From positions 1-64,000 of the IMG/VR virus record IMGVR_UViG_3300027734_000046: a stretch of DNA of 64,000 nt; one strand, given 5' to 3'. Shown here one piece after another: positions 1 to 64,000 of this stretch. The DNA is from a virus. A program made the translations under genes and the position numbers. Below the pieces are notes generated by a model. The model was not told the origin of the DNA, did no database searches, and saw only the letters and a list, made by a program, of their open reading frames with translations. Within the stretch, counting starts at the first letter, position 1. Each line of letters opens with the position of its first letter.

Positions 1-169
1 TATCCGTACCAAAATCTGGATTATATAGTCTTTGACCTTTTCTAGTCAATAATAGATGCATCAGGTCAGCCTTTATTGCTCTTTGTTCGTTATCATTAAG
101 TTTTATAAAAAAACCGTTTGTACTATCCTTAAAGGGGTAGTCAATATTTATAAATTTACCGTTAGCCAT
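1..169 (-). CDS. Baseplate wedge protein, T4 gp25-like (partial, runs off the window start)
   Basis: Only the first 56 residues lie in the window; the gene continues past base 1. The reading frame opens with MANGKFINIDYPF and includes LMHLLLTRKGQRLYNPDFG. This matches the hallmark of the gp25/GpW lysozyme-like baseplate wedge family: an N-terminal strand, a helix, then a T-x-x-G-x-R-x-x-x-P-x-F-G signature. In T4-type tails gp25 sits in the wedge and helps start sheath polymerisation. The ATG at 167-169 has a late-type ATATTTAT element 16 bases upstream. The family call rests on this N-terminal signature alone, so the C-terminal part is unverified. Confidence 0.75.
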   Translation of the reverse strand, partial: MANGKFINIDYPFKDSTNGFFIKLNDNEQRAIKADLMHLLLTRKGQRLYNPDFGTD

Positions 170-184
170 AATACCTTTTATATG

Positions 185-192
185 ATAAATAT
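185..192 (-). promoter_or_regulatory. Putative late promoter element of the gp25-like gene
   Basis: Sense-strand ATATTTAT, 16 bases before the ATG of the gp25-like gene and downstream of the terminator at 227-250. It is one of a set of such elements before structural genes. Confidence 0.5.
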
Positions 193-226
193 GATAATAA
201 TTTATTTTTATAAGTAAATCCATAAA

Positions 227-250
227 AAAAGGGTCCAATTGGACCCTTTT
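227..250 (-). terminator. Rho-independent terminator of the ribonucleotide reductase gene
   Basis: A perfect 10-bp stem (AAAAGGGTCC with GGACCCTTTT) closes an AATT loop. On the minus strand it is followed by a T run. It lies 20 bases after the reductase stop codon and ends the replication operon. Confidence 0.85.
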
Positions 251-269
251 GTATTATTTTTTTATTTTA

Positions 270-2246
270 CTATGCTGTTGTAACCTCACAACCTCCAGCA
301 CCGCAAGCTACTTCTCCAGATAAATTTGTGGAATCGCTTACTTCTATAACCTTTGTTAGGTCAATATCGCGTAAAACTTCCATCATTTTTTCGTATTTTT
401 CCTTATTACAGTCTTCAAAGGGAGCCTGAATATAACTTCCTCCATCATAGGGTAATACTGAAATACCATTAAATGATTCACGATTTTCCCACATCCATTT
501 TCCCACCATTGGCCATTCGTTTATTTTATAAACCAAATTTCCTTTCTCATCTCTTCTATCTTCTTTAATTGGGTTGTTGTTTGAGTCTAAAAGGACTTTA
601 CCATTCTCATCTAATTTAGATAATTTTTCAGTTTCTTTTTTAATAGAAACAGTTACCGACACATTATGTGTGTTTTGACCATCTCTATGCCCAGTCCCAA
701 CCCAATTTTTGTTAAACGTACTTACTCTTTCTAAAAGATTCATTGGTGATTCAAATCTAAAAATAGAACCTTCTGGTGCCTTTACAGGTAATGAAATTAC
801 CGCTTGTTCTTTTGGTTTGAAGTATTCGTCTTCAACTAATTCTGGGTGGTAGATTGAAAGGTATGTGTATATCGATTCGTTTTTACCAACACGTATTCTA
901 CGAACATAATAATCATTATGCCAAGCATGTATTCCAGATGCTGTACCTAATACCAATGAACTAGTTCCAGATGGTTTTACCGTAGTTGTTCTAGCCGCTT
1001 TATTAATACCTATTAATTTAGCAACTCTAGCGTTTTCTTTTAATACAGCCTTTGATGCTAATTCTAAATCATATTTAAGAACCTCTCCAGAACCAATACC
1101 AGTCATTCCAACACCTATTAAAGCGTCTTTCTCTGTTGTACGCTTCCACACATCACGAAGATAATGAAAGTCCGTATAACCAGCTTGTAATGTGCCAATA
1201 AAAGATGCAGCTTTTGCCCTAGCCTCCAAATCTTCTTGTGATTCAATATCTGATACATTAACTTCACAAAGATTACAGAATTGGAATGGTCTTAACCCAA
1301 TCTCACAACAAGGGTTTGTACCCCAATCTTTATCGTTTGAGAAGTATACGCCTGGTTCTCCAGAGTTACTATCTTCAATTTTTTTCCATAATTGGAAGAA
1401 TTTATCTTCAGTTATTTTATGTCTTAAGATAACGGCTGAATTGTTTGCTCTACCTCTCTGTGGATTTAATTCCCACCATGCACCTGATTTAGATGATAAC
1501 ATTTCTTCATCATCAATTGAGAATAATGAAATAAGAGCAGCTCTACGAATACCACCAGTTAATACTGCGTCAGCAATAAAACAAACAACATCGTGACATT
1601 CGATTGGTGATAATTTTTCACCATCATTTTTTGTATCTAATATTTTTTTAATATTGTGAATACAATCTTTAAGTGGTTGTGGGCCAGGGGCTCTACCACC
1701 ACTAGTCACCAACAACGAACCTTTTTGACGAATGTCTGAATAATCAAATTCTGGTGTTGACATACCTTCAAAGTATGACCTCATAAGTGTTTTGATTGCA
1801 TCTGCCCATCCTTCTATGCTATCACCAATAAGATATCTTCTACTTCTAGTTGTATTAGGTTTTCTAATCTCTGGTAATTGGTCCACATGATGTCTTTGTA
1901 CTGAAAATCCAACACCTGTTCCACCTAATAAAAGGAACATAGTTTCACTAAACGCTCTATAGTCATCAATCGGTAAATACGCACAATTGTATATACGATT
2001 TGGGCTAATTTCAATAGATTTTCCGCCAAACTGTAATGACCTCATTGATGGTAATACTTTTTTTGCATAAACAAATTTATATGCCTCTTCAATTTCATCC
2101 ACAATGTGTGGATATTTTTTCTTATGCATTTCTTTGTTTCTTGTTACTAACTCTTCCCAAGTTTCTCTTCTTTGTAGTTCTGGCATGTACTTAGCATATT
2201 TCATATGTACGGTAATATCAGATAAAATTTTTGTTGATAAATCCAT
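270..2246 (-). CDS. nrdJ: Adenosylcobalamin-dependent (class II) ribonucleoside-triphosphate reductase
   Basis: Reduces ribonucleotides to deoxyribonucleotides for phage DNA synthesis, using adenosylcobalamin to form a thiyl radical, so it needs neither oxygen nor a small subunit. At 658 residues it is close to monomeric RTPR of the Lactobacillus leichmannii type (about 739). Visible catalytic residues: N311, C313 and E315 in NPCCEI match the Asn-x-Cys-x-Glu radical site. C88 and C324 fit the redox pair, and the 11-residue gap between C313 and C324 equals that between C408 and C419 in RTPR. C648 and C653 in CGAGGC form the C-terminal relay pair. LLGGTGVGFSVQ (106-117) is a conserved substrate-loop segment. 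It is the last gene of the replication operon, 26 bases after the helicase gene. T4 itself uses a class I NrdAB enzyme. Confidence 0.9.
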   Translation of the reverse strand: MDLSTKILSDITVHMKYAKYMPELQRRETWEELVTRNKEMHKKKYPHIVDEIEEAYKFVYAKKVLPSMRSLQFGGKSIEISPNRIYNCAYLPIDDYRAFSETMFLLLGGTGVGFSVQRHHVDQLPEIRKPNTTRSRRYLIGDSIEGWADAIKTLMRSYFEGMSTPEFDYSDIRQKGSLLVTSGGRAPGPQPLKDCIHNIKKILDTKNDGEKLSPIECHDVVCFIADAVLTGGIRRAALISLFSIDDEEMLSSKSGAWWELNPQRGRANNSAVILRHKITEDKFFQLWKKIEDSNSGEPGVYFSNDKDWGTNPCCEIGLRPFQFCNLCEVNVSDIESQEDLEARAKAASFIGTLQAGYTDFHYLRDVWKRTTEKDALIGVGMTGIGSGEVLKYDLELASKAVLKENARVAKLIGINKAARTTTVKPSGTSSLVLGTASGIHAWHNDYYVRRIRVGKNESIYTYLSIYHPELVEDEYFKPKEQAVISLPVKAPEGSIFRFESPMNLLERVSTFNKNWVGTGHRDGQNTHNVSVTVSIKKETEKLSKLDENGKVLLDSNNNPIKEDRRDEKGNLVYKINEWPMVGKWMWENRESFNGISVLPYDGGSYIQAPFEDCNKEKYEKMMEVLRDIDLTKVIEVSDSTNLSGEVACGAGGCEVTTA

Positions 2247-2272
2247 TTTAAATTAAATTTGTTTTTTGGTTT

Positions 2273-3706
2273 TTAATTGTTGTTATTTTCTTCGTCTGAG
2301 ACGTTATCTGTATTGTTAAGAACTTTTTTTCTTTCTTGCATTCCGTTTAATAAACCAGCAACATAGTCGGTAGTTTCTTTTTCTTTCCCTTTATTGAATT
2401 CTCCTTGGGTCCTAGCTTTTTTATTAGGGTTCATATCTATTTGAATTCTAGAATTATCAAAGATTATGTCTTCTAATATTATACCATCCTTAGCAAATCT
2501 AGATTTTAAGATGGCCATGGTAGCCGTTCCATTTTCTTTTTGGTCTAGGGTTTTAGCTATTGAAACAACGAAGTGACCTATTTGTCCTTTCTTGATTGAG
2601 CCACCCATTTGGTCAGATTCAACAACTGTTGCTTTGATTGAACTTCTATTGCCCTGAACAGCGGTCCATCCTGCCATATCTAATTCAGATAATAATGTTT
2701 CAAATTGTCTCATTACATTACCTTCGCCAACATTAACATCATCAAATTTCCTAGATGGTTGTACGCAGTCAATATAATCAACTAAAACGATATCTGGTCT
2801 AAAGCCTTGTGCTATCAACTTTCTAATATAGTTTCTAATAATTGGTATTGTTGTTCCATCACTAGGAAATTTTTTAAGCCTTAGTACACCTTTTTCAGAT
2901 TCTTTTTGTTTAACTAGATTCTTTAATTCATCCTTGTGTAATGATAAGCTATTAAGTTCGTAACCTGACCAACAAGCCAAATGCTTTCTTTGAATAACCT
3001 TTGCGGCATCTTCAAAAAATATTTGCAACACATTGTAACCTAAGTTCTTGGCTGTATTTGCTATCTTGGTAATCATTGTAGTTTTACCAACACCAAATGG
3101 TGCTAATATAATCGCAAGTTCACCTTTTGATAACCCACCATCCATGATTTCATCTAAACCCTTTATACCAGTCGGTATTGGCTTTCTGAAGTCATCTAAT
3201 AGTACGGACTCAATATTTTCTAGAACATTTATGCCATTATCTTTAAGGTCACCATGTTCTAATGCTTTTTTTAATAACTCTTCACACTCATCGTATCTAG
3301 CATCATCACCAACTTCAATAATACTGCTAATTTGCTTGATTGATTTTTTTAATTCTTGTGTTTTGCAAAACTTCATTGCTTTTTCTTGAACACCAAGAGT
3401 ATCATTTAGGCTAACGTCTTTTATTCTCTTTAACTCCGCAAGCGCCCATTTTTTATCAATTTCATTAGTTATAACATCTAGTAGTCTGTATTCTAGACTA
3501 CCGATATCTATTATAATGTTATGTTTTGCATAGGCCTCCTTTATTGTTGAAACAATAAGTTTTAGCGCATTACCCTCAAAATAGTTTGCATCAATTATTT
3601 CAATTATTGATTCGGCAAATCTGTTGTCAACAAGAAGTTGTGCGATTAGTCTAAGTTGAAAATCATCCCCTAGATACCCAAAACCTTCTCTATTTATTTT
3701 TGCCAT
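2273..3706 (-). CDS. Replicative DNA helicase, DnaB/T4 gp41-like
   Basis: Hexameric 5'-3' helicase that unwinds the fork ahead of the phage polymerase. The 477-residue length matches T4 gp41 (475). An N-terminal helical domain (about 1-160) precedes a RecA-type motor: Walker A PFGVGKTT at 203-210, Walker B IVLVDY at 306-311, and a downstream QxNR-type segment (VQGNRSS, sensor/H4-like). The N-terminus resembles the DnaB primase-interaction domain in length. It is followed by the reductase and preceded by an unknown gene that ends 44 bases upstream. A late-type ATATTTAT lies in that gap, so helicase and reductase may also be transcribed late. The family call is secure; the exact subfamily is less so. 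No primase gene was seen in this window. Confidence 0.88.
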   Translation of the reverse strand: MAKINREGFGYLGDDFQLRLIAQLLVDNRFAESIIEIIDANYFEGNALKLIVSTIKEAYAKHNIIIDIGSLEYRLLDVITNEIDKKWALAELKRIKDVSLNDTLGVQEKAMKFCKTQELKKSIKQISSIIEVGDDARYDECEELLKKALEHGDLKDNGINVLENIESVLLDDFRKPIPTGIKGLDEIMDGGLSKGELAIILAPFGVGKTTMITKIANTAKNLGYNVLQIFFEDAAKVIQRKHLACWSGYELNSLSLHKDELKNLVKQKESEKGVLRLKKFPSDGTTIPIIRNYIRKLIAQGFRPDIVLVDYIDCVQPSRKFDDVNVGEGNVMRQFETLLSELDMAGWTAVQGNRSSIKATVVESDQMGGSIKKGQIGHFVVSIAKTLDQKENGTATMAILKSRFAKDGIILEDIIFDNSRIQIDMNPNKKARTQGEFNKGKEKETTDYVAGLLNGMQERKKVLNNTDNVSDEENNNN

Positions 3707-3741
3707 TTAATATTAACTTTTTTTGAAAACTTGTGATTTTT

Positions 3742-3749
3742 ATAAATAT
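3742..3749 (-). promoter_or_regulatory. Putative late promoter element upstream of the helicase gene
   Basis: Sense-strand ATATTTAT, 36 bases before the helicase ATG in the 44-base gap after the preceding gene. It is the only such element inside the replication operon, so chance occurrence is possible. Confidence 0.35.
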
Positions 3750-3750
3750 A

Positions 3751-4230
3751 TTAAAGTTGCACATCGGCATACTTTGTTGTGTATTTTTTTTGACTTAACG
3801 TGTCCTTGATATCAGATATGATGTTGGGTATTAATTCTTTAATATCTACTTGATACCTTACTTGTGGCGGAAAATTATTTCCAGAAAACGTGCTCTGTGC
3901 AATAGGGTTTTTGTCCACTCTAATCTCAAAATCAAAAATATCTTCTTTTTCAAAAATGTTTTTATATGGTTCTTCTTTTGAGGGCGCATATGGATTGTAA
4001 AATTTGTATAGATACTCACGCGATTTCTTTTTTAAATGGTTAGGAATCATACCCATAGCACCAAAATCGTCATTGCTCATACCTACGATTCTGTCCATCA
4101 ACTCTTTTAAATCTAATGATTTTGTTGAATTTTCATTATAGTCTCTGATACTAAAATATCTTTGACAAATAATGTGCTTGTTGATGTACAACAAGAATTC
4201 AAATCTCTGTTCTTCAATTTTTTTGTTCAT
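3751..4230 (-). CDS. Hypothetical protein between RNase H and helicase genes
   Basis: Not recognised. The chosen start gives 159 residues (MNKKIEEQRFEF...). An upstream in-frame ATG at 4270-4272 would add 14 residues but overlaps the RNase H gene by 29 bases and begins in its terminal codons, so the internal ATG is preferred. The protein is mixed alpha/beta with many charged residues. It has a central IPNHLKKKSREYLYKFYNPY segment and no transmembrane segment or nucleotide-binding motif. Its place between RNase H and the replicative helicase suggests a replication accessory role, for example as helicase loader. That is inference from position only: no similarity to T4 gp59 was recognised by eye. 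Confidence 0.6.
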   Translation of the reverse strand: MNKKIEEQRFEFLLYINKHIICQRYFSIRDYNENSTKSLDLKELMDRIVGMSNDDFGAMGMIPNHLKKKSREYLYKFYNPYAPSKEEPYKNIFEKEDIFDFEIRVDKNPIAQSTFSGNNFPPQVRYQVDIKELIPNIISDIKDTLSQKKYTTKYADVQL

Positions 4231-4243
4231 AATGTTTGTTTTT

Positions 4244-5293
4244 TTAATTTGTTTGTTTAATCTCTCGTTCAATTAATTGTTTAAATGGTATTAAATAGTC
4301 AGCATATCTATAAGAACCTATTGTTTTTTCTAACCCATCAACCTTCATTTGTTTTAAGACATTTTTAAGACCCCTATCATCCATATTAAACTCACCATCA
4401 ATTAGTTCGTTTAATTGTTCAATAGCCTCATTGGTTATTAACGGGTTATTTAAATCAACCAAAGCAGTATTTATTTCGTAAAGTTTATCACCCTGTACAC
4501 CATCAGTAATGCCATTGATAATATTATCTAACGATTTTAATGGTTTTTGTTTGGAATTTAATCTTTCTTCCTGTAAAGATTTTGCTGATTCGATTAAGAA
4601 ATCTAATGTAACTTTCTTGGTTTTGATATCGGGAAATAAAGCTATTAGCGTTGCTTCTTTTACACCCTTCACACCTTTGATAGTATCGCTATTATCACCA
4701 GTAATAATCTTTATTAGTGCAGAATTTTCGTGGTAATGATTAAAATGGTTTGAGTAGTTGTTGGTATCAACGTATGTTTTTAAATCACAAAAATATATTC
4801 TAACCCTTTCAGATATCAACTGACACATATCTCTATCAGTGGTACAGATAGTTATGAATTCATTTTCACCCCTATTTAAACAATAATAACCGATAAAATC
4901 ATCACTCTCAACAAATTCATGTTGTGTTTGTCTAATACAAAGTTCTTCCAAATAATCCCGTATCATATTTTTCTGTTTGATTTCGGATTCATCGGGTTCA
5001 GTACCTTCGATATAATTTTTACCACGACCACTTTTATATGGTTCGTATATGTTATACCTTAGTTTACCACTAAACTTGCCATCCCAAAAAACATAAACTC
5101 TATGATATAGATTTTCACCTAATAGCTTACGCAATATAGTTAAAAACTGATATAACCCACCTATGTGTTCTCCACGATGGTTATATTCACTCTTGGCTCC
5201 GTGAAAACCAAATTTAAATAAGGCATTCCCGTCAACCAAGAGTGTATTTATAACTTTAATTCGTTCACCATTTTTTGGTGGTCTTTTGTTCAA
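4244..5293 (-). CDS. rnh: 5'-3' exonuclease / RNase H, T4 rnh-like FEN family
   Basis: Removes RNA primers and 5' flaps from lagging-strand fragments. The 349-residue protein follows the T4 RNase H / FEN plan. LLVDGNALF (D21) and VFWDGKFSGKLR (D71) provide the first metal ligands and arch residues. ESDD (around 129-132) and TTDRD (151-155) give the second acidic cluster. ITGDNSDTIKGVKGVKEATL (197-216) is the H3TH region with D200 and D203. A PYKSGR segment (85-90) matches the conserved YKxxR block. It lies 30 bases after the recombinase gene and is translated ahead of the small unknown gene. Start choice is the first ATG in the frame. Confidence in family membership is high. Confidence 0.88.
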   Translation of the reverse strand: MNKRPPKNGERIKVINTLLVDGNALFKFGFHGAKSEYNHRGEHIGGLYQFLTILRKLLGENLYHRVYVFWDGKFSGKLRYNIYEPYKSGRGKNYIEGTEPDESEIKQKNMIRDYLEELCIRQTQHEFVESDDFIGYYCLNRGENEFITICTTDRDMCQLISERVRIYFCDLKTYVDTNNYSNHFNHYHENSALIKIITGDNSDTIKGVKGVKEATLIALFPDIKTKKVTLDFLIESAKSLQEERLNSKQKPLKSLDNIINGITDGVQGDKLYEINTALVDLNNPLITNEAIEQLNELIDGEFNMDDRGLKNVLKQMKVDGLEKTIGSYRYADYLIPFKQLIEREIKQTN

Positions 5294-5323
5294 AACTTAA
5301 TTGTTAATGAGTGAAAAAATGTT

Positions 5324-6418
5324 TTAATCGCCTGTTTCAACACTACCTGAAATTAATTCAGTCTCAATGACAAAGTCGTCATATTCTGTGTTTAACTTTT
5401 CTTTGATAAAATCTTTGTGTATCTCTTTGTAAGAGTCAATTTTGTCAGGGTTCCAATATCCGTGAGGTGTAGATGCAATGCTACCTTTTTGTTCAATACC
5501 ATTTACCTGATTCTTTTCACAACGAATTTTTGTAACGATACCAAATTGGTATTCTTCACCTTTGTATGTTGCTTTTAATTTTTCAGTACTATGTGTTAAG
5601 ATACCACCAAAATGGAATATCATTCTTGGAGCGTAGAAGAAAGCTTCACCGCCTTTGTGTTTGATAACTTTGTTTTCATTATCCAACCAAATCTGTTGAA
5701 CAACGGCAAAGCTTGCTGTGTATGGTACGTCTTCTCTTCTAGACGCTGGAATACGATAGTTGATTAATGACTTAAAACATGTTGCTAACGCACCTGCAGT
5801 CCATTGGTTGTTAGTTGTTTTAGATGTGGCACCCTTAAAGCAGTTGATTGAACCAACTGAATCCCAAAAGAACGCAACATCTCTAGGTAATGAACCCTCT
5901 TGTTGTTTATCCAATATGAAATGCATGTATGTTGATATGTCTTCAACAACAGGTTCATATCTTAGTGCTTTGGTCCCCATCTTGCTATGCTGATGGTCGT
6001 AGTTTTGATATTTTTTTAATAGGTCTGGACCTTGCATAAAGATGAAGTCACCTTTATAGTTAATAATCTCACCAGTATCAGGGTCAACAACTTCTTCAAA
6101 TTGCATACCAATGTTTCTAGCATGTTCCCAATTCCAGTTATTTTCAGTTTCAAAAATTATTGGTAACACGCCAATCTTTTGACAACCTGCAACGGCCTCA
6201 TAGATTGAAGTTGATTTACCAGTATTTGAATATCCTCTGAATGATACAAAATAACCCATCGGAATCCCAGGCACTTTTACAGCCTCGTGAAAAGCTTCTG
6301 ACAATGGAATCCATTGTATTTCTTTCTCTTTAACCGTAAAATCTAACCCTTCACTCTCTTTAAATGAATCGATATTAAACGATTTTTTTTCAATAATTTT
6401 TTTCGGCTTTGTGCCCAT
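5324..6418 (-). CDS. uvsX: RecA-like recombinase, T4 UvsX-like
   Basis: Strand-exchange ATPase for recombination-dependent replication and repair. It has 364 residues, against 391 for T4 UvsX and about 350 for RecA. Walker A is RGYSNTGKST (61-70). Walker B is VAFFWDSVGS (181-190), with the DSVGS form typical of RecA and UvsX. IIFETENNWNW (87-97) carries the catalytic-glutamate-type segment after strand 2. A long basic N-terminal stretch precedes the core, as in UvsX. It sits directly downstream of gp32, its usual partner in presynaptic filament formation, and upstream of RNase H. A hairpin between gp32 and uvsX may set their relative expression. Confidence 0.85.
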   Translation of the reverse strand: MGTKPKKIIEKKSFNIDSFKESEGLDFTVKEKEIQWIPLSEAFHEAVKVPGIPMGYFVSFRGYSNTGKSTSIYEAVAGCQKIGVLPIIFETENNWNWEHARNIGMQFEEVVDPDTGEIINYKGDFIFMQGPDLLKKYQNYDHQHSKMGTKALRYEPVVEDISTYMHFILDKQQEGSLPRDVAFFWDSVGSINCFKGATSKTTNNQWTAGALATCFKSLINYRIPASRREDVPYTASFAVVQQIWLDNENKVIKHKGGEAFFYAPRMIFHFGGILTHSTEKLKATYKGEEYQFGIVTKIRCEKNQVNGIEQKGSIASTPHGYWNPDKIDSYKEIHKDFIKEKLNTEYDDFVIETELISGSVETGD

Positions 6419-6454
6419 ATGTATGTTGTTAAAAATAATATTATTTAGATAATA

Positions 6455-6485
6455 AAGAATGGGTAGTTATGTACCACCCATTCTT
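6455..6485 (-). terminator. Hairpin between gp32-like and uvsX genes (attenuator or weak terminator)
   Basis: A perfect 10-bp stem (AAGAATGGGT with ACCCATTCTT) encloses an 11-base loop, 12 bases after the gp32-like stop codon. The run after it on the minus strand is only TTTATTAT, so read-through into uvsX is likely. Confidence 0.65.
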
Positions 6486-6496
6486 ATTATAAATTA

Positions 6497-7432
6497 TTAG
6501 AACGGCAAATCGTCGTTTACATCTTTTTCACCTTCATTATCATCATCATCATCATCATCAGGCTCAGTAACTTTAATAGATGGTGCAGTTTTTTTTGAAG
6601 CTGCGGTAACGTTTGACTTAACGTTTGGTGTTCCTAATGTTAATTCTTCATCTAGGCCGTCGCTTTCTTGTGTTGTTAAAGAAGCTTTATCCACGAATTT
6701 TTTTGCTTCTTTATCCCAAGTAGGTACACCGCCTTTAACGATAATCTCAAGATAGTCGTATGGTTTAACACTGTATACATCTTCCCAAGTTCTAGAATCT
6801 GATAACCATTCAGCTGAAACTTCAGCATCTTCAGAAAGTGGTGATGGGTCTAAATGAGAAATACTCTGAACAATTGGACGATTGTTTTGGTCTCTAGCAA
6901 TCATAACCATCAAATCTCTACCAGTCTGTGCATCAGTAATGTTTTGTTTAATCGCAGTCAAAACACCATAGATTTTGTCATAGATACCTTGTTTGCGGTA
7001 GTCATGGTTAAAACGCCAGAATTTAACACCATCAGCTTCATTATCTCTATCGATAATTTTTACAACGTACATTTTTTTAGCACTGTATTTTTTAGCTAAC
7101 TCTTTATCTGAATCCTTGCCAGAAGCTAAAAGTGCTTCACGAGCTTCGCAGAAAGGACAGTCTTCATCTTTTTCGTGCTTTAAACACATAAATGTTTTCC
7201 ATTCTCCGTCAACCTGCATTTTGTGTCCGTGAACTTCTTTAAATGGTGTTGAGCCGTCAGAGGTAGGTAATACTCTGATTGTTTTAGTAGCTGTTTTTTG
7301 TTTGTCAGAAAGGTACGTTGTGAAGTAGTTCTTCAAATCATACTCTTTAGCTGAATTGTTTTTAGCATAAGAACTAGAATTGTTCTCATACTGTTTCATC
7401 ATCGCTTCAAATTGCGCATCTTGTTTACTCAT
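6497..7432 (-). CDS. Single-stranded DNA-binding protein, T4 gp32-like
   Basis: Coats ssDNA at the replication fork and during recombination. The 311-residue length is close to T4 gp32 (301). The zinc site is visible: H70, C83, C92 and C95, with spacing 13, 9 and 3 against 13, 10 and 3 in T4. The N-terminus is basic/polar, as in the self-association domain. The C-terminus is strongly acidic, with a run of Asp around 293-299, and ends DDLPF, the typical SSB tail that recruits partner proteins. It is the first gene of the replication operon and has two host-type promoters upstream in a 214-base leader region. A hairpin follows it. The call is based on domain plan and the metal ligands. Confidence 0.87.
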   Translation of the reverse strand: MSKQDAQFEAMMKQYENNSSSYAKNNSAKEYDLKNYFTTYLSDKQKTATKTIRVLPTSDGSTPFKEVHGHKMQVDGEWKTFMCLKHEKDEDCPFCEAREALLASGKDSDKELAKKYSAKKMYVVKIIDRDNEADGVKFWRFNHDYRKQGIYDKIYGVLTAIKQNITDAQTGRDLMVMIARDQNNRPIVQSISHLDPSPLSEDAEVSAEWLSDSRTWEDVYSVKPYDYLEIIVKGGVPTWDKEAKKFVDKASLTTQESDGLDEELTLGTPNVKSNVTAASKKTAPSIKVTEPDDDDDDDNEGEKDVNDDLPF

Positions 7433-7485
7433 AATTGTTGTTTTTTAAAATATATGTAGATGTTATTTACTCGTTTTTAATTATA

Positions 7486-7515
7486 CAAATATACGAAAAA
7501 TTCGGGAAAAGTCAA
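7486..7515 (-). promoter_or_regulatory. Bacteroidota-type promoter P2 of the gp32-like gene
   Basis: Sense strand reads TTG (7515-7513), 19 bases, TATATTTG (7493-7486). This matches the Bacteroidota housekeeping consensus TTG/TAnnTTTG. It lies 54 bases before the ATG. Confidence 0.8.
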
Positions 7516-7559
7516 GTAGCGGGAAAACTTTTTAAGTTAAAAATATTACATCAATAAAG

Positions 7560-7590
7560 CAAATATACTAACTTAATTAACATAGTGCAA
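7560..7590 (-). promoter_or_regulatory. Bacteroidota-type promoter P1 of the gp32-like gene
   Basis: TTG (7590-7588), 20 bases, TATATTTG (7567-7560) on the minus strand. It begins 3 bases past the terminator of the preceding gene and lies 74 bases upstream of P2. Confidence 0.7.
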
Positions 7591-7592
7591 AT

Positions 7593-7624
7593 AAAAAAGG
7601 GATGTTTTTTAACACCCCTTTTTT
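7593..7624 (-). terminator. Terminator after the acidic-repeat gene
   Basis: A hairpin with 13 of 14 positions paired joins an A6GGG arm to a CCCC-T6 arm. It lies 23 bases past the stop codon of the acidic-repeat gene and supplies its own T run. Confidence 0.82.
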
Positions 7625-7646
7625 GTACTTTATTTACTTATTATGC

Positions 7647-8465
7647 TTATACGTCTTCTTCTTCGTAGTCTTCTGGAACATCAAATGTTTTTTTGATTGA
7701 TGTGTCTACAACTCCGCCTGTATCTATATCATCTTTTTTTAAGATGTATTCTTTAGGTTTTTGTTCTCCAGTTGCGTCATACCCATCAACATCTTTCCAA
7801 TAGTCGGTTAATTTTATATTGTACGGGAAAGAATCCATAGACCTCATTTCTAATTTTTCTACAGGTGTTGGGTTTCTTTTTACAATTTCTTTTTCAAGCG
7901 TATCAATTTTACTAGCTATTGAATCCATAGCAGCAACTCTTTGTTCTAAATCATTAAATTTATTTAAAAGTTCTGTTGTTTTTAAAAAACTTAAATCGGC
8001 AGATTTTTTAGCATCTTCACCACTCTTAACAAGTTGTGTTACGTCAATATCAACTTCTTCTTCCGCACCAGCATCCTCGGTTCCAGCATCTTCCGTGCCA
8101 GCGTCATCGGCGCCTGCGTCATCAGTTCCAGCATCTTCGGTTCCAGCATCTTCGGTTCCAGCATCTTCAGTTCCATCGTCTTCAGTTCCATCGTCTTCAG
8201 TTCCAAACATATTTGAATCGTCAGTATCAGCTTCCGCACCCGCATCAGCACCAGCCTCGGCACCTGCTTCTGCTCCAGCTTCTGCTCCAGCCTCGGCAGT
8301 TTTTGAATCATCAACTGGTTCTTCATCAGCTTCCTCTAGATTAGAACCTAAGATTAAATCATCTTCTGTTCCTTTAGGTTCTTCTGTATAAAATGAATAT
8401 TCAGATAAGAGTCTAAATTTTTTAAGCTCTTCGTTTAGTAATTTTTGATTAATTTTCTTAGCCAT
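7647..8465 (-). CDS. Acidic Ala/Gly/Glu/Asp repeat protein, function unknown
   Basis: No family recognised. The 272-residue protein has three parts. A basic, helical N-terminus (MAKKINQKLLNEELKKFRLLSEY) comes first. A low-complexity acidic stretch (about 57-140) follows, made of AGAE units and then GTEDA/GTEDD units. The last part is a probable coiled coil (about 155-200, LNKFNDLEQRVAAMDSIASK) with a C-terminal segment ending in acidic residues. It starts 1 base after the stop of the preceding 64-residue gene, so the two are probably translated together. The short helical N-terminus recalls N-terminal segments of other proteins here that carry KII-T-E motifs. A head-core or scaffold role is possible but is only inference. 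Confidence 0.7.
   Translation of the reverse strand: MAKKINQKLLNEELKKFRLLSEYSFYTEEPKGTEDDLILGSNLEEADEEPVDDSKTAEAGAEAGAEAGAEAGADAGAEADTDDSNMFGTEDDGTEDDGTEDAGTEDAGTEDAGTDDAGADDAGTEDAGTEDAGAEEEVDIDVTQLVKSGEDAKKSADLSFLKTTELLNKFNDLEQRVAAMDSIASKIDTLEKEIVKRNPTPVEKLEMRSMDSFPYNIKLTDYWKDVDGYDATGEQKPKEYILKKDDIDTGGVVDTSIKKTFDVPEDYEEEDV
8064..8296. repeat. Tandem 15-base and 12-base coding repeats
   Basis: Two adjacent arrays lie inside the acidic-repeat gene. At 8064-8206 a 15-base unit encodes GTEDA/GTEDD. At 8231-8296 a 12-base unit encodes AGAE. Several copies are identical, which makes the tract prone to slippage. The arrays also open spurious frames on the other strand and in shifted frames. Confidence 0.85.
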
Positions 8466-8466
8466 A

Positions 8467-8661
8467 TTAAGTTAATAATTGTCTTCCGTCTTCTGTTATT
8501 ATCTTTTTGTTGATTCTTTCTAAAATGCTTTTATCATTTTTGATAATGCAAACACCTGAGCTGCAATCCATTTCTTGATTTGACTCGTCTAGTGTTGGTT
8601 TTTCACCTAAAAAACTATCCATAGCTTTTTTAAGGTTTTTTTCATTAGTTTCGTTATACAT
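8467..8661 (-). CDS. Small hypothetical protein (64 residues)
   Basis: Not recognised. It encodes 64 residues with a helical N-terminal half (MYNETNEKNLKKAMDSFLGE) and two cysteines in SSGVC and MDCSS. The C-terminus holds the segment KKIITEDGRQLL, which resembles short K-I-I-x-T-E segments near the ends of other proteins in this window. A late-type element lies 31 bases upstream of the ATG. The downstream acidic-repeat gene begins 1 base after its stop, so the pair forms a late transcription unit closed by the terminator at 7593-7624. Confidence 0.6.
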   Translation of the reverse strand: MYNETNEKNLKKAMDSFLGEKPTLDESNQEMDCSSGVCIIKNDKSILERINKKIITEDGRQLLT

Positions 8662-8692
8662 AAAATTTATTTTTTTGTAAATTATTATACTA

Positions 8693-8700
8693 ATAAATAT
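8693..8700 (-). promoter_or_regulatory. Putative late promoter element of the 64-residue gene
   Basis: Sense-strand ATATTTAT, 31 bases upstream of the ATG at 8659-8661, in the gap after the next gene upstream. Confidence 0.55.
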
Positions 8701-8710
8701 CTTAAATTAA

Positions 8711-9112
8711 TTAAAAAACTCGTTTTAAATCCAAAAGTACCAATTCTTTCTTATCTATCAGTATCATTTTGTCTTGATACTCAGACCAATCTACTTGATA
8801 CGACTTGTAATCTATATTACCAATGTCATCACCAAATTTAGATTCGATAAGTTTGTTTAGGGCATTTATAGTGTAAAACGCTGTACCTTTTTTGTGGACG
8901 ATTATGGCGTTAGGAAAGAAATTTTTAAGGTCTATTTTTTTACCCTCAGGTAATAATAATTTAAAAGTTAGTATGATTTTTGAGTCGTCATTTATATTAT
9001 TATAACAGAAGACTTTATCTTTTGTTACATTAAATTTTGTATCTAAATAATTTAGAAACCAATCTAATCGTTCTGGAAATATAAAGGACGCTAATAATAT
9101 TGATTTATTCAT
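8711..9112 (-). CDS. Hypothetical protein (133 residues)
   Basis: Not recognised. The 133-residue protein is rich in Lys, Leu and Ile. It has a likely mixed alpha/beta fold, no signal peptide and no known motif. Its start overlaps the end of the preceding gene by 8 bases, so the two are translationally coupled. Both probably belong to the transcription unit started by the host-type promoter at 9706-9735. It is probably an early accessory protein; no function is proposed. Confidence 0.6.
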   Translation of the reverse strand: MNKSILLASFIFPERLDWFLNYLDTKFNVTKDKVFCYNNINDDSKIILTFKLLLPEGKKIDLKNFFPNAIIVHKKGTAFYTINALNKLIESKFGDDIGNIDYKSYQVDWSEYQDKMILIDKKELVLLDLKRVF

Positions 9113-9701
9113 TTTCTATAGAGTATAAGTATGGAATGTACTTGACCTGATTATCAAGGTTTTCAATTCTAGTTTTATACTCAATAAATATCATATTTTT
9201 TTCTAAAAACACTTTACTTTTATTCTTTATTTTCAATAAGAATTTTTCAACATTCAAACCAATAAACTCAATAAGTTCTAAATCAAAACCAAATATAAAA
9301 TTATCAAAATATGTATATACCATTCTATCATGTCTATACGATATGATGTTGTTTGTTTTGTTAATCTTTTTTAATAGTTTTATGATTGTTTTTCTATCAA
9401 ATATAATTGGGTCGATGAATGTGTATTTGATATCTTTGGTAAGTTGTTTGTAAACTCTTTCAACAAAATTGTATATGTCTTCTTCGTGTAGTTCTCTTCT
9501 TTCGGTTTTTTTAAATGTCCAATATAGATTGTCGGATAATTTTCTATCTATGATGTCGTAGTCTGGATAATGTTTCTTGATGTAATCCCATCCAATGATT
9601 AACGTGGGTAATCCCTGAACCGTTAGGTCCAAGGATTTAACCACATTAAAATCACAAGAAACATTTACATTAGCAACTGAAACAATATTCGCTATAAGCA
9701 T
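9105..9701 (-). CDS. Hypothetical protein (198 residues), possibly from a leaderless mRNA
   Basis: Not recognised. The 198-residue protein starts MLIANIVSVANVNVS and contains GLPTLIIGWDYIKKHYPDY near residues 30-48, then a Lys/Ile-rich helical half. There is no visible catalytic motif. The chosen ATG at 9699-9701 is the first in the frame and lies only 4 bases after the -7 box of a host-type promoter. If both are right, the mRNA would have almost no leader. It overlaps the downstream 133-residue gene by 8 bases. Promoter class suggests early or middle expression, unlike the structural genes that follow. Confidence 0.62.
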   Translation of the reverse strand: MLIANIVSVANVNVSCDFNVVKSLDLTVQGLPTLIIGWDYIKKHYPDYDIIDRKLSDNLYWTFKKTERRELHEEDIYNFVERVYKQLTKDIKYTFIDPIIFDRKTIIKLLKKINKTNNIISYRHDRMVYTYFDNFIFGFDLELIEFIGLNVEKFLLKIKNKSKVFLEKNMIFIEYKTRIENLDNQVKYIPYLYSIENE

Positions 9702-9705
9702 AACG

Positions 9706-9735
9706 CAAATATACGAAAAGTATTTTAAAAGTCAA
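9706..9735 (-). promoter_or_regulatory. Bacteroidota-type promoter of the 198- and 133-residue genes
   Basis: TTG (9735-9733), 19 bases, TATATTTG (9713-9706) on the minus strand. It sits between the stop of the large hub gene on its low-coordinate side and the ATG at 9701. Confidence 0.78.
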
Positions 9736-9737
9736 AA

Positions 9738-12700
9738 TTATCCAATAAGTGATTTAATTTCATTTGCCAGTACAGGATAGTGTAACTTGTAAGGGCCAGT
9801 ACAATTATGTGCTTCACCGTCTGATGCTGAATAACCAACACCTTGATTTAAAACTGTAACATTTGGTTGACCATTTAATACAGAATAATATGATATGACG
9901 TCAGTGTTATCATAAGTTGTTGTACCGTTTAATTTTGTACCGTATATTTTATTTATATCCCCATTAGGTTTATATTTTATATTTCCTATCCAACCACCAC
10001 TTCCTCTGACAAATAGGTATTTTGCACTTGGAAATACTCTTCTAAGTTCTGTTAGTACTTTTAGTAAATTGTTTGAATTTTGAAATCCATCATTAGTACC
10101 TATTGATACTACAACATTTTCTACCCCAGTGCTTACTGGATATTTTTTAAGTGCACCTATTAACCATGTAGTGTCTTTTCCACCAAAATATAATGATGCA
10201 TCACCTTGGGTTGGTGAAATTCTTCTTGCGGAAGAGCCTGCGGTTATTAAAATATTTTCTAAACAAAATAACAATGAATCACCAACTAAAATGTTTTTTA
10301 AGGTTGTTGGTGTGTTGGTTGAAGTTGGTTGTGTTGATGAATTTAATGCTTGTGGGTTATAACCGCTTATTTTTTTAAATAATTTGAAATTATCTATCCC
10401 TACTTTAACAAATCCCTCTGTCATTATATCTGCATCATATTCATCATAATTTAGGTATCCACTTTTACCCTTAAACGACCTTGTTATATATGGTTTATAT
10501 ACGTCATATTTTTTTCCCATTTGGAACATGCCAGCATATCCACTATTTGGGTCTGTATATGTTTGTAACCCATTTTCCTGCATCCCCATTGTAATGATAT
10601 TGTCAAGCGAAAAACCTTCATTTGGTTGTTCGTATTTTTTAAATATATCTTTAAGTCTTGAATATGGTCTACCCAAGTCATCCTTCGCACTACCATTGAT
10701 TCGTGTTTGTGCCTCTGCTGCTTTTATTGGAAGTTGTTTAGTCCACACGTTAAGAAATCCATTGGCTAATTTTTTAGGGTCTGACCTATATAGTGTTGAA
10801 ATGTCTGATTTTTTAACACCGTTATCTGCGACTAATGTACCTGGCCAATTGTCTGTGAAAAAATCAGTATTTACGTTGCTTTGATACGATGCTTGGGTAC
10901 CACTAGCAACTTTGTAATGTTGAGATGCGCCATCAGGACCTTGTTGCCATGAAAAATATATCCAAAGTAAATCTGATGTTGATAATTCATAATTTGCTGT
11001 TCCTTTAACGGTAATAAAATCACAACCGCTATAAACAGCTTCTTTTCCATCTGGTTCTTTAGGATTTTTTACAACTGGGTCATATTGTGCGTTTGCTGGT
11101 ATTGTTACGGTATTTTTTGGATTATTGACATATTTTGGTTCTTTCGTCTGCCATAGACATATTGCTGATGTTCCGTGGTATTCAAAATGCCAAAACTCTT
11201 CGACACCGCTACCATCTCTTAAGCTGGTTGGCATCCAGAATCCATATCTCCAGCAATTTTCTAAAAACCATTTTAGTGATATGTTTATATTTTGGTCAAA
11301 ACCTCTTTTTAAATTATCCGCACTAGTTGATATTTGTAATGCATTACCATCAGCATCTATTGTTTGTAAATCAACAGCCAACCCCCATCCATGATAAGAA
11401 GTTCCAACAGCAGCAACAGCACCAGGGGGTTTTTTATTTTTTATATTATCTCTTACTAAATTTGTTTGTTTTGTTGCGTTACGATATAGGCTAGTAATAG
11501 TGATATAGTTTCCATCGCTAAATGTTTTATAATTATTTTGTTTTGCGTGTGTAACAAAATCAGTTAACATTTTTTCTAACGCATTTGCAGCTTCTGTTAT
11601 TAATGACTCGTTAAGTTCGTTTTCGTTGTCTGGGGCTGGAGCTTCTACCTGTGTACCAGCTTTTTGATTACCAACACCGTTAGGTGCAACAACTTTTTTC
11701 ATTGTTATTTGATTGTTTGTTTGAGTCAAATACGCATTTTTGCCATCATTTCTAAATATTGTTGCTGCAATAGGTGCTAATAGTTGAGTTGGGGTATACG
11801 TTACTGTACTACCAGCTGTTGCCGCTCCAATTTTTTGGCCAGATATCAATGAAGAATAAAGCGTCGCTTTATCTATCAATGGTGTTTTTGCTATTCTAAT
11901 TCTTGTACCAGTAAATACGGTTGTCATATTATTTGGCACAATGCTATGAGTAACCTTTGTGATTAAATAAGCACCATGAAACATTGGTATGTTATCCAAT
12001 TGAAAATACATCATTGGTTGAATCATTGCATCGCCAAGCATTTCAACTTCAGCTTTATAGCTTCTTACAGAATAAACATTGTATAGGTTTTGACCAACAT
12101 ATGACTGGTTTGCCGAACTTAGTGAGTTTGATATTGCGTCTGTTATTGCTAATGATTCGGCCGTTTCATTAAATTCTGATTGGTCAAGCCTGATATCCTT
12201 AAATATGTTTTGATTTTGTTGTCCGTATTTAACAATAAATGCAGATGCAAAATCCTCCCAACTGGCTTTTTCTTCTGAAAAATCTTTAGGCCATGTTTTA
12301 TCGTTTGTTATATCAAAACCATCGTTTGGATATTCCGAATCTGGACCGAAATCTAGCTTGGTTGATGTTTGCCCAACATATACGCAAACAAACGATGGGC
12401 CAGTTGCTGTTTCTTTTTGTGCCATATAATAAGGGTATGGTTCAAAAATGGAATGCAATTCTTTGGGGTCGTTAAAGTTAATAAAATTTGGTAATGCAAT
12501 AAATTCAAAATTATTATCTGTTAATATTCTACCAAATAAATCATAAATGCTAGAATCAGGACTCTCATACAGTTGATGCGTTACCATTACTGGATGTATT
12601 TGAAATTGTTTGCTAATATCTTCAAATGACCTACTGACAAATCTAAAACTATCAATAAGGTTTAATCCAGCAGGTGTTCCTTTACCGTATTCGGTATTTA

Positions 12701-15700
12701 TGGCTGTATCGCCAGCTAATCTATATGGTTCATTTGTTCCTTTAGAACAACATTGAAATAATATATCATTAAATGGTCTTGGGCTACCACCGACACCAGC
12801 AATCCATTTATCATATATTTTTTTACACGTTCTGTATATCTCTAATTTAATTTTTTCGTTTTCGCCTGGTGATACAATTGTTTTCTGGTCGTCAGTAACT
12901 TTGGCTATTAATGCTTGATTAATAGTATCGATATATTTTGCAAATTTTGATTTAAGAAATTTAGGTGTTGGGTTTGTATCTTTTATACCATTTGACCATA
13001 TAAATACTGAGTTATTTTCAATATATTTATGTGAAAAAAGTAATTCTTTTAATTTTTTTTCTGCTGGACCATTTAGTTTATATTCAATAAATAAATTATA
13101 ATCAAATTTACCTAGTGTTGGTAATGCGTAAATATATGTCATAACTGAATAGTTATCCTCTAGTTTACCAATATTTAATTTATTACCATATAGTTCGTTC
13201 ATTTTGGCAAGCGTGTTAACGGTTATCTCGGTGTATGTACCATTAACGTCATATTCTTCCAAAGATTTTGCATCAGTTTTAACAACTGTGCTACTTCTTA
13301 ATATGTCCCATTGTGCTTTCCACTGGCTATCGCCAAAAAATGCTGTTCCGTCCCCTTTGGTTATATCCAAAAGTGGTATGATATCATTTGTAAACTCTTC
13401 TTTAACAAATGTATCAAATTCACTAACAAATAAATCTTGAACTTTTGGTGGTAGTGCTAAAATTTCTGGGTCGATTTTTTCATAAGACATACCAAGTCTA
13501 TCACAAAAAAACATTGAAAAATTGCTTTGGTTATCATTTAAAGCATCGTTACCAGTTGCAACTTGTAATCCAAAAATATTTAAATTTGTTTTAGACGTTT
13601 CAAATGAAATAACCTCTGGATAAGCTTTTAAATATTCGTCATTTTTTGGATAATCGTCGTCATTTGTACTAAACCCAGGTATTAAAGATTCGTTACCTAT
13701 TTTAAACGTTACTGGTATTTTTCCAGCTAACCCTTCTCTGTATCTCCAAATTAAAGAGCCTATAAATGCTGGCCATAATTTTGGAACTTTAACAAATCCA
13801 TTTCTTATAGCAAATGTATTAAAAATTTCTTTTTGTTTAAAAATACCAACATCATCTGTTATACTCAATATTCCAGTAGACCTTGATGATTTTCCAACTA
13901 GTCCTTTCCAAGGAAAACAATGTAAAAATAAAAAAGCTTTTGGATAAACGCTTGTTTGTGCGTTATATAACCTACTACCAAACAATGAAAAGTTAAAAGA
14001 ATATTTCCTAGTCTGTGCAGCAAAATTAAAAAATGGAAAAGAAACTTGGTCTTGTGTTGTTTCGTTTGAAAACAATGTTATATTTTTACCAACTGATTCG
14101 TGGTTATTTGAAAGTACATTATATCTTTCTCCTGGTATAAAAGTATCAATATATTCACTTGTTGTTATATTTTCAAATGTATAAGCGGCAAAAGCACCAC
14201 CAGAAAAAGTTAAATCAAGAGGCGTTTCACTATTAATTCTTCGTGTTGATAACCCATTTTGAATTCCTTCCCAACCATTTTCAATTAGCGGATTATCATA
14301 AAAAATACTATGATAACCTAACTGACCAGCACCATATTCAGATTTTGAGGAGTAATCGACCGATGAGTATTCTTGGACGCCATACTTACCATTACTAAGA
14401 AAAAAATCAGCATCTACTGGTGAAGTTAAATCGTTAGACAATAAGTCGTATTTAAAAATACTTGGACCCCTAGCAAGAGGTGGTTGCGTCGTTATACTAT
14501 CGTAATCATCGGCGCCAATAATACTAATATATTTTGCGGTATCTGCAGATTCGGCGTTATCATCGTATTTTACACTCCCAGACCTATTTGATAATTTAAA
14601 ATCAGAATAATTACCATAGTAAGGGTTTGTTATACTGTTAAAACCTTTATCAGCAGGTATTTCGTATCTATTAAAAGGAGTACTTCCTTTAAATGGTATT
14701 TCAATATATTTATAATCCCAATGTTCAATATTATTATATGTGGATGCTGATAGTAGATTTTTTTCTGTACCATTAACAATACCTTTTACTGCAGAATATT
14801 TATCAACTGTATTGTAATTGCTAGTTAATGCTGGTAAAATAATTTTATTTGTTTTGTATTTTTGAATTATTAACTCCGCTTCAGCCTTTGCAAATGATTC
14901 TATTTCTTTATCATCAATTAAGTTGCTAGGTTGCCAACCTAATACACCAGCAGCTCTTAAAACAATAAGTCTGGCAATATCATCTTGATTTGCGCTGTCT
15001 GGTAATCTATCGTATGGAGTTTTATCTGGTATTGACCTAATTGAATCAATTGGGCTAAATGCTTGCCAAGCTACAACACCATTTGAGTTTAATTGTACTG
15101 CCTCGTCCTCTTGTATATTTTTAACCATTTGTACGTACAAATCTTCAACGAATTTAACTTCTGGTACTAGAAGTGGGTTTTCAAGAACACCCGCAGAACC
15201 AAGATATCTTTCCACATCGTTTTCAATGTATTCTGGCCATGGATATATTACAGCGTCATCAGTTTTTTTAATATCTAATCTTTGATTGTCAAGAGATTGT
15301 GATTTGAATTTTTTTAATTCATCAATTCTAGTTGTTTCTAGATACCTTGAAGAAACCTTAAACATTAGTTCTAGGAATATTTCAATATGTGCTGTAAACA
15401 TTTTAAAAATATTCCTTATATTTGGTTCAAATGTTAACTTGCTTTCAATTGCATCTGCAATATCTAAAGCTAATGAGTCTGTAAAATCTTTTTGAGCTTT
15501 TTCTAATTCTGTTCTAGCATCTTGTATATATTGTCTAGTTTCTGTAACATCGCGTACTATAATATATGCCTCACTAGGTGATACCGTTTTTGGTAATGCA
15601 TTTTGAAATCTTTTTACAATACCACTAATTACTTCATTATTGGTACCGTCTATTAAATCTTCATAACTTTCTTTTATATTATCAATCATGTCGGCGTTAT

Positions 15701-16859
15701 TAACACCACCAGTTGGGCCAATTAATTCATTTACTTTTGCTATCGCCCCACCAGTAATTTGATTTGTTTCTATTAATTTTGCGCTCAATAAATTGCCAAC
15801 CTTTGTGTTATATGCATCGCGTTTTTTTTTATATTCTTCTCTAAAAGTCTTACCAATTTTATACACATTAGTATTTTTATATGCATCTCCAAAACTAGTT
15901 TCGCCCTCTTTACGTGGGTCTGGAAAAAAAACAATACTAGTTTGATAAGGCTCGGTTGTATCTCCAAGTATTGCCTCGCATATTGTTGGGTTTTTAAGGT
16001 CTCCAATGTAGCTATCTACTAAACCCTCGATAACCGTTAAATCACCCTGTAATTCATTAATTAATGCTACGTTATTTCTATTTACATTTGATGTATTTGC
16101 TAATTGTTCTTCCACTAATTTATCAATGTTATTCATATCTTTCATGAATTGATTGATAGAAATGGTATCTTTACTTTTTAATAAATCAATTCCATCTGGT
16201 GTTCTAACAGCAGCTCTCAGATATCCAAGAATCATATCAGCAAACATCGCATATGTATAACCAACAAAGCTTGCACTAATTTCAAAATTACCAGTTTGTG
16301 AATTAAATTTAGTGTTGCATTTAACCATGTGTAAACAATATACAACAGGTTTACCATAAAACCCTTTGATTTTTAATTCAAATAATGGATAGGGTAATCT
16401 AAATAAAACATTATATATTGATTTTGCACCAGATTGGAAAATTGCTCCACCTCTAACATCAATAAAATCTATATTGACCATTGGTGCATATGATGAGTTG
16501 AACTCTATTTGAATATTAGTAATTCCTAATGCTTCTTCAATTATATTTTCAGTTCCTAAGTCTGTATAGCTAGTGGTTAAAAAATTACCATAACCTGTAC
16601 TTCCGTCTTTTTTACCTTTGATAAAATTTACAATACTAGAACCTTCGCTATTTTTTTTTTGTGTACCGTTTTGAGTATTAATTAATACGCTTCTTGCTTT
16701 TTGTGTTGTAAGCAATTCAACAATAATACATAATTCTTCTGGCGGTACGGACATGTTATAATTTGTATCACCAAAAATACTATCATTATATTGATAACCA
16801 AAATCGTTTGGGTCAACTATGCTGAATCTGCCACTACCTTTTCTATCACCTTTAGCCAT
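9738..16859 (-). CDS. Giant baseplate hub / tail-tip protein with M15 peptidase, lysozyme-like and SGNH hydrolase domains
   Basis: The 2373-residue virion protein is placed in the tail operon. Residues 1 to about 1740 look structural: a baseplate-type N-terminal domain, then long mixed regions. Three cell-envelope domains follow. (1) D-Ala-D-Ala carboxypeptidase-like M15 (about 1745-1895), with SYHGWGLAVDLQ (S-x-H-x-x-G-x-A-x-D) and EFWHFEYHG as zinc and catalytic segments. (2) A lytic transglycosylase/lysozyme-like segment (about 2080-2120), MGMQENGLQTYTDP then GYAGMFQMG. (3) A C-terminal SGNH/GDSL esterase-like domain (about 2185-2373), with GDSL, GTND and a late D-x-x-x-H. Domains 1 and 3 are clear; 2 is weaker. 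They would cut peptidoglycan and deacetylate sugars during injection. It is the last gene of an operon started by the 2174-residue gene. Confidence 0.82.
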   Translation of the reverse strand: MAKGDRKGSGRFSIVDPNDFGYQYNDSIFGDTNYNMSVPPEELCIIVELLTTQKARSVLINTQNGTQKKNSEGSSIVNFIKGKKDGSTGYGNFLTTSYTDLGTENIIEEALGITNIQIEFNSSYAPMVNIDFIDVRGGAIFQSGAKSIYNVLFRLPYPLFELKIKGFYGKPVVYCLHMVKCNTKFNSQTGNFEISASFVGYTYAMFADMILGYLRAAVRTPDGIDLLKSKDTISINQFMKDMNNIDKLVEEQLANTSNVNRNNVALINELQGDLTVIEGLVDSYIGDLKNPTICEAILGDTTEPYQTSIVFFPDPRKEGETSFGDAYKNTNVYKIGKTFREEYKKKRDAYNTKVGNLLSAKLIETNQITGGAIAKVNELIGPTGGVNNADMIDNIKESYEDLIDGTNNEVISGIVKRFQNALPKTVSPSEAYIIVRDVTETRQYIQDARTELEKAQKDFTDSLALDIADAIESKLTFEPNIRNIFKMFTAHIEIFLELMFKVSSRYLETTRIDELKKFKSQSLDNQRLDIKKTDDAVIYPWPEYIENDVERYLGSAGVLENPLLVPEVKFVEDLYVQMVKNIQEDEAVQLNSNGVVAWQAFSPIDSIRSIPDKTPYDRLPDSANQDDIARLIVLRAAGVLGWQPSNLIDDKEIESFAKAEAELIIQKYKTNKIILPALTSNYNTVDKYSAVKGIVNGTEKNLLSASTYNNIEHWDYKYIEIPFKGSTPFNRYEIPADKGFNSITNPYYGNYSDFKLSNRSGSVKYDDNAESADTAKYISIIGADDYDSITTQPPLARGPSIFKYDLLSNDLTSPVDADFFLSNGKYGVQEYSSVDYSSKSEYGAGQLGYHSIFYDNPLIENGWEGIQNGLSTRRINSETPLDLTFSGGAFAAYTFENITTSEYIDTFIPGERYNVLSNNHESVGKNITLFSNETTQDQVSFPFFNFAAQTRKYSFNFSLFGSRLYNAQTSVYPKAFLFLHCFPWKGLVGKSSRSTGILSITDDVGIFKQKEIFNTFAIRNGFVKVPKLWPAFIGSLIWRYREGLAGKIPVTFKIGNESLIPGFSTNDDDYPKNDEYLKAYPEVISFETSKTNLNIFGLQVATGNDALNDNQSNFSMFFCDRLGMSYEKIDPEILALPPKVQDLFVSEFDTFVKEEFTNDIIPLLDITKGDGTAFFGDSQWKAQWDILRSSTVVKTDAKSLEEYDVNGTYTEITVNTLAKMNELYGNKLNIGKLEDNYSVMTYIYALPTLGKFDYNLFIEYKLNGPAEKKLKELLFSHKYIENNSVFIWSNGIKDTNPTPKFLKSKFAKYIDTINQALIAKVTDDQKTIVSPGENEKIKLEIYRTCKKIYDKWIAGVGGSPRPFNDILFQCCSKGTNEPYRLAGDTAINTEYGKGTPAGLNLIDSFRFVSRSFEDISKQFQIHPVMVTHQLYESPDSSIYDLFGRILTDNNFEFIALPNFINFNDPKELHSIFEPYPYYMAQKETATGPSFVCVYVGQTSTKLDFGPDSEYPNDGFDITNDKTWPKDFSEEKASWEDFASAFIVKYGQQNQNIFKDIRLDQSEFNETAESLAITDAISNSLSSANQSYVGQNLYNVYSVRSYKAEVEMLGDAMIQPMMYFQLDNIPMFHGAYLITKVTHSIVPNNMTTVFTGTRIRIAKTPLIDKATLYSSLISGQKIGAATAGSTVTYTPTQLLAPIAATIFRNDGKNAYLTQTNNQITMKKVVAPNGVGNQKAGTQVEAPAPDNENELNESLITEAANALEKMLTDFVTHAKQNNYKTFSDGNYITITSLYRNATKQTNLVRDNIKNKKPPGAVAAVGTSYHGWGLAVDLQTIDADGNALQISTSADNLKRGFDQNINISLKWFLENCWRYGFWMPTSLRDGSGVEEFWHFEYHGTSAICLWQTKEPKYVNNPKNTVTIPANAQYDPVVKNPKEPDGKEAVYSGCDFITVKGTANYELSTSDLLWIYFSWQQGPDGASQHYKVASGTQASYQSNVNTDFFTDNWPGTLVADNGVKKSDISTLYRSDPKKLANGFLNVWTKQLPIKAAEAQTRINGSAKDDLGRPYSRLKDIFKKYEQPNEGFSLDNIITMGMQENGLQTYTDPNSGYAGMFQMGKKYDVYKPYITRSFKGKSGYLNYDEYDADIMTEGFVKVGIDNFKLFKKISGYNPQALNSSTQPTSTNTPTTLKNILVGDSLLFCLENILITAGSSARRISPTQGDASLYFGGKDTTWLIGALKKYPVSTGVENVVVSIGTNDGFQNSNNLLKVLTELRRVFPSAKYLFVRGSGGWIGNIKYKPNGDINKIYGTKLNGTTTYDNTDVISYYSVLNGQPNVTVLNQGVGYSASDGEAHNCTGPYKLHYPVLANEIKSLIG

Positions 16860-16885
16860 GCTGTAAATTGTTTTTTATTCTAAAA

Positions 16886-17206
16886 TTATACCCCATAAAG
16901 TAGTTTATAATTGTTTACTAATTGTATATATCTGCCTATTGCATCTTCAAAAGGAAACGGTACAACGATTATTGTTTGGTCGGGTATTAAAAACTCCAAA
17001 CCCCCAAATTGTGGGTTTGCAGACATTATTAACCAACCAAAGTATGGTGAATTATAATACGCATTGCTTACTTTGTCAAGTCTTGTTTCACCTAATTTAT
17101 ATAATACAGTTTTATCACCGCTTGTTTGGGTCAGCGTAAGGCCAGGTATTGGCTTCATCTTATCGTTACTTCTAAATTCTTCGTATCTATCGAAATATCT
17201 TGGCAT
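16886..17206 (-). CDS. Small baseplate protein, T4 gp53-like / LysM-like
   Basis: The 106-residue protein lies between the two giant baseplate genes, with gaps of 14 and 26 bases. The segment LYKLGETRLDKVSNAYYNSPYFGWLIMSANP lines up by pattern with the T4 gp53 wedge protein, where a similar Asn-x-x-Tyr-x-x-Pro-x-x-x-Trp block occurs. The C-terminal part, FLIPDQTIIVVPFP, resembles a LysM or tail-protein-X ending. Such proteins link wedge and hub and may touch peptidoglycan. The call is by pattern and position, and the family could equally be described as tail protein X-like. Confidence 0.55.
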   Translation of the reverse strand: MPRYFDRYEEFRSNDKMKPIPGLTLTQTSGDKTVLYKLGETRLDKVSNAYYNSPYFGWLIMSANPQFGGLEFLIPDQTIIVVPFPFEDAIGRYIQLVNNYKLLYGV

Positions 17207-17220
17207 ATGTTTTTATTTTT

Positions 17221-20200
17221 TTATTTTGGTGGTTTTGTTACTGGTAATGTGTATTTAGCAAATTTTTGCCAGAAAGTACAAGTTTCTGTACCAATTTTTG
17301 ATGAGAGGTTTATAAAATCACCTAATGCTACTAATTCTACACTGCTAGCGTCAGAAGGGAAATTTTTCTTAATGTTTTCAAGCAATCCTACTGTTGGTGG
17401 GTTTGTATTTGGATTTCCGTCATAATTTTCATTTGCTACCGCTAGGCTAGTTGCACTACCCCTGCTTGAGAATCCAACCCAAGCTTTTCCATCAGTACTT
17501 CTATCTATGGTAGCGGTCCAAGTAACTACAGGCCCCTTTACCGTAACTTCTACAGATATGACCGTTGGATTTATTCCAGCATCATATAGTGCATATAAAA
17601 CTTTTGCAACTTTAGTATTCATTTCACCGACATTTCTAGAAACTCCATTAATTGTTGTACTTTGAAATGCGTGTAGCTTGTCACGATTGTTACCAAAGTT
17701 AAATGTTGTTACGTCATAACTATCTTTTAAAGCATATGGTAATTGATATGGTGATGTTGGTGTAGATGTTGGAGGCGGTGCTGGTGTATTGTCTAGATAA
17801 AAACTAATACCTGGTTGTCCGCCAGTTTCCCAATTTATTATAAATCGACTACTAGGGTCTTTTTGTGCTGCCAATATATTATTTTTATTATCTTCGTCAA
17901 TATCTCCCAAATCTAAAACTCCCTGCCAAGTTGTACCTTTTTCCCAAGCTTTACCACTAGGTTGGTCTGCGGCTACTTCTGTATTTGCCACAATAACTTG
18001 ACTACTTGAATCAGAACCAGAATCAAACACAACTGAGGTGTCGTCATTTCTACTAACATTAAATGTTCCGTCAACACCTAAACCAAGATTAAGGCTAGCA
18101 CCATTTATATTTGCCTTTATGGTAACCATACCTTTATATGTTTTTGATGATTGTAATGCAAATGTTGGTAATTTATCTGTTCTACCCCATTCAAAATCAA
18201 CGGTTATACTATTCAATGATTTATCATAAGGATAAACTTTTTTAATATTAATTGCATTAACAACATCAGCATCTTTACTATTACTAGCAGCTACTGGTGT
18301 TGGTGGTGCTGGTGCTGGTGTTACCGATGATGGTGTGGTTGGTTGTGTAAATGGTTGACTTACTAGATTTAATTTATTAGGGTTGGTTGCCCCGTCAGGG
18401 TAATAGTCAACATTTAGCGTATATGTACCATCTTTTTTATCATTAACAATACAGCTTTGAGCATTTGCTCCTAAACAAACATTCGACACAATTTTACCCG
18501 AGTCATCTTTAAATTGTGTATTACCAACTTTCATAAAGTCATAGTTAGGGTCAATAATTCTTAACACTAAATATTTACCAGTTGTTTGTTCTAAATTAAA
18601 ATAACTAGCATCATTACCTTGTAATGTGCTAAACTCACCTAAATAATCAATAGTTATACCAGGTTTGCTTACGTTCGTATTTGCAGTATTGGTTAGCATT
18701 TCTGTATTTAATTGTACCTTTGTTGTATCGTTATACACTAACGTTTCTAGGCTATATTGTTTACCCTCTGTAAGCCCAGTGCACGGTGGTGTTACATTAG
18801 CAAGAGGAATTGAAAGAGCATTATCCTTTGTATTTTTTTTAAATGAAAAAGGGTCAAATTGAAGTAGTTGAGTACTATCGCTAGTGTCAAGATGTATATA
18901 TTGATATTGTTCAAGTCCGTCAGCGCTTTTTATTGTCGATTTAACATTTAGTTTATACTGACTAAGTTCAGGTCTTGTTGGGTCTCCGTTATTATAAAGA
19001 TTAAAACTAATAACCCCGTTTTTATTGTTTGTATTTGTAGTTGTTACATCTTTTACCGTTAAATTTTTAATAGCAGATTCTTGTTCTTGTTGAGAATTTG
19101 TTAATCCGTTAACATCTATATCATAACTACATGGGATTGAAACACCAGCAAAACTAAATACAATTTTATATGGTATTTCATTTCCCTCAATTAATTCAGG
19201 TGTTTTTGGTTCTGTATTTGAAAAGTATAAATTATTGACTACCGAATTTGATTTTGTGAATGCGCTAGATACATCTATTGGTGTTTTCCATACATAGGTA
19301 TCTTTTTCATTGATTTTACTAATTAGTGTTACCGTTAACTTGTAATCCTGAGATAATTCTACAGTTTTATCTGTTGCGTTAATAAAAAAGGAGATATAAT
19401 TACCTTTGGTAGCATCTTTAAGTACTTTTAAATCTGGGTTTGACGTATCTGATTCTGATACACCTATAGAAATTATTTGACCGTCGCTATCACATTTGGT
19501 TTCTGATTTGGTTACGATTCCTGTTGCTGTATCAAATATAATTTCACACGTTGGGTCATTAACACCCACTAGTTGTATTGATACATTATATTCGCCACTA
19601 TCAATTAATGATTGTGGTGGTGGGTTATCACCCCATATACCATTATCAGTTGGTGTACAATAAAAATTATTATTCTCTGGTGCGTATGTTTTATTATCTT
19701 CAGCATAAAATAGTTTATTTGGATTAGTTGCTACATATATAACACTTAAATCGTTTATATCGTAAACATTAATATATGAGTCATATGGTTGTAATATTTT
19801 TACTGCTGAGTCATTATAATCAAATCTAAAACCAATAATATCTTCAAAAAAAGAAATTGGTTCATTTTTTTCATCTTGTACATTAAACCAATATAGGTTA
19901 TCTTTATCTCTTTCACAAGAAGATGAAGTACCATCACCACCTTGAGTATCTGAGCTTGTTTGTTTTTTATCTTCATCACTAGTTGCTGTTTGGTCAACAG
20001 TCGGAGGTGCATACGTTGGTACTGTATCGCCAAAAGCTCCCATAGAAGTGGTAACGGAATCAAGACCTAGTACCAAGCCGTATGCTGTTTCTTGTGTACC
20101 TTCTGGCATTAGTTCTGTTTTAGAAGCAAATGTTGTTCTTGTATTTTCCCCCTTGTAATTCTTATCAAGCAATTTAATATCTTCAACAGTTGCGATATAA

Positions 20201-23200
20201 TCAGCTCTGGGGTCATAAACTTGCGAGTTTGCAAAATAATTAAACGATAGTGCGTTTTGTAATTTATTAATTGGGCCGTACATACTAGAACCACCAATAT
20301 ATTTAAAAGATATTGTTACATTAGCAATCATTGGTTGTACACCAACACCTTCTGGATTTAAATCCCAAACCAGCGGTTCGTAATCAATACTTAAATTATC
20401 CATCATTATTTTTGTATTGTAAAAATCACCAATTCTTAGTATACAAACTGGTGCTGGACCAAAAGCTAAATTGTTTGGGTTGTCATTTGCATTGCTTGTT
20501 GGCCCTTGTCTAGTGCATTGTAATAAGAATGTTAATCTAGAGTTTAAACCTTCTGGTGTTGTTGAATGAAATGCTGGATGAAAATATCTTATTTGTTGTC
20601 TAATTTTATCAAAAACAAAAGAATCGTCTCTTGTTAATTTTTCAAAAAAATCCTGTTCAGTATAGAATCTATTAGTTACTTGTGAATTTAAGGCTATTTG
20701 TTCAGGCTCTACTACTGTTCTTGGTTTTTTTGTTTTAGTTCCTTCAGCTTTATTTGTAAATTTAACTCTACCGTATCTGTCGTATTTAGGTCCTTGAGAA
20801 TCTACAGGTGTTTTTGAAGTATACGGAAATTTTTGACCATCTTTGGTAGCTGTTTTTACTGTACCAACAATTCTTTTCTTTTCAATAATGTTGTTATCTA
20901 ATAACCATTTTTCCATTGCCGCAGCTCTATTTTTTGATAGTTGTTCATTCGCATATGTTTGTCCACCACCTTGACTACTGGCATACCCCTCGATTTCAGC
21001 AACACAACTAGGGCACGTATTTTTTAAATAATCTCTAAGCGCAGTCTTATATGCTTCGTCGTTCCATGTGTCAAATTCTTTATCTGGTGGTACTTTTAAT
21101 TTTTTATTACCAAGAGACTTAGAAGTGCCAGGCTTGTTAAAACCATAGTTTGTTGAATCTGGCCAATACCCCGTATATCCTGTTGGTGGGGGGATTGTGG
21201 CATAATAATCAAGTTTTGGATTTGGGCTATCGTATCCCTCCGTATCCGTCGCATCTTTATATTGTTTTTCACCATTGTATTTTCCGTGTCCTGTAAGACC
21301 ACCATCTTCGTAGTTCCACGCTAGAACAGTTTCTATTTTTGTTATATCGTTAGGAAAATAAATAGTAATTTCGCTTGGTGCCTCTACTGGGGGTTCTGTT
21401 ATCTCGTCAACATAAGTTTTAACTGTTTGTTTAACTGTTTCTTGCTCTTCTCTTGTTAATAAACTAGCATAATAGTCATCATCAATACAACCAGCAAACC
21501 ATGAACGTATATATTCATCTGTTGGTCCGTTGTCACCTTTAAACCCATTCATCGAACTAGGATGGTCAACAACTATTTTAAACGAAAGATTACCTGTTCT
21601 TTCAGTATTATTATATGTATATAACGGTTCGCCTCTACCAATAAATAAATTACTTTCAAGACTAACTGAACTAGATTCACTAAATGTTAAATCATATGGT
21701 GGAAACCACATTATTCTACCAAACTTTCCTGTTAGTAGGTCGCCTGGTCCTTGTTCAATTGGTAATAAATTTACCGCTGGCGAACCAACCCATGCTAAAT
21801 TCTCAATTGAGAACATGTATTTTTTGGGTATCGTTGACCTTCTAGTTAAATCGTCTGTTTTATATGGTGCAATTTTTGCAAATCCATTATCATCTAATAC
21901 AGACATTCTTTCTGAGTTGTGTAATCTCCAACCTTTTGTTCCACCTGTTAATATTGGACCTCCAGAACCTTCTTTTTGATTTAAACCACGACTTCTAATT
22001 AACTTATTAACAGTATCATATCTGTATTGTGGTATCCATGTTCTACAAAATGTATTTGTTGCTGAATCATTTGAGCTACTATTCCCAAGAGTACCGTCTG
22101 GATTAAATCTAAATTTAGATAAAACACCAGAACCTTTAGATATAAATCCATTTGGTGATATGGCTGTTTGTATTTGTTCTTTGCTATTACCACCTTCAGC
22201 ACTACCATATGCTGAAACCATTGTCCTCATACCCTTGCTATTAAATAGCATTTGTGTTTTACTTAATAATGATTTTTTTTCACCAACAAATTGAGCGTTA
22301 CTAGATTGGGGTGCTGCTGGTCCAACGAATTCTGCTTGTTGTGCTAATAAATTTGTTGTTGCACCTTTATTTGATGTCCAAGCAAAATTTTGTGCAAATG
22401 GTTTTGAATCTGATGCACTTGGTAACCCAATAAATCCAGAATCTGCAACCAATTTTTCACGATTCCAATTTAAATCAGGAATAATTCCATCTGTAGGTAT
22501 AAGAAAATTTTGTGTAAGAACCCCTTGAGGATTCATAAATGCGTACCCTTTTATATTTTTTACACCCTCGAAACCTGGTACATATCCACTTCTGAACGGA
22601 CCTTGTATATTTTCACCATTTGCATTTATATTATATTTTAAAGCTTCTTTTTGACCCTTACCAGTATTTTTTAACATACTGTTTGCACGTACAATATTAT
22701 CAACGTATTTATTTTCTTCTGCAAATATTGAACCTTCAGGTTGTAAAAGGCTTTTAGGTACTTGAAATCCTAATATCTTTTCACCTAATCCAAGTAATTG
22801 ACCACCTAGTGTTGATGATACAGTAATCTTGTAATCTGGTCTAAGACCTATTGAACCTATATCCCCTTGAACTAAATTTAAAAGATTTTCATTAAGATTT
22901 AATTTACCTAATATTGCTTGCTCTGTATTAAATGCTGCGTTGTTTGCTAGGGCCAATGCTAATTGTTGGGCACCTATTGTCCCTAATTTTGTATCGTTAA
23001 GAACACCAGCAACGCCTAATACTCTACCAGCCAAAGATGACCTTAAATCAAAATTTGGTACCACATTAATTCCACCAGCACCACCAATACCACCAGCGAT
23101 ACCAACACCTTGACCATTTAATAGACTACCTAAAATATCTGCGGCTTGTGTCGCATCTTTACCAACACCCAATAATTGACCATATGCTTCATCATAACTT

Positions 23201-23745
23201 GGTAATTGTTGCGCTGTTTGAATTGGTTGAAGTGATATATAGTCAGCCATATCAACTTGCTTGGTAGCATCTAAATATAGATTTTTAATTGTTGCTTGTT
23301 TTCTATATTCAGCAAAATCACTTTTTGCTAGTAAACCATATTGTTCTGTTGTTGAATCAGGTGTTGTTGGGTATTGAGTTGTTCCATTTGGCGGAACAGG
23401 ATATATTGGTGTTGTTAAGGTATAATTAATATCTAAAAACTCTGGTGCAGCTGAATCTTGGTTTTTATATAAATTCATTATGATAGCGTTATCATAACGA
23501 AACACACCATCAATAACAAGTGGATTTTGTTGAGGTACAGAACCATTACCAACCATTGTATCTAAAAATGGCTCTCCACCTCTTGGTGAACCGTTGATAG
23601 ATGTTGAATACTGTGGGTACCTAATTGGGTTTTGAATATTTAAATGTAATAAAAAATCACGAATACCAAAATCTAATGCCGTTCTAGTAATTGAGTTCTT
23701 ATTTCCTGCCGTAGGTGCTGTTGTATCATAATATATTAATGGCAT
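17221..23745 (-). CDS. Giant baseplate/tail protein with OmpA-like domain
   Basis: The 2174-residue structural protein is the first gene of the operon that ends with the hub protein. A segment around residues 650-730 (RIMWFPPYDLTFSES, GEPLYTYNNTERTG) and one around 1100-1180 (CILRIGDFYNTKI, WDLNPEGVGVQPMIA, LQNALSFNY) are patterns I associate with baseplate or tail proteins of large myoviruses. An OmpA-type peptidoglycan-binding domain lies between (about 875-990), with IEGYASSQG and NEQLSKNRAAAMEKWL. Residues about 1230-1800 look like several Ig-like beta domains, followed by a Pro/Ala linker near 1800. The last 170 residues are a further globular domain. It may grip the cell wall while the hub enzymes act. 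Confidence 0.75.
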   Translation of the reverse strand: MPLIYYDTTAPTAGNKNSITRTALDFGIRDFLLHLNIQNPIRYPQYSTSINGSPRGGEPFLDTMVGNGSVPQQNPLVIDGVFRYDNAIIMNLYKNQDSAAPEFLDINYTLTTPIYPVPPNGTTQYPTTPDSTTEQYGLLAKSDFAEYRKQATIKNLYLDATKQVDMADYISLQPIQTAQQLPSYDEAYGQLLGVGKDATQAADILGSLLNGQGVGIAGGIGGAGGINVVPNFDLRSSLAGRVLGVAGVLNDTKLGTIGAQQLALALANNAAFNTEQAILGKLNLNENLLNLVQGDIGSIGLRPDYKITVSSTLGGQLLGLGEKILGFQVPKSLLQPEGSIFAEENKYVDNIVRANSMLKNTGKGQKEALKYNINANGENIQGPFRSGYVPGFEGVKNIKGYAFMNPQGVLTQNFLIPTDGIIPDLNWNREKLVADSGFIGLPSASDSKPFAQNFAWTSNKGATTNLLAQQAEFVGPAAPQSSNAQFVGEKKSLLSKTQMLFNSKGMRTMVSAYGSAEGGNSKEQIQTAISPNGFISKGSGVLSKFRFNPDGTLGNSSSNDSATNTFCRTWIPQYRYDTVNKLIRSRGLNQKEGSGGPILTGGTKGWRLHNSERMSVLDDNGFAKIAPYKTDDLTRRSTIPKKYMFSIENLAWVGSPAVNLLPIEQGPGDLLTGKFGRIMWFPPYDLTFSESSSVSLESNLFIGRGEPLYTYNNTERTGNLSFKIVVDHPSSMNGFKGDNGPTDEYIRSWFAGCIDDDYYASLLTREEQETVKQTVKTYVDEITEPPVEAPSEITIYFPNDITKIETVLAWNYEDGGLTGHGKYNGEKQYKDATDTEGYDSPNPKLDYYATIPPPTGYTGYWPDSTNYGFNKPGTSKSLGNKKLKVPPDKEFDTWNDEAYKTALRDYLKNTCPSCVAEIEGYASSQGGGQTYANEQLSKNRAAAMEKWLLDNNIIEKKRIVGTVKTATKDGQKFPYTSKTPVDSQGPKYDRYGRVKFTNKAEGTKTKKPRTVVEPEQIALNSQVTNRFYTEQDFFEKLTRDDSFVFDKIRQQIRYFHPAFHSTTPEGLNSRLTFLLQCTRQGPTSNANDNPNNLAFGPAPVCILRIGDFYNTKIMMDNLSIDYEPLVWDLNPEGVGVQPMIANVTISFKYIGGSSMYGPINKLQNALSFNYFANSQVYDPRADYIATVEDIKLLDKNYKGENTRTTFASKTELMPEGTQETAYGLVLGLDSVTTSMGAFGDTVPTYAPPTVDQTATSDEDKKQTSSDTQGGDGTSSSCERDKDNLYWFNVQDEKNEPISFFEDIIGFRFDYNDSAVKILQPYDSYINVYDINDLSVIYVATNPNKLFYAEDNKTYAPENNNFYCTPTDNGIWGDNPPPQSLIDSGEYNVSIQLVGVNDPTCEIIFDTATGIVTKSETKCDSDGQIISIGVSESDTSNPDLKVLKDATKGNYISFFINATDKTVELSQDYKLTVTLISKINEKDTYVWKTPIDVSSAFTKSNSVVNNLYFSNTEPKTPELIEGNEIPYKIVFSFAGVSIPCSYDIDVNGLTNSQQEQESAIKNLTVKDVTTTNTNNKNGVISFNLYNNGDPTRPELSQYKLNVKSTIKSADGLEQYQYIHLDTSDSTQLLQFDPFSFKKNTKDNALSIPLANVTPPCTGLTEGKQYSLETLVYNDTTKVQLNTEMLTNTANTNVSKPGITIDYLGEFSTLQGNDASYFNLEQTTGKYLVLRIIDPNYDFMKVGNTQFKDDSGKIVSNVCLGANAQSCIVNDKKDGTYTLNVDYYPDGATNPNKLNLVSQPFTQPTTPSSVTPAPAPPTPVAASNSKDADVVNAINIKKVYPYDKSLNSITVDFEWGRTDKLPTFALQSSKTYKGMVTIKANINGASLNLGLGVDGTFNVSRNDDTSVVFDSGSDSSSQVIVANTEVAADQPSGKAWEKGTTWQGVLDLGDIDEDNKNNILAAQKDPSSRFIINWETGGQPGISFYLDNTPAPPPTSTPTSPYQLPYALKDSYDVTTFNFGNNRDKLHAFQSTTINGVSRNVGEMNTKVAKVLYALYDAGINPTVISVEVTVKGPVVTWTATIDRSTDGKAWVGFSSRGSATSLAVANENYDGNPNTNPPTVGLLENIKKNFPSDASSVELVALGDFINLSSKIGTETCTFWQKFAKYTLPVTKPPK

Positions 23746-23764
23746 AACTGTAAATTATTTAATT

Positions 23765-23772
23765 ATAAATAT
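23765..23772 (-). promoter_or_regulatory. Putative late promoter element of the baseplate operon
   Basis: Sense-strand ATATTTAT, 19 bases before the ATG of the 2174-residue gene and downstream of the tape measure terminator. Confidence 0.6.
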
Positions 23773-23828
23773 AATACCATAGTATTTTATGTAAATAAAC
23801 CTAAAATTGTTTTATCTTTATAACAAAA

Positions 23829-23847
23829 TAAGCCCACGACGGGCTTA
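23829..23847 (-). terminator. Terminator downstream of the tape measure gene
   Basis: A 7-bp stem (TAAGCCC with GGGCTTA) closes a 5-base loop and is followed by TTTTGTTA on the minus strand. It is about 105 bases past the tape measure stop codon, with a host-type promoter in between. Confidence 0.75.
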
Positions 23848-23918
23848 CTATTTTTATTATTGATTTAATTGTTTATTTATAATTATTTTATTTTTTTTAT
23901 TAATATTAATAATATATT

Positions 23919-23949
23919 CAAATATACGGTTTTTTTTCCAATAAGTCAA
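23919..23949 (-). promoter_or_regulatory. Bacteroidota-type promoter between tape measure and baseplate genes
   Basis: TTG (23949-23947), 20 bases, TATATTTG (23926-23919) on the minus strand. It points at the terminator 70 bases further on, so it would give a short transcript of about 85 bases unless that terminator is bypassed. Confidence 0.65.
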
Positions 23950-23952
23950 GTA

Positions 23953-26556
23953 CTAATCGTTTTTACCTTTAAGTGCTTTATTTGCCGCTTCATTAACTTT
24001 AAGTGATAACTGTCTAAGAAACAATGGGTCGCTCATTAAATCCTTTCCAACTTCTCTAGATTCTTGAGTTGATTCACCATTTATTCTTACGTCAATTACT
24101 CCACCTATCTTCATATCATCAACCCTTACACTAGCAGACGCGTTTGAATTAGCCGAGCCAGGCGACCCACCATACATTGACATTATTGACCTTGCAAGAT
24201 TATTATTACCGTTAGCATTTGTACCAGCTATCATCGTTGAGTCATTCAACTTCATAAATTTATCTTTAGCATTAAAACTAACAAGACCATCATCTAATTG
24301 AGCAGTTGCGGCACCAGATACAACATCATCTGGATACTTATCTGGATTTGCCTTGATATCAGCAATTAAATCTTTATTAGATGGTATAATATCTTTTACT
24401 TCGGGGTGTAATTTTCTATAAACAGCCCTACCTAATGCAACATCGTCTGTCCCCATACCTTTGATACCCAAACCAAAACCTTGTGTATCTAAACCAAAAG
24501 CTTTAGGTAGTATTTCAAGTATCCCAACACCAGTACCACCCAAAGCTTCCAACCAACCAGCACCGCCTGTACTTCTTGCACTTTTTGACGAAAAAAAGTC
24601 AACTTGGTCTTTTACTGTTTTAGCTACAGAAACTACAGCTGCCGCAGTAGCAGCAGCGGCTCCAGCACCACCAGACCCAGCAGCTGCAGTACCAGTAGTA
24701 GTCGCACCTCTAGCAGCAGTACTCGCCGCAGCATTACCACCCATACCAAATAAACCTGAACCCATCATTCCCATTCTAAAACCTACAGCTAAAGACGCAC
24801 CATTAGCAATCCACATAGCAGCTTTACCAGCTAATGCAATAGCAAAAGATTTAATTGGGTTTTCAGTAACGTATTCAATAAATTCACTAATTTTACCACC
24901 AACCCAATCAAGAATAACCCCAATTTTATCAAATATTTTTTCTTTTTCAAACCATGCGGTGAATTTACTAATTGCTGCTCTAAGTTTATCACCAACACCA
25001 CCTTTTTTACCAAAAGTGTCTGCTAATTTTTCTGCAAACGGCATTAAAAATATTTTAAATTGTTCAATTAACCCATTAATTTGTTGGTCAAAACTCATAG
25101 CATCCTTAGCTCTTTTTTCAAGACCAGCTTTTTCTGCCATTTGTGCTCGAATAACCTCTTTTGCTGAACTACCTAATTGACTAAGTAATTTTTCGTTTCC
25201 GTCAATTTCAATATACGCTTGCCCCTTATCATTAAATTGTGATATATTTTCCAGAAATTCTTTTTCATCATCTTTTAACCCTGTAACATCCATTTGGGTT
25301 CTAATTTTTTTAAACTTAGCCATATTTTTACCTGCCGTTACCAATGTTTCCAACTCAACACCAGTTGCTTCAGACACCTCTCTAAGCCTTGCCATCTCAA
25401 CAGCCGCCAATTGTATATTACCATCTTTGTCTATCCTTGCATTTTGAGATGCAGCATCAGCAACGGCTTTTGTTAAACCCTCCATATCATTACGAGCCAT
25501 ATACATCAACTTAAAAGGGTCAGCCAATTGAGACCATTTACCACCTAAAACTTGAAGTTTAGCTGACATTTCAACTGCACCCTCAATATTCATCAACTTA
25601 TCAGCCATACCAGCTACAGAATTCATATTTATACCTAACTTGGTAACTGTTTCTGCCATTTTTTTAAACCCTTGAACCCCACCTTTAAAGTTATACCTAT
25701 TAAGCATTTTCATATTAGATGTGATATTCTTAATAACCTTAGATGAATTTAACCCCATTTTACTCGCATCTTCCATGGTGTTATTCATAAACGTTGCAAC
25801 CTTTTCAACGGACATACCCTGAGCCTCAAATTCAGCGGCCATTTTAGCAGCTTCATCAGCCCCCATACCAGTTCCTTTAGCAATGGCGGTAATATTAACT
25901 AAATTTTTAGCACCCAATAGCACCGACCTTCCAATTTCTTCACTATATGCTGATTGCATCTTTGTGGTCTCTTCAAGTGTACCACCCATTTCGGTAATTT
26001 GACCTGAAGCAACCCTTATACTACTACGAAAAGAATCACTTCTTTTTTTCAATAACCCCATACTTAAAGCCGAACTCCTAACCGCTTTATCCATATCAAA
26101 AAGTCCATAACCCTTAATCTTGTTGTAAACATCTACTATAGCACCAGGCAACTTACCCAACGCCTTAGAAGTTTCATTAACAAGCATTTTAGTCTTACTA
26201 ACTGCTTTAAGGTTTGCTTCGTATAGTTGTTTTTGTGCTTTTAATTTGTCAATTTCTTCGTCTAAAGCTTTTTGTAATTTTTCGGTTTCGGCCGCGTTTT
26301 TTCCAACAGCTAACGCTTTTTGTTTTTGTAAAAAAAGGATATCTTTTTCGAGCTCTTTAGTTTTTTTAGCATATGTTACGTATTGTTTAGCGTCACCAAG
26401 TATGGTTTTTTGTATATCCATACTTTCTCTGGTATTTTGAAGATATTCGTATTGCGACGAATTTAAACCCGTTGATAGTTGATTTGCTTTTTCTAAAAGT
26501 TTTATTCTCTTAATTAACTCTTCATTAGTTAATTTTGATAATTCATAATCATTCAT
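23953..26556 (-). CDS. Tail tape measure protein
   Basis: Sets tail length and occupies the tube lumen. The 867-residue protein has a long helical, coiled-coil N-terminus (about 1-130, ELEKDILFLQKQKALAVGKN), a central helical region with MSAKLQVLGGKWSQLADPF, and a hydrophobic Ala/Gly-rich stretch (about 565-640) typical of tape measure proteins. The C-terminal part is Ser/Asn-rich. It follows the gp26-like gene and the frameshifted chaperone-like domain, the order used by most tailed phages. It has its own late-type element 28 bases upstream, after a terminator. T4's equivalent is gp29; sequence similarity to it was not established by eye. Confidence 0.82.
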   Translation of the reverse strand: MNDYELSKLTNEELIKRIKLLEKANQLSTGLNSSQYEYLQNTRESMDIQKTILGDAKQYVTYAKKTKELEKDILFLQKQKALAVGKNAAETEKLQKALDEEIDKLKAQKQLYEANLKAVSKTKMLVNETSKALGKLPGAIVDVYNKIKGYGLFDMDKAVRSSALSMGLLKKRSDSFRSSIRVASGQITEMGGTLEETTKMQSAYSEEIGRSVLLGAKNLVNITAIAKGTGMGADEAAKMAAEFEAQGMSVEKVATFMNNTMEDASKMGLNSSKVIKNITSNMKMLNRYNFKGGVQGFKKMAETVTKLGINMNSVAGMADKLMNIEGAVEMSAKLQVLGGKWSQLADPFKLMYMARNDMEGLTKAVADAASQNARIDKDGNIQLAAVEMARLREVSEATGVELETLVTAGKNMAKFKKIRTQMDVTGLKDDEKEFLENISQFNDKGQAYIEIDGNEKLLSQLGSSAKEVIRAQMAEKAGLEKRAKDAMSFDQQINGLIEQFKIFLMPFAEKLADTFGKKGGVGDKLRAAISKFTAWFEKEKIFDKIGVILDWVGGKISEFIEYVTENPIKSFAIALAGKAAMWIANGASLAVGFRMGMMGSGLFGMGGNAAASTAARGATTTGTAAAGSGGAGAAAATAAAVVSVAKTVKDQVDFFSSKSARSTGGAGWLEALGGTGVGILEILPKAFGLDTQGFGLGIKGMGTDDVALGRAVYRKLHPEVKDIIPSNKDLIADIKANPDKYPDDVVSGAATAQLDDGLVSFNAKDKFMKLNDSTMIAGTNANGNNNLARSIMSMYGGSPGSANSNASASVRVDDMKIGGVIDVRINGESTQESREVGKDLMSDPLFLRQLSLKVNEAANKALKGKND

Positions 26557-26584
26557 ATATTAAATTCTTAGCAATATTATTATT

Positions 26585-26592
26585 ATAAATAT
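26585..26592 (-). promoter_or_regulatory. Putative late promoter element of the tape measure gene
   Basis: Sense-strand ATATTTAT, 28 bases before the tape measure ATG and 11 bases after the hairpin that ends the preceding unit. Confidence 0.6.
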
Positions 26593-26603
26593 CTAGAAAT
26601 AAA

Positions 26604-26625
26604 AAAACCCTATAAATAGGGTTTT
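26604..26625 (-). terminator. Terminator overlapping the end of the frameshift ORF
   Basis: A 9-bp stem (AAAACCCTA with TAGGGTTTT) with a short AT loop, followed by a T run on the minus strand. It overlaps the last codons of the chaperone-like ORF, whose stop is at 26624-26626. Confidence 0.82.
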
Positions 26626-26896
26626 ATGATAAGGGAACTTCCCCAGATTTTATTTTATTTTTTAATGCTTCACCACTCACCTTTGTTTTTCTACTACCCT
26701 TAGCGTTTGGATTTCCCCTATTTGTTATCTCTTCAGCCTTAGCTTGTTCTTCTTGTTTTGACTTAATAAGCATTCCCATGTAGTATCTTCTTTCATTTGT
26801 TGGCATATTTAAAACGTCATTATAACCTATTTTTAAATATTGCATACAAACAAATATCTCTTCCCATAAAGATGGTTTATATTGGTAAGTCAGGCC
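26624..26896 (-). CDS. Tail chaperone-like C-terminal domain, probably made by frameshift from the gp26-like gene
   Basis: About 90 residues in the +1 frame relative to the upstream gene. The convincing part is YKPSLWEEIFVCMQYLKIGYNDVLNMPTNERRYYMGML: an acidic helix, then a MP-x-x-ER-x-Y-Y block seen in small chaperone-like ORFs just before tape measure genes of T4-like phages. This domain begins before the first sensible ATG (26843-26845), which would drop its first helix. The frame further upstream, back to 26980, only mirrors the gp26-like coding sequence. The natural way to translate the whole domain is a shift at the T7 run where the upstream gene ends. An independent start at 26845, giving 73 residues, is the alternative. 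Confidence 0.6.
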   Translation of the reverse strand, partial: GLTYQYKPSLWEEIFVCMQYLKIGYNDVLNMPTNERRYYMGMLIKSKQEEQAKAEEITNRGNPNAKGSRKTKVSGEALKNKIKSGEVPLS

Positions 26897-28115
26897 AAAA
26901 AAATCTGACGTTAAGGGGAAGAAAGGTAGAAATAGACTCACCTCTAGGAGTCTTAACTTCGATTGATAGGTCAACCCCACAATCTATTTTTTCAATGTAA
27001 TCTTTTAATTCTTTAGAATCACGAACCCTCATTTTTTCGATAAAATCTTTAATAAAGCCTTTATCTCTATTACCATTTATATCTACAATTTGTCTCTCTA
27101 ATCTATATGTAATTACACTATTTACAGGTATTTCATTTTTTTCATCCTCAGCAACCAACTTTTCAATTTGGTTTAAATCACCTACTGTCAACAATTTAAA
27201 TTTAATATTTGCCTTTGCTATTGGTAAATAAAAATCAAAATAACCTTCAGCATCTGGCTCTTTCGATAATTTAATAGTTTTTAGGCTATTTAAATCAACT
27301 TCGCTTTCAAATGGTGCACCATCTTCATCATACATTGTAATCGGGTACATTTCACCATAACTTGTTGCTCTTAACCATAACATGATAGCATTTCTATCAC
27401 CAACATGTAAATCATTATATCTTAGGTCTGGTTCCAATAATTTTCTATTAATTAGAATTTCCAAAAATTCACCACTCTGTAATAGATTCGGAGACGTTAG
27501 GATATTCTCATCTGCCGTTGTCATATAGGCAACCTTAACACTTGATTTTTTATTTTTATATAGTTTACCCTCAGAAGGTAAAGGAATAACGTCAAAAGCT
27601 GCGTTATATTGTGGTTGGCTTAATTGTTGAATATACATATCACTGTTATTCATAATTAAATTAGATGGTCCCATATTAGTTATTGGTTGTTTAGATTCTG
27701 ATTTCAAAGGAACTTTTTGTGGTTCTTGATACTGCGGCTGTTGTTGTTGATATTGCTGCTGCTGATACTGCTGCTGATATTGTTCTTGTTGTACCTGTTG
27801 CTTTTGTGGTTGTTGTGGTTGTTGTTGATACGGTTGCTGTGTCCTTTCAGACGCCGTATTAAAACTATTTTGATATTGTTGAGTATTCTCAACATTTCTT
27901 TTCAATTGTTCATCTCTTAATCTAATTTGTTCTTCAGTCCTTTGACGCATAACTTCGACCGCTGACATGTTAGTTTCGTTCATCGAGTTGGTATATATTT
28001 CGTTTGCGGCTTCGATTCTCTTTGCTTCGTAATCCGAATCAACATTAACTGGTTGTTGAGGTGTGTTTTGGCTTTGTGGTGTGTTTGTTGGAAACACATT
28101 TGGTTTTTTGTCCAT
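26877..28115 (-). CDS. T4 gp26/gp51-like baseplate protein (T4_baseplate family)
   Basis: The 412-residue protein has an N-terminal helical part and a Gln/Pro/Tyr-rich linker (about 78-133, many QQ and QY pairs). The conserved domain starts near residue 170: VIPLPSEGKLYKNKKSSV, then TADENILTSPNLLQ and HVGDRNAIMLWLRATSYG. These are the landmarks of the family that includes T4 gp26 and gp51, baseplate hub assembly factors. It ends FFWPDLPI. The FFWP ending recalls the usual C-terminus of the family, so the unshifted product is probably functional. Near its last codons a T7 run allows entry to a second frame encoding a chaperone-like domain. A late-type element lies 21 bases upstream. Confidence 0.72.
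   Translation of the reverse strand: MDKKPNVFPTNTPQSQNTPQQPVNVDSDYEAKRIEAANEIYTNSMNETNMSAVEVMRQRTEEQIRLRDEQLKRNVENTQQYQNSFNTASERTQQPYQQQPQQPQKQQVQQEQYQQQYQQQQYQQQQPQYQEPQKVPLKSESKQPITNMGPSNLIMNNSDMYIQQLSQPQYNAAFDVIPLPSEGKLYKNKKSSVKVAYMTTADENILTSPNLLQSGEFLEILINRKLLEPDLRYNDLHVGDRNAIMLWLRATSYGEMYPITMYDEDGAPFESEVDLNSLKTIKLSKEPDAEGYFDFYLPIAKANIKFKLLTVGDLNQIEKLVAEDEKNEIPVNSVITYRLERQIVDINGNRDKGFIKDFIEKMRVRDSKELKDYIEKIDCGVDLSIEVKTPRGESISTFLPLNVRFFWPDLPI
26897..26903 (-). other. Candidate programmed ribosomal frameshift site (T7 run)
   Basis: The minus strand reads AGA TTT TTT TGG in the gp26-like frame. A +1 slip of the Phe tRNA on the T run, or a -2 slip, continues as TTT TTT GGC into the chaperone-like frame. 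The gp26-like stop codon is 18 bases downstream of the run. Confidence 0.5.
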
Positions 28116-28136
28116 AATTAAAACTTTTTATTTACT

Positions 28137-28144
28137 ATAAATAT
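28137..28144 (-). promoter_or_regulatory. Putative late promoter element of the gp26-like gene
   Basis: Sense-strand ATATTTAT, 21 bases before the ATG of the gp26-like gene. Confidence 0.58.
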
Positions 28145-28208
28145 AGAACATTCGTTTTTTTTGTAAATAGGGTTTACAATTTTTAAATTTTTTTGTAAAT
28201 TTGTGTAT

Positions 28209-28313
28209 ATGTTAAAACTAATAGTAAAAATTAAAAATTATTTTGTTAAAAAGCAGAAATACAAAACTGCTAAATTTTTTCAAAAGATAGAACTTAGATT
28301 GCAAGATAATTAA
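28209..28313 (+). CDS. Possible 34-residue basic peptide on the plus strand
   Basis: A short ATG-to-TAA frame in the 249-base gap between the gp26-like and tail tube genes, opposite in strand to both. The product is very basic (MLKLIVKIKNYFVKK...) and ends RLQDN. A TAAATTTG box, of the form TAnnTTTG, ends 5 bases before the ATG, but no TTG sits at the right distance. A hairpin follows the stop. Coding is uncertain. Confidence 0.3.
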   Translation: MLKLIVKIKNYFVKKQKYKTAKFFQKIELRLQDN

Positions 28314-28315
28314 AA

Positions 28316-28342
28316 ATACCCCATGAAAATATCACAGGGTAT
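28316..28342 (-). terminator. Terminator after the tail tube gene
   Basis: A 6-bp stem (ATACCC with GGGTAT) with a 15-base loop, 22 bases past the tail tube stop. On the minus strand it is followed by TTTTTAAT. Confidence 0.6.
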
Positions 28343-28364
28343 CTTTAATATATTTTTTTATATC

Positions 28365-28853
28365 TTAGAATAATAAGATTGCTCTGTCAAATCTAAGTGT
28401 TGCGGTGATTTGAGCGATACCATCATCATCCATTGCTAAGTCACCAAAGCCAACGTTTGTAAGCATAGTACCATCTAATAACCATTTTTCTACAACAACA
28501 CCCGTCGGGTCAAGCATTTCAAGTTCAACAGGTCTTTTGTAACCAGCTGCGTAACCTTGACGACCAGTAATAGATTCAGAGTGTAAACGAACCCACTCCA
28601 TTATAGCTTGAGTAGCTGAAGGACCAATAGGGTCTCTAAAAGTAACATCAATAGTTTCCCATGTAAATCTACCAATAACCCAAGTAGAAGTATTCAAGAA
28701 TGGAATCTCAACTTCATTTTGTGTGATTGAAGGTCTAGAAGCAGTTTCTAACCACCATTGCTGAATACCCAAATCAGCTGGGAAAGTGATAAGCCAACGA
28801 TTCTTTTTCTTCGGTTCGTAAGGCAAGGGCATCTTCATGAGTAAATCGGCCAT
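28365..28853 (-). CDS. Tail tube protein, T4 gp19-like
   Basis: Polymerises into the inner tube through which DNA passes. The 162-residue length matches T4 gp19 (163). The pattern fits the gp19 family: an N-terminal KKNRWLITFPADLGI strand, a central IPFLNTSTWVIGRFTWETIDVTFRDPI, and then W-hxxx-S-G and Y-a-x-x-YKRxVELEMLDPTG segments with a beta-rich end. The start is the first ATG, 33 bases after a late-type element. It is a single-gene unit between that element and the terminator at 28316-28342, which suits a protein needed in many copies. Confidence 0.85.
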   Translation of the reverse strand: MADLLMKMPLPYEPKKKNRWLITFPADLGIQQWWLETASRPSITQNEVEIPFLNTSTWVIGRFTWETIDVTFRDPIGPSATQAIMEWVRLHSESITGRQGYAAGYKRPVELEMLDPTGVVVEKWLLDGTMLTNVGFGDLAMDDDGIAQITATLRFDRAILLF

Positions 28854-28886
28854 ATTCTAAAAATTTTAATTTTTTGTTTTATTATT

Positions 28887-28894
28887 ATAAATAT
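28887..28894 (-). promoter_or_regulatory. Putative late promoter element of the tail tube gene
   Basis: Sense-strand ATATTTAT, 33 bases before the tail tube ATG and close to the stop of the next gene upstream. Confidence 0.6.
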
Positions 28895-28910
28895 GTAGTT
28901 TTTTATTTTT

Positions 28911-31850
28911 TTATATTAAACTACTCATTATTTTTTTTATTCTTTCTATCTCTTCAGTCAATACTTTATTTTTACCATTAACCGATTCATATGTTGCTGG
29001 TTTAAATGGTTTAGGTTCATCATCTGATGATTCACCACCACCACCAGACTCACCTGAAGACGCATCAGCATCTGAAGCTCCAGCATCACCACCACTAGGC
29101 GGCGTAGCCGTAGGTGCACCACTTCCACTAGCAGCACCCCCACCAGTACCACCTCCACCAGCAGCACTTCCACCCTTTCCATCTGGTTTTGACTTAATAC
29201 CTAATTTAGCAGCCTGCTTATCTGTATTTTGTTGTTGACCACCCTTTGCAGCCATATTTTTTTTCTGTTGGAACATATATTGAAACAAACCTATTGCATC
29301 AGTCATAAATTGCATTAAATGCTTTTTAAATTTACCTCTATCTTGAGCATCTTTTTCTATTTGTGTACGTTTAAATTGAGCCTCAGCCTCGTCAATATTT
29401 TTAGCACCAACTTTACCCATTCCAGCTAACTTATCCATTAAATCACCTTTTTTAAATTTACCAGTATATACTGTTTTAAAAATGTCATTGATAAATTTAG
29501 CTAAATTTTCATACGTTTGTGGGTTAGCAGATGAAAGATTAAACATTTTATTAAAATCAGTTAATATAATTGGATTTTGTTTAAATGTTTGAAGTTTTTG
29601 GTTAAAAACTTTATCATCCCCACTTTTCATATTTCTAAGCTTATTCCTAATCTGCTCAATTCTATTTAAAAAATCTTCAAACTCTTTAACTCTTTTAGGA
29701 CTAACGTTTTTATTAAGATATTTAACAAGCTCTTTATCTCTAAAGTATTTAGCTTCAGACAAAGGCTTTTTTAAATCTGCCGTCTTAACCGCGTATGTTT
29801 TTTTCTGAGGTCCGTCACCATCAGCATCTATTTGTGTACTTCCTGGTGAAACATCTGGAATTGTAACTGTAACGTTTCTACCTTTGTAAATTGCTTTATC
29901 ACCCTTTTTAAATGTTGTTACATTTGTATCTACATTTGATTCATCATCTGATTTACCCTCTGCTCCAGCACCAAACTTCTTATTGCTAGCAACAACAAAT
30001 CTAAATAAGTTTAATAATGAATTATATAAATCATCGTTAAAACCGCCTTTACCATCACCTTTACCTTTATCACCACCTTCTTCTTTACCTTTATCTTCAA
30101 TTTTTTTAGGGTCTTGTGCTTCATCTTTATCAATGGTTGGACCTTCTGGTTCTACAATACCAGCACCACCCTCAATGTTTAACATTGATTGGTATAGGTC
30201 ATTAAGTGTTTTTGCTCTAGATTGTTTTTGACCTTTCATTCTCATTATCTTAACAAGAGCACCAACACCCAAAAGAGCAACGCCAATTGGACCTAACGCA
30301 GCACCAAATCCTTTTGCCACCAAATATCCAGTACCAGTCTTAATACCTGTTTTAATTGCTACCTTGGTAACAATTTGTGGCACCATTTTAATAAGAATAG
30401 ATGTTAAGTTTCTACCAGCTATTGTACCGTATAAAGTTGTGTCAGGAGTTAATTTACCCGTTCCAGATGCGCCACCGTGGAACATATCATTAAGTGTTTT
30501 AAATTGGTTTGGGTTATTAACTAAATCATGAAGACCTTTAGCTGCTTCAGTTGGTTTCATCATTACACCACCTCTCTGACATAATAAATCAATACCCTTA
30601 TTAGCATCACCACCACCAATTTGCTTAAGTGCGTCAACCAATTCTTGAGGTTTTGAATTTGCATCTAACGGATGCTCTGTAAGACGACCTAAAAGTTTAT
30701 AAACACCTTCACCAGGCTTAATATCATTTAATATTTCACTTTTTGTTTGCAGTAACTCAGTTGTTGTTTCTGTGTCAGTATAGTTATACGGTTGGTCAAA
30801 TAAATGCTTAAACCATTCTGTATTTGCTATCCAACTAAATGCACCCATTGAACCACCTATACCTGCTAATAACAATGGAAGTTTATTTGACTTAAGTGTT
30901 TTCATTCTTTCACTGTCAAAATCTTTACCACCATCACCACGTTTAGCTTGCAATGTTTTTCTTACATTTGCTGCATCATCTTCATTAATTGAGTAGTCAA
31001 CACCCTCTTCATATCTAGAAGCTAATGTGCTAGGACCATCCCAATTACCTACTTCACCTAATCCTAATTCTTCTCTACAATCATTAAGTTCTAATAGGTA
31101 TAAATAATTTAATTTATCTGAGTCTGTAATACCTTTTGATATAGCAAGGTCAACAATTGCTTTTGCTCTTTCTTCACATTCTTTAGGACTACTTATAGAA
31201 TATTTTAAATTTTTACCAGCTTTTTTAAGCTTGTCACCAATATTGTCAAAAAAACCTTCTTCTATTTTTGTTTCACCTAAACCAAAACTTTCGTCTATTT
31301 CTTTTAATTCCTCTTCAGACACTTCAACAACGTTTCCCTCAGCCTCATCAACAACTGAATAAGCTGCTGTTAAATCAACATCTAAGAATTTTTTAACATA
31401 TTCTCTAAGGTCGTTGATAATACCGTTGGCCGCATCGATAGGTAAATAACCCTCTTCATTTGGTTGTTTTAATGTTGCAGCAACAATTGAATCATAAACA
31501 GAAGAAATACCCATAACGGTATTTAAAAAATCAGCACCCTTTTCATTATTAGGGAATTCTGGATTTTGTTCTTTCATTTGAGCATCAAGGGCTTTAATCA
31601 TTTCATTACCCTTTTTATCTATGATTTGCTGAATTTTAGCTGCGGCCTCTTGGTCAATTTTTCCCTTGCCAAAAATTTTACCACCAGCCTTATATCTACC
31701 CAATTTAGATAGACCATATTTAATTTTTTCCCACATTCCTTCGTCAATCATTTCTTCATTCATTGTTGGGTCAACTTCAACCATCTCTCTTAACATGTGG
31801 TTGATAACAACATAATGTTGTTCTTCTGTTAATATAATTTTTTGCGGCAT
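28911..31850 (-). CDS. Large protein of unknown function between sheath and tube genes
   Basis: The 979-residue protein is not recognised. It begins MPQKIILTEEQHYVVINHML, a short motif shared in style with the next gene upstream (KIIITERQ), and ends in LTEEIERIKKIM. Two hydrophobic segments are visible at about 322-341 (LPLLLAGIGGSMGAF) and 502-536 (Gly/Ala-rich, followed by KIMRMKG). The stretch around 590-640 is very charged (Asp/Glu/Lys/Gly) and 897-950 is Gly/Ser-rich low complexity. The rest is mainly helical. It has its own late-type element. The mix of hydrophobic and charged segments suits a packaged or injected virion protein or a core protein; both ideas are inference. Confidence 0.7.
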   Translation of the reverse strand: MPQKIILTEEQHYVVINHMLREMVEVDPTMNEEMIDEGMWEKIKYGLSKLGRYKAGGKIFGKGKIDQEAAAKIQQIIDKKGNEMIKALDAQMKEQNPEFPNNEKGADFLNTVMGISSVYDSIVAATLKQPNEEGYLPIDAANGIINDLREYVKKFLDVDLTAAYSVVDEAEGNVVEVSEEELKEIDESFGLGETKIEEGFFDNIGDKLKKAGKNLKYSISSPKECEERAKAIVDLAISKGITDSDKLNYLYLLELNDCREELGLGEVGNWDGPSTLASRYEEGVDYSINEDDAANVRKTLQAKRGDGGKDFDSERMKTLKSNKLPLLLAGIGGSMGAFSWIANTEWFKHLFDQPYNYTDTETTTELLQTKSEILNDIKPGEGVYKLLGRLTEHPLDANSKPQELVDALKQIGGGDANKGIDLLCQRGGVMMKPTEAAKGLHDLVNNPNQFKTLNDMFHGGASGTGKLTPDTTLYGTIAGRNLTSILIKMVPQIVTKVAIKTGIKTGTGYLVAKGFGAALGPIGVALLGVGALVKIMRMKGQKQSRAKTLNDLYQSMLNIEGGAGIVEPEGPTIDKDEAQDPKKIEDKGKEEGGDKGKGDGKGGFNDDLYNSLLNLFRFVVASNKKFGAGAEGKSDDESNVDTNVTTFKKGDKAIYKGRNVTVTIPDVSPGSTQIDADGDGPQKKTYAVKTADLKKPLSEAKYFRDKELVKYLNKNVSPKRVKEFEDFLNRIEQIRNKLRNMKSGDDKVFNQKLQTFKQNPIILTDFNKMFNLSSANPQTYENLAKFINDIFKTVYTGKFKKGDLMDKLAGMGKVGAKNIDEAEAQFKRTQIEKDAQDRGKFKKHLMQFMTDAIGLFQYMFQQKKNMAAKGGQQQNTDKQAAKLGIKSKPDGKGGSAAGGGGTGGGAASGSGAPTATPPSGGDAGASDADASSGESGGGGESSDDEPKPFKPATYESVNGKNKVLTEEIERIKKIMSSLI

Positions 31851-31868
31851 AATTACTTTTTTTATTAT

Positions 31869-31876
31869 ATAAATAT
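31869..31876 (-). promoter_or_regulatory. Putative late promoter element of the 979-residue gene
   Basis: Sense-strand ATATTTAT, 18 bases before the ATG at 31848-31850. Confidence 0.58.
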
Positions 31877-31884
31877 CTGTTATT

Positions 31885-32292
31885 TTAGTAAAATTTAAAG
31901 TCTGGAAACTTTTTTAATACAAATTCTTTTACTCTTTCTGGGTTATATCCTAATAGTATCCCTATCTCGTATGTTTCCTCTGGTGTTTTGGTTGGTAGAT
32001 AACCATCTCTTTTTCTTGCTATGCTAGCCAATCTTGTTGCTTCTTCCTCATGGCCGTCACGATAAAATACATACGCTCTATTTATACCCAACGGAAAATA
32101 CTTTAATCCTGACGCTTCCAATGCGTCAACATCTGCAAATGTTGCACCGCCGTAAAATCCAACACCTCTTTTTCCGTCAATAACTGTCTTTAATGCTCTT
32201 GGATGTGAATATGCGTCCTCTGGTTCAATCTCTTCTGATAAGTGTTCTTTAATAAGACCATATTGTCGTTCGGTTATTATTATTTTTGCCAT
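31885..32292 (-). CDS. Hypothetical protein with N-terminal ITERQ motif
   Basis: Not recognised. The chosen start gives 135 residues (MAKIIITERQYGLIKEHL). An ATG 15 bases upstream (32305-32307) is in frame, but its extra codons consist almost wholly of overlapping ATATTTAT elements, so the internal ATG is preferred. The body includes GVGFYGGATFADVDALEASG and a C-terminal TPEETYEIGILLGYNPERV block, probably a compact alpha/beta domain. The first 12 residues closely resemble the start of the downstream 979-residue protein. It is probably made late and with that protein. Confidence 0.6.
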   Translation of the reverse strand: MAKIIITERQYGLIKEHLSEEIEPEDAYSHPRALKTVIDGKRGVGFYGGATFADVDALEASGLKYFPLGINRAYVFYRDGHEEEATRLASIARKRDGYLPTKTPEETYEIGILLGYNPERVKEFVLKKFPDFKFY

Positions 32293-32296
32293 AAAT

Positions 32297-32304
32297 ATAA
32301 ATAT
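32297..32304 (-). promoter_or_regulatory. Doubled putative late promoter element at the ITERQ gene
   Basis: Two overlapping ATATTTAT copies (32291-32298 and 32297-32304, sense minus) abut the preferred ATG. Transcripts from the upstream copy would have little or no leader. Confidence 0.45.
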
Positions 32305-32318
32305 CATATAAAATAAAA

Positions 32319-32339
32319 AACCCCCTGATTTAGGGGGTT
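32319..32339 (-). terminator. Terminator of the homing endonuclease gene
   Basis: A perfect 8-bp GC-rich stem (AACCCCCT with AGGGGGTT) with a 5-base loop, then a T run on the minus strand, 6 bases past the endonuclease stop codon. Confidence 0.9.
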
Positions 32340-32345
32340 CTTTAC

Positions 32346-33869
32346 TTATTCTATATTTAGTTCAAATTTCATATTACCACAATCCCATATTCTATCATAA
32401 CCCTTAATTTTCATTATTTCAAATTCAGATAGTTTGTTATCAAAACCTTCTTTAACTAATACATCCTTTCTAAAATTAAACCTATGATACCTATTGTTAT
32501 ATTCACCTATTTTAACATACCAATAATTTGGTGGTGTATTTTCAATAAATGTAAACCCATTTTTATAATAAACAGTATTTTTATAATCTAAACCTGACCA
32601 CCTAATGTCGGCATATGTTATTACTTTATTTGGTTTGTAATTATCAATAAAATATTTTAATAGTCTTGAAAACCCACCAACAACCCTGTGATTTTTTTTA
32701 TTAACAAACCTCATTAATTCGTATTGATTTTCTTTATCACACCTACCCATTATTTTTCTTAATTTACCAAATGTAATCAGACTAACTAATTCGTTATCAT
32801 AAAATAATCCAAGTCTTATTTTATCGATTGAAGAATCTTGAATATGGTTTTTATTTAAAAATTCATCGGACACTTTCTTATCAACGCTCATTATTGAACA
32901 TTTTCTAGCATATATTTTTTTATTATTTATCATTAAAAAATTTGATAACCTAGAAAGTACTATATCTTTCTTATATAAAATTTCATCTTCAAATATATGA
33001 ACTAATTTTATGTTTGATTCGTGCGCTAGCTTAGATTTATTAATATGGTAATTTCTATCCTTTTCACCATTTATCTCACTATGGTAAAAATTACCATTAA
33101 CCTCGATTCCTAAATTATAGTCATGTAATAACAAATCTATTTCCTGCCCGCTTAATAGTTTTCTAGAATTATCTAAATGGTCAATATTATTTTCGTTTAA
33201 AAAATCACGTATAAATGCTTCTAATTTAGAATTTTTAACCAAAGGAAAACATTTTCTACATATTGGTATTTTACCAGAACCCAAAACTGTACTTGTAAAC
33301 ACGTTATTGCATTTTAAACATTTAAAATTATACGGCATAGATGTTGTCCCACTTTTATTTGCTGTATACTCATCTAATAACAATAAATTATTATCCTCTA
33401 ATTTTGGTAATAAATTATTTATTTGTTTTTCTTTTAACGTATTCTTTAATTTGGTAACCAACCCTTCATGTTTCATTGGATTATCAACTCCGTACTTATC
33501 CACCAAAATTTTCTTTAACCCATTTTTAAACTCATTTTTTTTAAAAATGGAATCAACTCCGTGTTTTTCAAAAAAACTTTTTTTACTAGCTAATATTCTT
33601 TTATCTTTATTCTCCTTAATTTTTCCCCACTTTATCCTACATTCACCAGAACATAACTTTTTTTTATTGTTTATCTTAACTTCAAAATCATTGTTACACA
33701 TATCGCATTTTCTAACCTCCCTAATACTTTCATCTTTTTTTCTACCTATCGTTTTGTTTTTGTTGGCAAATTCAAAATAGCAACTTCTTGAACAATACTT
33801 CTTATCCCTATGTTTATATTCGGCAATAAAATTATTATCACAATTAATACATTTTAATTCTATGTTCAT
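32346..33869 (-). CDS. Homing endonuclease with VSR-like (EDxHD) nuclease and zinc-finger domains
   Basis: The 507-residue protein is a probable selfish free-standing nuclease. Three four-cysteine zinc sites are visible: C7/C10/C26/C30, C55/C58/C73/C77 and C184/C187/C204/C207. Two repeats, KHGVDSIFKKNEF and KYGVDNPMKHEG (about 102-136), look like NUMOD-type DNA-binding helices. The nuclease core at about 215-300 has QEIDLLL followed by GIEVNGNFYHSE, the pattern of very-short-patch-repair-like phage homing enzymes. A C-terminal domain (about 315-500) contains GGFSRLLKYF and TYADIRWSG. The gene lies between the sheath gene and a small structural-region gene, and has its own host-type promoter and strong terminator. 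It is therefore expressed separately from the late genes. Confidence 0.82.
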   Translation of the reverse strand: MNIELKCINCDNNFIAEYKHRDKKYCSRSCYFEFANKNKTIGRKKDESIREVRKCDMCNNDFEVKINNKKKLCSGECRIKWGKIKENKDKRILASKKSFFEKHGVDSIFKKNEFKNGLKKILVDKYGVDNPMKHEGLVTKLKNTLKEKQINNLLPKLEDNNLLLLDEYTANKSGTTSMPYNFKCLKCNNVFTSTVLGSGKIPICRKCFPLVKNSKLEAFIRDFLNENNIDHLDNSRKLLSGQEIDLLLHDYNLGIEVNGNFYHSEINGEKDRNYHINKSKLAHESNIKLVHIFEDEILYKKDIVLSRLSNFLMINNKKIYARKCSIMSVDKKVSDEFLNKNHIQDSSIDKIRLGLFYDNELVSLITFGKLRKIMGRCDKENQYELMRFVNKKNHRVVGGFSRLLKYFIDNYKPNKVITYADIRWSGLDYKNTVYYKNGFTFIENTPPNYWYVKIGEYNNRYHRFNFRKDVLVKEGFDNKLSEFEIMKIKGYDRIWDCGNMKFELNIE

Positions 33870-33919
33870 GGTATTATATTTTTTAATCTAACAAGGGCTT
33901 ATCTACAAATAAATATTTG

Positions 33920-33950
33920 CAAATATACCTAAAAAACAAAAAAGGTGCAA
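33920..33950 (-). promoter_or_regulatory. Bacteroidota-type promoter of the homing endonuclease gene
   Basis: TTG (33950-33948), 20 bases, TATATTTG (33927-33920) on the minus strand. The TTG lies inside the stem of the sheath gene terminator. It is about 50 bases before the ATG. Confidence 0.75.
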
Positions 33951-33961
33951 ATATTTGCACC
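33944..33961 (-). terminator. Terminator of the tail sheath gene
   Basis: A perfect 8-bp stem (GGTGCAAA with TTTGCACC) with a TA loop. It is extended by A/T arms and followed by a T run on the minus strand, 27 bases past the sheath stop. Confidence 0.85.
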
Positions 33962-33987
33962 CTTTTTTAATTTATTTTATTTTTTTA

Positions 33988-36900
33988 TTAAATGTTATCA
34001 AATGAAGCCCCTGTATTCATAATATTAAATTCTACAATTATAAATTCTAGAGCTCTTGTTGGTTTAAGGTAAATCTTACCAGTTAATTGATTTCTATCGA
34101 TATCTTCTGGGTCGTTACTTAAAACAACTCTGAAATCTACTAAACCTCTTTCGGTTCTAATGCTATCCAATATTGGATTAACAAGTGACAAGAATTGATT
34201 TCTTACGATAGTATCATTTTGTTCGAACAACAATCTAATAGCCACAGCAGAGATAAGTTTTCTAGCTTGTAAAAGAAGTCTTCTAACATTGATTCTGTCA
34301 AGAGCACTTTCTTTAACTTGTAGTGTTTTATTACCCCAAATCTTAATACCATCAGATGTAAATGTTGCGATTGGGTTGATTCTATTTTCGTAAAGAACAT
34401 CTCTTTCACTTAAAGTTAACTTCTTACGAGCTTTAAGAGCGTCAACGTCACCTCTTTGAATACCTGCTACTGCGAACCAAGGGAATGCTATGTTATCAGT
34501 CAAAGCGATGTTTCTCACAACGTCTCTTGTTGGTGGAACGTAAACATACACATTGTTCTCAGCATCAAGGATTTGAATCCAAGGCCAGTATGTTGCTGTG
34601 TAGCTACTATCATACATATCTGATAATTGGTCTGTTACGTCACCAACTGTTAATACTGTTCCTGCAGAATCGGTATCAGGCGTTGTTACAACATATAAAG
34701 AGTCAGCTCTGTCTTGCTCAATCATTTCGATACTAGCTTCAACAAGATTTGTGTTATCAAACGTATCAATACCAGGCGTAGCAAACACATTAACATTTAC
34801 AGCCTCTGGGTTTTTAAATGTCCAGATACCCTCTAAGTAAGCGTAGTAATCAGATGTAATACCTAAATCACCGTTAGTTAGAGTTTTGTTTGCAAACGTA
34901 CCTACTGCTAAACCAGCAGCACCCTTGGTACCATTGATAGTAAAGCTATCTAAGTTAGTTCTTCTTGTTCTGTAAGGGTCGAAACCGTCGAATCCGCCAT
35001 AAGGTGCAAAAGTAAATTTACGAGCGTACACTTTCTCATATGGGCCGTTAGCTAAACCAGCGTCAGTTCTAAACTGCCAGTCACCAGTATCAAATAAGAA
35101 TATTGGACTATATGTGTTACCTGAGTTATCAATAACAACTTTAACATTGTCAATTGTAGCACCTGTAGCGTCGATATCCATGTGGAAACCTTTGGTTAAA
35201 CCAGTCCACATATCATAATCTTGTCCAACAGGTATACCTTTGTAATCAAAGAAATCAGCGTCTATACCTATTGTATTAGATAAACCTAAATAGTATTTAC
35301 GTTTGTTTTCAAAAGCGCCATATTTTTGCTTATACATTATGCTTGGTGTTTGAACATCAGGGTTAGAGTTAATTTCATAATCTCTAACTGGGAATCCAAC
35401 AAAACCAGCTGGGAATGCATCACTTGTATCAGAACTTTCATCAAGTTCAAGTAAAATGTGAGCAGATTTTGATGCATATACACCATCTAATGTACCGATT
35501 CTTCTAGCAACAAAGTTGTTTGAAGTTGGGTCCATTGTACAACGTGTGTAAGCTTCGATGATATTAGGTGCCGCATCTGTATCATAAAAACCTCTTACCA
35601 ATACATCAAACTCTCTTGTATCTGGTTTAATGTTAGCAATTGAAATTTTATATTGTTCGTTTGCTGCGTTACCGTCAGATATTGTCCAAATTCTAAATAA
35701 TCTTAACAATTTATTACCTCTTAATTCTGATACAACATAAGGTGTAACAGCTGGTTGGTATTCTTGTAAGTAGTCAGAGTATTGACCAGCGTAGTCGATA
35801 ATATCTAAATTGATACCTCTAACTTTACCATCATTAACATACTCAACAAACATTTTATCAAAGAATTCTTCAACGTATACTGCAGTTTCACCATCTAAAG
35901 CAGTTCTACCAAGAACTTTTGTTATGTAATTTCTTTGTGTTCTATCGAAAGAGCAATCATAAGAGAATGCACCCTGTGTATTTGATGTACCAATTAAAGC
36001 GAATGAACCGTAAGGGTTTTGTTCTGCTGTGGTAATGCTTGAATTAAAATTCAATCCTGTTGTTGCACTAACTTGGAATACTGGTAATTGAGTTTGAGCA
36101 TTAACTTTACCTCTAGAACGAAGCAAAGTAATTAATTTATCCTCAACATCTGCGTATCCTTTACCAACAGTATATGTTGTAAAACCAGATGTTGTACCTG
36201 TTTTATACATTGATATTGAAGTACCTGAGTAATAGTTTACAACTGCTGATGTTGTACCAGTATTATAAAACAAACCAGTACCTGAATATACACCTGTAAA
36301 ACCAGATGTTGTACCTGTTCTATAAACTGTTAATGGGTCACCAGAGAAGTAGAATACATTACCAATAGTTGTACCTGTTTTATAGTTAATACCAGAACCA
36401 GAATAGAATGTTGTAACACCTGAGGCTTGGCCTGATATGTATGCTGCTGTTTGAGCGCCACTATACTGTATTGTAAATCCAGATGTTGTACCTGAGATAA
36501 GTCTAGTGTTTGAAGCACCAGTATAATATTGAATATACCCACTTGTCAAACCAGTATAAATATTTGGTGTTGATGTTGAACCTGTACTTAAAATAATTGC
36601 AACACCATAAACACCAACATAAGTTGTTGCATTTATTGCGGTATAAGAACTAGGAACACCTTGTACACTATATAGTAATCCAACACCAGTTCCAGGTGAA
36701 TTTTTTAAACCAAAATAATTACCTTGCAATATTCCAGCGGTTTCCATTGTATTATATGGTTCACTAGTTGTTAAATAAGTAACATTTACAGTGCTAGATG
36801 TTGTAGCGGCAGTAAATCGTATAAATGAACTAATAAGTGGTGTTGCTCCGCTAAAACCTACCGAACTTTGATTTAAACTTTGTGGTGTTACACCAGAAGT

Positions 36901-38898
36901 TGCTGCAGAGAATACCGCAGAAGCACCAACATAAGATGAACCGCTTTGTACAAAACTAAGAGGTACACTAAACGATGTACCAACTGGTGCACCACTAAAC
37001 AATGTGGCTAAACTAAAGTTATTAGCAACATACATTGCATTAAGAACATTGTTATTAATAACATAACTTGTGCTGTTTGTTATTGGGTTTGTTTGATAAG
37101 TAATTAACGGATTAGCATTTATAGGGGTGGCAACACCACCTGTAGCACCAGTAGTTGTTGTATTAATTGCTGCTGGAACAGTTACTTTACTTACAATAAT
37201 ATAACTTGAAGAAGCACCAGTATAAACCGCACCAGAACCTGTCATAACAAAAGGAATTACACCTCTAACACCAGAATTTAACCCAGGTAATGAAGCTAAA
37301 CTAAATAAAGAAGCGCCATAAAATGCACTTGTTAATGGGTCTGAAATTACAGTATTTGTTAATGAACCACTAGTTGTTGCTGTATATCTAATTAATGGGT
37401 TATAGTTTGCTGTTGTTGAAACACCAGTACTAGATGCATTGAAATAGTATGGTGTAATACCTGTTTGTGATACAGTATATGTTGAACTAGCACCAGTAAA
37501 AATTGAACCGTTATAAATAAATGATAAAGGTATTGTACTAGTTGTACCAGTTGCTGTTGCGGGTAATCCGCTAAGACTAATATTACCAGCTTGGTATAAA
37601 CTATTAGTTAATGGGTCTGCAATAGTTGCGGTAATTAATGTATTACCAGTTGTTGCTGTATAATTTATAAATGGTACAAAACTACCACTAGTTGTAGCCG
37701 CAGTTGTTGTTGTATTAATACCACTTTGCGTTAAGCCAGTGGCAATTACAACGTAGTTAGATTCATTACCAGTAAAACTAGTACCTACGTTTACATAGTT
37801 TCTAGCTATTGAACCAGTCGCACCAACTGCCAAGCTAGATAACCCAGTTAAACTAAAATTTGAGTTATTATAACCAGCATTTGTATTTGGCTCGTTGATT
37901 TGAACAGCAGAAAGAACACCACCAGTTGTTGATGTATAAACAATAAATGGATTTGTATTTGCGCTACTAATTAAAGCAACACTAGCAGCACTTAAAGTCA
38001 TTGTTGTTGTACCAGCAGAAATAAGTGTATAAACTGCACCAGCACCACTATAATTTGAACCACCAACATTTATAAATGAATTAGAAATAACATCAGATTG
38101 ACTTATTGTTAGACTAGGCAATGTACTAAGACTAAAATTACCGTTGTTATAAAGGCTTGATAATAGAGTATCATTTATAGTTACTGTTACCAAATTATTT
38201 GAGGCGTCTGCTGTAAATGATGCAAATGGGAGGATACTTACATTTGTTAGTGTTGCACCTGTAGTTGTTGGGTCTAACACATTTGGTGTTGAACCAGCGT
38301 TAACAACCAACAATTGACTGCTAGCACCTGTAAATAAACCACCAACTTTTTCTAGCGAAACACTCAACGATAATATTTGACCATTTGTTAATGTTGGTAA
38401 CAAAGCTAAACTAACACTACCATTGTTAACTAAATAACTTAATAATGGGTCACTAATAGTTGTACCTATTAATACGTTAGAGTTTGTTGCAGTATATACA
38501 ATACTAGGATTATACGAGCTTGTTGTTGCTGTTATTGTTGAATTATCCAAAGCAGCATCCATCGTTATACCCCAAGCTTTACCTGCATCATAACCAGAAA
38601 AACCAAGAATTCTTGTTACAAATAATTGGTTTGATTGTGATAGATATGATTTTGCGATATATGGTAATTCATACAAAGGTGCGCCGTTTCCGTCTGGACC
38701 GTTTACCAATGTATTATTTAAACCACCGAAAAACGATTGAAACTCGCCGTAGTTACTTACGAAAATAGGTTGAAATGCTGGTCCTTTGGTTGTTTCACCC
38801 ACCAAACCCAATGTCGTAACACCTACTTGACGTGTTACAAATGTTAAGTCTTTTTCTGAGGTGTAGACACCTGGACTAACGAATACTTTTTCTGCCAT
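33988..38898 (-). CDS. Tail sheath protein, T4 gp18-like, with giant repeat insertion
   Basis: Contractile sheath subunit. The N-terminus (VFVSPGVYTSEKDLTF, then GLVGETTKGPAFQP and FGG) and the C-terminal 700 residues carry typical sheath features. The C-terminal part includes RNIALTDNIAFPWFAVAGIQRG and a long final domain with RRLLLQARKLISAVAI and VDFRVVLSND. The total of 1636 residues compares with 659 for T4 gp18. The excess is an insertion at about residues 120-912. It contains six or seven degenerate repeats of about 90 residues (NPxIxYTATT, SDPLxxxxY, FSLxxLP, Y-x-G-A-S-S), then about eight short repeats of GTTSGFTxxYSG type. It is Ser/Thr/Gly-rich, beta-like and presumably on the outer tail surface. 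It has its own late element and terminator. Confidence 0.88.
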   Translation of the reverse strand: MAEKVFVSPGVYTSEKDLTFVTRQVGVTTLGLVGETTKGPAFQPIFVSNYGEFQSFFGGLNNTLVNGPDGNGAPLYELPYIAKSYLSQSNQLFVTRILGFSGYDAGKAWGITMDAALDNSTITATTSSYNPSIVYTATNSNVLIGTTISDPLLSYLVNNGSVSLALLPTLTNGQILSLSVSLEKVGGLFTGASSQLLVVNAGSTPNVLDPTTTGATLTNVSILPFASFTADASNNLVTVTINDTLLSSLYNNGNFSLSTLPSLTISQSDVISNSFINVGGSNYSGAGAVYTLISAGTTTMTLSAASVALISSANTNPFIVYTSTTGGVLSAVQINEPNTNAGYNNSNFSLTGLSSLAVGATGSIARNYVNVGTSFTGNESNYVVIATGLTQSGINTTTTAATTSGSFVPFINYTATTGNTLITATIADPLTNSLYQAGNISLSGLPATATGTTSTIPLSFIYNGSIFTGASSTYTVSQTGITPYYFNASSTGVSTTANYNPLIRYTATTSGSLTNTVISDPLTSAFYGASLFSLASLPGLNSGVRGVIPFVMTGSGAVYTGASSSYIIVSKVTVPAAINTTTTGATGGVATPINANPLITYQTNPITNSTSYVINNNVLNAMYVANNFSLATLFSGAPVGTSFSVPLSFVQSGSSYVGASAVFSAATSGVTPQSLNQSSVGFSGATPLISSFIRFTAATTSSTVNVTYLTTSEPYNTMETAGILQGNYFGLKNSPGTGVGLLYSVQGVPSSYTAINATTYVGVYGVAIILSTGSTSTPNIYTGLTSGYIQYYTGASNTRLISGTTSGFTIQYSGAQTAAYISGQASGVTTFYSGSGINYKTGTTIGNVFYFSGDPLTVYRTGTTSGFTGVYSGTGLFYNTGTTSAVVNYYSGTSISMYKTGTTSGFTTYTVGKGYADVEDKLITLLRSRGKVNAQTQLPVFQVSATTGLNFNSSITTAEQNPYGSFALIGTSNTQGAFSYDCSFDRTQRNYITKVLGRTALDGETAVYVEEFFDKMFVEYVNDGKVRGINLDIIDYAGQYSDYLQEYQPAVTPYVVSELRGNKLLRLFRIWTISDGNAANEQYKISIANIKPDTREFDVLVRGFYDTDAAPNIIEAYTRCTMDPTSNNFVARRIGTLDGVYASKSAHILLELDESSDTSDAFPAGFVGFPVRDYEINSNPDVQTPSIMYKQKYGAFENKRKYYLGLSNTIGIDADFFDYKGIPVGQDYDMWTGLTKGFHMDIDATGATIDNVKVVIDNSGNTYSPIFLFDTGDWQFRTDAGLANGPYEKVYARKFTFAPYGGFDGFDPYRTRRTNLDSFTINGTKGAAGLAVGTFANKTLTNGDLGITSDYYAYLEGIWTFKNPEAVNVNVFATPGIDTFDNTNLVEASIEMIEQDRADSLYVVTTPDTDSAGTVLTVGDVTDQLSDMYDSSYTATYWPWIQILDAENNVYVYVPPTRDVVRNIALTDNIAFPWFAVAGIQRGDVDALKARKKLTLSERDVLYENRINPIATFTSDGIKIWGNKTLQVKESALDRINVRRLLLQARKLISAVAIRLLFEQNDTIVRNQFLSLVNPILDSIRTERGLVDFRVVLSNDPEDIDRNQLTGKIYLKPTRALEFIIVEFNIMNTGASFDNI
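36160..38540. repeat. Tandem degenerate coding repeats within the sheath gene
   Basis: About 270-base repeat units occupy roughly 36570-38540 and about 55-base units roughly 36160-36570. Both lie inside the sheath coding frame and keep it open. Copies have diverged but retain the same landmark codons. Confidence 0.8.
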
Positions 38899-38943
38899 GT
38901 TATTTTTTTTTTACTTTTTTTAAAAATTATTTCTTGTTACTAA

Positions 38944-38951
38944 ATAAATAT
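38944..38951 (-). promoter_or_regulatory. Putative late promoter element of the tail sheath gene
   Basis: Sense-strand ATATTTAT, 46 bases before the sheath ATG. A second copy lies at 38983-38990. The first is flanked by a 7-bp inverted repeat (38930-38936 and 38953-38959). Confidence 0.55.
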
Positions 38952-39061
38952 TCAAGAAAAACCGAAAATTAAATATATAAGGATAAATATTTGAAAATTA
39001 CCATTCTAGGTTTTTTTATGAAAAAATATAAAAATAAAATAACATATTTTTTAACCAAATA

Positions 39062-39643
39062 TTACCAAGGTAATGGTAAATTAACTATTTGTGGGGATAT
39101 TTTTTGGTTAATTATATTATCTAATTTTTCTTGTAATAAACTTACGTTTTCTGTACCCTCAATCCAACTTATAACGGTATTTTCATTTAAACTACTATAA
39201 TTAATATACTGTCCATTTAAATTATTAAAACTTGATTGACCTTCAATATTTGCTGTTAAACCAGAATCAGATGTTGCATTATATCTCCAGCTTACACCTG
39301 TAACAAAATTTTCATACCCCTCAAAATTAGGGATAGTATTAAGACTGTATATAAACCATCTATATGTTCTTGGATAAACAATATTATATATTTTAATATT
39401 AATTTTATTCTGAAAATTACCAATATCATTAGAACTAATAACCATATTAATCAAATCATCTTGTATTATTGACGTGTATAAAGATTCTTCAGTATAATAA
39501 TTTGTACCATCTTCATATGATGTTATATTATTTTCATTTGTACCACGATACCTCCAATCAATTCTTGATATATATGTAACATTATTTTCAGAATCTATCG
39601 ATTCAACATAATTAAGTATTTCAAAAGCATATACTATATTCAT
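39062..39643 (-). CDS. Hypothetical virion-associated protein with two related domains
   Basis: The 193-residue protein is not assigned to a named family. It appears to be an internal duplication. RIDWRYRGTNENNITSYEDGTNYY (about 27-50) and VSWRYNATSDSGLTANIEGQSS (about 116-137) share a W-R-Y-x-x-T/x-S...G pattern, and each is followed by a short helix. Proteins of this pattern occur among structural genes of large phages. It is the last gene of the fibre block, 24 bases after the glycine-rich gene, with no element of its own. A 163-base gap follows, holding the two sheath late elements. Confidence 0.5.
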   Translation of the reverse strand: MNIVYAFEILNYVESIDSENNVTYISRIDWRYRGTNENNITSYEDGTNYYTEESLYTSIIQDDLINMVISSNDIGNFQNKINIKIYNIVYPRTYRWFIYSLNTIPNFEGYENFVTGVSWRYNATSDSGLTANIEGQSSFNNLNGQYINYSSLNENTVISWIEGTENVSLLQEKLDNIINQKISPQIVNLPLPW

Positions 39644-39667
39644 TTTATTATTTTTTATAATTTATTA

Positions 39668-40678
39668 TTACCATGTATAAACCCTTACTTCACCACGACC
39701 ACCAGTACCACCAGCACCACTATTTCCAGTGTTGGTAGCATTACCACCACCACCACCTCCACCACCACATGCACCACCATTTCCTCCTGCTTCACCGTTA
39801 ATATTACCAGAAGCAGCCGCAGCACCCCCACCACCACCACCACCATTACCACATTTTATGGAATTTCCGCTAGCACCTGTACTACCAGATGTTGGCGCTG
39901 TTGAACTATTAGCCCCAGGTGCAGAACCACCACCTGAAATATATGACCCCGAAGTGCCACCAGAAGTCGGAGCAACACCAACATTACCACTACCAGTACT
40001 ACCACCAACACCACCGCCACCAGCACCAAATATCGAACTACCCCCATCTTTAGGGATAAGGTTAGTAACACCTCTAGAACCGCCAGAGCCACCACCATAT
40101 TCAGCGTTTCCACTACCTAAACCAGCTGTACTAGAACCTAGTCCAGACGCTCCTTGACCACCTATAGCTATTAAAGATGCTACTCCAGGTACCCCACCAC
40201 CGTATGTTGCAGTTGTAGTAATACCACTTAAACCAGCACCACCATTACCACCACCACCACCACCAACCTGAGCTGTCGTTGCTGACAAACCACCAATACC
40301 ACCACCACCAGCATAACCAATTAATTGTGTTGCTCCAGAACTAAAAAAAGAGTTTTCACCATTACCACCACCTCTTCCAATACCAGAAATAGTTACACTA
40401 GCCCCACCAATACCGCCAGAACCAACAAATATTGGTTCTGTACTAGACAACGTACTTGCTAAATAAAATTTTTCAGCATATGCGCCACCACCACCACCAG
40501 TCCCACCCGTTCTATTATTACCGTTGTTTGCTTTTGCGCCACTACCACCTCCACCCCCAGCACCAATACATACAACATATACGAATTTTGCACCTGTCGG
40601 TTTTACCCAAGTCGAATTACCAACAGTTGTAAACACCTGTAAATCTGGTACTTCGTTTATATTATTATTTATTGCCAT
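39668..40678 (-). CDS. Glycine-rich tail fibre adhesin, copy 3 of 3
   Basis: The 336-residue protein begins with MAINNNINEVPDLQVFTTVG and STWVKPTGAKFVYVVCIG, and the rest is dominated by Gly runs (GGGGGS, GGGGGAY). It ends GGRGEVRVYTW. The N-terminal W-x-K-P-x-G-x-K-F-V-Y-V segment plus Gly runs fits the glycine-rich fibre domain family. The Gly runs may form a packed polyglycine II core, as in T-even gp38-type adhesins. It is the third of three tandem paralogues and lies 12 bases after its sister. It probably binds a host receptor; the variable loops between the Gly runs would set specificity. Confidence 0.75.
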   Translation of the reverse strand: MAINNNINEVPDLQVFTTVGNSTWVKPTGAKFVYVVCIGAGGGGGSGAKANNGNNRTGGTGGGGGAYAEKFYLASTLSSTEPIFVGSGGIGGASVTISGIGRGGGNGENSFFSSGATQLIGYAGGGGIGGLSATTAQVGGGGGGNGGAGLSGITTTATYGGGVPGVASLIAIGGQGASGLGSSTAGLGSGNAEYGGGSGGSRGVTNLIPKDGGSSIFGAGGGGVGGSTGSGNVGVAPTSGGTSGSYISGGGSAPGANSSTAPTSGSTGASGNSIKCGNGGGGGGGAAAASGNINGEAGGNGGACGGGGGGGGNATNTGNSGAGGTGGRGEVRVYTW

Positions 40679-40690
40679 AATTATTTTTTT

Positions 40691-41677
40691 TTAAAAAGTA
40701 TACACTCTTACTTCACCACGACCACCAGCACCACCATTACCAGCACCAATATCCGCACCACAACCACCTCCACCACCTCCACCGCCTGCACCGCCTACAC
40801 CACCATTACCACCTATTGTGTTTGGTGTTATTGTTCCACCACCACCACCACCACCAACACCATATGAAGTACCTGTACCACCTGATGTTGGTGATGCACC
40901 ATTTGTACCGCCTGAAGCACCACCACCAACAACATAAGAACGACTAGTACCGCCTGAGGTTGAATTTACAAGTATAGTACCAAGATAATTTGAGGTTCCA
41001 CCAGCACCACCACCGCCACCACCAAATAATGATGAACCTCCAGGACCAATTGCTGGTGTAAGACTACCATCATGACCACAACCACCTCCACCACCATATT
41101 CAGTTAAACCTCCATTAGTTGGGTTACTACCACCACTTGCCCCCGTACCACCAATACAAGTTTGAGCCACTACAGGGCTTACTGCGGCATAACCTGGTTG
41201 CCCTCCAATAGCAACCAATGAATCACCAACACTACCAGCCCCACCAGTACCACCACCACCACCACCACCAGCACCTATATCAATACCACCTCTAGCACCA
41301 CCACCACCACCATAACTAACCAAATATGTTGTTGCACCTGTACCAAAAAAAGAACTACCACCAATTCCACCAGATGTTGTTGACCCTGAAAGTCCACTGG
41401 TACCACCAGTACCACCAGCACCTACAACAATAGGCACCGTGTTAGCTAAATCACTTGCACTAAATACTTTATAAGCAAAAGCACCACCACCACCACCAGC
41501 ACCACCCCATTTAGGTGCTGTTCCTAAAGAGTATGAAGCACCACCACCACCTCCACCAGCACCAATACACACAACATATACGAATTTTGCACCAGTCGGT
41601 TTTATCCATGTCGAACTACCAACAGTTGTAAACACCTGTATGTTTCTTGCAGAATTTATACTATTATTTATTGCCAT
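40691..41677 (-). CDS. Glycine-rich tail fibre adhesin, copy 2 of 3
   Basis: The 328-residue middle paralogue begins MAINNSINSARNIQVFTTVG and shares the STWIKPTGAKFVYVVCIG block almost unchanged with copy 3. The interior differs in loop sequences (for example SLGTAPKWGGA and PAIGPGGSSLFG), while keeping an SSLFGGGGGGAGG block common to the family. It ends GGRGEVRVYTF. The gaps to its neighbours are 12-13 bases, so the three copies are one transcript. Near-identical ends with diverged middles are what recombination between paralogues would leave. Confidence 0.75.
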   Translation of the reverse strand: MAINNSINSARNIQVFTTVGSSTWIKPTGAKFVYVVCIGAGGGGGGASYSLGTAPKWGGAGGGGGAFAYKVFSASDLANTVPIVVGAGGTGGTSGLSGSTTSGGIGGSSFFGTGATTYLVSYGGGGGARGGIDIGAGGGGGGGTGGAGSVGDSLVAIGGQPGYAAVSPVVAQTCIGGTGASGGSNPTNGGLTEYGGGGGCGHDGSLTPAIGPGGSSLFGGGGGGAGGTSNYLGTILVNSTSGGTSRSYVVGGGASGGTNGASPTSGGTGTSYGVGGGGGGGTITPNTIGGNGGVGGAGGGGGGGGCGADIGAGNGGAGGRGEVRVYTF

Positions 41678-41690
41678 TTTTAATTTATTA

Positions 41691-42683
41691 TTACCACGAA
41701 TAAACCCTTATTTCACCGCGACCACCAGCACCGCCAGTGCCACCACTGCTAGCACGTGTACCGCCCCCACCACCTCCACCACCGCCACCAGGCGCACCAC
41801 CAACACCACCATTAGTACCTGCTGTATTTAAAGTTGCGGTTCCACCGCCACCTCCACCTCCATCGCCAGAACCATTACCTTTATTTGTACCTGTTCCACC
41901 CGAAGTTGGTGATATACCACTTGTTCCAAAAGCACCACCCGTAATACCAGTATAAGTACCTGAACTTCCGCCTGGTTTTGCGTCATAAACAGTCGGTACG
42001 CTATTTGCACCTCCACCAGCACCGCCTCCGCCACCACCATATAATGAACATCCGCCTGAAAAATTAATACCAGTCGTCGAAGTTCCACCACCCCCAGCAC
42101 CACCATATTGAGCAGCACCACCCGACGGAGCAGCAATTGTTCCAGCGCCACCAGTGCCACCAAAAGCTAAAGTGGTTGTACTTGCTCCTGCTGGATTACC
42201 ACCTGCAACAGCGGCACCAGCACCAGCAGCACCAACACTAACAGTACCACCTCCACCACCACCTGAATTAGAAACTGCCGTAACTCTACCCCCAGCACCA
42301 GAACCACCTCCATAGGCTGTTAATATTGTTAAACCTGAACTAAATATTGAATTACCACCTGTAGAACCAATAACACCTACGTTAGAGGCATTACCAGCAC
42401 CACCCGCACCACCAGTCCCACCCGAGGCAACTGTAATTGGTTCTGATAACGATAACTCCGAGGCTAAGTAAAGTTTTGAAACAAAAGAAGCCCCTCCACC
42501 GCCACCACCACCCATTCTATATGTTGCTCCAGATGCTGAACCTCCGCCACCTCCGCCACCTCCGCCACCAATACATTCAACATACACGAATTTAACCCCA
42601 ACGGGTTTTATCCAAGTATTAGAACCTACGGACGTAAATATTTGAACGTTTGAAACTTCATTTATACTATTATTTACTGCCAT
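41691..42683 (-). CDS. Glycine-rich tail fibre adhesin, copy 1 of 3
   Basis: The 330-residue protein is the first translated of the three. It begins MAVNNSINEVSNVQIFTSVG and carries WIKPVGVKFVYVECIGGGGG. The change of ICxGAGG to ECIGGGG and a longer Gly run make it the most diverged copy. The conserved ending is GGRGEIRVYSW. It follows the 373-residue fibre gene by 7 bases. The plus-strand frames opposite these genes are proline-rich shadows of the Gly codons. Confidence 0.75.
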   Translation of the reverse strand: MAVNNSINEVSNVQIFTSVGSNTWIKPVGVKFVYVECIGGGGGGGGGGSASGATYRMGGGGGGGASFVSKLYLASELSLSEPITVASGGTGGAGGAGNASNVGVIGSTGGNSIFSSGLTILTAYGGGSGAGGRVTAVSNSGGGGGGTVSVGAAGAGAAVAGGNPAGASTTTLAFGGTGGAGTIAAPSGGAAQYGGAGGGGTSTTGINFSGGCSLYGGGGGGAGGGANSVPTVYDAKPGGSSGTYTGITGGAFGTSGISPTSGGTGTNKGNGSGDGGGGGGGTATLNTAGTNGGVGGAPGGGGGGGGGGTRASSGGTGGAGGRGEIRVYSW

Positions 42684-42690
42684 AAAACAA

Positions 42691-43812
42691 TTAATTTAAT
42701 GTTATCGTACCTACCGCAGATACCACAGTAAATACCGTATTTGCACTAGTACAAACTAATCTAATAGAATCACCATTATTTTGTGAAACTAATGTACCTG
42801 ATGTTTGTGTTGTCGTTATAATACCAAATCTTATAAATTGATTTACGTTTTGTGTTATTGTAAATAAACTATCTGACGCTGAAACAACTTCAATAACACT
42901 ACCCAAGCTTGCGGATACTGGCAAATTAATTAATGTTGTGCCTGTTGTTATATATCCATTATTAGTTGATGCTGTTATTGGAGACGTTGCAAATTGCCAT
43001 GTTAATCCACCACTACCAGTACTAAAACCTGTTATTGTGTTTCCATTAACATTTCCCGTTCCACTTAATGTGATTGTTCCGTTAGAATATGTTCCACCTG
43101 TAACAGCATTAACATTTTGATATGTTGTTGCTGATATTGTATTTGCTGTTAACCCACTAATAAATGATGTTGCACCACTAACTGTACCACCTGTAAAAGA
43201 TGTTGCTGTATTTGTACTAAAACCTGTAATTTGTATTCCGTTAACACCACCACTACCACTAAGCGTAAGCGTTCCGTTTAAATAAGAACCACCTGTAACA
43301 GCACTAATGGTGTAAGTAACTGCCGCACTACTATTTGATGTAACACTCAATACATTACCTGATAGTGTAGTTGCACTAATATAAGTAGGTAAATTAAGAT
43401 ACGTTGTTGCACTTATTGTATTTGCCGTTAATCCTGATAATAAAGTATTACCTGTAACATTTAATGTGTTTGCGGTTAATCCCGATTGGAATATTGTATT
43501 TCCCGTTACCGTACCCCCACTTAATGGGAGATACGCTCCCGACGTAGATGAACTACCCGTATATGCGGACAGGCTTATTGTAAATGCAGAATACTGTCCT
43601 GTTATATTTTGCCTTAAAGTTATTGTATTACTAGATAACGTAAACCCCGTAACAAACGTATCAGTTGTAACTGGTAAGTTAAGATATGTTGTTGCAGATA
43701 ACGTATTTGCTGTCAGACCACTAACAATTATATTGTCAAAATTACCACTAGCGTTTAACTGCGGATACCCATATGGCTGATTAGCCCTATCTAATGTTAT
43801 TATTGTCTTCAT
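42691..43812 (-). CDS. Tail fibre protein with TANTLSATT repeats
   Basis: The 373-residue protein starts MKTIITLDRANQPYGYPQLN. The interior is built of fibre modules: SGLTANTLSATTYLNLP, TDTFVTGFTLSSNTITL, AYLPLSGGTVTGNTIFQ and SGLTANTISATTYQN. The last 90 residues (VIEVVSASDSLFTITQNVNQFI...) look like a globular tip. The modules are shared nearly verbatim, in protein and partly in DNA, with the 979-residue fibre at 46435-49374. It lies 7 bases after the 148-residue gene and is part of the fibre transcript. It is a probable trimeric fibre, although no coiled coil or S74 chaperone domain is seen. Confidence 0.72.
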   Translation of the reverse strand: MKTIITLDRANQPYGYPQLNASGNFDNIIVSGLTANTLSATTYLNLPVTTDTFVTGFTLSSNTITLRQNITGQYSAFTISLSAYTGSSSTSGAYLPLSGGTVTGNTIFQSGLTANTLNVTGNTLLSGLTANTISATTYLNLPTYISATTLSGNVLSVTSNSSAAVTYTISAVTGGSYLNGTLTLSGSGGVNGIQITGFSTNTATSFTGGTVSGATSFISGLTANTISATTYQNVNAVTGGTYSNGTITLSGTGNVNGNTITGFSTGSGGLTWQFATSPITASTNNGYITTGTTLINLPVSASLGSVIEVVSASDSLFTITQNVNQFIRFGIITTTQTSGTLVSQNNGDSIRLVCTSANTVFTVVSAVGTITLN

Positions 43813-43819
43813 ATATTAA

Positions 43820-44266
43820 TTATGAGAATTTACCACCTCTCCATTTATCTTTTATTGCAACAAATTGATATTGGTCTGTTGAACCAATTGAAGTAATTTG
43901 TGAGTTACTACCTTTATCATATGGTTGAAAACCATTATTATTTATAGTAATACTGTTACTACCATCACTATTTATGACCGTAATTGTTTGACCCGTTAAA
44001 GTTGTTGGGTTTGGAAAAAACAATTCATTACCACCCGATGCGGTAATAATTTCATAAACACCTCCACCCGATATAGTGTAATTACCACTAGATAAATCAA
44101 TATCTGGATAGGTTGGTGACGCTGTTGTAAATGTTGGAAACGAAGAATTTCCAGTACTATTGGTTACCACCAATTGACCTAATGAGTTTAATGAAAGTAT
44201 TAATTTGCTTACATCTGATGAAGCTGGGACACTTGCGTTTTTATCTAATTCTATGTAACTTGGCAT
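43820..44266 (-). CDS. Small fibre-associated protein
   Basis: The 148-residue beta-rich protein starts MPSYIELDKNASVPASSDVSKLILSL. The region after residue 60 (DIDLSSGNYTISGGGVYEI, then GQTITVINSDGSNSITINNNG) looks like a short beta-helix or beta-sandwich. It ends QFVAIKDKWRGGKFS, a pattern common at the C-terminus of phage fibre tip proteins. It is not assigned to a named family. It sits inside the fibre block, 18 bases before the end of the 311-residue gene, without its own promoter element. Confidence 0.6.
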   Translation of the reverse strand: MPSYIELDKNASVPASSDVSKLILSLNSLGQLVVTNSTGNSSFPTFTTASPTYPDIDLSSGNYTISGGGVYEIITASGGNELFFPNPTTLTGQTITVINSDGSNSITINNNGFQPYDKGSNSQITSIGSTDQYQFVAIKDKWRGGKFS

Positions 44267-44284
44267 ATATTTTAATTTTTGTTT

Positions 44285-45220
44285 TTATTCTATTATTCCT
44301 GAACCTGTTATAGTACCTCTATTATAAATAACCCCACCAACCTTTAAAGTTCCGTCAACAACAATATCACCATAATTATATAAATCACCCAATATATAGT
44401 AGTCGGCGTTAGTATCAACTATAAATACACTTGTACTTAATACCGTTAAGTCAGAAGGATTAAAAATTGATTGATTTATTGTTATTGTATCTGTCGCACC
44501 TGAATTTGTCTCGTTTCTTAAAAATGCACCACCAACTGAAGATGATGATACTTTATGTATAACACCACTTCCATCTATTGTTAATAATTCAGTGTCGGTA
44601 CCTGTTTGTACCCCTTCTACTTTAATTGGGTCGGTTGCTGCAAATACATGTAATTTATTTGATGGTGATACTGTTCCAATACCAACATTACCACCACTCT
44701 GTGCATTTAATACTAAAGGGTCGCCTTCTACATCTAAACGCCTCCAAGTTGAACCATTTTGAATTGAATATATTTGCCCAATATTTGGACCAGTAACTGG
44801 ATGTCCAAATGAAAAGTGTAATCCATTTACAGTACTACTTGTATTCCATTGACCTGTTATGGTTGTAAGTCCACTAACTTGTAATTTTGATTCTGGTGTT
44901 CTTGTTCCAATACCAACATTTGTACCACTAATAACAAACGTATTGGTATTTGCGGAACCACCAATAATAGAACTATTTGAATTTACTTGAAATATTGAAT
45001 TACCAATATTATTATTTACTGTTAATAACGAACCAGTTAATGTATCCGTTACCGACATCAATTGACCACTAGTACCTCTAACATCAATAAGTGTTGAGCC
45101 GCTTGTAATACCAGTAAACGTCGTTGTACCAGCTGTTGAAACAATAACCCTGTTTGTGCTATTTGTTGATAGCTTTAACCCTTGTGTTTGACTATAGAAT
45201 GCTCCGTTATTTACTGCCAT
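44285..45220 (-). CDS. Tail fibre protein with VGIGT repeats
   Basis: The 311-residue protein has the modules TGNVGIGTxSP/GTNVGIGTRTPESKLQVSG typical of phage and Bacteroidota fibre shafts, each followed by a short beta strand. The N-terminal part (NNGAFYSQTQGLKLSTNSTNR) is a probable attachment segment. The C-terminal 70 residues (FIVDTNADYYILGDLYNYG, then GTLKVGGVIYNRGTI) form a beta-rich end. It heads a run of seven genes down to 39062 and has a late-type element 19 bases upstream. It shares VGIGT modules with the 979-residue fibre but not its repeat shaft. Confidence 0.72.
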   Translation of the reverse strand: MAVNNGAFYSQTQGLKLSTNSTNRVIVSTAGTTTFTGITSGSTLIDVRGTSGQLMSVTDTLTGSLLTVNNNIGNSIFQVNSNSSIIGGSANTNTFVISGTNVGIGTRTPESKLQVSGLTTITGQWNTSSTVNGLHFSFGHPVTGPNIGQIYSIQNGSTWRRLDVEGDPLVLNAQSGGNVGIGTVSPSNKLHVFAATDPIKVEGVQTGTDTELLTIDGSGVIHKVSSSSVGGAFLRNETNSGATDTITINQSIFNPSDLTVLSTSVFIVDTNADYYILGDLYNYGDIVVDGTLKVGGVIYNRGTITGSGIIE

Positions 45221-45238
45221 TTAATATATTTGTTATTT

Positions 45239-45246
45239 ATAAATAT
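45239..45246 (-). promoter_or_regulatory. Putative late promoter element for the distal fibre genes
   Basis: Sense-strand ATATTTAT, 19 bases before the ATG of the 311-residue fibre gene. The next seven genes have no element of their own. Confidence 0.6.
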
Positions 45247-45258
45247 TAGAGTTTATTA

Positions 45259-46431
45259 TTAGTTTCCATTAAGCCTAATTAAACAATTAGCAGTTACACC
45301 ATCATAAGTTGTAAAATTTCCACAAACTAGTATTTTTCCATCTGATTGAATTGTACCTGAGCGAGTCGAATCATTAAATCCAACACCAGTAATAAATGAA
45401 TTATCTTTACTACCATCAGAATTTAATCTAATTATACGGTTTGATGTGCCTCCATTATATAGTGTATACGAACCCATAAAAATTATTTTTCCACTACCAT
45501 CTATTATATTACGAAACAATGAATTGCTATTAGCAAACCCAGTACCATAAACGAATAAATTATCTTTGCTACCATCTGAATTTAATCTAATAATACCATT
45601 TGCTGATATACCACTGTATGTTGAAAAAGTACCACCAACCAATATTTTTCCATCAGTTTGCAAACTCAAACCTTGAACAGTACTATCAAACCCAGCACCT
45701 ATATTAAATGATGAATCTTTGGTACCATCAGAATTTAACCTAATAATACGATTTGCTGATATACCACTGTATGTTGTAAAAGTACCACCAGCCAATATTT
45801 TTCCGTCACTTTGAATTGCTAAAGCGAAAAGAAAGTTTGTATTGAACCCAGTACCATAAACAAACGAATTATCCTTGCTACCGTCAGAATTTAATCTAAT
45901 AATATTATTTGCTGATATACCACTAAATGTTGAAAAAGCACCACATACTAGTATTTTATTATCAGACTGAATTTTAATATCCCAAATTTGTACACCAATA
46001 ATATCTTTACTAAATCCAGTACCTATATTAAATGATGAATCTTTACTACCATCTGAATTCAATCTGATTAATCCATTTGCTGATATACCACTGTATGTTG
46101 AAAAAGCACCACCAACCAATATTTTTCCATCTGTTTGTAAACTTAAACTTAGAACAAGGCCATCAAACCCAGCACCTGTATTAAATGATGAATCTTTACT
46201 ACCATCTGAATTTAATCTAATAATACCATTTGCTGATATACCACTGTATGTTGTAAAATTACCAACAACAAGAATTTTATTATCTGTCTGAACTGATACC
46301 GAATGCACTAAGGCATTAAACCCATCACCGATGTTAAATGATGGGTCGGCAAGACCTGGGATAGTGTTTGGATTTGGTCCAAATATTGCATTTCCTTTTA
46401 TAATAGTATTTCCTAGTATATTAACGCCCAT
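45259..46431 (-). CDS. Seven-repeat delta-60 (DUF5122) beta-propeller protein
   Basis: The 390-residue protein has a short N-terminal lead (MGVNILGNTIIKGNAIFG) and then seven repeats of about 51 residues. Each reads D-x-S-F-x-x-G-x-G-F, a variable stretch, Q-x-D-G-K-I-L-V-x-G-x-F, Y-S-G-x-S-A-N and I-I-R-L-N-S-D-G-S-K. This is the delta-60 repeat common in secreted Bacteroidota proteins. Seven units would close a seven-bladed propeller. It lies within the fibre block, 3 bases after the 979-residue fibre gene, so it is probably a receptor-binding or decorating appendage. Family assignment is firm; the binding role is inference from position. Confidence 0.78.
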   Translation of the reverse strand: MGVNILGNTIIKGNAIFGPNPNTIPGLADPSFNIGDGFNALVHSVSVQTDNKILVVGNFTTYSGISANGIIRLNSDGSKDSSFNTGAGFDGLVLSLSLQTDGKILVGGAFSTYSGISANGLIRLNSDGSKDSSFNIGTGFSKDIIGVQIWDIKIQSDNKILVCGAFSTFSGISANNIIRLNSDGSKDNSFVYGTGFNTNFLFALAIQSDGKILAGGTFTTYSGISANRIIRLNSDGTKDSSFNIGAGFDSTVQGLSLQTDGKILVGGTFSTYSGISANGIIRLNSDGSKDNLFVYGTGFANSNSLFRNIIDGSGKIIFMGSYTLYNGGTSNRIIRLNSDGSKDNSFITGVGFNDSTRSGTIQSDGKILVCGNFTTYDGVTANCLIRLNGN

Positions 46432-46434
46432 ATA

Positions 46435-49374
46435 TTACATTATTTGAACCCAACCAAATGATTTATATAAAAAATAACCCTCATCGGCATCGGTTTGATA
46501 AACAATTAAACCAGCTGTTGCAGTTATTGCCAATCTTTGTGCTTCAGTCATTCTTGGACCTAAAAACCCTTTGGTTGTTGAAGAAATTTCAAACAAGGCT
46601 GAAGCAGAAGGTGTTGCTGTTCCAATACCCACACTACCACCACTTAGTACAAGATTATTTGCTGACGTAGATGAACTAAAATTTAATGTCCTTCCACTTA
46701 AATCAACTATCCTATTACTATTTAAAACACCATTACCCGTATACAACGTGTTAGGTAAATTTTGATATGTTGTTGCTGATACCGTATTTGCTGTTAAACC
46801 ACTAATAAATGATGTTGCACCACTTACAGTACCACCACTTAATGGTAAAAATGCCCCACTTACAGATGTTGAGCTACCAGTATATGCAGACAGGCTTATT
46901 GTAAATGCAGAATACTGTCCTGTTCTATTCTGTGTTAGTGTTATTGTATTTGACGATAATGTAAACCCTGTGACAAAAGTGTCGGCAGTTACAGGTAAAT
47001 TTTGATATGTAGTTGCAGATATTGTACTTGCTGTTAAACCAGCTAAAAGTGTATTACCAGTTATAGTTAATGTATTTGCTGTTAAACCAGCTAAAAGTGT
47101 ATTACCAGTTATAGTTAATGTATTTGCTGTTAAACCAGCTAATCTAGTATTTCCAGTTACAGTTAACGTATCAGCAGTTACAGCGGCTAATCTAGTACTG
47201 CCAGTTACATTTAATGTATTTGCGGTTATAGCAGCTAATCTAGTACTGCCAGTTACGGTTAATGTATTTGCAGTTATATTACTTAAATTTGTATTACCAG
47301 TTACATTTAATGTATTTGCTGTTAAACCACCAGTAAATACCGTATTACCTGTTACCGTACCACCACTTAATGGAAGATAAGCACCTGATGCAGATGAACT
47401 ACCTGTATACGCCGATAAACTAATTGTAAACGCTGAGTATTGGTCGGCTCTATTTTGTGTAAGTGTTATTGTATTTGACGATAATGTAAACCCTGTGACA
47501 AAAGTGTCGGCAGTTACAGGTAAATTTTGATATGTAGTTGCAGATATTGTATTTGCCGTTAGCCCACTTAAGAAATTTGTTGCACCACTAACTGTACCAC
47601 CAGTAAATGTAGTACTAGAAGTAATACCACTAACATTAAATGTACCGCCTGTGTTATTTGTAAATATAAGTGTACTAGCAGCAGCGCTATATGTACCACC
47701 AGTTACAAATACATCTTTAGGTAAATTTTCATACGTTGTTGCTGATATTGTATTTGCTGTTAACCCGCTTTGGAATACTGTTGGACCACTTACTGTTCCA
47801 CCAGTAAAAGTAACCGCATTAGAAATAACTTGCGTACTTAGTTTACCTGTACTATCAGCAACAACCATTCTTGTAGTACTACCTGATAGATTACCAAATA
47901 TTATATCACCTGTTTTATTTTCAAATGCAATATGTGTTGTACCCGTTAGTGCAGAAAGAGTTGGATTATAATATATACCCCTGACTTTAGTACCTGTTTG
48001 TCCTGTAATATTAATTACTGGGTCTATTAGTAATGTTGCTGCTTCAAAGTTAATATCATTAGGGGTTTGCCACCCATAATTAATGTCAACTATAGATGAA
48101 TTAGTTTGATTCCATTCTCTAGTTTGCCCATAACTAAATCTTGATATAAATGCCCATTTATCTTTAGCACCACCTTGTTCATCTTCCATGAAATATGTAG
48201 ATGCACCATTTATCTTTCTTCTCCATATACCTACATATCCACTTGGGATACTTGTAGATGTGGTATCTATTTGAAAATAATTATTTATATATAAATTTGT
48301 GTCAACATATAATTCATTAGTAAATCTACCATTCCCAAATACATCTAATTTATAAGTAGGTGTATCTGTTCCAATACCTATTTTACTATCGTTACTTAAT
48401 ACTAATAGATTAGTATTCCATGTACTTGCTGAACTACTTGTTGTTTCTAATATCAATTTAGCACCTGTAGTGGTTAATCCACTAGGATTTGTAGAAAGTA
48501 CACGAGCCCCAGGCGTATACGCCACATTTACATTTGAATGACCAAATTCTAATACATTTCTATTTAGAGGTGCGCTACCTTTATCCCATAATCTTAACGC
48601 AACATTTTCAAATGTGCTAGCTCCGCCTATGATTGATACTCCTGGACCTGCACCAATACCATAATCAACTTCTAATTTAGCTGTTGGCGTTGTTGTCCCT
48701 ATACCGACATTACCACCACTCATAACAAGCGTGTCAGGATTTGTTACTGAACTAAAATTTAATGTTTTTCCACTTAAATCAACTATTCTATTACCACTTA
48801 AAACACCATTACCCGTATACAACGTGTTAGGTAAATTTTGATATGTTGTTGCCGATATTGTATTTGCAGTTAATCCACTAGTAAATACTGTTGCACCATT
48901 AACAGTACCACCTGTAAATTGAGCACTAGCGATTATTCCCGTTAATTTAGAGCCATCCCCATAAAACGTATCACCACTTATTGTTGTTGCTGATATCGTA
49001 CTAGCTGTCAAACCACTTTGGAATATTGTATTACCAGTAACAGTACCACCACTTAACGGTAAATAGTTACCAGACGCTGTTGATGTTGAACCTGTTGTAA
49101 AACCTGTAACTTGAAATGTACCGCCTGTTGAATTAACAAATGTTGCAGTACCTGTAGTATTATTATATGTACCACCAGTCACATACACATTTAATGATGA
49201 ACCAGTAAGTCCTGATAATGTTATAGTAAAAGCTGAATATTGGTCAATTCTATTTTGTGTTAGGGTAATATTGTTTGATGACAAGGTAAACCCAGTCACA
49301 AAGGTATCATCAAGCACCAACGGCTCAATTATAAATGTTTCATTAATATCCCCAAAGTTATTTATACAGCTCAT
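46435..49374 (-). CDS. Long tail fibre protein
   Basis: The 979-residue protein is the longest fibre in the block. An N-terminal DDTFVTGFTLSSNNITLTQN module is followed by many copies of LPLSGGTVTGNT, SGLTANTISATTYQNLP and VGIGTxTPTAKLEV. A pure tandem stretch (about residues 680-780) carries 16-residue TANTLxVTGxTxLAxL repeats. The C-terminus holds STTKGFLGPRMTEAQRLAIT and GLIVYQTDADEGYFLYKS, the usual end of Bacteroidota-phage fibres. Its stop overlaps nothing, and its start overlaps the end of the gp15-like gene by 4 bases. Probably the main host-range fibre; no tail-fibre assembly gene was found beside it. Confidence 0.78.
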   Translation of the reverse strand: MSCINNFGDINETFIIEPLVLDDTFVTGFTLSSNNITLTQNRIDQYSAFTITLSGLTGSSLNVYVTGGTYNNTTGTATFVNSTGGTFQVTGFTTGSTSTASGNYLPLSGGTVTGNTIFQSGLTASTISATTISGDTFYGDGSKLTGIIASAQFTGGTVNGATVFTSGLTANTISATTYQNLPNTLYTGNGVLSGNRIVDLSGKTLNFSSVTNPDTLVMSGGNVGIGTTTPTAKLEVDYGIGAGPGVSIIGGASTFENVALRLWDKGSAPLNRNVLEFGHSNVNVAYTPGARVLSTNPSGLTTTGAKLILETTSSSASTWNTNLLVLSNDSKIGIGTDTPTYKLDVFGNGRFTNELYVDTNLYINNYFQIDTTSTSIPSGYVGIWRRKINGASTYFMEDEQGGAKDKWAFISRFSYGQTREWNQTNSSIVDINYGWQTPNDINFEAATLLIDPVINITGQTGTKVRGIYYNPTLSALTGTTHIAFENKTGDIIFGNLSGSTTRMVVADSTGKLSTQVISNAVTFTGGTVSGPTVFQSGLTANTISATTYENLPKDVFVTGGTYSAAASTLIFTNNTGGTFNVSGITSSTTFTGGTVSGATNFLSGLTANTISATTYQNLPVTADTFVTGFTLSSNTITLTQNRADQYSAFTISLSAYTGSSSASGAYLPLSGGTVTGNTVFTGGLTANTLNVTGNTNLSNITANTLTVTGSTRLAAITANTLNVTGSTRLAAVTADTLTVTGNTRLAGLTANTLTITGNTLLAGLTANTLTITGNTLLAGLTASTISATTYQNLPVTADTFVTGFTLSSNTITLTQNRTGQYSAFTISLSAYTGSSTSVSGAFLPLSGGTVSGATSFISGLTANTVSATTYQNLPNTLYTGNGVLNSNRIVDLSGRTLNFSSSTSANNLVLSGGSVGIGTATPSASALFEISSTTKGFLGPRMTEAQRLAITATAGLIVYQTDADEGYFLYKSFGWVQIM
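47034..47330. repeat. Tandem 48-base repeat in the long fibre gene
   Basis: Six consecutive 48-base units encode the TANTLxVTGxTxLAxL shaft repeat; two adjacent copies (47041-47136) are almost identical. A separate stretch of about 90 bases near 46936-47030 recurs almost exactly near 47455-47550. Confidence 0.75.
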
Positions 49375-50423
49375 ATTGTATTACCGATTAATTGAAATTT
49401 ACCTGTTGCTAAATTTGATTTATATACTCTTATACTAACAGTGCTATTGGCACTTATTGCTATTGGTGACGTTAATGTCAATCCATCAAACACACCAACA
49501 CCATTAACTGATATTACAATCCTGCTAATATCCTCAACATTTATTAGTTGGTTAAAACTAATAGCATATTGCGCATTAAATGAAAACCTAGGTTCAGACC
49601 TTGGTTTAAATACAAACGTATACGTCGCGGTATTCCCCTTTACAATAGGGTCAAATATAACATTATGAAATGTTTTATTTTCATCCAACTCAATTAGTGT
49701 ATACACCCTATTAATAGTTGGGATAACCTCAAAATCATTTTCGTCTAAAATATATCCAAGTAATGTCATATCAAATAATTGAACATAAAATCTTGCATTT
49801 TCAAAATCATCAATATCACTCTCGTCACTAATACCCTCTAAATGAACGGGCATTGGATGCCCTTTAACATTAATGTATGCTTGTCTAGATTGAAATGTTC
49901 TTTGAACCAACGAATTTAATTTATTTAAATCCTTCATTCTATTTGTAAAAATCCTAATCTCGTAACTAATATCAACAGATGTCGGTTGCGGTACCTTATA
50001 TACATCAACACCCTTTCTAGCTCCATCCCAAGTTGGAACTTTCATGTATGTGTAGGTTCTATTTCCTGGAATATTGTAATTACCTGCTTGGTTTTGACCT
50101 ACTTGAGCATCTGGTTTTCTAACAATTGTAATAAAAGGTAATTGTATATCGTTATACTTATCACTAAATTGCCATGTTTTTGTAAATTCAGACCATCTTT
50201 GTATTGTTAAAAATAATACAGGCACCTTTCCATCATCAACAGTAATACCTAATTCATTTTTAACAAAATCAACAAATGTTTCATCCATATCTTCTTCAGA
50301 AACACCTCTTGGTAAAAAAGTACCGTGGTCTGCAATATCGTCAAGAATTTCTTGTCTTCTTTCTGGGCCAATCTTACCTGGATTAATATTTATGTTATTT
50401 CTAAAGCCTTTTGGAACTGCCAT
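49371..50423 (-). CDS. Tail terminator / sheath stabiliser, T4 gp15-like
   Basis: The 350-residue protein (T4 gp15 is 272) has the plan expected of gp15. VPVLFLTIQRWSEFTKTW is followed by a central QLPFITIVRKPD strand and then a long PQPTSVDISYEIRIFTNRMKDLNKLNSLV block. That block matches T4 gp15's PxxIxYELSIFTxxxxDxxxI region. FFENARFYVQLFDMTLLGYILDENDFEV-like text closes the domain, and an additional C-terminal beta domain follows. It caps the tail at the neck end. It is translated between the gp14-like gene and the long fibre. The assignment is by pattern and neighbours, not alignment. Confidence 0.62.
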   Translation of the reverse strand: MAVPKGFRNNININPGKIGPERRQEILDDIADHGTFLPRGVSEEDMDETFVDFVKNELGITVDDGKVPVLFLTIQRWSEFTKTWQFSDKYNDIQLPFITIVRKPDAQVGQNQAGNYNIPGNRTYTYMKVPTWDGARKGVDVYKVPQPTSVDISYEIRIFTNRMKDLNKLNSLVQRTFQSRQAYINVKGHPMPVHLEGISDESDIDDFENARFYVQLFDMTLLGYILDENDFEVIPTINRVYTLIELDENKTFHNVIFDPIVKGNTATYTFVFKPRSEPRFSFNAQYAISFNQLINVEDISRIVISVNGVGVFDGLTLTSPIAISANSTVSIRVYKSNLATGKFQLIGNTI

Positions 50424-50448
50424 TTTTTTATTTTTAATTTAATTTTTA

Positions 50449-50970
50449 TTACAAAGCGCGAAACTCTGAAGAATCCACAGGTGCACAAAGAATTGTTCTA
50501 AATGCACCCTTCCACCCCATTATTGTATGCGCGTTATCAAAATTCTTTTTTCCATCATTTGATACACTAAAATATATTATACTTGTTTCAGTTACTGGAT
50601 ATCCGATATAATCACCATAAAGAATATCAATTTTTTGTTCGGTAAGCTGAGCATCATAAATACCGAATGTTAATGGTCCATCTAGTAAATATCTAGCCGA
50701 ACCATTTGGGTTATAGGTTCTATTTTCTGGTTCCGCCATTATTGGTATTACCTTAAGCTCAATTGGTGGTAAAAATCTAATACCATCTTTGGTTGCTTCG
50801 GTATACAAATCATCATACTGAGTCATCTCTCTATCAACTCTATAAAGAATAACGGTAAAATTACCATCACCTTCAATAGCTTCTCTACTCATACTAACTT
50901 CTAGTTCAAAATCTTCACCAGAAAAAAACTTGTTTATTCGCGTTATTGGTGTTATTTTAGAGTTTACCAT
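50449..50970 (-). CDS. Putative neck / head-completion protein (gp14-position)
   Basis: The 173-residue beta-rich protein is not firmly placed in a family. The segments VDREMTQYDDLYTEATKDGIRFLPP and DAQLTEQKIDILYGDYIGYPVTE resemble head-completion proteins coded beside gp15-like genes in T4-type phages. The ending HTIMGWKGAFRTILCAPVD is conserved-looking. It is the first gene of the unit gp14-like, gp15-like, long fibre and propeller. A late-type element is only 11 bases before its ATG. The divergent SNF2 helicase gene starts 110 bases away on the other strand. Confidence 0.45.
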   Translation of the reverse strand: MVNSKITPITRINKFFSGEDFELEVSMSREAIEGDGNFTVILYRVDREMTQYDDLYTEATKDGIRFLPPIELKVIPIMAEPENRTYNPNGSARYLLDGPLTFGIYDAQLTEQKIDILYGDYIGYPVTETSIIYFSVSNDGKKNFDNAHTIMGWKGAFRTILCAPVDSSEFRAL

Positions 50971-50981
50971 ATCTTTTATTC

Positions 50982-50989
50982 ATAAATAT
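50982..50989 (-). promoter_or_regulatory. Putative late promoter element of the neck-fibre unit
   Basis: Sense-strand ATATTTAT, 11 bases before the ATG of the gp14-position gene; half of a divergent pair with 51055-51062. Confidence 0.6.
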
Positions 50990-51054
50990 TTAGATTAGGT
51001 TAAATATTCTTAAGTACTTGATTTTATTTGATATTTTATTATATTAGTAATATA

Positions 51055-51062
51055 ATATTTAT
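51055..51062 (+). promoter_or_regulatory. Putative late promoter element of the SNF2 helicase unit
   Basis: ATATTTAT on the plus strand, 17 bases before the TTG start at 51080. Together with the next plus-strand copy it shows that the element follows gene direction. Confidence 0.6.
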
Positions 51063-51079
51063 ATTAAAATACAGTCAAA

Positions 51080-52927
51080 TTGATTAATTTAGACGATATC
51101 AAGGGTCATTCAGCACTTAACTTATTGGAAGAATATTCTGGTATAAATCCGTATATTCGCAAAATGAAAAAGGAATATTTAAAAAATAAAAAAATTACAT
51201 TAACGGAAACGCAAATAAAATACATTATTGACAACCATCAAAAGGAACCTATACCGATAAATAAAGTTGTAAATATCACACCTTTCTTAGGTGAAGAACT
51301 ACAAAAAAAAGAAGAACTATCTTTTTTACCTGAAAGAGTATTGATTGAATATATTTTAGCAGAAAACGAAAAAACATTTCACATATATGGTAAGCTAAAA
51401 AGAAACCAAACAGAATCAAAAATGTATTGGTTACCAAAAACACAAGTTTTAGACGACCCATATTATGAAAAAATAGATATAGATGTAAATTTTGATAAAT
51501 ATAATGACGTTTTAAAGAAAACAGGAAAACAATTATACAAACATCAAGAAGAAGGTATAAAATTTTTATTATCTAGAAACGGTAGTATCCTAGCTGACGA
51601 TATGGGATTGGGCAAGTCAATACAATCAATCATTGCAGCGCTAGAAAGCGGTGCTAAAAACATACTTGTTGTTTGCCCCTCAGCTGTTAAAATAAATTGG
51701 AAACGAGAAATAAATGTATTTTGTGACGACGTCGCTATCGTTGAGGGTAGAAAATGGCAAAACGCAAAATTTACTATCATTAATTATGACATCCTTAAAA
51801 ACTTTCATACACTAGGTGACGGTAAAAAGAAAAAAGATACCGACCCAGTATTAGAATATAATAGACACATAGTAAATGCAAAGTTTGACCTTGTTATTGT
51901 AGATGAAGCACATTACTTAAAAAACAATAAAAGCATTCGTGGTGAAATAATGGTCGACTTGGTTGTTAACCATAATATTGAAAGAGTTTGGTTATTAACA
52001 GGAACACCTGTGGCCAATAGACCAATGGACTTCTTTAACTTATTAAAGATAATTAAATCACCAATAGCGGATAATTGGCAATATTTTGCAACCAGATATT
52101 GCGATGCAAGAAAATTCTTTAGAACATTAAAAAACGGACAAAGAAAACAAATATGGTTAACAGACGGAGCATCAAACCTAGACGAATTAGCAGCAAAAAC
52201 AAAAAATTTAATACTTAGAAGATTGAAAGAGAATGTGTTAGATATGCCAGATAAAGTTATTACACCTATGTACCATCAATTATCCGATAAAGGTTGGGAC
52301 GAGTACGATAGACTTTGGGAAGATTATTTAGATAAAAGAAAAGCTGAAAAGAAAAAAGGTTCAATACAAAGAGATTTGGTTGAACTAATTCTTTTAAGAA
52401 AGTTTATTGCTATTGAAGCCATCCCACAAACTATCGAGATGGTTGAAAACATATTAGAAACAGGTAAAAAAGTTATTATATTTACTAGTTTTACCGACGA
52501 ACTAAATGAACTGGCTGAACATTTTGGTAAATTATGCGTAACACATAATGGGCCCATGAATGATAAACAAAAACAACGTTCGGTTGATGATTTTCAAAAC
52601 AATGATAAAATTAAAGTATTTATTGGTAATATAAAATCGGCTGGTGTTGGTATCACATTAACAAAAGCTAATTTTGTTGTCTTTAATTCATTTGATTGGG
52701 TGCCAGGCAGCAACGAACAAGCCGAAGACAGAGCATATAGAATTGGACAAAATAATAACGTAAATGTTTACTATCAATTATTTGAAGATACAATATCAAC
52801 TAGAATGTGGGAAACACTTAGAACAAAAAAAGATATCATATCTACAATCATAGGTGATAATCAATTATCTGAAGAAGAAATAATTGAAATAATGACAAAT
52901 AAATTAATCGATGAAGACAATGGTTAG
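51080..52927 (+). CDS. SNF2-family ATP-dependent helicase/translocase
   Basis: The 615-residue dsDNA translocase has all landmark motifs: ILADDMGLGKSIQS (motif I, K179), DEAH at 275-278, LLTGTPVAN (motif III), IIFTSFTDEL, IGNIKSAGVGITLT (motif V) and QAEDRAYRIGQ (motif VI). The last is the SNF2-specific form. It probably fills the role of T4 UvsW in branch migration and replication restart; that equivalence is inference. The start is TTG at 51080: an in-frame stop lies at 51065-51067 and the next ATG (residue 29) would remove a conserved-looking N-terminus. The gene opens the only plus-strand block and overlaps the glutaredoxin start. Confidence 0.87.
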   Translation: MINLDDIKGHSALNLLEEYSGINPYIRKMKKEYLKNKKITLTETQIKYIIDNHQKEPIPINKVVNITPFLGEELQKKEELSFLPERVLIEYILAENEKTFHIYGKLKRNQTESKMYWLPKTQVLDDPYYEKIDIDVNFDKYNDVLKKTGKQLYKHQEEGIKFLLSRNGSILADDMGLGKSIQSIIAALESGAKNILVVCPSAVKINWKREINVFCDDVAIVEGRKWQNAKFTIINYDILKNFHTLGDGKKKKDTDPVLEYNRHIVNAKFDLVIVDEAHYLKNNKSIRGEIMVDLVVNHNIERVWLLTGTPVANRPMDFFNLLKIIKSPIADNWQYFATRYCDARKFFRTLKNGQRKQIWLTDGASNLDELAAKTKNLILRRLKENVLDMPDKVITPMYHQLSDKGWDEYDRLWEDYLDKRKAEKKKGSIQRDLVELILLRKFIAIEAIPQTIEMVENILETGKKVIIFTSFTDELNELAEHFGKLCVTHNGPMNDKQKQRSVDDFQNNDKIKVFIGNIKSAGVGITLTKANFVVFNSFDWVPGSNEQAEDRAYRIGQNNNVNVYYQLFEDTISTRMWETLRTKKDIISTIIGDNQLSEEEIIEIMTNKLIDEDNG

Positions 52928-53174
52928 ATTATATACTGTTGAAAACTGCCCATATTGTGCAGAACTAAAAGAAATTTTTATAAATGAAGGTGTTGAATTT
53001 GTTGAGGTTGATGTTAACAAACCAGAAAACGAACCTGAATTTAATAAGCTATATGAAGTAGCAAAATGTGATGATGTACCAATGGTTAAAATTGGTCCAC
53101 AAATTCTTATCCCACATACTAGTTTCAGGTCAATTCGAGAAGCTGCCGATTTAACTAAGAAGTTTTTAGTTTAA
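52911..53174 (+). CDS. Glutaredoxin
   Basis: Thiol oxidoreductase of 84-87 residues with the active-site motif CPYC in LYTVENCPYCAEL, and the cis-proline segment DDVPMV. Two ATGs are possible. 52911 gives MKTMVRLYT; 52920 gives the usual MVRLYT start and is probably the true one. Either overlaps the end of the helicase gene, so the two are coupled. The likely substrate is the disulfide formed by ribonucleotide reductase, which would link it to the class II enzyme at 270-2246, although thioredoxin-type donors are usual for that class. Confidence 0.85.
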   Translation: MKTMVRLYTVENCPYCAELKEIFINEGVEFVEVDVNKPENEPEFNKLYEVAKCDDVPMVKIGPQILIPHTSFRSIREAADLTKKFLV

Positions 53175-53188
53175 TTCGTTATTTTCAA

Positions 53189-53196
53189 ATATTTAT
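53189..53196 (+). promoter_or_regulatory. Putative late promoter element of the gp13-like gene
   Basis: ATATTTAT on the plus strand, 15 bases before the ATG at 53212, inside the loop of a perfect 9-bp inverted repeat (53178-53186 with 53199-53207). Confidence 0.6.
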
Positions 53197-53211
53197 AAGA
53201 AAATAACAAAT

Positions 53212-54360
53212 ATGTCAGTTAGCTCAGAAGACCGTGAAAGATTATTCACACAATTTAGACATTCAGTTGGCGCACCTATTCGTCAAATAGAAATGACAGA
53301 CGACCAACTGTGTACCTTATTGGACATAGCCGTAGAGGATTATGCCCAATATGTTCAAGAATGGCTCGTAGAACATCAATGGTTATCAATACTTGGTAAA
53401 AACATCGATACAATCGATATGGCATTTGCTCTTAGCGTTAGGTCATTTGATTTTGTAACACAATATACATACGCGTACTCAAAACAAGTTGGACTACAAG
53501 CAGCTGGTCCATGGGAATTAAAAAAGGATTATGTTGAACTTGAAGAAGGTAGACAAGTATATCAAATTCCTGCAAACAGAGAAATAAACGAAGTTCTTTG
53601 GTTAACACCAACAGCCATTAGCCAAGCACTATTAGCAAACTATGGTGGTATTGACTACGGTTTTGGTGGTGGTTTTGCACAAATGGGTGGAGGATACGGC
53701 ACAGCTGGTACAGGTACTGGTGGCGGTAGAAGCGGATACTATATATCCCCAGCTTTTGATATATTATTAACAGCTTCGGATATGAATCTTAAAAATAGAA
53801 TTGTAAGAAGCGAATTAGTATATAAAATAACCGCTGGCCCTAATGGTACAAAATTATTACATCTCCTAAGTACACCTGGCTCAAGACTATCATTTGGTCA
53901 AGGTATTGGTGGTGTCGGAAACTCAATTAACTTATCTGGTTGTCAAGTATGGTATCACTATTATGATACAGATGGCGCAAACGTAGACGAATGCAGAAGA
54001 GACAATCCAGATATCATTAAATTACCAAACGAAGTACCACTTTCAAAATTAGATTATTCAACATTTAACGAACCAACTAAAACTCTTATCAGACAATTAT
54101 TTATTGCTGAAGCAAAGAGAGCGCTAGGTAGAGTAAGAGGTAAGTTTGGCGGTATTGTAGGTCCACCAGAGGCAGAAAGAACAATGGACTATGAAACACT
54201 TATTAGTGAAGGTAACGACGAAAGAAAGGCTGTTTTAGAAAGGCTGGACGCAAGACTTGATAGACTTTCATCTACAAAACAACTTGAAAGAGCTGCAAAT
54301 GAGTCAGAGTTTTTAAATAAACAATTAAAATATAGACCACTAGGTTTCTGGGTGTATTAA
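53212..54360 (+). CDS. Neck protein, T4 gp13-like
   Basis: The 382-residue protein (T4 gp13 is 309) starts with RLFTQFRHSVGAPIRQIEMTDDQLCTLLDIAVEDYAQYVQEW. This matches the N-terminal pattern of gp13-type neck proteins: a K/R-LGAP-I turn, an acidic DDQ, then a long helix. A Gly-rich loop at about 155-185 is an insertion. The C-terminal segment (AKRALGRVRGKFGGIVGPPEAERTMDYETLISEG, then a long helix and RPLGFW) fits the conserved end. It joins portal and tail at the neck. The gene is on the opposite strand from the gp14- and gp15-like genes and converges with the polymerase gene. Assignment is by pattern. Confidence 0.6.
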   Translation: MSVSSEDRERLFTQFRHSVGAPIRQIEMTDDQLCTLLDIAVEDYAQYVQEWLVEHQWLSILGKNIDTIDMAFALSVRSFDFVTQYTYAYSKQVGLQAAGPWELKKDYVELEEGRQVYQIPANREINEVLWLTPTAISQALLANYGGIDYGFGGGFAQMGGGYGTAGTGTGGGRSGYYISPAFDILLTASDMNLKNRIVRSELVYKITAGPNGTKLLHLLSTPGSRLSFGQGIGGVGNSINLSGCQVWYHYYDTDGANVDECRRDNPDIIKLPNEVPLSKLDYSTFNEPTKTLIRQLFIAEAKRALGRVRGKFGGIVGPPEAERTMDYETLISEGNDERKAVLERLDARLDRLSSTKQLERAANESEFLNKQLKYRPLGFWVY

Positions 54361-54366
54361 AATATT

Positions 54367-54389
54367 AATGGGAGGCAATGCCTCCCATT
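54367..54389. terminator. Bidirectional terminator between gp13-like and polymerase genes
   Basis: A perfect 9-bp stem (AATGGGAGG with CCTCCCATT) with a 5-base loop lies between two convergent genes. It has T runs on the plus strand and shorter AT runs on the minus side. It serves both. Confidence 0.88.
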
Positions 54390-54394
54390 TTTTA

Positions 54395-57300
54395 TTAAAA
54401 GTTCCATTCATCATCTTCTATTTCATCTCTTTCTGTTTTTAGGCTTTCCATCAGCACTTTAACATAATCAACCTCAGCAGCTGGCTCGGTATCAGGTGTA
54501 AAACTTTTCGTTTCGATTTCAAAATGAATCCTTTCAAGTTCTGGAATAAATTCATCTGTAACATCTAATTCTTCGGTATCGTCTTCTTCGTCTTCTTCGT
54601 CACCATCATCATCCTCTTCAGTTTCTTTCTTTTGTTTAACGGGTTTTAATTTTAACTGTGTTTCAATCGGTGCTATATTTTCTTTTAATGAAAGGATATC
54701 TTCACTAGACAATTGTTCGCCACCCAAACCTATTTCTATCGATTGCTCCGATTTGTATTCCAACCATAATTCGTATCTATTATCAGAATGTTTGTTGGTG
54801 TTTTTATACCAATAACTTCTTTCAATCGCCTCATTCTCATATTTAAACATTTCATTAACATGGTATAATTGAGCACCCCATTTTCTAGAAATAAAATATC
54901 CACCCTCATTAACCGTTGCGATGATTAATATCTCTTTTGGTAGAATTAACTTTTCGGAAACATCATCTAATTCATTAATTTCCATTTGTTTAAAGATACT
55001 ATCTAATCTATCTAATTCAAACTTAATACCATTTTCTCTTTCAATAATCATTCTTTGACGATAGTCATCTCTAGTTGCGTACCAATCATTTTCATCCATA
55101 TTATTTGGTACTTTATTAACAGAATCCCAGAATCTTATTTCTTTATCTTCCATTGTCATAAGTTCTTCGTAGGTATCTTGGTCTGTTGGTTTATTTGGCA
55201 TACCTGATACAAGCGTACATTGCTCTTCCGTGAATATATTTTTATCTGTTAACTTTTCAAGTTTAGTTTTCTTATCCTTTTTAATTGTCAATAATATCCT
55301 ATCTCTAATATCAGAATGAAAACAAACTAATAGTGGTTTAACTTTTTTATTAAATGATTCCAAATATTTTGCAACATTATAATCATCAGTTAACAATCCA
55401 GATTCAATCTGTTCAATTTGTGAATTGATTTCGTTTATTTTATCTTCATCAGCAACACCTACCAATAACTTTTTAAGTGTTTCAATCTCTTTAATCATTT
55501 CTAGGTTTGAATCAACAACTAATGTGTCAATTAATTGACAATTGATTTGTATTTCCGTTTCAAACTTAGGGTAATGACCATTAGCATTAAAATACGTTTC
55601 CAATTCTTTTTTTGTCATCTTAGACTTATTCAAAGTCTTTATATCACCCTGCGTTTTACCCTTACCTGTATTAACATAATAAATTGTATCACCAAGATTA
55701 ACATTTAAATCATGTTTAAGTGCCAATTCCATGTGCGCCTGTTTAGGCATTGGATTGCCAGCTTTATTTTTCTTATTCGCTTTAGCCTTATATTCAGAAA
55801 TAGAACATTTAACTTTTGATTTAGATGCAATTTTAACTAGCGGTATGTTGAAGTTATAAATCTTATCTACATAGTCATGATAATGGGTGATGAATTCCTT
55901 ACCCTTACCATCAAGCAATAACCTAATCGCCTTATCTAAAAAATCTTCGATATATACAGGCATCTTTTTAGACTTGATAGAGTTACCAACAAACTTAATT
56001 TTACCACCTATATCATTTGCGTAGTTCTTTCTAGAAAAGTTAATCGTTGAATTACAAATATCATCAATATCTAAACCCATCCTACCAATCATATAATTTT
56101 CATTAAACTCGGCCAACACTGCCTCTAACCCAACTAATTCAACACCAGCATTTTTTTCTGTTTTCCAATGTGAGCCCCTAGCTAAATATTTAATATCATT
56201 AATATTATCAGGGAACGAAAAGTTGAAACCATCCGTATCACCAACAAGCGCTTTAAAACCATATTTCTCACTAAAATGCCTAACCATCAATCTAAGATAC
56301 TGACGACCACGACAAGTAGTTTCTTCTGCACAGTTTGTATCACCCCAGTTAAAAATATACGGGGCACCATAAGCACCGAACCAAGAGTTAGCTAATATCT
56401 TTAACGGCAATTGTTTTTTGTCATAAAGACCAGCCAAAGCTTTGTGTTTTTTGATTTCTTTTGTATGGTTTTCCAAACCATCACCGAGAGTGTTTTCAAT
56501 AAGTTTTCGAAGCCCTTTAACAATATCTTTTTCTTCTGACGTAAGAAATTTAAACTTATCACGGGTATCAACAATGTATGTTAACAACCCTTCCATAACA
56601 CCACTAATATCTAAATCTGGAAAAATACCCCATGTTATCTCTGTTTTAGGATAAAGAGCAGCATAATCAAGTTTAACAACATTCCTAGCATAACCCACTT
56701 CAAGCAACCTAGAAAGACCACCAGTAAATTCTCTTTTTGGTTCAGTCTCTGGAATTGCCAATTCATTTTCATATGACCAAGCGGCCATGATTAATTTCCA
56801 CTGACTAGCGGTACCCATAGTAGAACTTCTACTATATGTTGTTGGTAACAGTTTAGAAATCAAAAATGCGGCCTGATTAAATATATTATCAATCTGCTCC
56901 GTTTCCCAAAGGTCATCTAATAGATATCTCTTAACAATATAATCACCACCAACCTCTTCATACCCTTCTTTTAACGGCATTCTATCTGATATCTTGTAAT
57001 AATCTCCGTTGGTATCGTTTAATGCGTATTTGCTTTCTTTGTCAGACCATGTTGAATGTATTTTATCACCAGCGACGTATACCCGATTTGGTTTTGCAAC
57101 ATCAGAATATTTTGTGATGTACTTTAACCCCCAACTTTTAATATCTGAATTAATAGCCTGTGCTCTACGAACAGAGTGAGCAATATCGATGATATTATAA
57201 CCCCACATGTACGTTTGTTCAAAAGTCTCTTGCTCATTACCTAGCTTAAGCATTGCAGGTTTTCTTTTCAGTGGGGTTTCCCCGTCCAGCGTTATCGCAA

Positions 57301-58087
57301 TATCATTTGCCGATATATACAATCTTTTGCAGGTATCAATAATAAATTTCCAGTCAAAAGACTCTGAGTTATAACCACTAATGATGTCGGGTTTAAGATG
57401 ATTAATAACTTTAAAAAAAGTTTTTAAATTTTTTCTTTCTGAATCTCTTCTTTCTTTATGTGTATCACCAGTTGTTTCTAACACGTATTCAAAACCCCTA
57501 TTGTCTTTCATTCCTATTTGGAATATTGCATTTTTAGAACCCAACAACCCCTCTGTCTCCAAGTCAAATTGAAAACGATGTAGGTCATTATAATCTTCCA
57601 TACCCTTAAACAACCTAATACCTGATTGAATCATAAATTGTTCAACAGGTGAGAACATGAAAAATAGTTTTGAATATTTTTTATCAAAAACATCAATACC
57701 ACCCTCCTTAAAAAATTGTATTAAATTATTATAAGACCCCTTACATTGAGCAATGTATTTATATCCGTTTTCTAATCTTTGGGGTACATCACCATTATCG
57801 TGGTGTGTTCTAAGGGCTTTTATCTTGATATTGTGCTTTTCTCTAGCCGCGATAATTTTACTTCTCTTGCCCTCATACATTATTTCCGTAACATCATGTT
57901 TAAACCATAAAAACGGTTGGAACTTATGTTTCTCTATTTTTTTACCCTCATCAGGGTCGTTTATAATAAGGTGTACAAATGGCTGATTGTAACTAGCTTC
58001 GATACTTACAACGTATTTTTTAGGGTTACTACCATGTAAAAAATTCTCAATAACTTCAGGGTCTACCTTCTTTTTATTATCACTCAT
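54395..58087 (-). CDS. Family B DNA polymerase, T4 gp43-like
   Basis: Replicative polymerase with proofreading; 1230 residues against 898 in T4. Exonuclease motifs: FQFDLETEG (Exo I, D175 and E177) and SGYNSESFDWKF (Exo II, 237-248). Polymerase motifs: LDYAALYPK (motif A, about 473-481), ANSWFGAYGAP (motif B) and VGDTDGFNFSF (motif C, about 612). Motif C keeps both catalytic Asp, but the usual YGDTDS is VGDTDG. The C-terminus carries a long acidic linker (DDDGDEEDEEDD) and ends DEIEDDEWNF, which could bind the sliding clamp. It has its own host-type promoters, and a strong terminator separates it from the gp13-like gene. Confidence 0.88.
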   Translation of the reverse strand: MSDNKKKVDPEVIENFLHGSNPKKYVVSIEASYNQPFVHLIINDPDEGKKIEKHKFQPFLWFKHDVTEIMYEGKRSKIIAAREKHNIKIKALRTHHDNGDVPQRLENGYKYIAQCKGSYNNLIQFFKEGGIDVFDKKYSKLFFMFSPVEQFMIQSGIRLFKGMEDYNDLHRFQFDLETEGLLGSKNAIFQIGMKDNRGFEYVLETTGDTHKERRDSERKNLKTFFKVINHLKPDIISGYNSESFDWKFIIDTCKRLYISANDIAITLDGETPLKRKPAMLKLGNEQETFEQTYMWGYNIIDIAHSVRRAQAINSDIKSWGLKYITKYSDVAKPNRVYVAGDKIHSTWSDKESKYALNDTNGDYYKISDRMPLKEGYEEVGGDYIVKRYLLDDLWETEQIDNIFNQAAFLISKLLPTTYSRSSTMGTASQWKLIMAAWSYENELAIPETEPKREFTGGLSRLLEVGYARNVVKLDYAALYPKTEITWGIFPDLDISGVMEGLLTYIVDTRDKFKFLTSEEKDIVKGLRKLIENTLGDGLENHTKEIKKHKALAGLYDKKQLPLKILANSWFGAYGAPYIFNWGDTNCAEETTCRGRQYLRLMVRHFSEKYGFKALVGDTDGFNFSFPDNINDIKYLARGSHWKTEKNAGVELVGLEAVLAEFNENYMIGRMGLDIDDICNSTINFSRKNYANDIGGKIKFVGNSIKSKKMPVYIEDFLDKAIRLLLDGKGKEFITHYHDYVDKIYNFNIPLVKIASKSKVKCSISEYKAKANKKNKAGNPMPKQAHMELALKHDLNVNLGDTIYYVNTGKGKTQGDIKTLNKSKMTKKELETYFNANGHYPKFETEIQINCQLIDTLVVDSNLEMIKEIETLKKLLVGVADEDKINEINSQIEQIESGLLTDDYNVAKYLESFNKKVKPLLVCFHSDIRDRILLTIKKDKKTKLEKLTDKNIFTEEQCTLVSGMPNKPTDQDTYEELMTMEDKEIRFWDSVNKVPNNMDENDWYATRDDYRQRMIIERENGIKFELDRLDSIFKQMEINELDDVSEKLILPKEILIIATVNEGGYFISRKWGAQLYHVNEMFKYENEAIERSYWYKNTNKHSDNRYELWLEYKSEQSIEIGLGGEQLSSEDILSLKENIAPIETQLKLKPVKQKKETEEDDDGDEEDEEDDTEELDVTDEFIPELERIHFEIETKSFTPDTEPAAEVDYVKVLMESLKTERDEIEDDEWNF

Positions 58088-58102
58088 TATAAAATATTTT
58101 TA

Positions 58103-58133
58103 CAAATATACAAAGGATATTACACCAAAACAA
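58103..58133 (-). promoter_or_regulatory. Bacteroidota-type promoter of the DNA polymerase gene
   Basis: TTTG (TTG at 58133-58131), 20 bases, TATATTTG (58110-58103) on the minus strand. The ATG is at 58087, leaving a leader of about 10 bases. Confidence 0.8.
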
Positions 58134-58153
58134 ATTATTTGGGATAAAAAAAT

Positions 58154-58176
58154 TTGAGCCCTTATGTAGGGCTCAA
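58154..58176 (-). terminator. Terminator of the ArdC-like gene
   Basis: A perfect 9-bp stem (TTGAGCCCT with AGGGCTCAA) with a 5-base loop, followed by a T run on the minus strand, 20 bases past the ArdC-like stop codon. A promoter box abuts its upstream arm. Confidence 0.85.
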
Positions 58177-58207
58177 CAAATATACGAAATATTTTTTAAA
58201 GATACAA
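58177..58207 (-). promoter_or_regulatory. Second Bacteroidota-type promoter upstream of polymerase, abutting a terminator
   Basis: TTG (58207-58205, inside the last codons of the ArdC-like gene), 20 bases, TATATTTG (58184-58177). The expected start of transcription falls within the following hairpin. Confidence 0.65.
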
Positions 58208-59437
58208 ATCAAATCCCTCGTCAACATCATTTTTTTCGGATGAATTTTGTGCGGCAACTTTATCAATTTCATCGATGATAAATTTAGCAACATCAGAAAT
58301 AACTTTTATGTTTGCTAAAATTTTTTCTTTATTAGCTTTCCATAACGCTAGGTATGTTGTTTGATGAGTAACTGGCAATCCATAATGTTTCATTACAATA
58401 TATGCAACACTTTCTGCTTGTAATTCTTTAATTGCACTATCATATTTAACCTCATCACCTTGATAGTATATTGATGATTTTTTCCAATGCATTAATTCGT
58501 GTGCTAATTCATGTATAAGTGTTGACACTTCACCAGCACCCTCAACTTCAGATGACATATTAATATGATTACCAGCGGAATAACCTTTCTCACCAGCTTT
58601 TGCATCACCCTTAGTTAATTTAACCCCCATAACATCAAGAATTTCTGATAAGTATTTATATAATTCTTTTGTTCTTTCGGTTGGTTCACTATCTTGAAAC
58701 CATTTTGGTGTTTCAGGAACATCACCTCTTTCGTCAATTGCCTCTGTATCAGAAATATCAAATACGTATACAGGCATAAACCTAACTGGCATACCCTTTT
58801 TAACTTCGTTATCTAATTGTGTATCATTAACTTGGGTATCATCTTTTGCTGTTTTTGACATAACAGGTGCAAATATCATAATTCCTTTTGCACCTTTTTT
58901 AACCCTTCTAAATTTCTTTTCCCATTGTCTAAAACCAGCAACTTTTTTTGCGTCTGGTTTTTGAATCCATATAAGTAATGTGTTATAAAAACTATGACCT
59001 CTAAACCCAGCAAAAAATGTAAGATATCTTTTAATCTCAGCGGTCATTGCTTTTTCATCGGTGGCATTTGCTAAATCTTGAACATACATGTTGATTTTAT
59101 CCATAAGATTTCCCTTACCTTTAAAATCTTCTGAATTAGAAACAAATTCTTCTAAGTTTTCAAGTTTATCAATAAATTCACCTGACTTATTAATATCAGA
59201 CAAAACTTTTTTAGCGTTTTCAAAATTATCCATATCTGTCACCCAAACTGGTGCGGGATAATTAGCACTTGGGCCCCATTTAAAACCAGAAGCTTTAAGT
59301 GTTTCTTTATTTCTAAATGTTTCTTGTGATGCTTTTTTTGCGTCAACCTCATTTGATTGAACAACCAGCATATTTTTATCTTTATCAGCCTTAAGTATCA
59401 ATGCTTCATCAAGCATTTTTTTTATTAAATCTATCAT
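58196..59437 (-). CDS. ArdC-like antirestriction protein with zinc metallopeptidase domain
   Basis: The 413-residue protein has an N-terminal segment (about 25-85) containing LKASGFKWGPS and an ArdC-type ssDNA-binding domain (about 110-225), with FRGHSFYNTLLIWIQKP, VAGFRQWEKKFRRVKKGAKGIMIFAP and the conserved YVFDISDT. An ImmA/IrrE-like metallopeptidase domain follows, with STLIHELAHELMHW (HELAH at 309-313) and a third metal ligand probably at E342 in ELQAES. ArdC-family proteins protect incoming DNA from restriction. In a lytic phage the natural role is defence evasion early after entry, although its late-type element suggests it could also be packaged. Family confidence is high. Confidence 0.82.
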   Translation of the reverse strand: MIDLIKKMLDEALILKADKDKNMLVVQSNEVDAKKASQETFRNKETLKASGFKWGPSANYPAPVWVTDMDNFENAKKVLSDINKSGEFIDKLENLEEFVSNSEDFKGKGNLMDKINMYVQDLANATDEKAMTAEIKRYLTFFAGFRGHSFYNTLLIWIQKPDAKKVAGFRQWEKKFRRVKKGAKGIMIFAPVMSKTAKDDTQVNDTQLDNEVKKGMPVRFMPVYVFDISDTEAIDERGDVPETPKWFQDSEPTERTKELYKYLSEILDVMGVKLTKGDAKAGEKGYSAGNHINMSSEVEGAGEVSTLIHELAHELMHWKKSSIYYQGDEVKYDSAIKELQAESVAYIVMKHYGLPVTHQTTYLALWKANKEKILANIKVISDVAKFIIDEIDKVAAQNSSEKNDVDEGFDLYL

Positions 59438-59454
59438 TTTTTATTTCTTTAATA

Positions 59455-59462
59455 ATAAATAT
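59455..59462 (-). promoter_or_regulatory. Putative late promoter element of the ArdC-like gene
   Basis: Sense-strand ATATTTAT, 17 bases before the ATG. It overlaps the stop region of the adjacent beta-helix gene. Confidence 0.5.
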
Positions 59463-59466
59463 ATTA

Positions 59467-62103
59467 TTATGGGCAAACAACAACGCTGCTACCCTTAATT
59501 GTAACATTAATTGATGAAACCAATCCTTTTGAATCTTTAATAGTACATACATACGTTCCAGCTTTTAACCCTGTATAGCTTGTTGTTGTTGTAAATGCTG
59601 AAGTACCAACTTTATACGTATAAGGCGCTGTTCCACCAGAACCACTTAAAGTTATTGTCCCATCATTTCTAGTTTTACATGTTGTGTTTGTTGATGATAC
59701 CAATACAACATTTGGTGTTGCTGAATATTTGTATAATCCAATATCCATCGTACTAGTTAAAGGTGCACCAGCAAAATCTTTATTAATTCCACTAATCAAT
59801 GAACCATTACCAATACCATAACTCCCAGGCACCAAAGTAAAATCCCAATTTTCAGGATTTGGTGACGTTGTATTTTTAAATATTTGTTGTGAACCAGTAT
59901 AAAGCACTTCTCCTGAATTTAAACTTGCGCCATCTCCGAGTCTAGAAACATTATTAAAACTTGTTCCTTGTCCTGTAGGGAATGTATGTGAAAACCCACC
60001 ATTCACATAATAGATATTGTTTTTTCTTTTTATTCTTGTTCCATTAGAATTTGTGACTCTACTATCAGGATAAATTAATTGTAGTCCAGTCGTACCCCAA
60101 ATAATATTATTTCTCATGTCGATAAGTGTATCGTAATCATTACCATAACATGCTGGACCTGAAAAGAACGCAAACAATCTATCATTATCTGCATTGTTAT
60201 CAAAACCACCATAGTAACCACTTGACGATGGATTGTTTGGTTGACTCCACCTAATACCCTTGGTAGATAATGGCGGGAAAGCCAAAAATTCTACATCAAC
60301 TCCTGTTCTTTGCGGCGCTTTGTCTAGTGTTATTGAATTTACACCTAAAGATGTTACTGTTGCATAATCTCTATCCCCACCAGCAAAATATGGTGGGACC
60401 GCTTTTTCAGGTCCGTACACTGTTGACCCCACTTGAATACCATCCATTCTTGATAAGGATGTTATTTGGTTTGAACCTGATGTAAAGGTACCTGTCGGGT
60501 CAATATTTCCAGTTGTTAAAAAATTCGCACCCCAAAACCACCATTTAAAATCTTGGCCATCACCATACACATCACCACCAAATCCATTACCTGAAAATCT
60601 ACTTTTGTCGTTTTCTACAACTATATTATTCCAAATTCTTATATTATATTGCGCTGCGGCAAAAACATCACCACAAGGTAAATGTAAACTAATAACATCC
60701 AACGAATTTATTATTAAGTTAAATGCAATTGTATCGTTATTCATACCTGAAGTAATATCATCATTGTCTATGCTTCCTGCTTCAATAAAACTACTACAGT
60801 CGATTACTTTATTATATACTATTTTTGAATTTTGTAAATTAAACACGTCTAAAGTTATACCACCCATTCCTTGTGTTGATGAATTTCTACCTGATTTGGC
60901 CCAAGCACCTTTAAAATAATTATAACTAATTTCCAGATTTTTACCATTTAAAGCTTCTATTGCGCCAGCTAATACATCATTAATCCCAAACGTATCAACC
61001 GTACTTTTAAAGTTGGTGAATACATTTTTAGTAATCTTACTATTAAAAGCACTTACTGAACCAATACCGAATGACATATTACTAAAATAACAGTTTTGAA
61101 CTGTAAAATTAAATACACTACCTTTTCTATCACCATAATCTCTGTTAGTGCCCCAAATTGTATCGGTACCATTAACTTTAGTGTCTTGGTATTCACCCAT
61201 TAACATTCCACCGTAACTATACGCAGGATTTTGTTTATCGGCAACAGGAAAACGGGTATCATTAAATTGTAACCCATCTATTATTATATTGCTAACACCA
61301 CCAAATTGTGCAACCCAGTGAGTGGGACCATCTTTATATGGGGATTCAGCCGTTGGAAAAACAAAATTAGGTAATGGCAAAGACTTGTCACCATAACTTG
61401 AAAACACAATCGGTTTTTCAGGTGTTCCACTAGGTGCGGTAAAATCGTCATACGGCCTATCAATATATGAAAAACTCACAAAATTAAAATAACCAAGGGT
61501 ACCATCATATCCGTTTGCAAACATGTCACCTCTTTTAAACAGTATTGAATCACCAGGCAAGAAAGTAACATTTGGACTTGATGTCATATTTTGAAGAGCA
61601 ATCAACGTTTTTTTAGGTGTACTTGGTGATAAACCATCATTATCATCGTTACCTGAAGTACTAAAATAGTATTTTTTATTTGGGCCAGCAGCAAGTGTTG
61701 TAAATGTAAGTTCATTACCATACGAAGTATCAACAGCATTTATAGCAAACGCTCTGATATAATAAGTTGTTGATGGTAATAATGGCATAATTCCACCACC
61801 ACCATCTGGATAATTCGGTGGTATAACGGCAACAAAATGATTAACATAAGGACCAGTACCTGTAGAAGGATAACCTAGTCTATAGTATTTAACATAAGGG
61901 CTTAATTTTGGATTTGGAGAAGTACTCCAAACAACACCTCTTTTTGTTACTGGAGAACCCCCATCACTTGTTACATTACCACCACTTTCTGCTCTAAGTG
62001 CCTCAATACGACTTATCGCATTAGTTGTAACCGTTGGCGCTGTTTGACTAAAACCAAAAATCGTTAATAAACTTAACGTTAATACTAGTAATACTTTTTT
62101 CAT
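59467..62103 (-). CDS. Secreted right-handed beta-helix protein with SprB repeat
   Basis: The 878-residue protein has a clear Sec signal peptide: MKKVLLVLTLSLLTIFGFSQ, cleavage expected before TAP. Next comes an Ig/FnIII-like domain (about 22-135), with RGVVWSTSPNP and TTYYIRAFAINA. A long parallel beta-helix (about 140-790) has repeated short strands such as GGVSNIIIDGLQFN and NLEISYNYFKGAW; the N-terminal KYYFSTSGNDDNDGLSP is typical of pectate-lyase-fold proteins. A C-terminal SprB repeat (about 800-872) reads TTCKTRNDGTITLSGSGG, then APYTYKVG and AGTYVCTIKDSKG. Such architecture belongs to surface proteins of Flavobacteria. It sits in an appendage operon, so it could be a depolymerase or an exported protein that alters the host surface. 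Confidence 0.8.
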   Translation of the reverse strand: MKKVLLVLTLSLLTIFGFSQTAPTVTTNAISRIEALRAESGGNVTSDGGSPVTKRGVVWSTSPNPKLSPYVKYYRLGYPSTGTGPYVNHFVAVIPPNYPDGGGGIMPLLPSTTYYIRAFAINAVDTSYGNELTFTTLAAGPNKKYYFSTSGNDDNDGLSPSTPKKTLIALQNMTSSPNVTFLPGDSILFKRGDMFANGYDGTLGYFNFVSFSYIDRPYDDFTAPSGTPEKPIVFSSYGDKSLPLPNFVFPTAESPYKDGPTHWVAQFGGVSNIIIDGLQFNDTRFPVADKQNPAYSYGGMLMGEYQDTKVNGTDTIWGTNRDYGDRKGSVFNFTVQNCYFSNMSFGIGSVSAFNSKITKNVFTNFKSTVDTFGINDVLAGAIEALNGKNLEISYNYFKGAWAKSGRNSSTQGMGGITLDVFNLQNSKIVYNKVIDCSSFIEAGSIDNDDITSGMNNDTIAFNLIINSLDVISLHLPCGDVFAAAQYNIRIWNNIVVENDKSRFSGNGFGGDVYGDGQDFKWWFWGANFLTTGNIDPTGTFTSGSNQITSLSRMDGIQVGSTVYGPEKAVPPYFAGGDRDYATVTSLGVNSITLDKAPQRTGVDVEFLAFPPLSTKGIRWSQPNNPSSSGYYGGFDNNADNDRLFAFFSGPACYGNDYDTLIDMRNNIIWGTTGLQLIYPDSRVTNSNGTRIKRKNNIYYVNGGFSHTFPTGQGTSFNNVSRLGDGASLNSGEVLYTGSQQIFKNTTSPNPENWDFTLVPGSYGIGNGSLISGINKDFAGAPLTSTMDIGLYKYSATPNVVLVSSTNTTCKTRNDGTITLSGSGGTAPYTYKVGTSAFTTTTSYTGLKAGTYVCTIKDSKGLVSSINVTIKGSSVVVCP

Positions 62104-62128
62104 TTTTTTTATTTTTTTAATTTTTTAT

Positions 62129-63103
62129 TTAACAATTAGTTACATCTATAGTCCATCCACTTGAAACCAGACTTGTATATGCGCTATATCCTAATGTATT
62201 GGCAGATAAACAACCATTACCAGTTTGATTAAATAATGTTATTGTATTTGGATTTTGCCAATACGTAGTTGCACTCAATTTAATTAATGTGTTAGTTATA
62301 CCACTATTAGGCAACGAATTATCGTTCAAATATATATACGAAATAAAATTAGGGAATGGATTACCTAACGACCATGGATTAAATGTTGATATTGAATTAT
62401 AACTTAAATCTAACACCTGCAATCTGCTAGGTAATGGTTGATACGGTGTAAAATTAGTTATTGAATTATAGCTTAAATTTAATGTTTGAATACTTGGTAT
62501 TGGTAATGATGGGTCATAATTTGTGATTAAATTATTATTCAAATAAAGATTTGAAATACCCAAAGGAAAAGGAACTGTTGGGGTGAACCCTGTCAATAAA
62601 TTATTATTTAAATATAAATCAGTCAGCCCTTGTGGTAAACTAGTCGGTGTAAATGCTGTTACACTATTATACGATAAATCCAACGTTTGAACCGAACTAG
62701 GTAATGTTGAAATTCTACTATCAAAGTTATTGATTAAGTTACCACTTAAATTTAAATACGTTAAACCACTTAAATTCTCTAAACCTATTATATCCCTTAA
62801 TCTATTATTACCATACCCTGAAGATATGTCCAAATTGTTAATTAATATTGGGTTGTTAATAGCTGTTGATGCGGTATAGTTACCGTTAATTGAATATGTG
62901 TGTGATGGTGTATAGTTATCAGAACTTAAATATGTATTTTGAGAGCCATCACCCCAATTTACTGTCATTGTGAAATTAGAGGAGCCCTGAACAAAAAAGT
63001 TTAACGAATTACCTGTTGAATTAAAAACAAATTTTAATTGTCCTTCCGTAGATGCAGATGTTTTATATGATGAGGCTGTTAAACCAATATAAAATAATTT
63101 CAT
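62129..63103 (-). CDS. Leucine-rich-repeat protein with PKD-like domain
   Basis: The 324-residue protein has an N-terminal beta domain (about 20-85) with VNWGDGSQN and PSHTYSINGNY, a PKD/bacterial surface domain signature. Leucine-rich repeats of 20-24 residues follow (about 85-270): LTYLNLSGNLINNF, VQTLDLSYNSVTAF, LTDLYLNNNLLTGF, IQTLNLSYNSITNF and LQVLDLSYNSISTF. The last 50 residues form a cap with two Cys. It has no signal peptide. The gene is in a run with the 123-residue and fibre-end genes (gaps of 3-25 bases), so it is probably a virion appendage that recognises a surface ligand. LRR domains are uncommon in phage virions. Confidence 0.78.
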   Translation of the reverse strand: MKLFYIGLTASSYKTSASTEGQLKFVFNSTGNSLNFFVQGSSNFTMTVNWGDGSQNTYLSSDNYTPSHTYSINGNYTASTAINNPILINNLDISSGYGNNRLRDIIGLENLSGLTYLNLSGNLINNFDSRISTLPSSVQTLDLSYNSVTAFTPTSLPQGLTDLYLNNNLLTGFTPTVPFPLGISNLYLNNNLITNYDPSLPIPSIQTLNLSYNSITNFTPYQPLPSRLQVLDLSYNSISTFNPWSLGNPFPNFISYIYLNDNSLPNSGITNTLIKLSATTYWQNPNTITLFNQTGNGCLSANTLGYSAYTSLVSSGWTIDVTNC

Positions 63104-63106
63104 ATT

Positions 63107-63478
63107 TTATTTTTTTATGCTCCCTTCTAAGACATTTATAAATAATTCTTCTCTAATTGGAACAACCAACGTTCCACTACCATCTAAAAATTCTATCGTA
63201 AAAGTACCAACATATCTTCCAGCCTTTTCAGTATCCCTTTCAGAAAATTGATAAACTAGATAATATTCCTCACCAACACAATCAACAGGTATTACAAGTT
63301 GGGTACCAGCAATTTTTCTACCGATTCTTTTAACGCCTGTTGTTACATCAGACATACTAAAATATATTGTTGCATTTTGAATTTGTTCAAAAAATCTTCT
63401 GAAATCATTTCTACCATCTTGAATTAGCTCAAGCTTTAGGATAGGTAATGTTGCGCCTTTATTTATAAAAAATTCCAT
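63107..63478 (-). CDS. BppU-N-like baseplate appendage protein
   Basis: The 123-residue beta-rich protein starts MEFFINKGATLPILKLELIQDGRNDFRRFF, followed by NATIYFSMSDVTTGVKRIGRK and a run of strands ending FINVLEGSIKK. The K-G-x-T-x-P-x-L-x-x-x-L start and the Ig-like strand order resemble N-terminal BppU/appendage-anchoring domains that hold receptor-binding proteins on baseplates. It is compact and lies between the LRR gene and the fibre-end gene. It may act as the adaptor that fixes the LRR or beta-helix protein. The fold call is tentative. Confidence 0.5.
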   Translation of the reverse strand: MEFFINKGATLPILKLELIQDGRNDFRRFFEQIQNATIYFSMSDVTTGVKRIGRKIAGTQLVIPVDCVGEEYYLVYQFSERDTEKAGRYVGTFTIEFLDGSGTLVVPIREELFINVLEGSIKK

Positions 63479-63492
63479 ATATTATTTTAATA

Positions 63493-64000
63493 TTAATCAT
63501 AAACTCTTATTTCTATCACAGTATAATAGGTATCGCCAAATACCCTATCTGAGGTTGCCTTAGCTACTTGTATTTTACTTGAATCTACAAAATTGGTAAA
63601 CATAAAACCATAAGTAGCTACTGTTATATCACCCCCACCCTTAGATACACCACATGTAGCAAAAATTGCCGTTTTATCAGTAGTAAATGGTGTACCAGTA
63701 GATGCGCTAATTGTTATTACTTTTACACTCCTATCGTAAACTACACCAATTGTTGTGTTAAGTTCATTTTCTAAAACAATAGGATAACCAGCAGTCATAT
63801 TATTTCCAGAATCTATATCAACCGCCGCAACATATCTTTTATAAGGGTTTATTGTTCTCCACATAGTACCATCATACAACTGGAGACCAGCATATCTCCT
63901 TGTAGGAGTACTTCCAGAGGCATCTGAATGAACAATAAGTCCTTTTGCTGGACTACTTGGCAAATCTCCACTACCTACTCTTGGTGGTAAAAAACCTTTA
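63493..64000 (-). CDS. Fibre protein C-terminal part (partial, runs off the window end)
   Basis: The frame is open to base 64000 and has no credible start in the window; a TTG at 63961-63963 is internal. The extra codons read KGFLPPRVGSGDLP, the GFLPPR motif at the conserved C-terminal region of Bacteroidota-phage fibres. GLIVHSDASGSTPTRRYAGLQLYDGTMWRTI follows, where the usual partner is GLIVYxT...YDGxxW. After residue 40 a beta-rich end follows (VAAVDIDSGNNMTAGYP, GDTYYTVIEIRVYD). It is thus the distal end of a longer fibre gene. Its stop is 14 bases before the start of the 123-residue gene. Confidence 0.7.
   Translation of the reverse strand, partial: KGFLPPRVGSGDLPSSPAKGLIVHSDASGSTPTRRYAGLQLYDGTMWRTINPYKRYVAAVDIDSGNNMTAGYPIVLENELNTTIGVVYDRSVKVITISASTGTPFTTDKTAIFATCGVSKGGGDITVATYGFMFTNFVDSSKIQVAKATSDRVFGDTYYTVIEIRVYD

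What the first reader, a model, noticed from the sequence alone, without database searches (positions are those of the whole stretch)
26624..28115. Programmed frameshift linking the gp26-like gene to a tail-chaperone-like domain
The gp26-like frame ends AGA TTT TTT TGG ... with stop at 26877-26879. A T7 run (26897-26903) lets a ribosome move +1 (or -2) into a second frame that reads on for about 90 residues and encodes a coherent helix plus a MP-x-x-ER-x-YY block. The first helix of that domain precedes any reasonable ATG, so a plain internal start would truncate it. The order (short product, frameshift extension, tape measure gene) is the classic tail-chaperone arrangement, as in lambda G/GT. 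Here, however, the upstream partner is a T4 gp26-family baseplate protein. If real, one locus makes both a baseplate factor and a chaperone fusion of about 496 residues.
Basis: partly seen in the sequence, partly recalled or inferred. Interest (0 to 1): 0.72.

Follow-up and report, generated by a model that had tools for sequence, protein, structure and literature searches.

The report
Frameshifted tail-assembly chaperone gene
A phage gene seems to change reading frame near its end to make a short and a long version of one tail-building helper protein; the trick is known, but this phage group shifts forward where its relatives shift backward.

Summary
On the minus strand the 412-aa gp26-like frame (28115..26877) carries AGA TTT TTT TGG CCT near its end; a +1 (= -2) frame change there gives a 496-aa fusion. 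Among 125 unique junctions of relatives, 112 keep a 7-T run in that register and 121 have the +1 frame open well past the stop. The other 4 lost the run, carry a -1 heptamer (A_AAT_TTC) and have the extension in the -1 frame. The base before the run is T in 1 of 119 +1 junctions (50.8 expected) but in 61 of 61 slippery junctions of cyanophage/KVP40-type relatives, which use -1. This favours ribosomal slippage.

"Baseplate factor plus chaperone" needs revising. T4 gp26 and gp51 are both PF12322, and the -1 relatives' extension matches both the T4 gp51 C-terminus and the window-type extension. So the locus most likely makes the short (gp26-like) and long (gp51-like) forms of one tail-assembly chaperone. 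That T4-like phages encode such chaperones is published (Vladimirov 2022; only title and citing passages seen). I did not see the +1 lineage, the one-base rule or the hairpins of some members in the papers searched.

The parts
26877..28115 (-). gp26-like ORF, 412 aa: short form (TAC-N type); C-terminal ~235 residues are the conserved domain, the N-terminal ~165 residues are an extension rich in Q
   Evidence: PF12322 E 6.7e-8, phrog_150 baseplate hub E 2.2e-11; AlphaFold2 pLDDT 94.2 for residues 164-412
26897..26903 (-). slip site: TTTTTTT read as AGA TTT TTT TGG
   Evidence: sequence; 7-T run in register in 112 of 125 unique junctions of relatives
26627..26896 (-). +1-frame extension, 90 codons after the shift: T domain, gp51-like; stop at 26626..26624
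   Evidence: conserved FFGL..Y...IF...MP..R block; codon-position pattern; window-type extension homologous to that of -1 relatives, E 3.4e-10, which matches the T4 gp51 C-terminus, E 9.6e-12
26877..26879 (-). 0-frame stop (TAA) that ends the short form
   Evidence: sequence
23953..26556 (-). 867-aa ORF after the extension, tape-measure position
   Evidence: position only: no significant family match in Pfam or PHROGs; 88 of 90 +1 relatives with enough DNA have a long ORF here
28365..28853 (-). tail tube protein gene upstream
   Evidence: phrog_4542 tail tube E 4.9e-26

Best explanation
The locus encodes one tail-assembly chaperone in two lengths. Most ribosomes read the gp26-like frame to its stop and make the short form; a minority slip one base forward on UUU UUU U(GG) and make a 496-aa fusion that ends in a gp51-like domain. 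By analogy with lambda G/GT the short form coats the tape measure protein and the rarer long form brings in tail tube subunits. Shown by sequence: conservation of the slip run, its register, both frames and the gene order, and the homology of the parts. Inferred: that the fusion is made at all, that the ribosome (not RNA polymerase) makes the shift, its efficiency, and the role in assembly.
For: 7-T run in register in 112 of 125, +1 frame open in 121 of 125. TTT TTT 112 seen, about 70 expected of 123. Extension evolves as +1-frame protein: differences 25/14/61% by codon position over 260 related pairs, not independent. 4 of 4 relatives without the +1 frame have A_AAT_TTC and a -1 extension; 0 of 119 +1 junctions have it. 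Base before the run is T in 1 of 119 (50.8 expected; 1 of 76 against 34.3 after thinning) but in 61 of 61 slippery -1 junctions; elsewhere in the same genes 237 of 968. A long ORF follows in 88 of 90. T4 gp26 and gp51 are one family; extension links to gp51 through the -1 relatives.
Against: No expression data. Start-like GTG/TTG codons upstream in 65 of 119. In LR756511, outside the counts, the -1 extension begins at an ATG overlapping the stop with no T run there, so that relative may start it independently; PhiW-14 and the KVP40-type VH1 have both a T_TTT_TTC and such an ATG. Hairpins just upstream of the run in a minority of relatives are unexplained on the ribosome. First Phe codon is TTT in 116 of 119 (94.4 expected), more than a single P-site slip needs. 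Five of 25 SP-15-type junctions lack an obvious slip run. The direct profile match of the window-type extension to gp51 is weak, E 0.0035-0.0039.
Confidence: 0.75

Rival explanations
1. RNA polymerase slips on the T run and drops one U; part of the mRNA then reads straight through into the extension. In some members an upstream hairpin helps, as in Roseiflexus IS630.
For: Strong hairpin ending 0-3 nt before the run in 14 of 78 representatives (4.0 expected from synonymous shuffles), 4-8 nt in 11 (2.7), control distance 9-13 nt in 1 (2.4). Best cases L288 and L302 have 9-bp stems next to the run. Precedent with one base lost and a 5'-adjacent stem-loop (PMC5009743 passages). First TTT kept more than a +1 P-site slip needs.
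Against: Most members, and the window, have no such hairpin. T before the run is almost absent (1 of 119), though a longer run should slip more. TTTCTTT and TTCTTTT junctions keep the +1 frame. The 4 exceptions use a ribosomal -1 heptamer.
Confidence: 0.17
2. A -2 ribosomal shift rather than +1: same frame, one more residue (FFFGL).
For: On a pure 7-T run both directions re-pair; -2 is recalled for phage Mu (no call).
Against: TTT CTT TGG and TTC TTT TGG junctions (7 of 119) re-pair well only in +1; SP-15-type TTTTTTC and TTCTTTC (20 of 25) also fit +1, UUU to UUC.
Confidence: 0.03
3. The extension is a separate small gene with its own start and no fusion is made.
For: GTG/TTG/ATG upstream of the shift in 65 of 119; annotated as a separate small ORF in several records; LR756511 has an ATG overlapping the stop.
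Against: Conserved FFGL block starts at the run; no ATG at or before 10 codons after the shift in 93 of 119; the T run is kept beyond codon usage; T4 gp51 has the two parts in one frame.
Confidence: 0.04

Closest known systems
T4 gp26 and gp51 (short and long tail-assembly chaperones; Vladimirov 2022, title and citing passages only)
   Same: Same family PF12322; gp51 is a gp26-like domain plus the C-terminal extension
   Different: T4 uses two genes; 7 of 7 T4-type genomes show no T_TTT_TTC at the end of gene 26
Cyanophage / KVP40-type gp26 and short gp51 ORF
   Same: One locus, short product then frameshift extension before a long ORF
   Different: -1 frame on T_TTT_TTC (58) or T_TTT_TTT (3) in 64 unique junctions; poly-T -1 signals in T4-like genes are credited to Vladimirov 2022 by PMC12846349
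Phage lambda G/GT
   Same: Works alike: short and frameshifted long chaperone before the tape measure gene (PMC5009743 passages)
   Different: Lambda shifts -1; no sequence comparison with lambda was made
Halovirus HSTV-2 tail chaperone
   Same: Named in the 2016 review as very likely +1
   Different: Not compared by sequence
Roseiflexus IS630 stem-loop transcriptional slippage
   Same: Hairpin just 5' of a slip run, one base lost; resembles the hairpin-bearing members
   Different: The window has no such hairpin and the base-before-run rule favours ribosomes

Membership tests
PF12322 T4_baseplate (gp26/gp51 family) | Profile match above the curated cut-off | tested here: met
   32.9 bits against 24.5
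Short/long tail-assembly chaperone locus (G/GT, TAC-N/TAC-NC) | Lies between tail tube and tape measure genes | tested here: met
   Tube upstream by phrog_4542; downstream long ORF by position only
Short/long tail-assembly chaperone locus (G/GT, TAC-N/TAC-NC) | Extension in another frame, joined at a conserved slip site | tested here: met
   121 of 125 +1 open, 4 of 125 in -1 with a -1 heptamer
Short/long tail-assembly chaperone locus (G/GT, TAC-N/TAC-NC) | Fold of a known tail-assembly chaperone | tested here: inconclusive
   No PDB match at E 0.001 or better; HK97 chaperone 2ob9_B at E 1.8, probability 0.41
Short/long tail-assembly chaperone locus (G/GT, TAC-N/TAC-NC) | Minor long product, binding to tape measure, absence from virions | not testable with these tools
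   Needs proteomics and binding assays
Ribosomal +1 frameshift site | Slip codon that re-pairs one base forward, direction +1 | tested here: met
   TTT TTT T in 112 of 125; interrupted runs also re-pair +1; shift itself not measured
Stem-loop-mediated transcriptional slippage | Stable hairpin directly 5' of the slip run | tested here: not met
   None in the window; strong, 0-3 nt away, in 14 of 78 representatives of the lineage

The most novel reading that the evidence does not exclude
In part of this lineage the chaperone ratio is set by RNA polymerase: an intragenic terminator-like hairpin plus U-tract makes polymerase drop one U, so one gene yields two mRNAs and two chaperones. This would be transcriptional slippage in a tail-chaperone gene, exchangeable in evolution with ribosomal +1 and -1 shifting at the same spot.
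Probability: 0.17. Interest if true: 0.8.

Novelty: new variant of a known kind. Interest (0 to 1): 0.55.

Why it matters
It shows one chaperone module of T4-like phages made by three routes at one spot: two genes (T4), a -1 shift (cyanophage/KVP40 type) and a +1 shift (this lineage; 594 of the first 600 pattern matches in viral contigs encode relatives, though only part of the junctions were examined). One base before the T run tracks the direction. It accounts for the cyanophage gp51 that lacks its first ~200 residues (noted in Sullivan 2010; Vladimirov 2022 may already say so). It also tells annotators to join ORFs that records now call a baseplate hub subunit and a hypothetical protein.

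Tried and rejected
Independent start for the extension: judged unlikely for most loci, with the GTG/TTG caveat and the LR756511 counterexample. Chance open frame: rejected. 'Baseplate factor plus chaperone': replaced by one chaperone in two lengths. A direct profile link from the window-type extension to T4 gp51 was weak (E 0.0039, score 19.8 against 18.2 for the best of 30 shuffles; E 0.0035, 19.4 against 15.0 for the best of 50), so I rely on the bridge through the -1 relatives. phrog_634 (gp51 'catalyst') hits the extension only weakly (E 0.26; 0.022) and that search also rang in 2 of 14 control genomes. The fusion's structure could not be predicted; only the unshifted domain was. A link between interrupted T runs and strong hairpins (Fisher p 0.03, hand-entered counts, few lineages) is not used. 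I first took the T4 gp26/gp51 reinterpretation for new; Vladimirov 2022 (not held) shows it is not.

Calls that gave nothing: 9, 21, 40, 41, 47, 108, 111 (bad terms or frame), 55, 109, 110 (papers not held); scripts 16 and 70 failed and were rerun. Alignment A8 (and A7, built the same way) put extension fragments in the wrong place (seen for A8) and was dropped.

Full report
What is there. The window is part of a 120,190-base virus record. All features lie on the minus strand: tail tube gene (28853..28365), gp26-like ORF (28115..26877), a second frame ending at 26624, then an 867-aa ORF (26556..23953) with no significant family match that sits where a tape measure gene should. The gp26-like protein matches PF12322 (E 6.7e-8) and phrog_150 (E 2.2e-11). 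Its end reads AAC GTC AGA TTT TTT TGG CCT GAC TTA CCA ATA TAA. One step forward at the T run continues FFGLTYQYKPSLWEEIF... for 90 codons after the shift, giving 496 residues.

Relatives. tblastn in annotated phages found 10 records, among them Flavobacterium phages immuto, Microcystis phage Mel-JY01, Bacillus phage SP-15, Listeria phage LIS04 and Streptococcus phage vB_SagM-GXN1. SP-15 has sheath, tube, gp26-like, small ORF, tape measure; LIS04 the same without an annotated small ORF; immuto the same with a 'tail completion protein' at the tube position; Mel-JY01 the same with a long unnamed ORF last; GXN1 is sparsely annotated.

Conservation of the junction. Of 174 ids examined, 163 gave a gp26-like ORF with my motif search and 11 did not; after removing 5 at contig edges and duplicates, 125 unique junctions remained. 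A 7-T run in register occurs in 112; the others are TTTCTTT (4), TTCTTTT (4), TTCTTCT (3) and two outside the motif (L003; L324, which has eight T). The +1 frame runs at least 120 nt past the stop in 121. Of these, 119 carry the motif; their first Phe codon is TTT in 116 (94.4 expected), the second TTT in 115 and CTT in 4. The following Pro codon is CCT in 118 of 123, against 481 of 1429 elsewhere, partly because the +1 frame needs Leu there.

The second frame is coding. It aligns as FFGL..Y...LH..IF.L.Y..GGF...Y.MP..LR.FY across relatives. Differences between related pairs fall 25/14/61% on +1-frame codon positions (260 ungapped pairs, not independent). SP-15-type relatives form a second set: 25 unique junctions, all with the +1 frame open at least 100 nt, with TTTTTTC (13), TTCTTTC (7) and five less obviously slippery sequences. 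Their extension is homologous to the window type (E 3.4e-13). A long ORF follows the extension in 88 of 90 +1 loci with enough DNA; length is the only criterion.

A natural switch. In L256, L273, L281 and L296 the T run is broken, the +1 frame closes within 30 nt and the extension lies in the -1 frame. All four have A_AAT_TTC just there; none of the 119 +1 junctions does. Further away, a cyanophage (S-RIM8), Melnitz-1, KVP40-type VH1, PhiW-14, ZPAH1 and Atu_ph07 end gp26 with a T_TTT_TT[C/T] heptamer and have the extension in -1. In 107 loci, 64 unique junctions: 58 T_TTT_TTC, 3 T_TTT_TTT, 3 without (L219, L234, L243); -1 frame open at least 100 nt in 62. L219 looks like a broken or mis-sequenced copy. 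LR756511, not in these counts, has no T run at its end and its -1 extension starts at an ATG overlapping the stop; PhiW-14 and VH1 also have such an ATG besides the heptamer.

Direction rule. In the +1 set the base before the run is T in 1 of 119 where codon usage predicts 50.8 (1 of 76 against 34.3 after thinning at 80% identity). In the -1 set it is T in 61 of 61. In the SP-15 set it is T in 1 of 25, counted by eye. Elsewhere in the same 119 genes T precedes TTT in 237 of 968, against 298.8 expected, so mild avoidance is general. A T there would make the canonical -1 heptamer, so I read this as selection acting through ribosomes. Phylogeny was handled only by thinning.

Link to T4. T4 gp26 (208 aa) and gp51 (249 aa) are both PF12322 (E 8.8e-64 and 3.9e-52), gp51 being longer at its C-terminus. 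The -1 relatives' extension (62 sequences) matches the C-termini of seven gp51 proteins (hhalign E 9.6e-12, 55 columns, score 57.9 against 15.5 for the best of 50 column shuffles) and the window-type extension (E 3.4e-10, 51.7 against 18.3). Window-type against gp51 directly is weak (E 0.0035), and comparisons with gp26 C-termini are negative (E 0.19, 0.25). These are pairwise E-values. So gp51 looks like a gp26-like domain plus the extension in one frame, the counterpart of the frameshift product. In 7 of 7 T4-type genomes the end of gene 26 has no T_TTT_TTC. T4 has 26 and 51 divergent; KP15 and EC-F2 have 51 and 26 in tandem.

What was known. The 2016 recoding review says G-T frameshifting is widely conserved in long-tailed phages except T4 and names HSTV-2 as very likely +1 (PMC5009743, passages). 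Leiman 2010 lists gp26 and gp51 as hub assembly chaperones, calls gp51 essential with unknown function and absent from the particle, but also says genetic studies support gp26 in the hub (PMC3004832, passages). Sullivan 2010 notes that cyanophage gp51 is about 20% of the usual length and lacks the first ~200 residues; 'frameshift' does not occur in its main text (PMC3037559). Vladimirov, Gautam and Davidson 2022 identified the T4-like chaperone genes. I saw only the title and how others cite it: PRFect says some T4-like phages carry a short copy and a long fusion copy (PMC10885494, passages), and the Adele paper credits it with poly-T -1 signals in T4-like genes (PMC12846349, passages). One record already names gp26 and gp51 tape measure protein assembly chaperones. 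I saw no report of a +1 shift in this family in searches; these cover open-licence papers only, and most hits were seen as listings.

Hairpins. A strong hairpin 0-3 nt before the run occurs in 14 of 78 representatives (4.0 expected from synonymous shuffles), 4-8 nt in 11 (2.7), and at the control distance of 9-13 nt in 1 (2.4). L288 and L302 look like intrinsic terminators. Most members lack it and the window has none. This is the main evidence for the transcriptional-slippage rival and I cannot explain it on the ribosome.

Structure. AlphaFold2 of the unshifted domain (window residues 164-412 with 39 relatives) is confident (pLDDT 94.2). In the viral library it matches the SP-15 baseplate hub subunit (E 5.4e-19) and other T4-like hub proteins. 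No PDB match reaches E 0.001; HK97 tail assembly chaperone 2ob9_B (E 1.8, probability 0.41, TM 0.49 on the target) is the best-looking weak one, a lead only.

Verdict. A conserved recoding site, not yet shown by experiment. It works like lambda G/GT and belongs to the gp26/gp51 family. The forward direction in this lineage and the one-base rule are, as far as I could search, new details of a known kind of system. The checking pass changed wording and added counter-cases; the odds stand.

Noticed in passing
L129 (KP15) 3501-4795; L136 (EC-F2) 3501-4794: Genes 51 and 26 lie in tandem on one strand in these two phages, unlike the divergent pair of T4.
   Followed up: no
window 26889..26909: GTCAG and CTGAC flank the T run (GTCAG-ATTTTTTTGGC-CTGAC), so the run could sit in a hairpin loop; L010 and L012 keep it and L011 has it shorter. 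Possibly chance.
   Followed up: no
L256, L273, L281, L296: Four relatives that appear to have switched from the +1 to the -1 frame with a new -1 heptamer.
   Followed up: partly
L288 and L302 just upstream of the T run: Nine-bp hairpin next to a 7-T run inside a coding region, looking like an intrinsic terminator.
   Followed up: partly
window 33988..38898 (-): 1636-aa tail sheath: sheath matches cover only about residues 1350-1634, the long part before is repetitive.
   Followed up: no
window 32346..33869 (-); L003 3832-5565: A 507-aa ORF inside the tail gene cluster and a similar-looking 577-aa ORF upstream of gp26 in LR756508; they look like homing-endonuclease-type genes by eye.
   Followed up: no
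window 28115 to about 27626 (-): The window lineage has an N-terminal extension of about 165 residues, rich in Q, on the gp26-like protein; most relatives aligned lack it or have a shorter one.
   Followed up: no
L135 (LR756511) near 4235: gp26-like protein with a longer basic tail and the extension starting at an ATG overlapping the stop: perhaps an unshifted arrangement.
   Followed up: no
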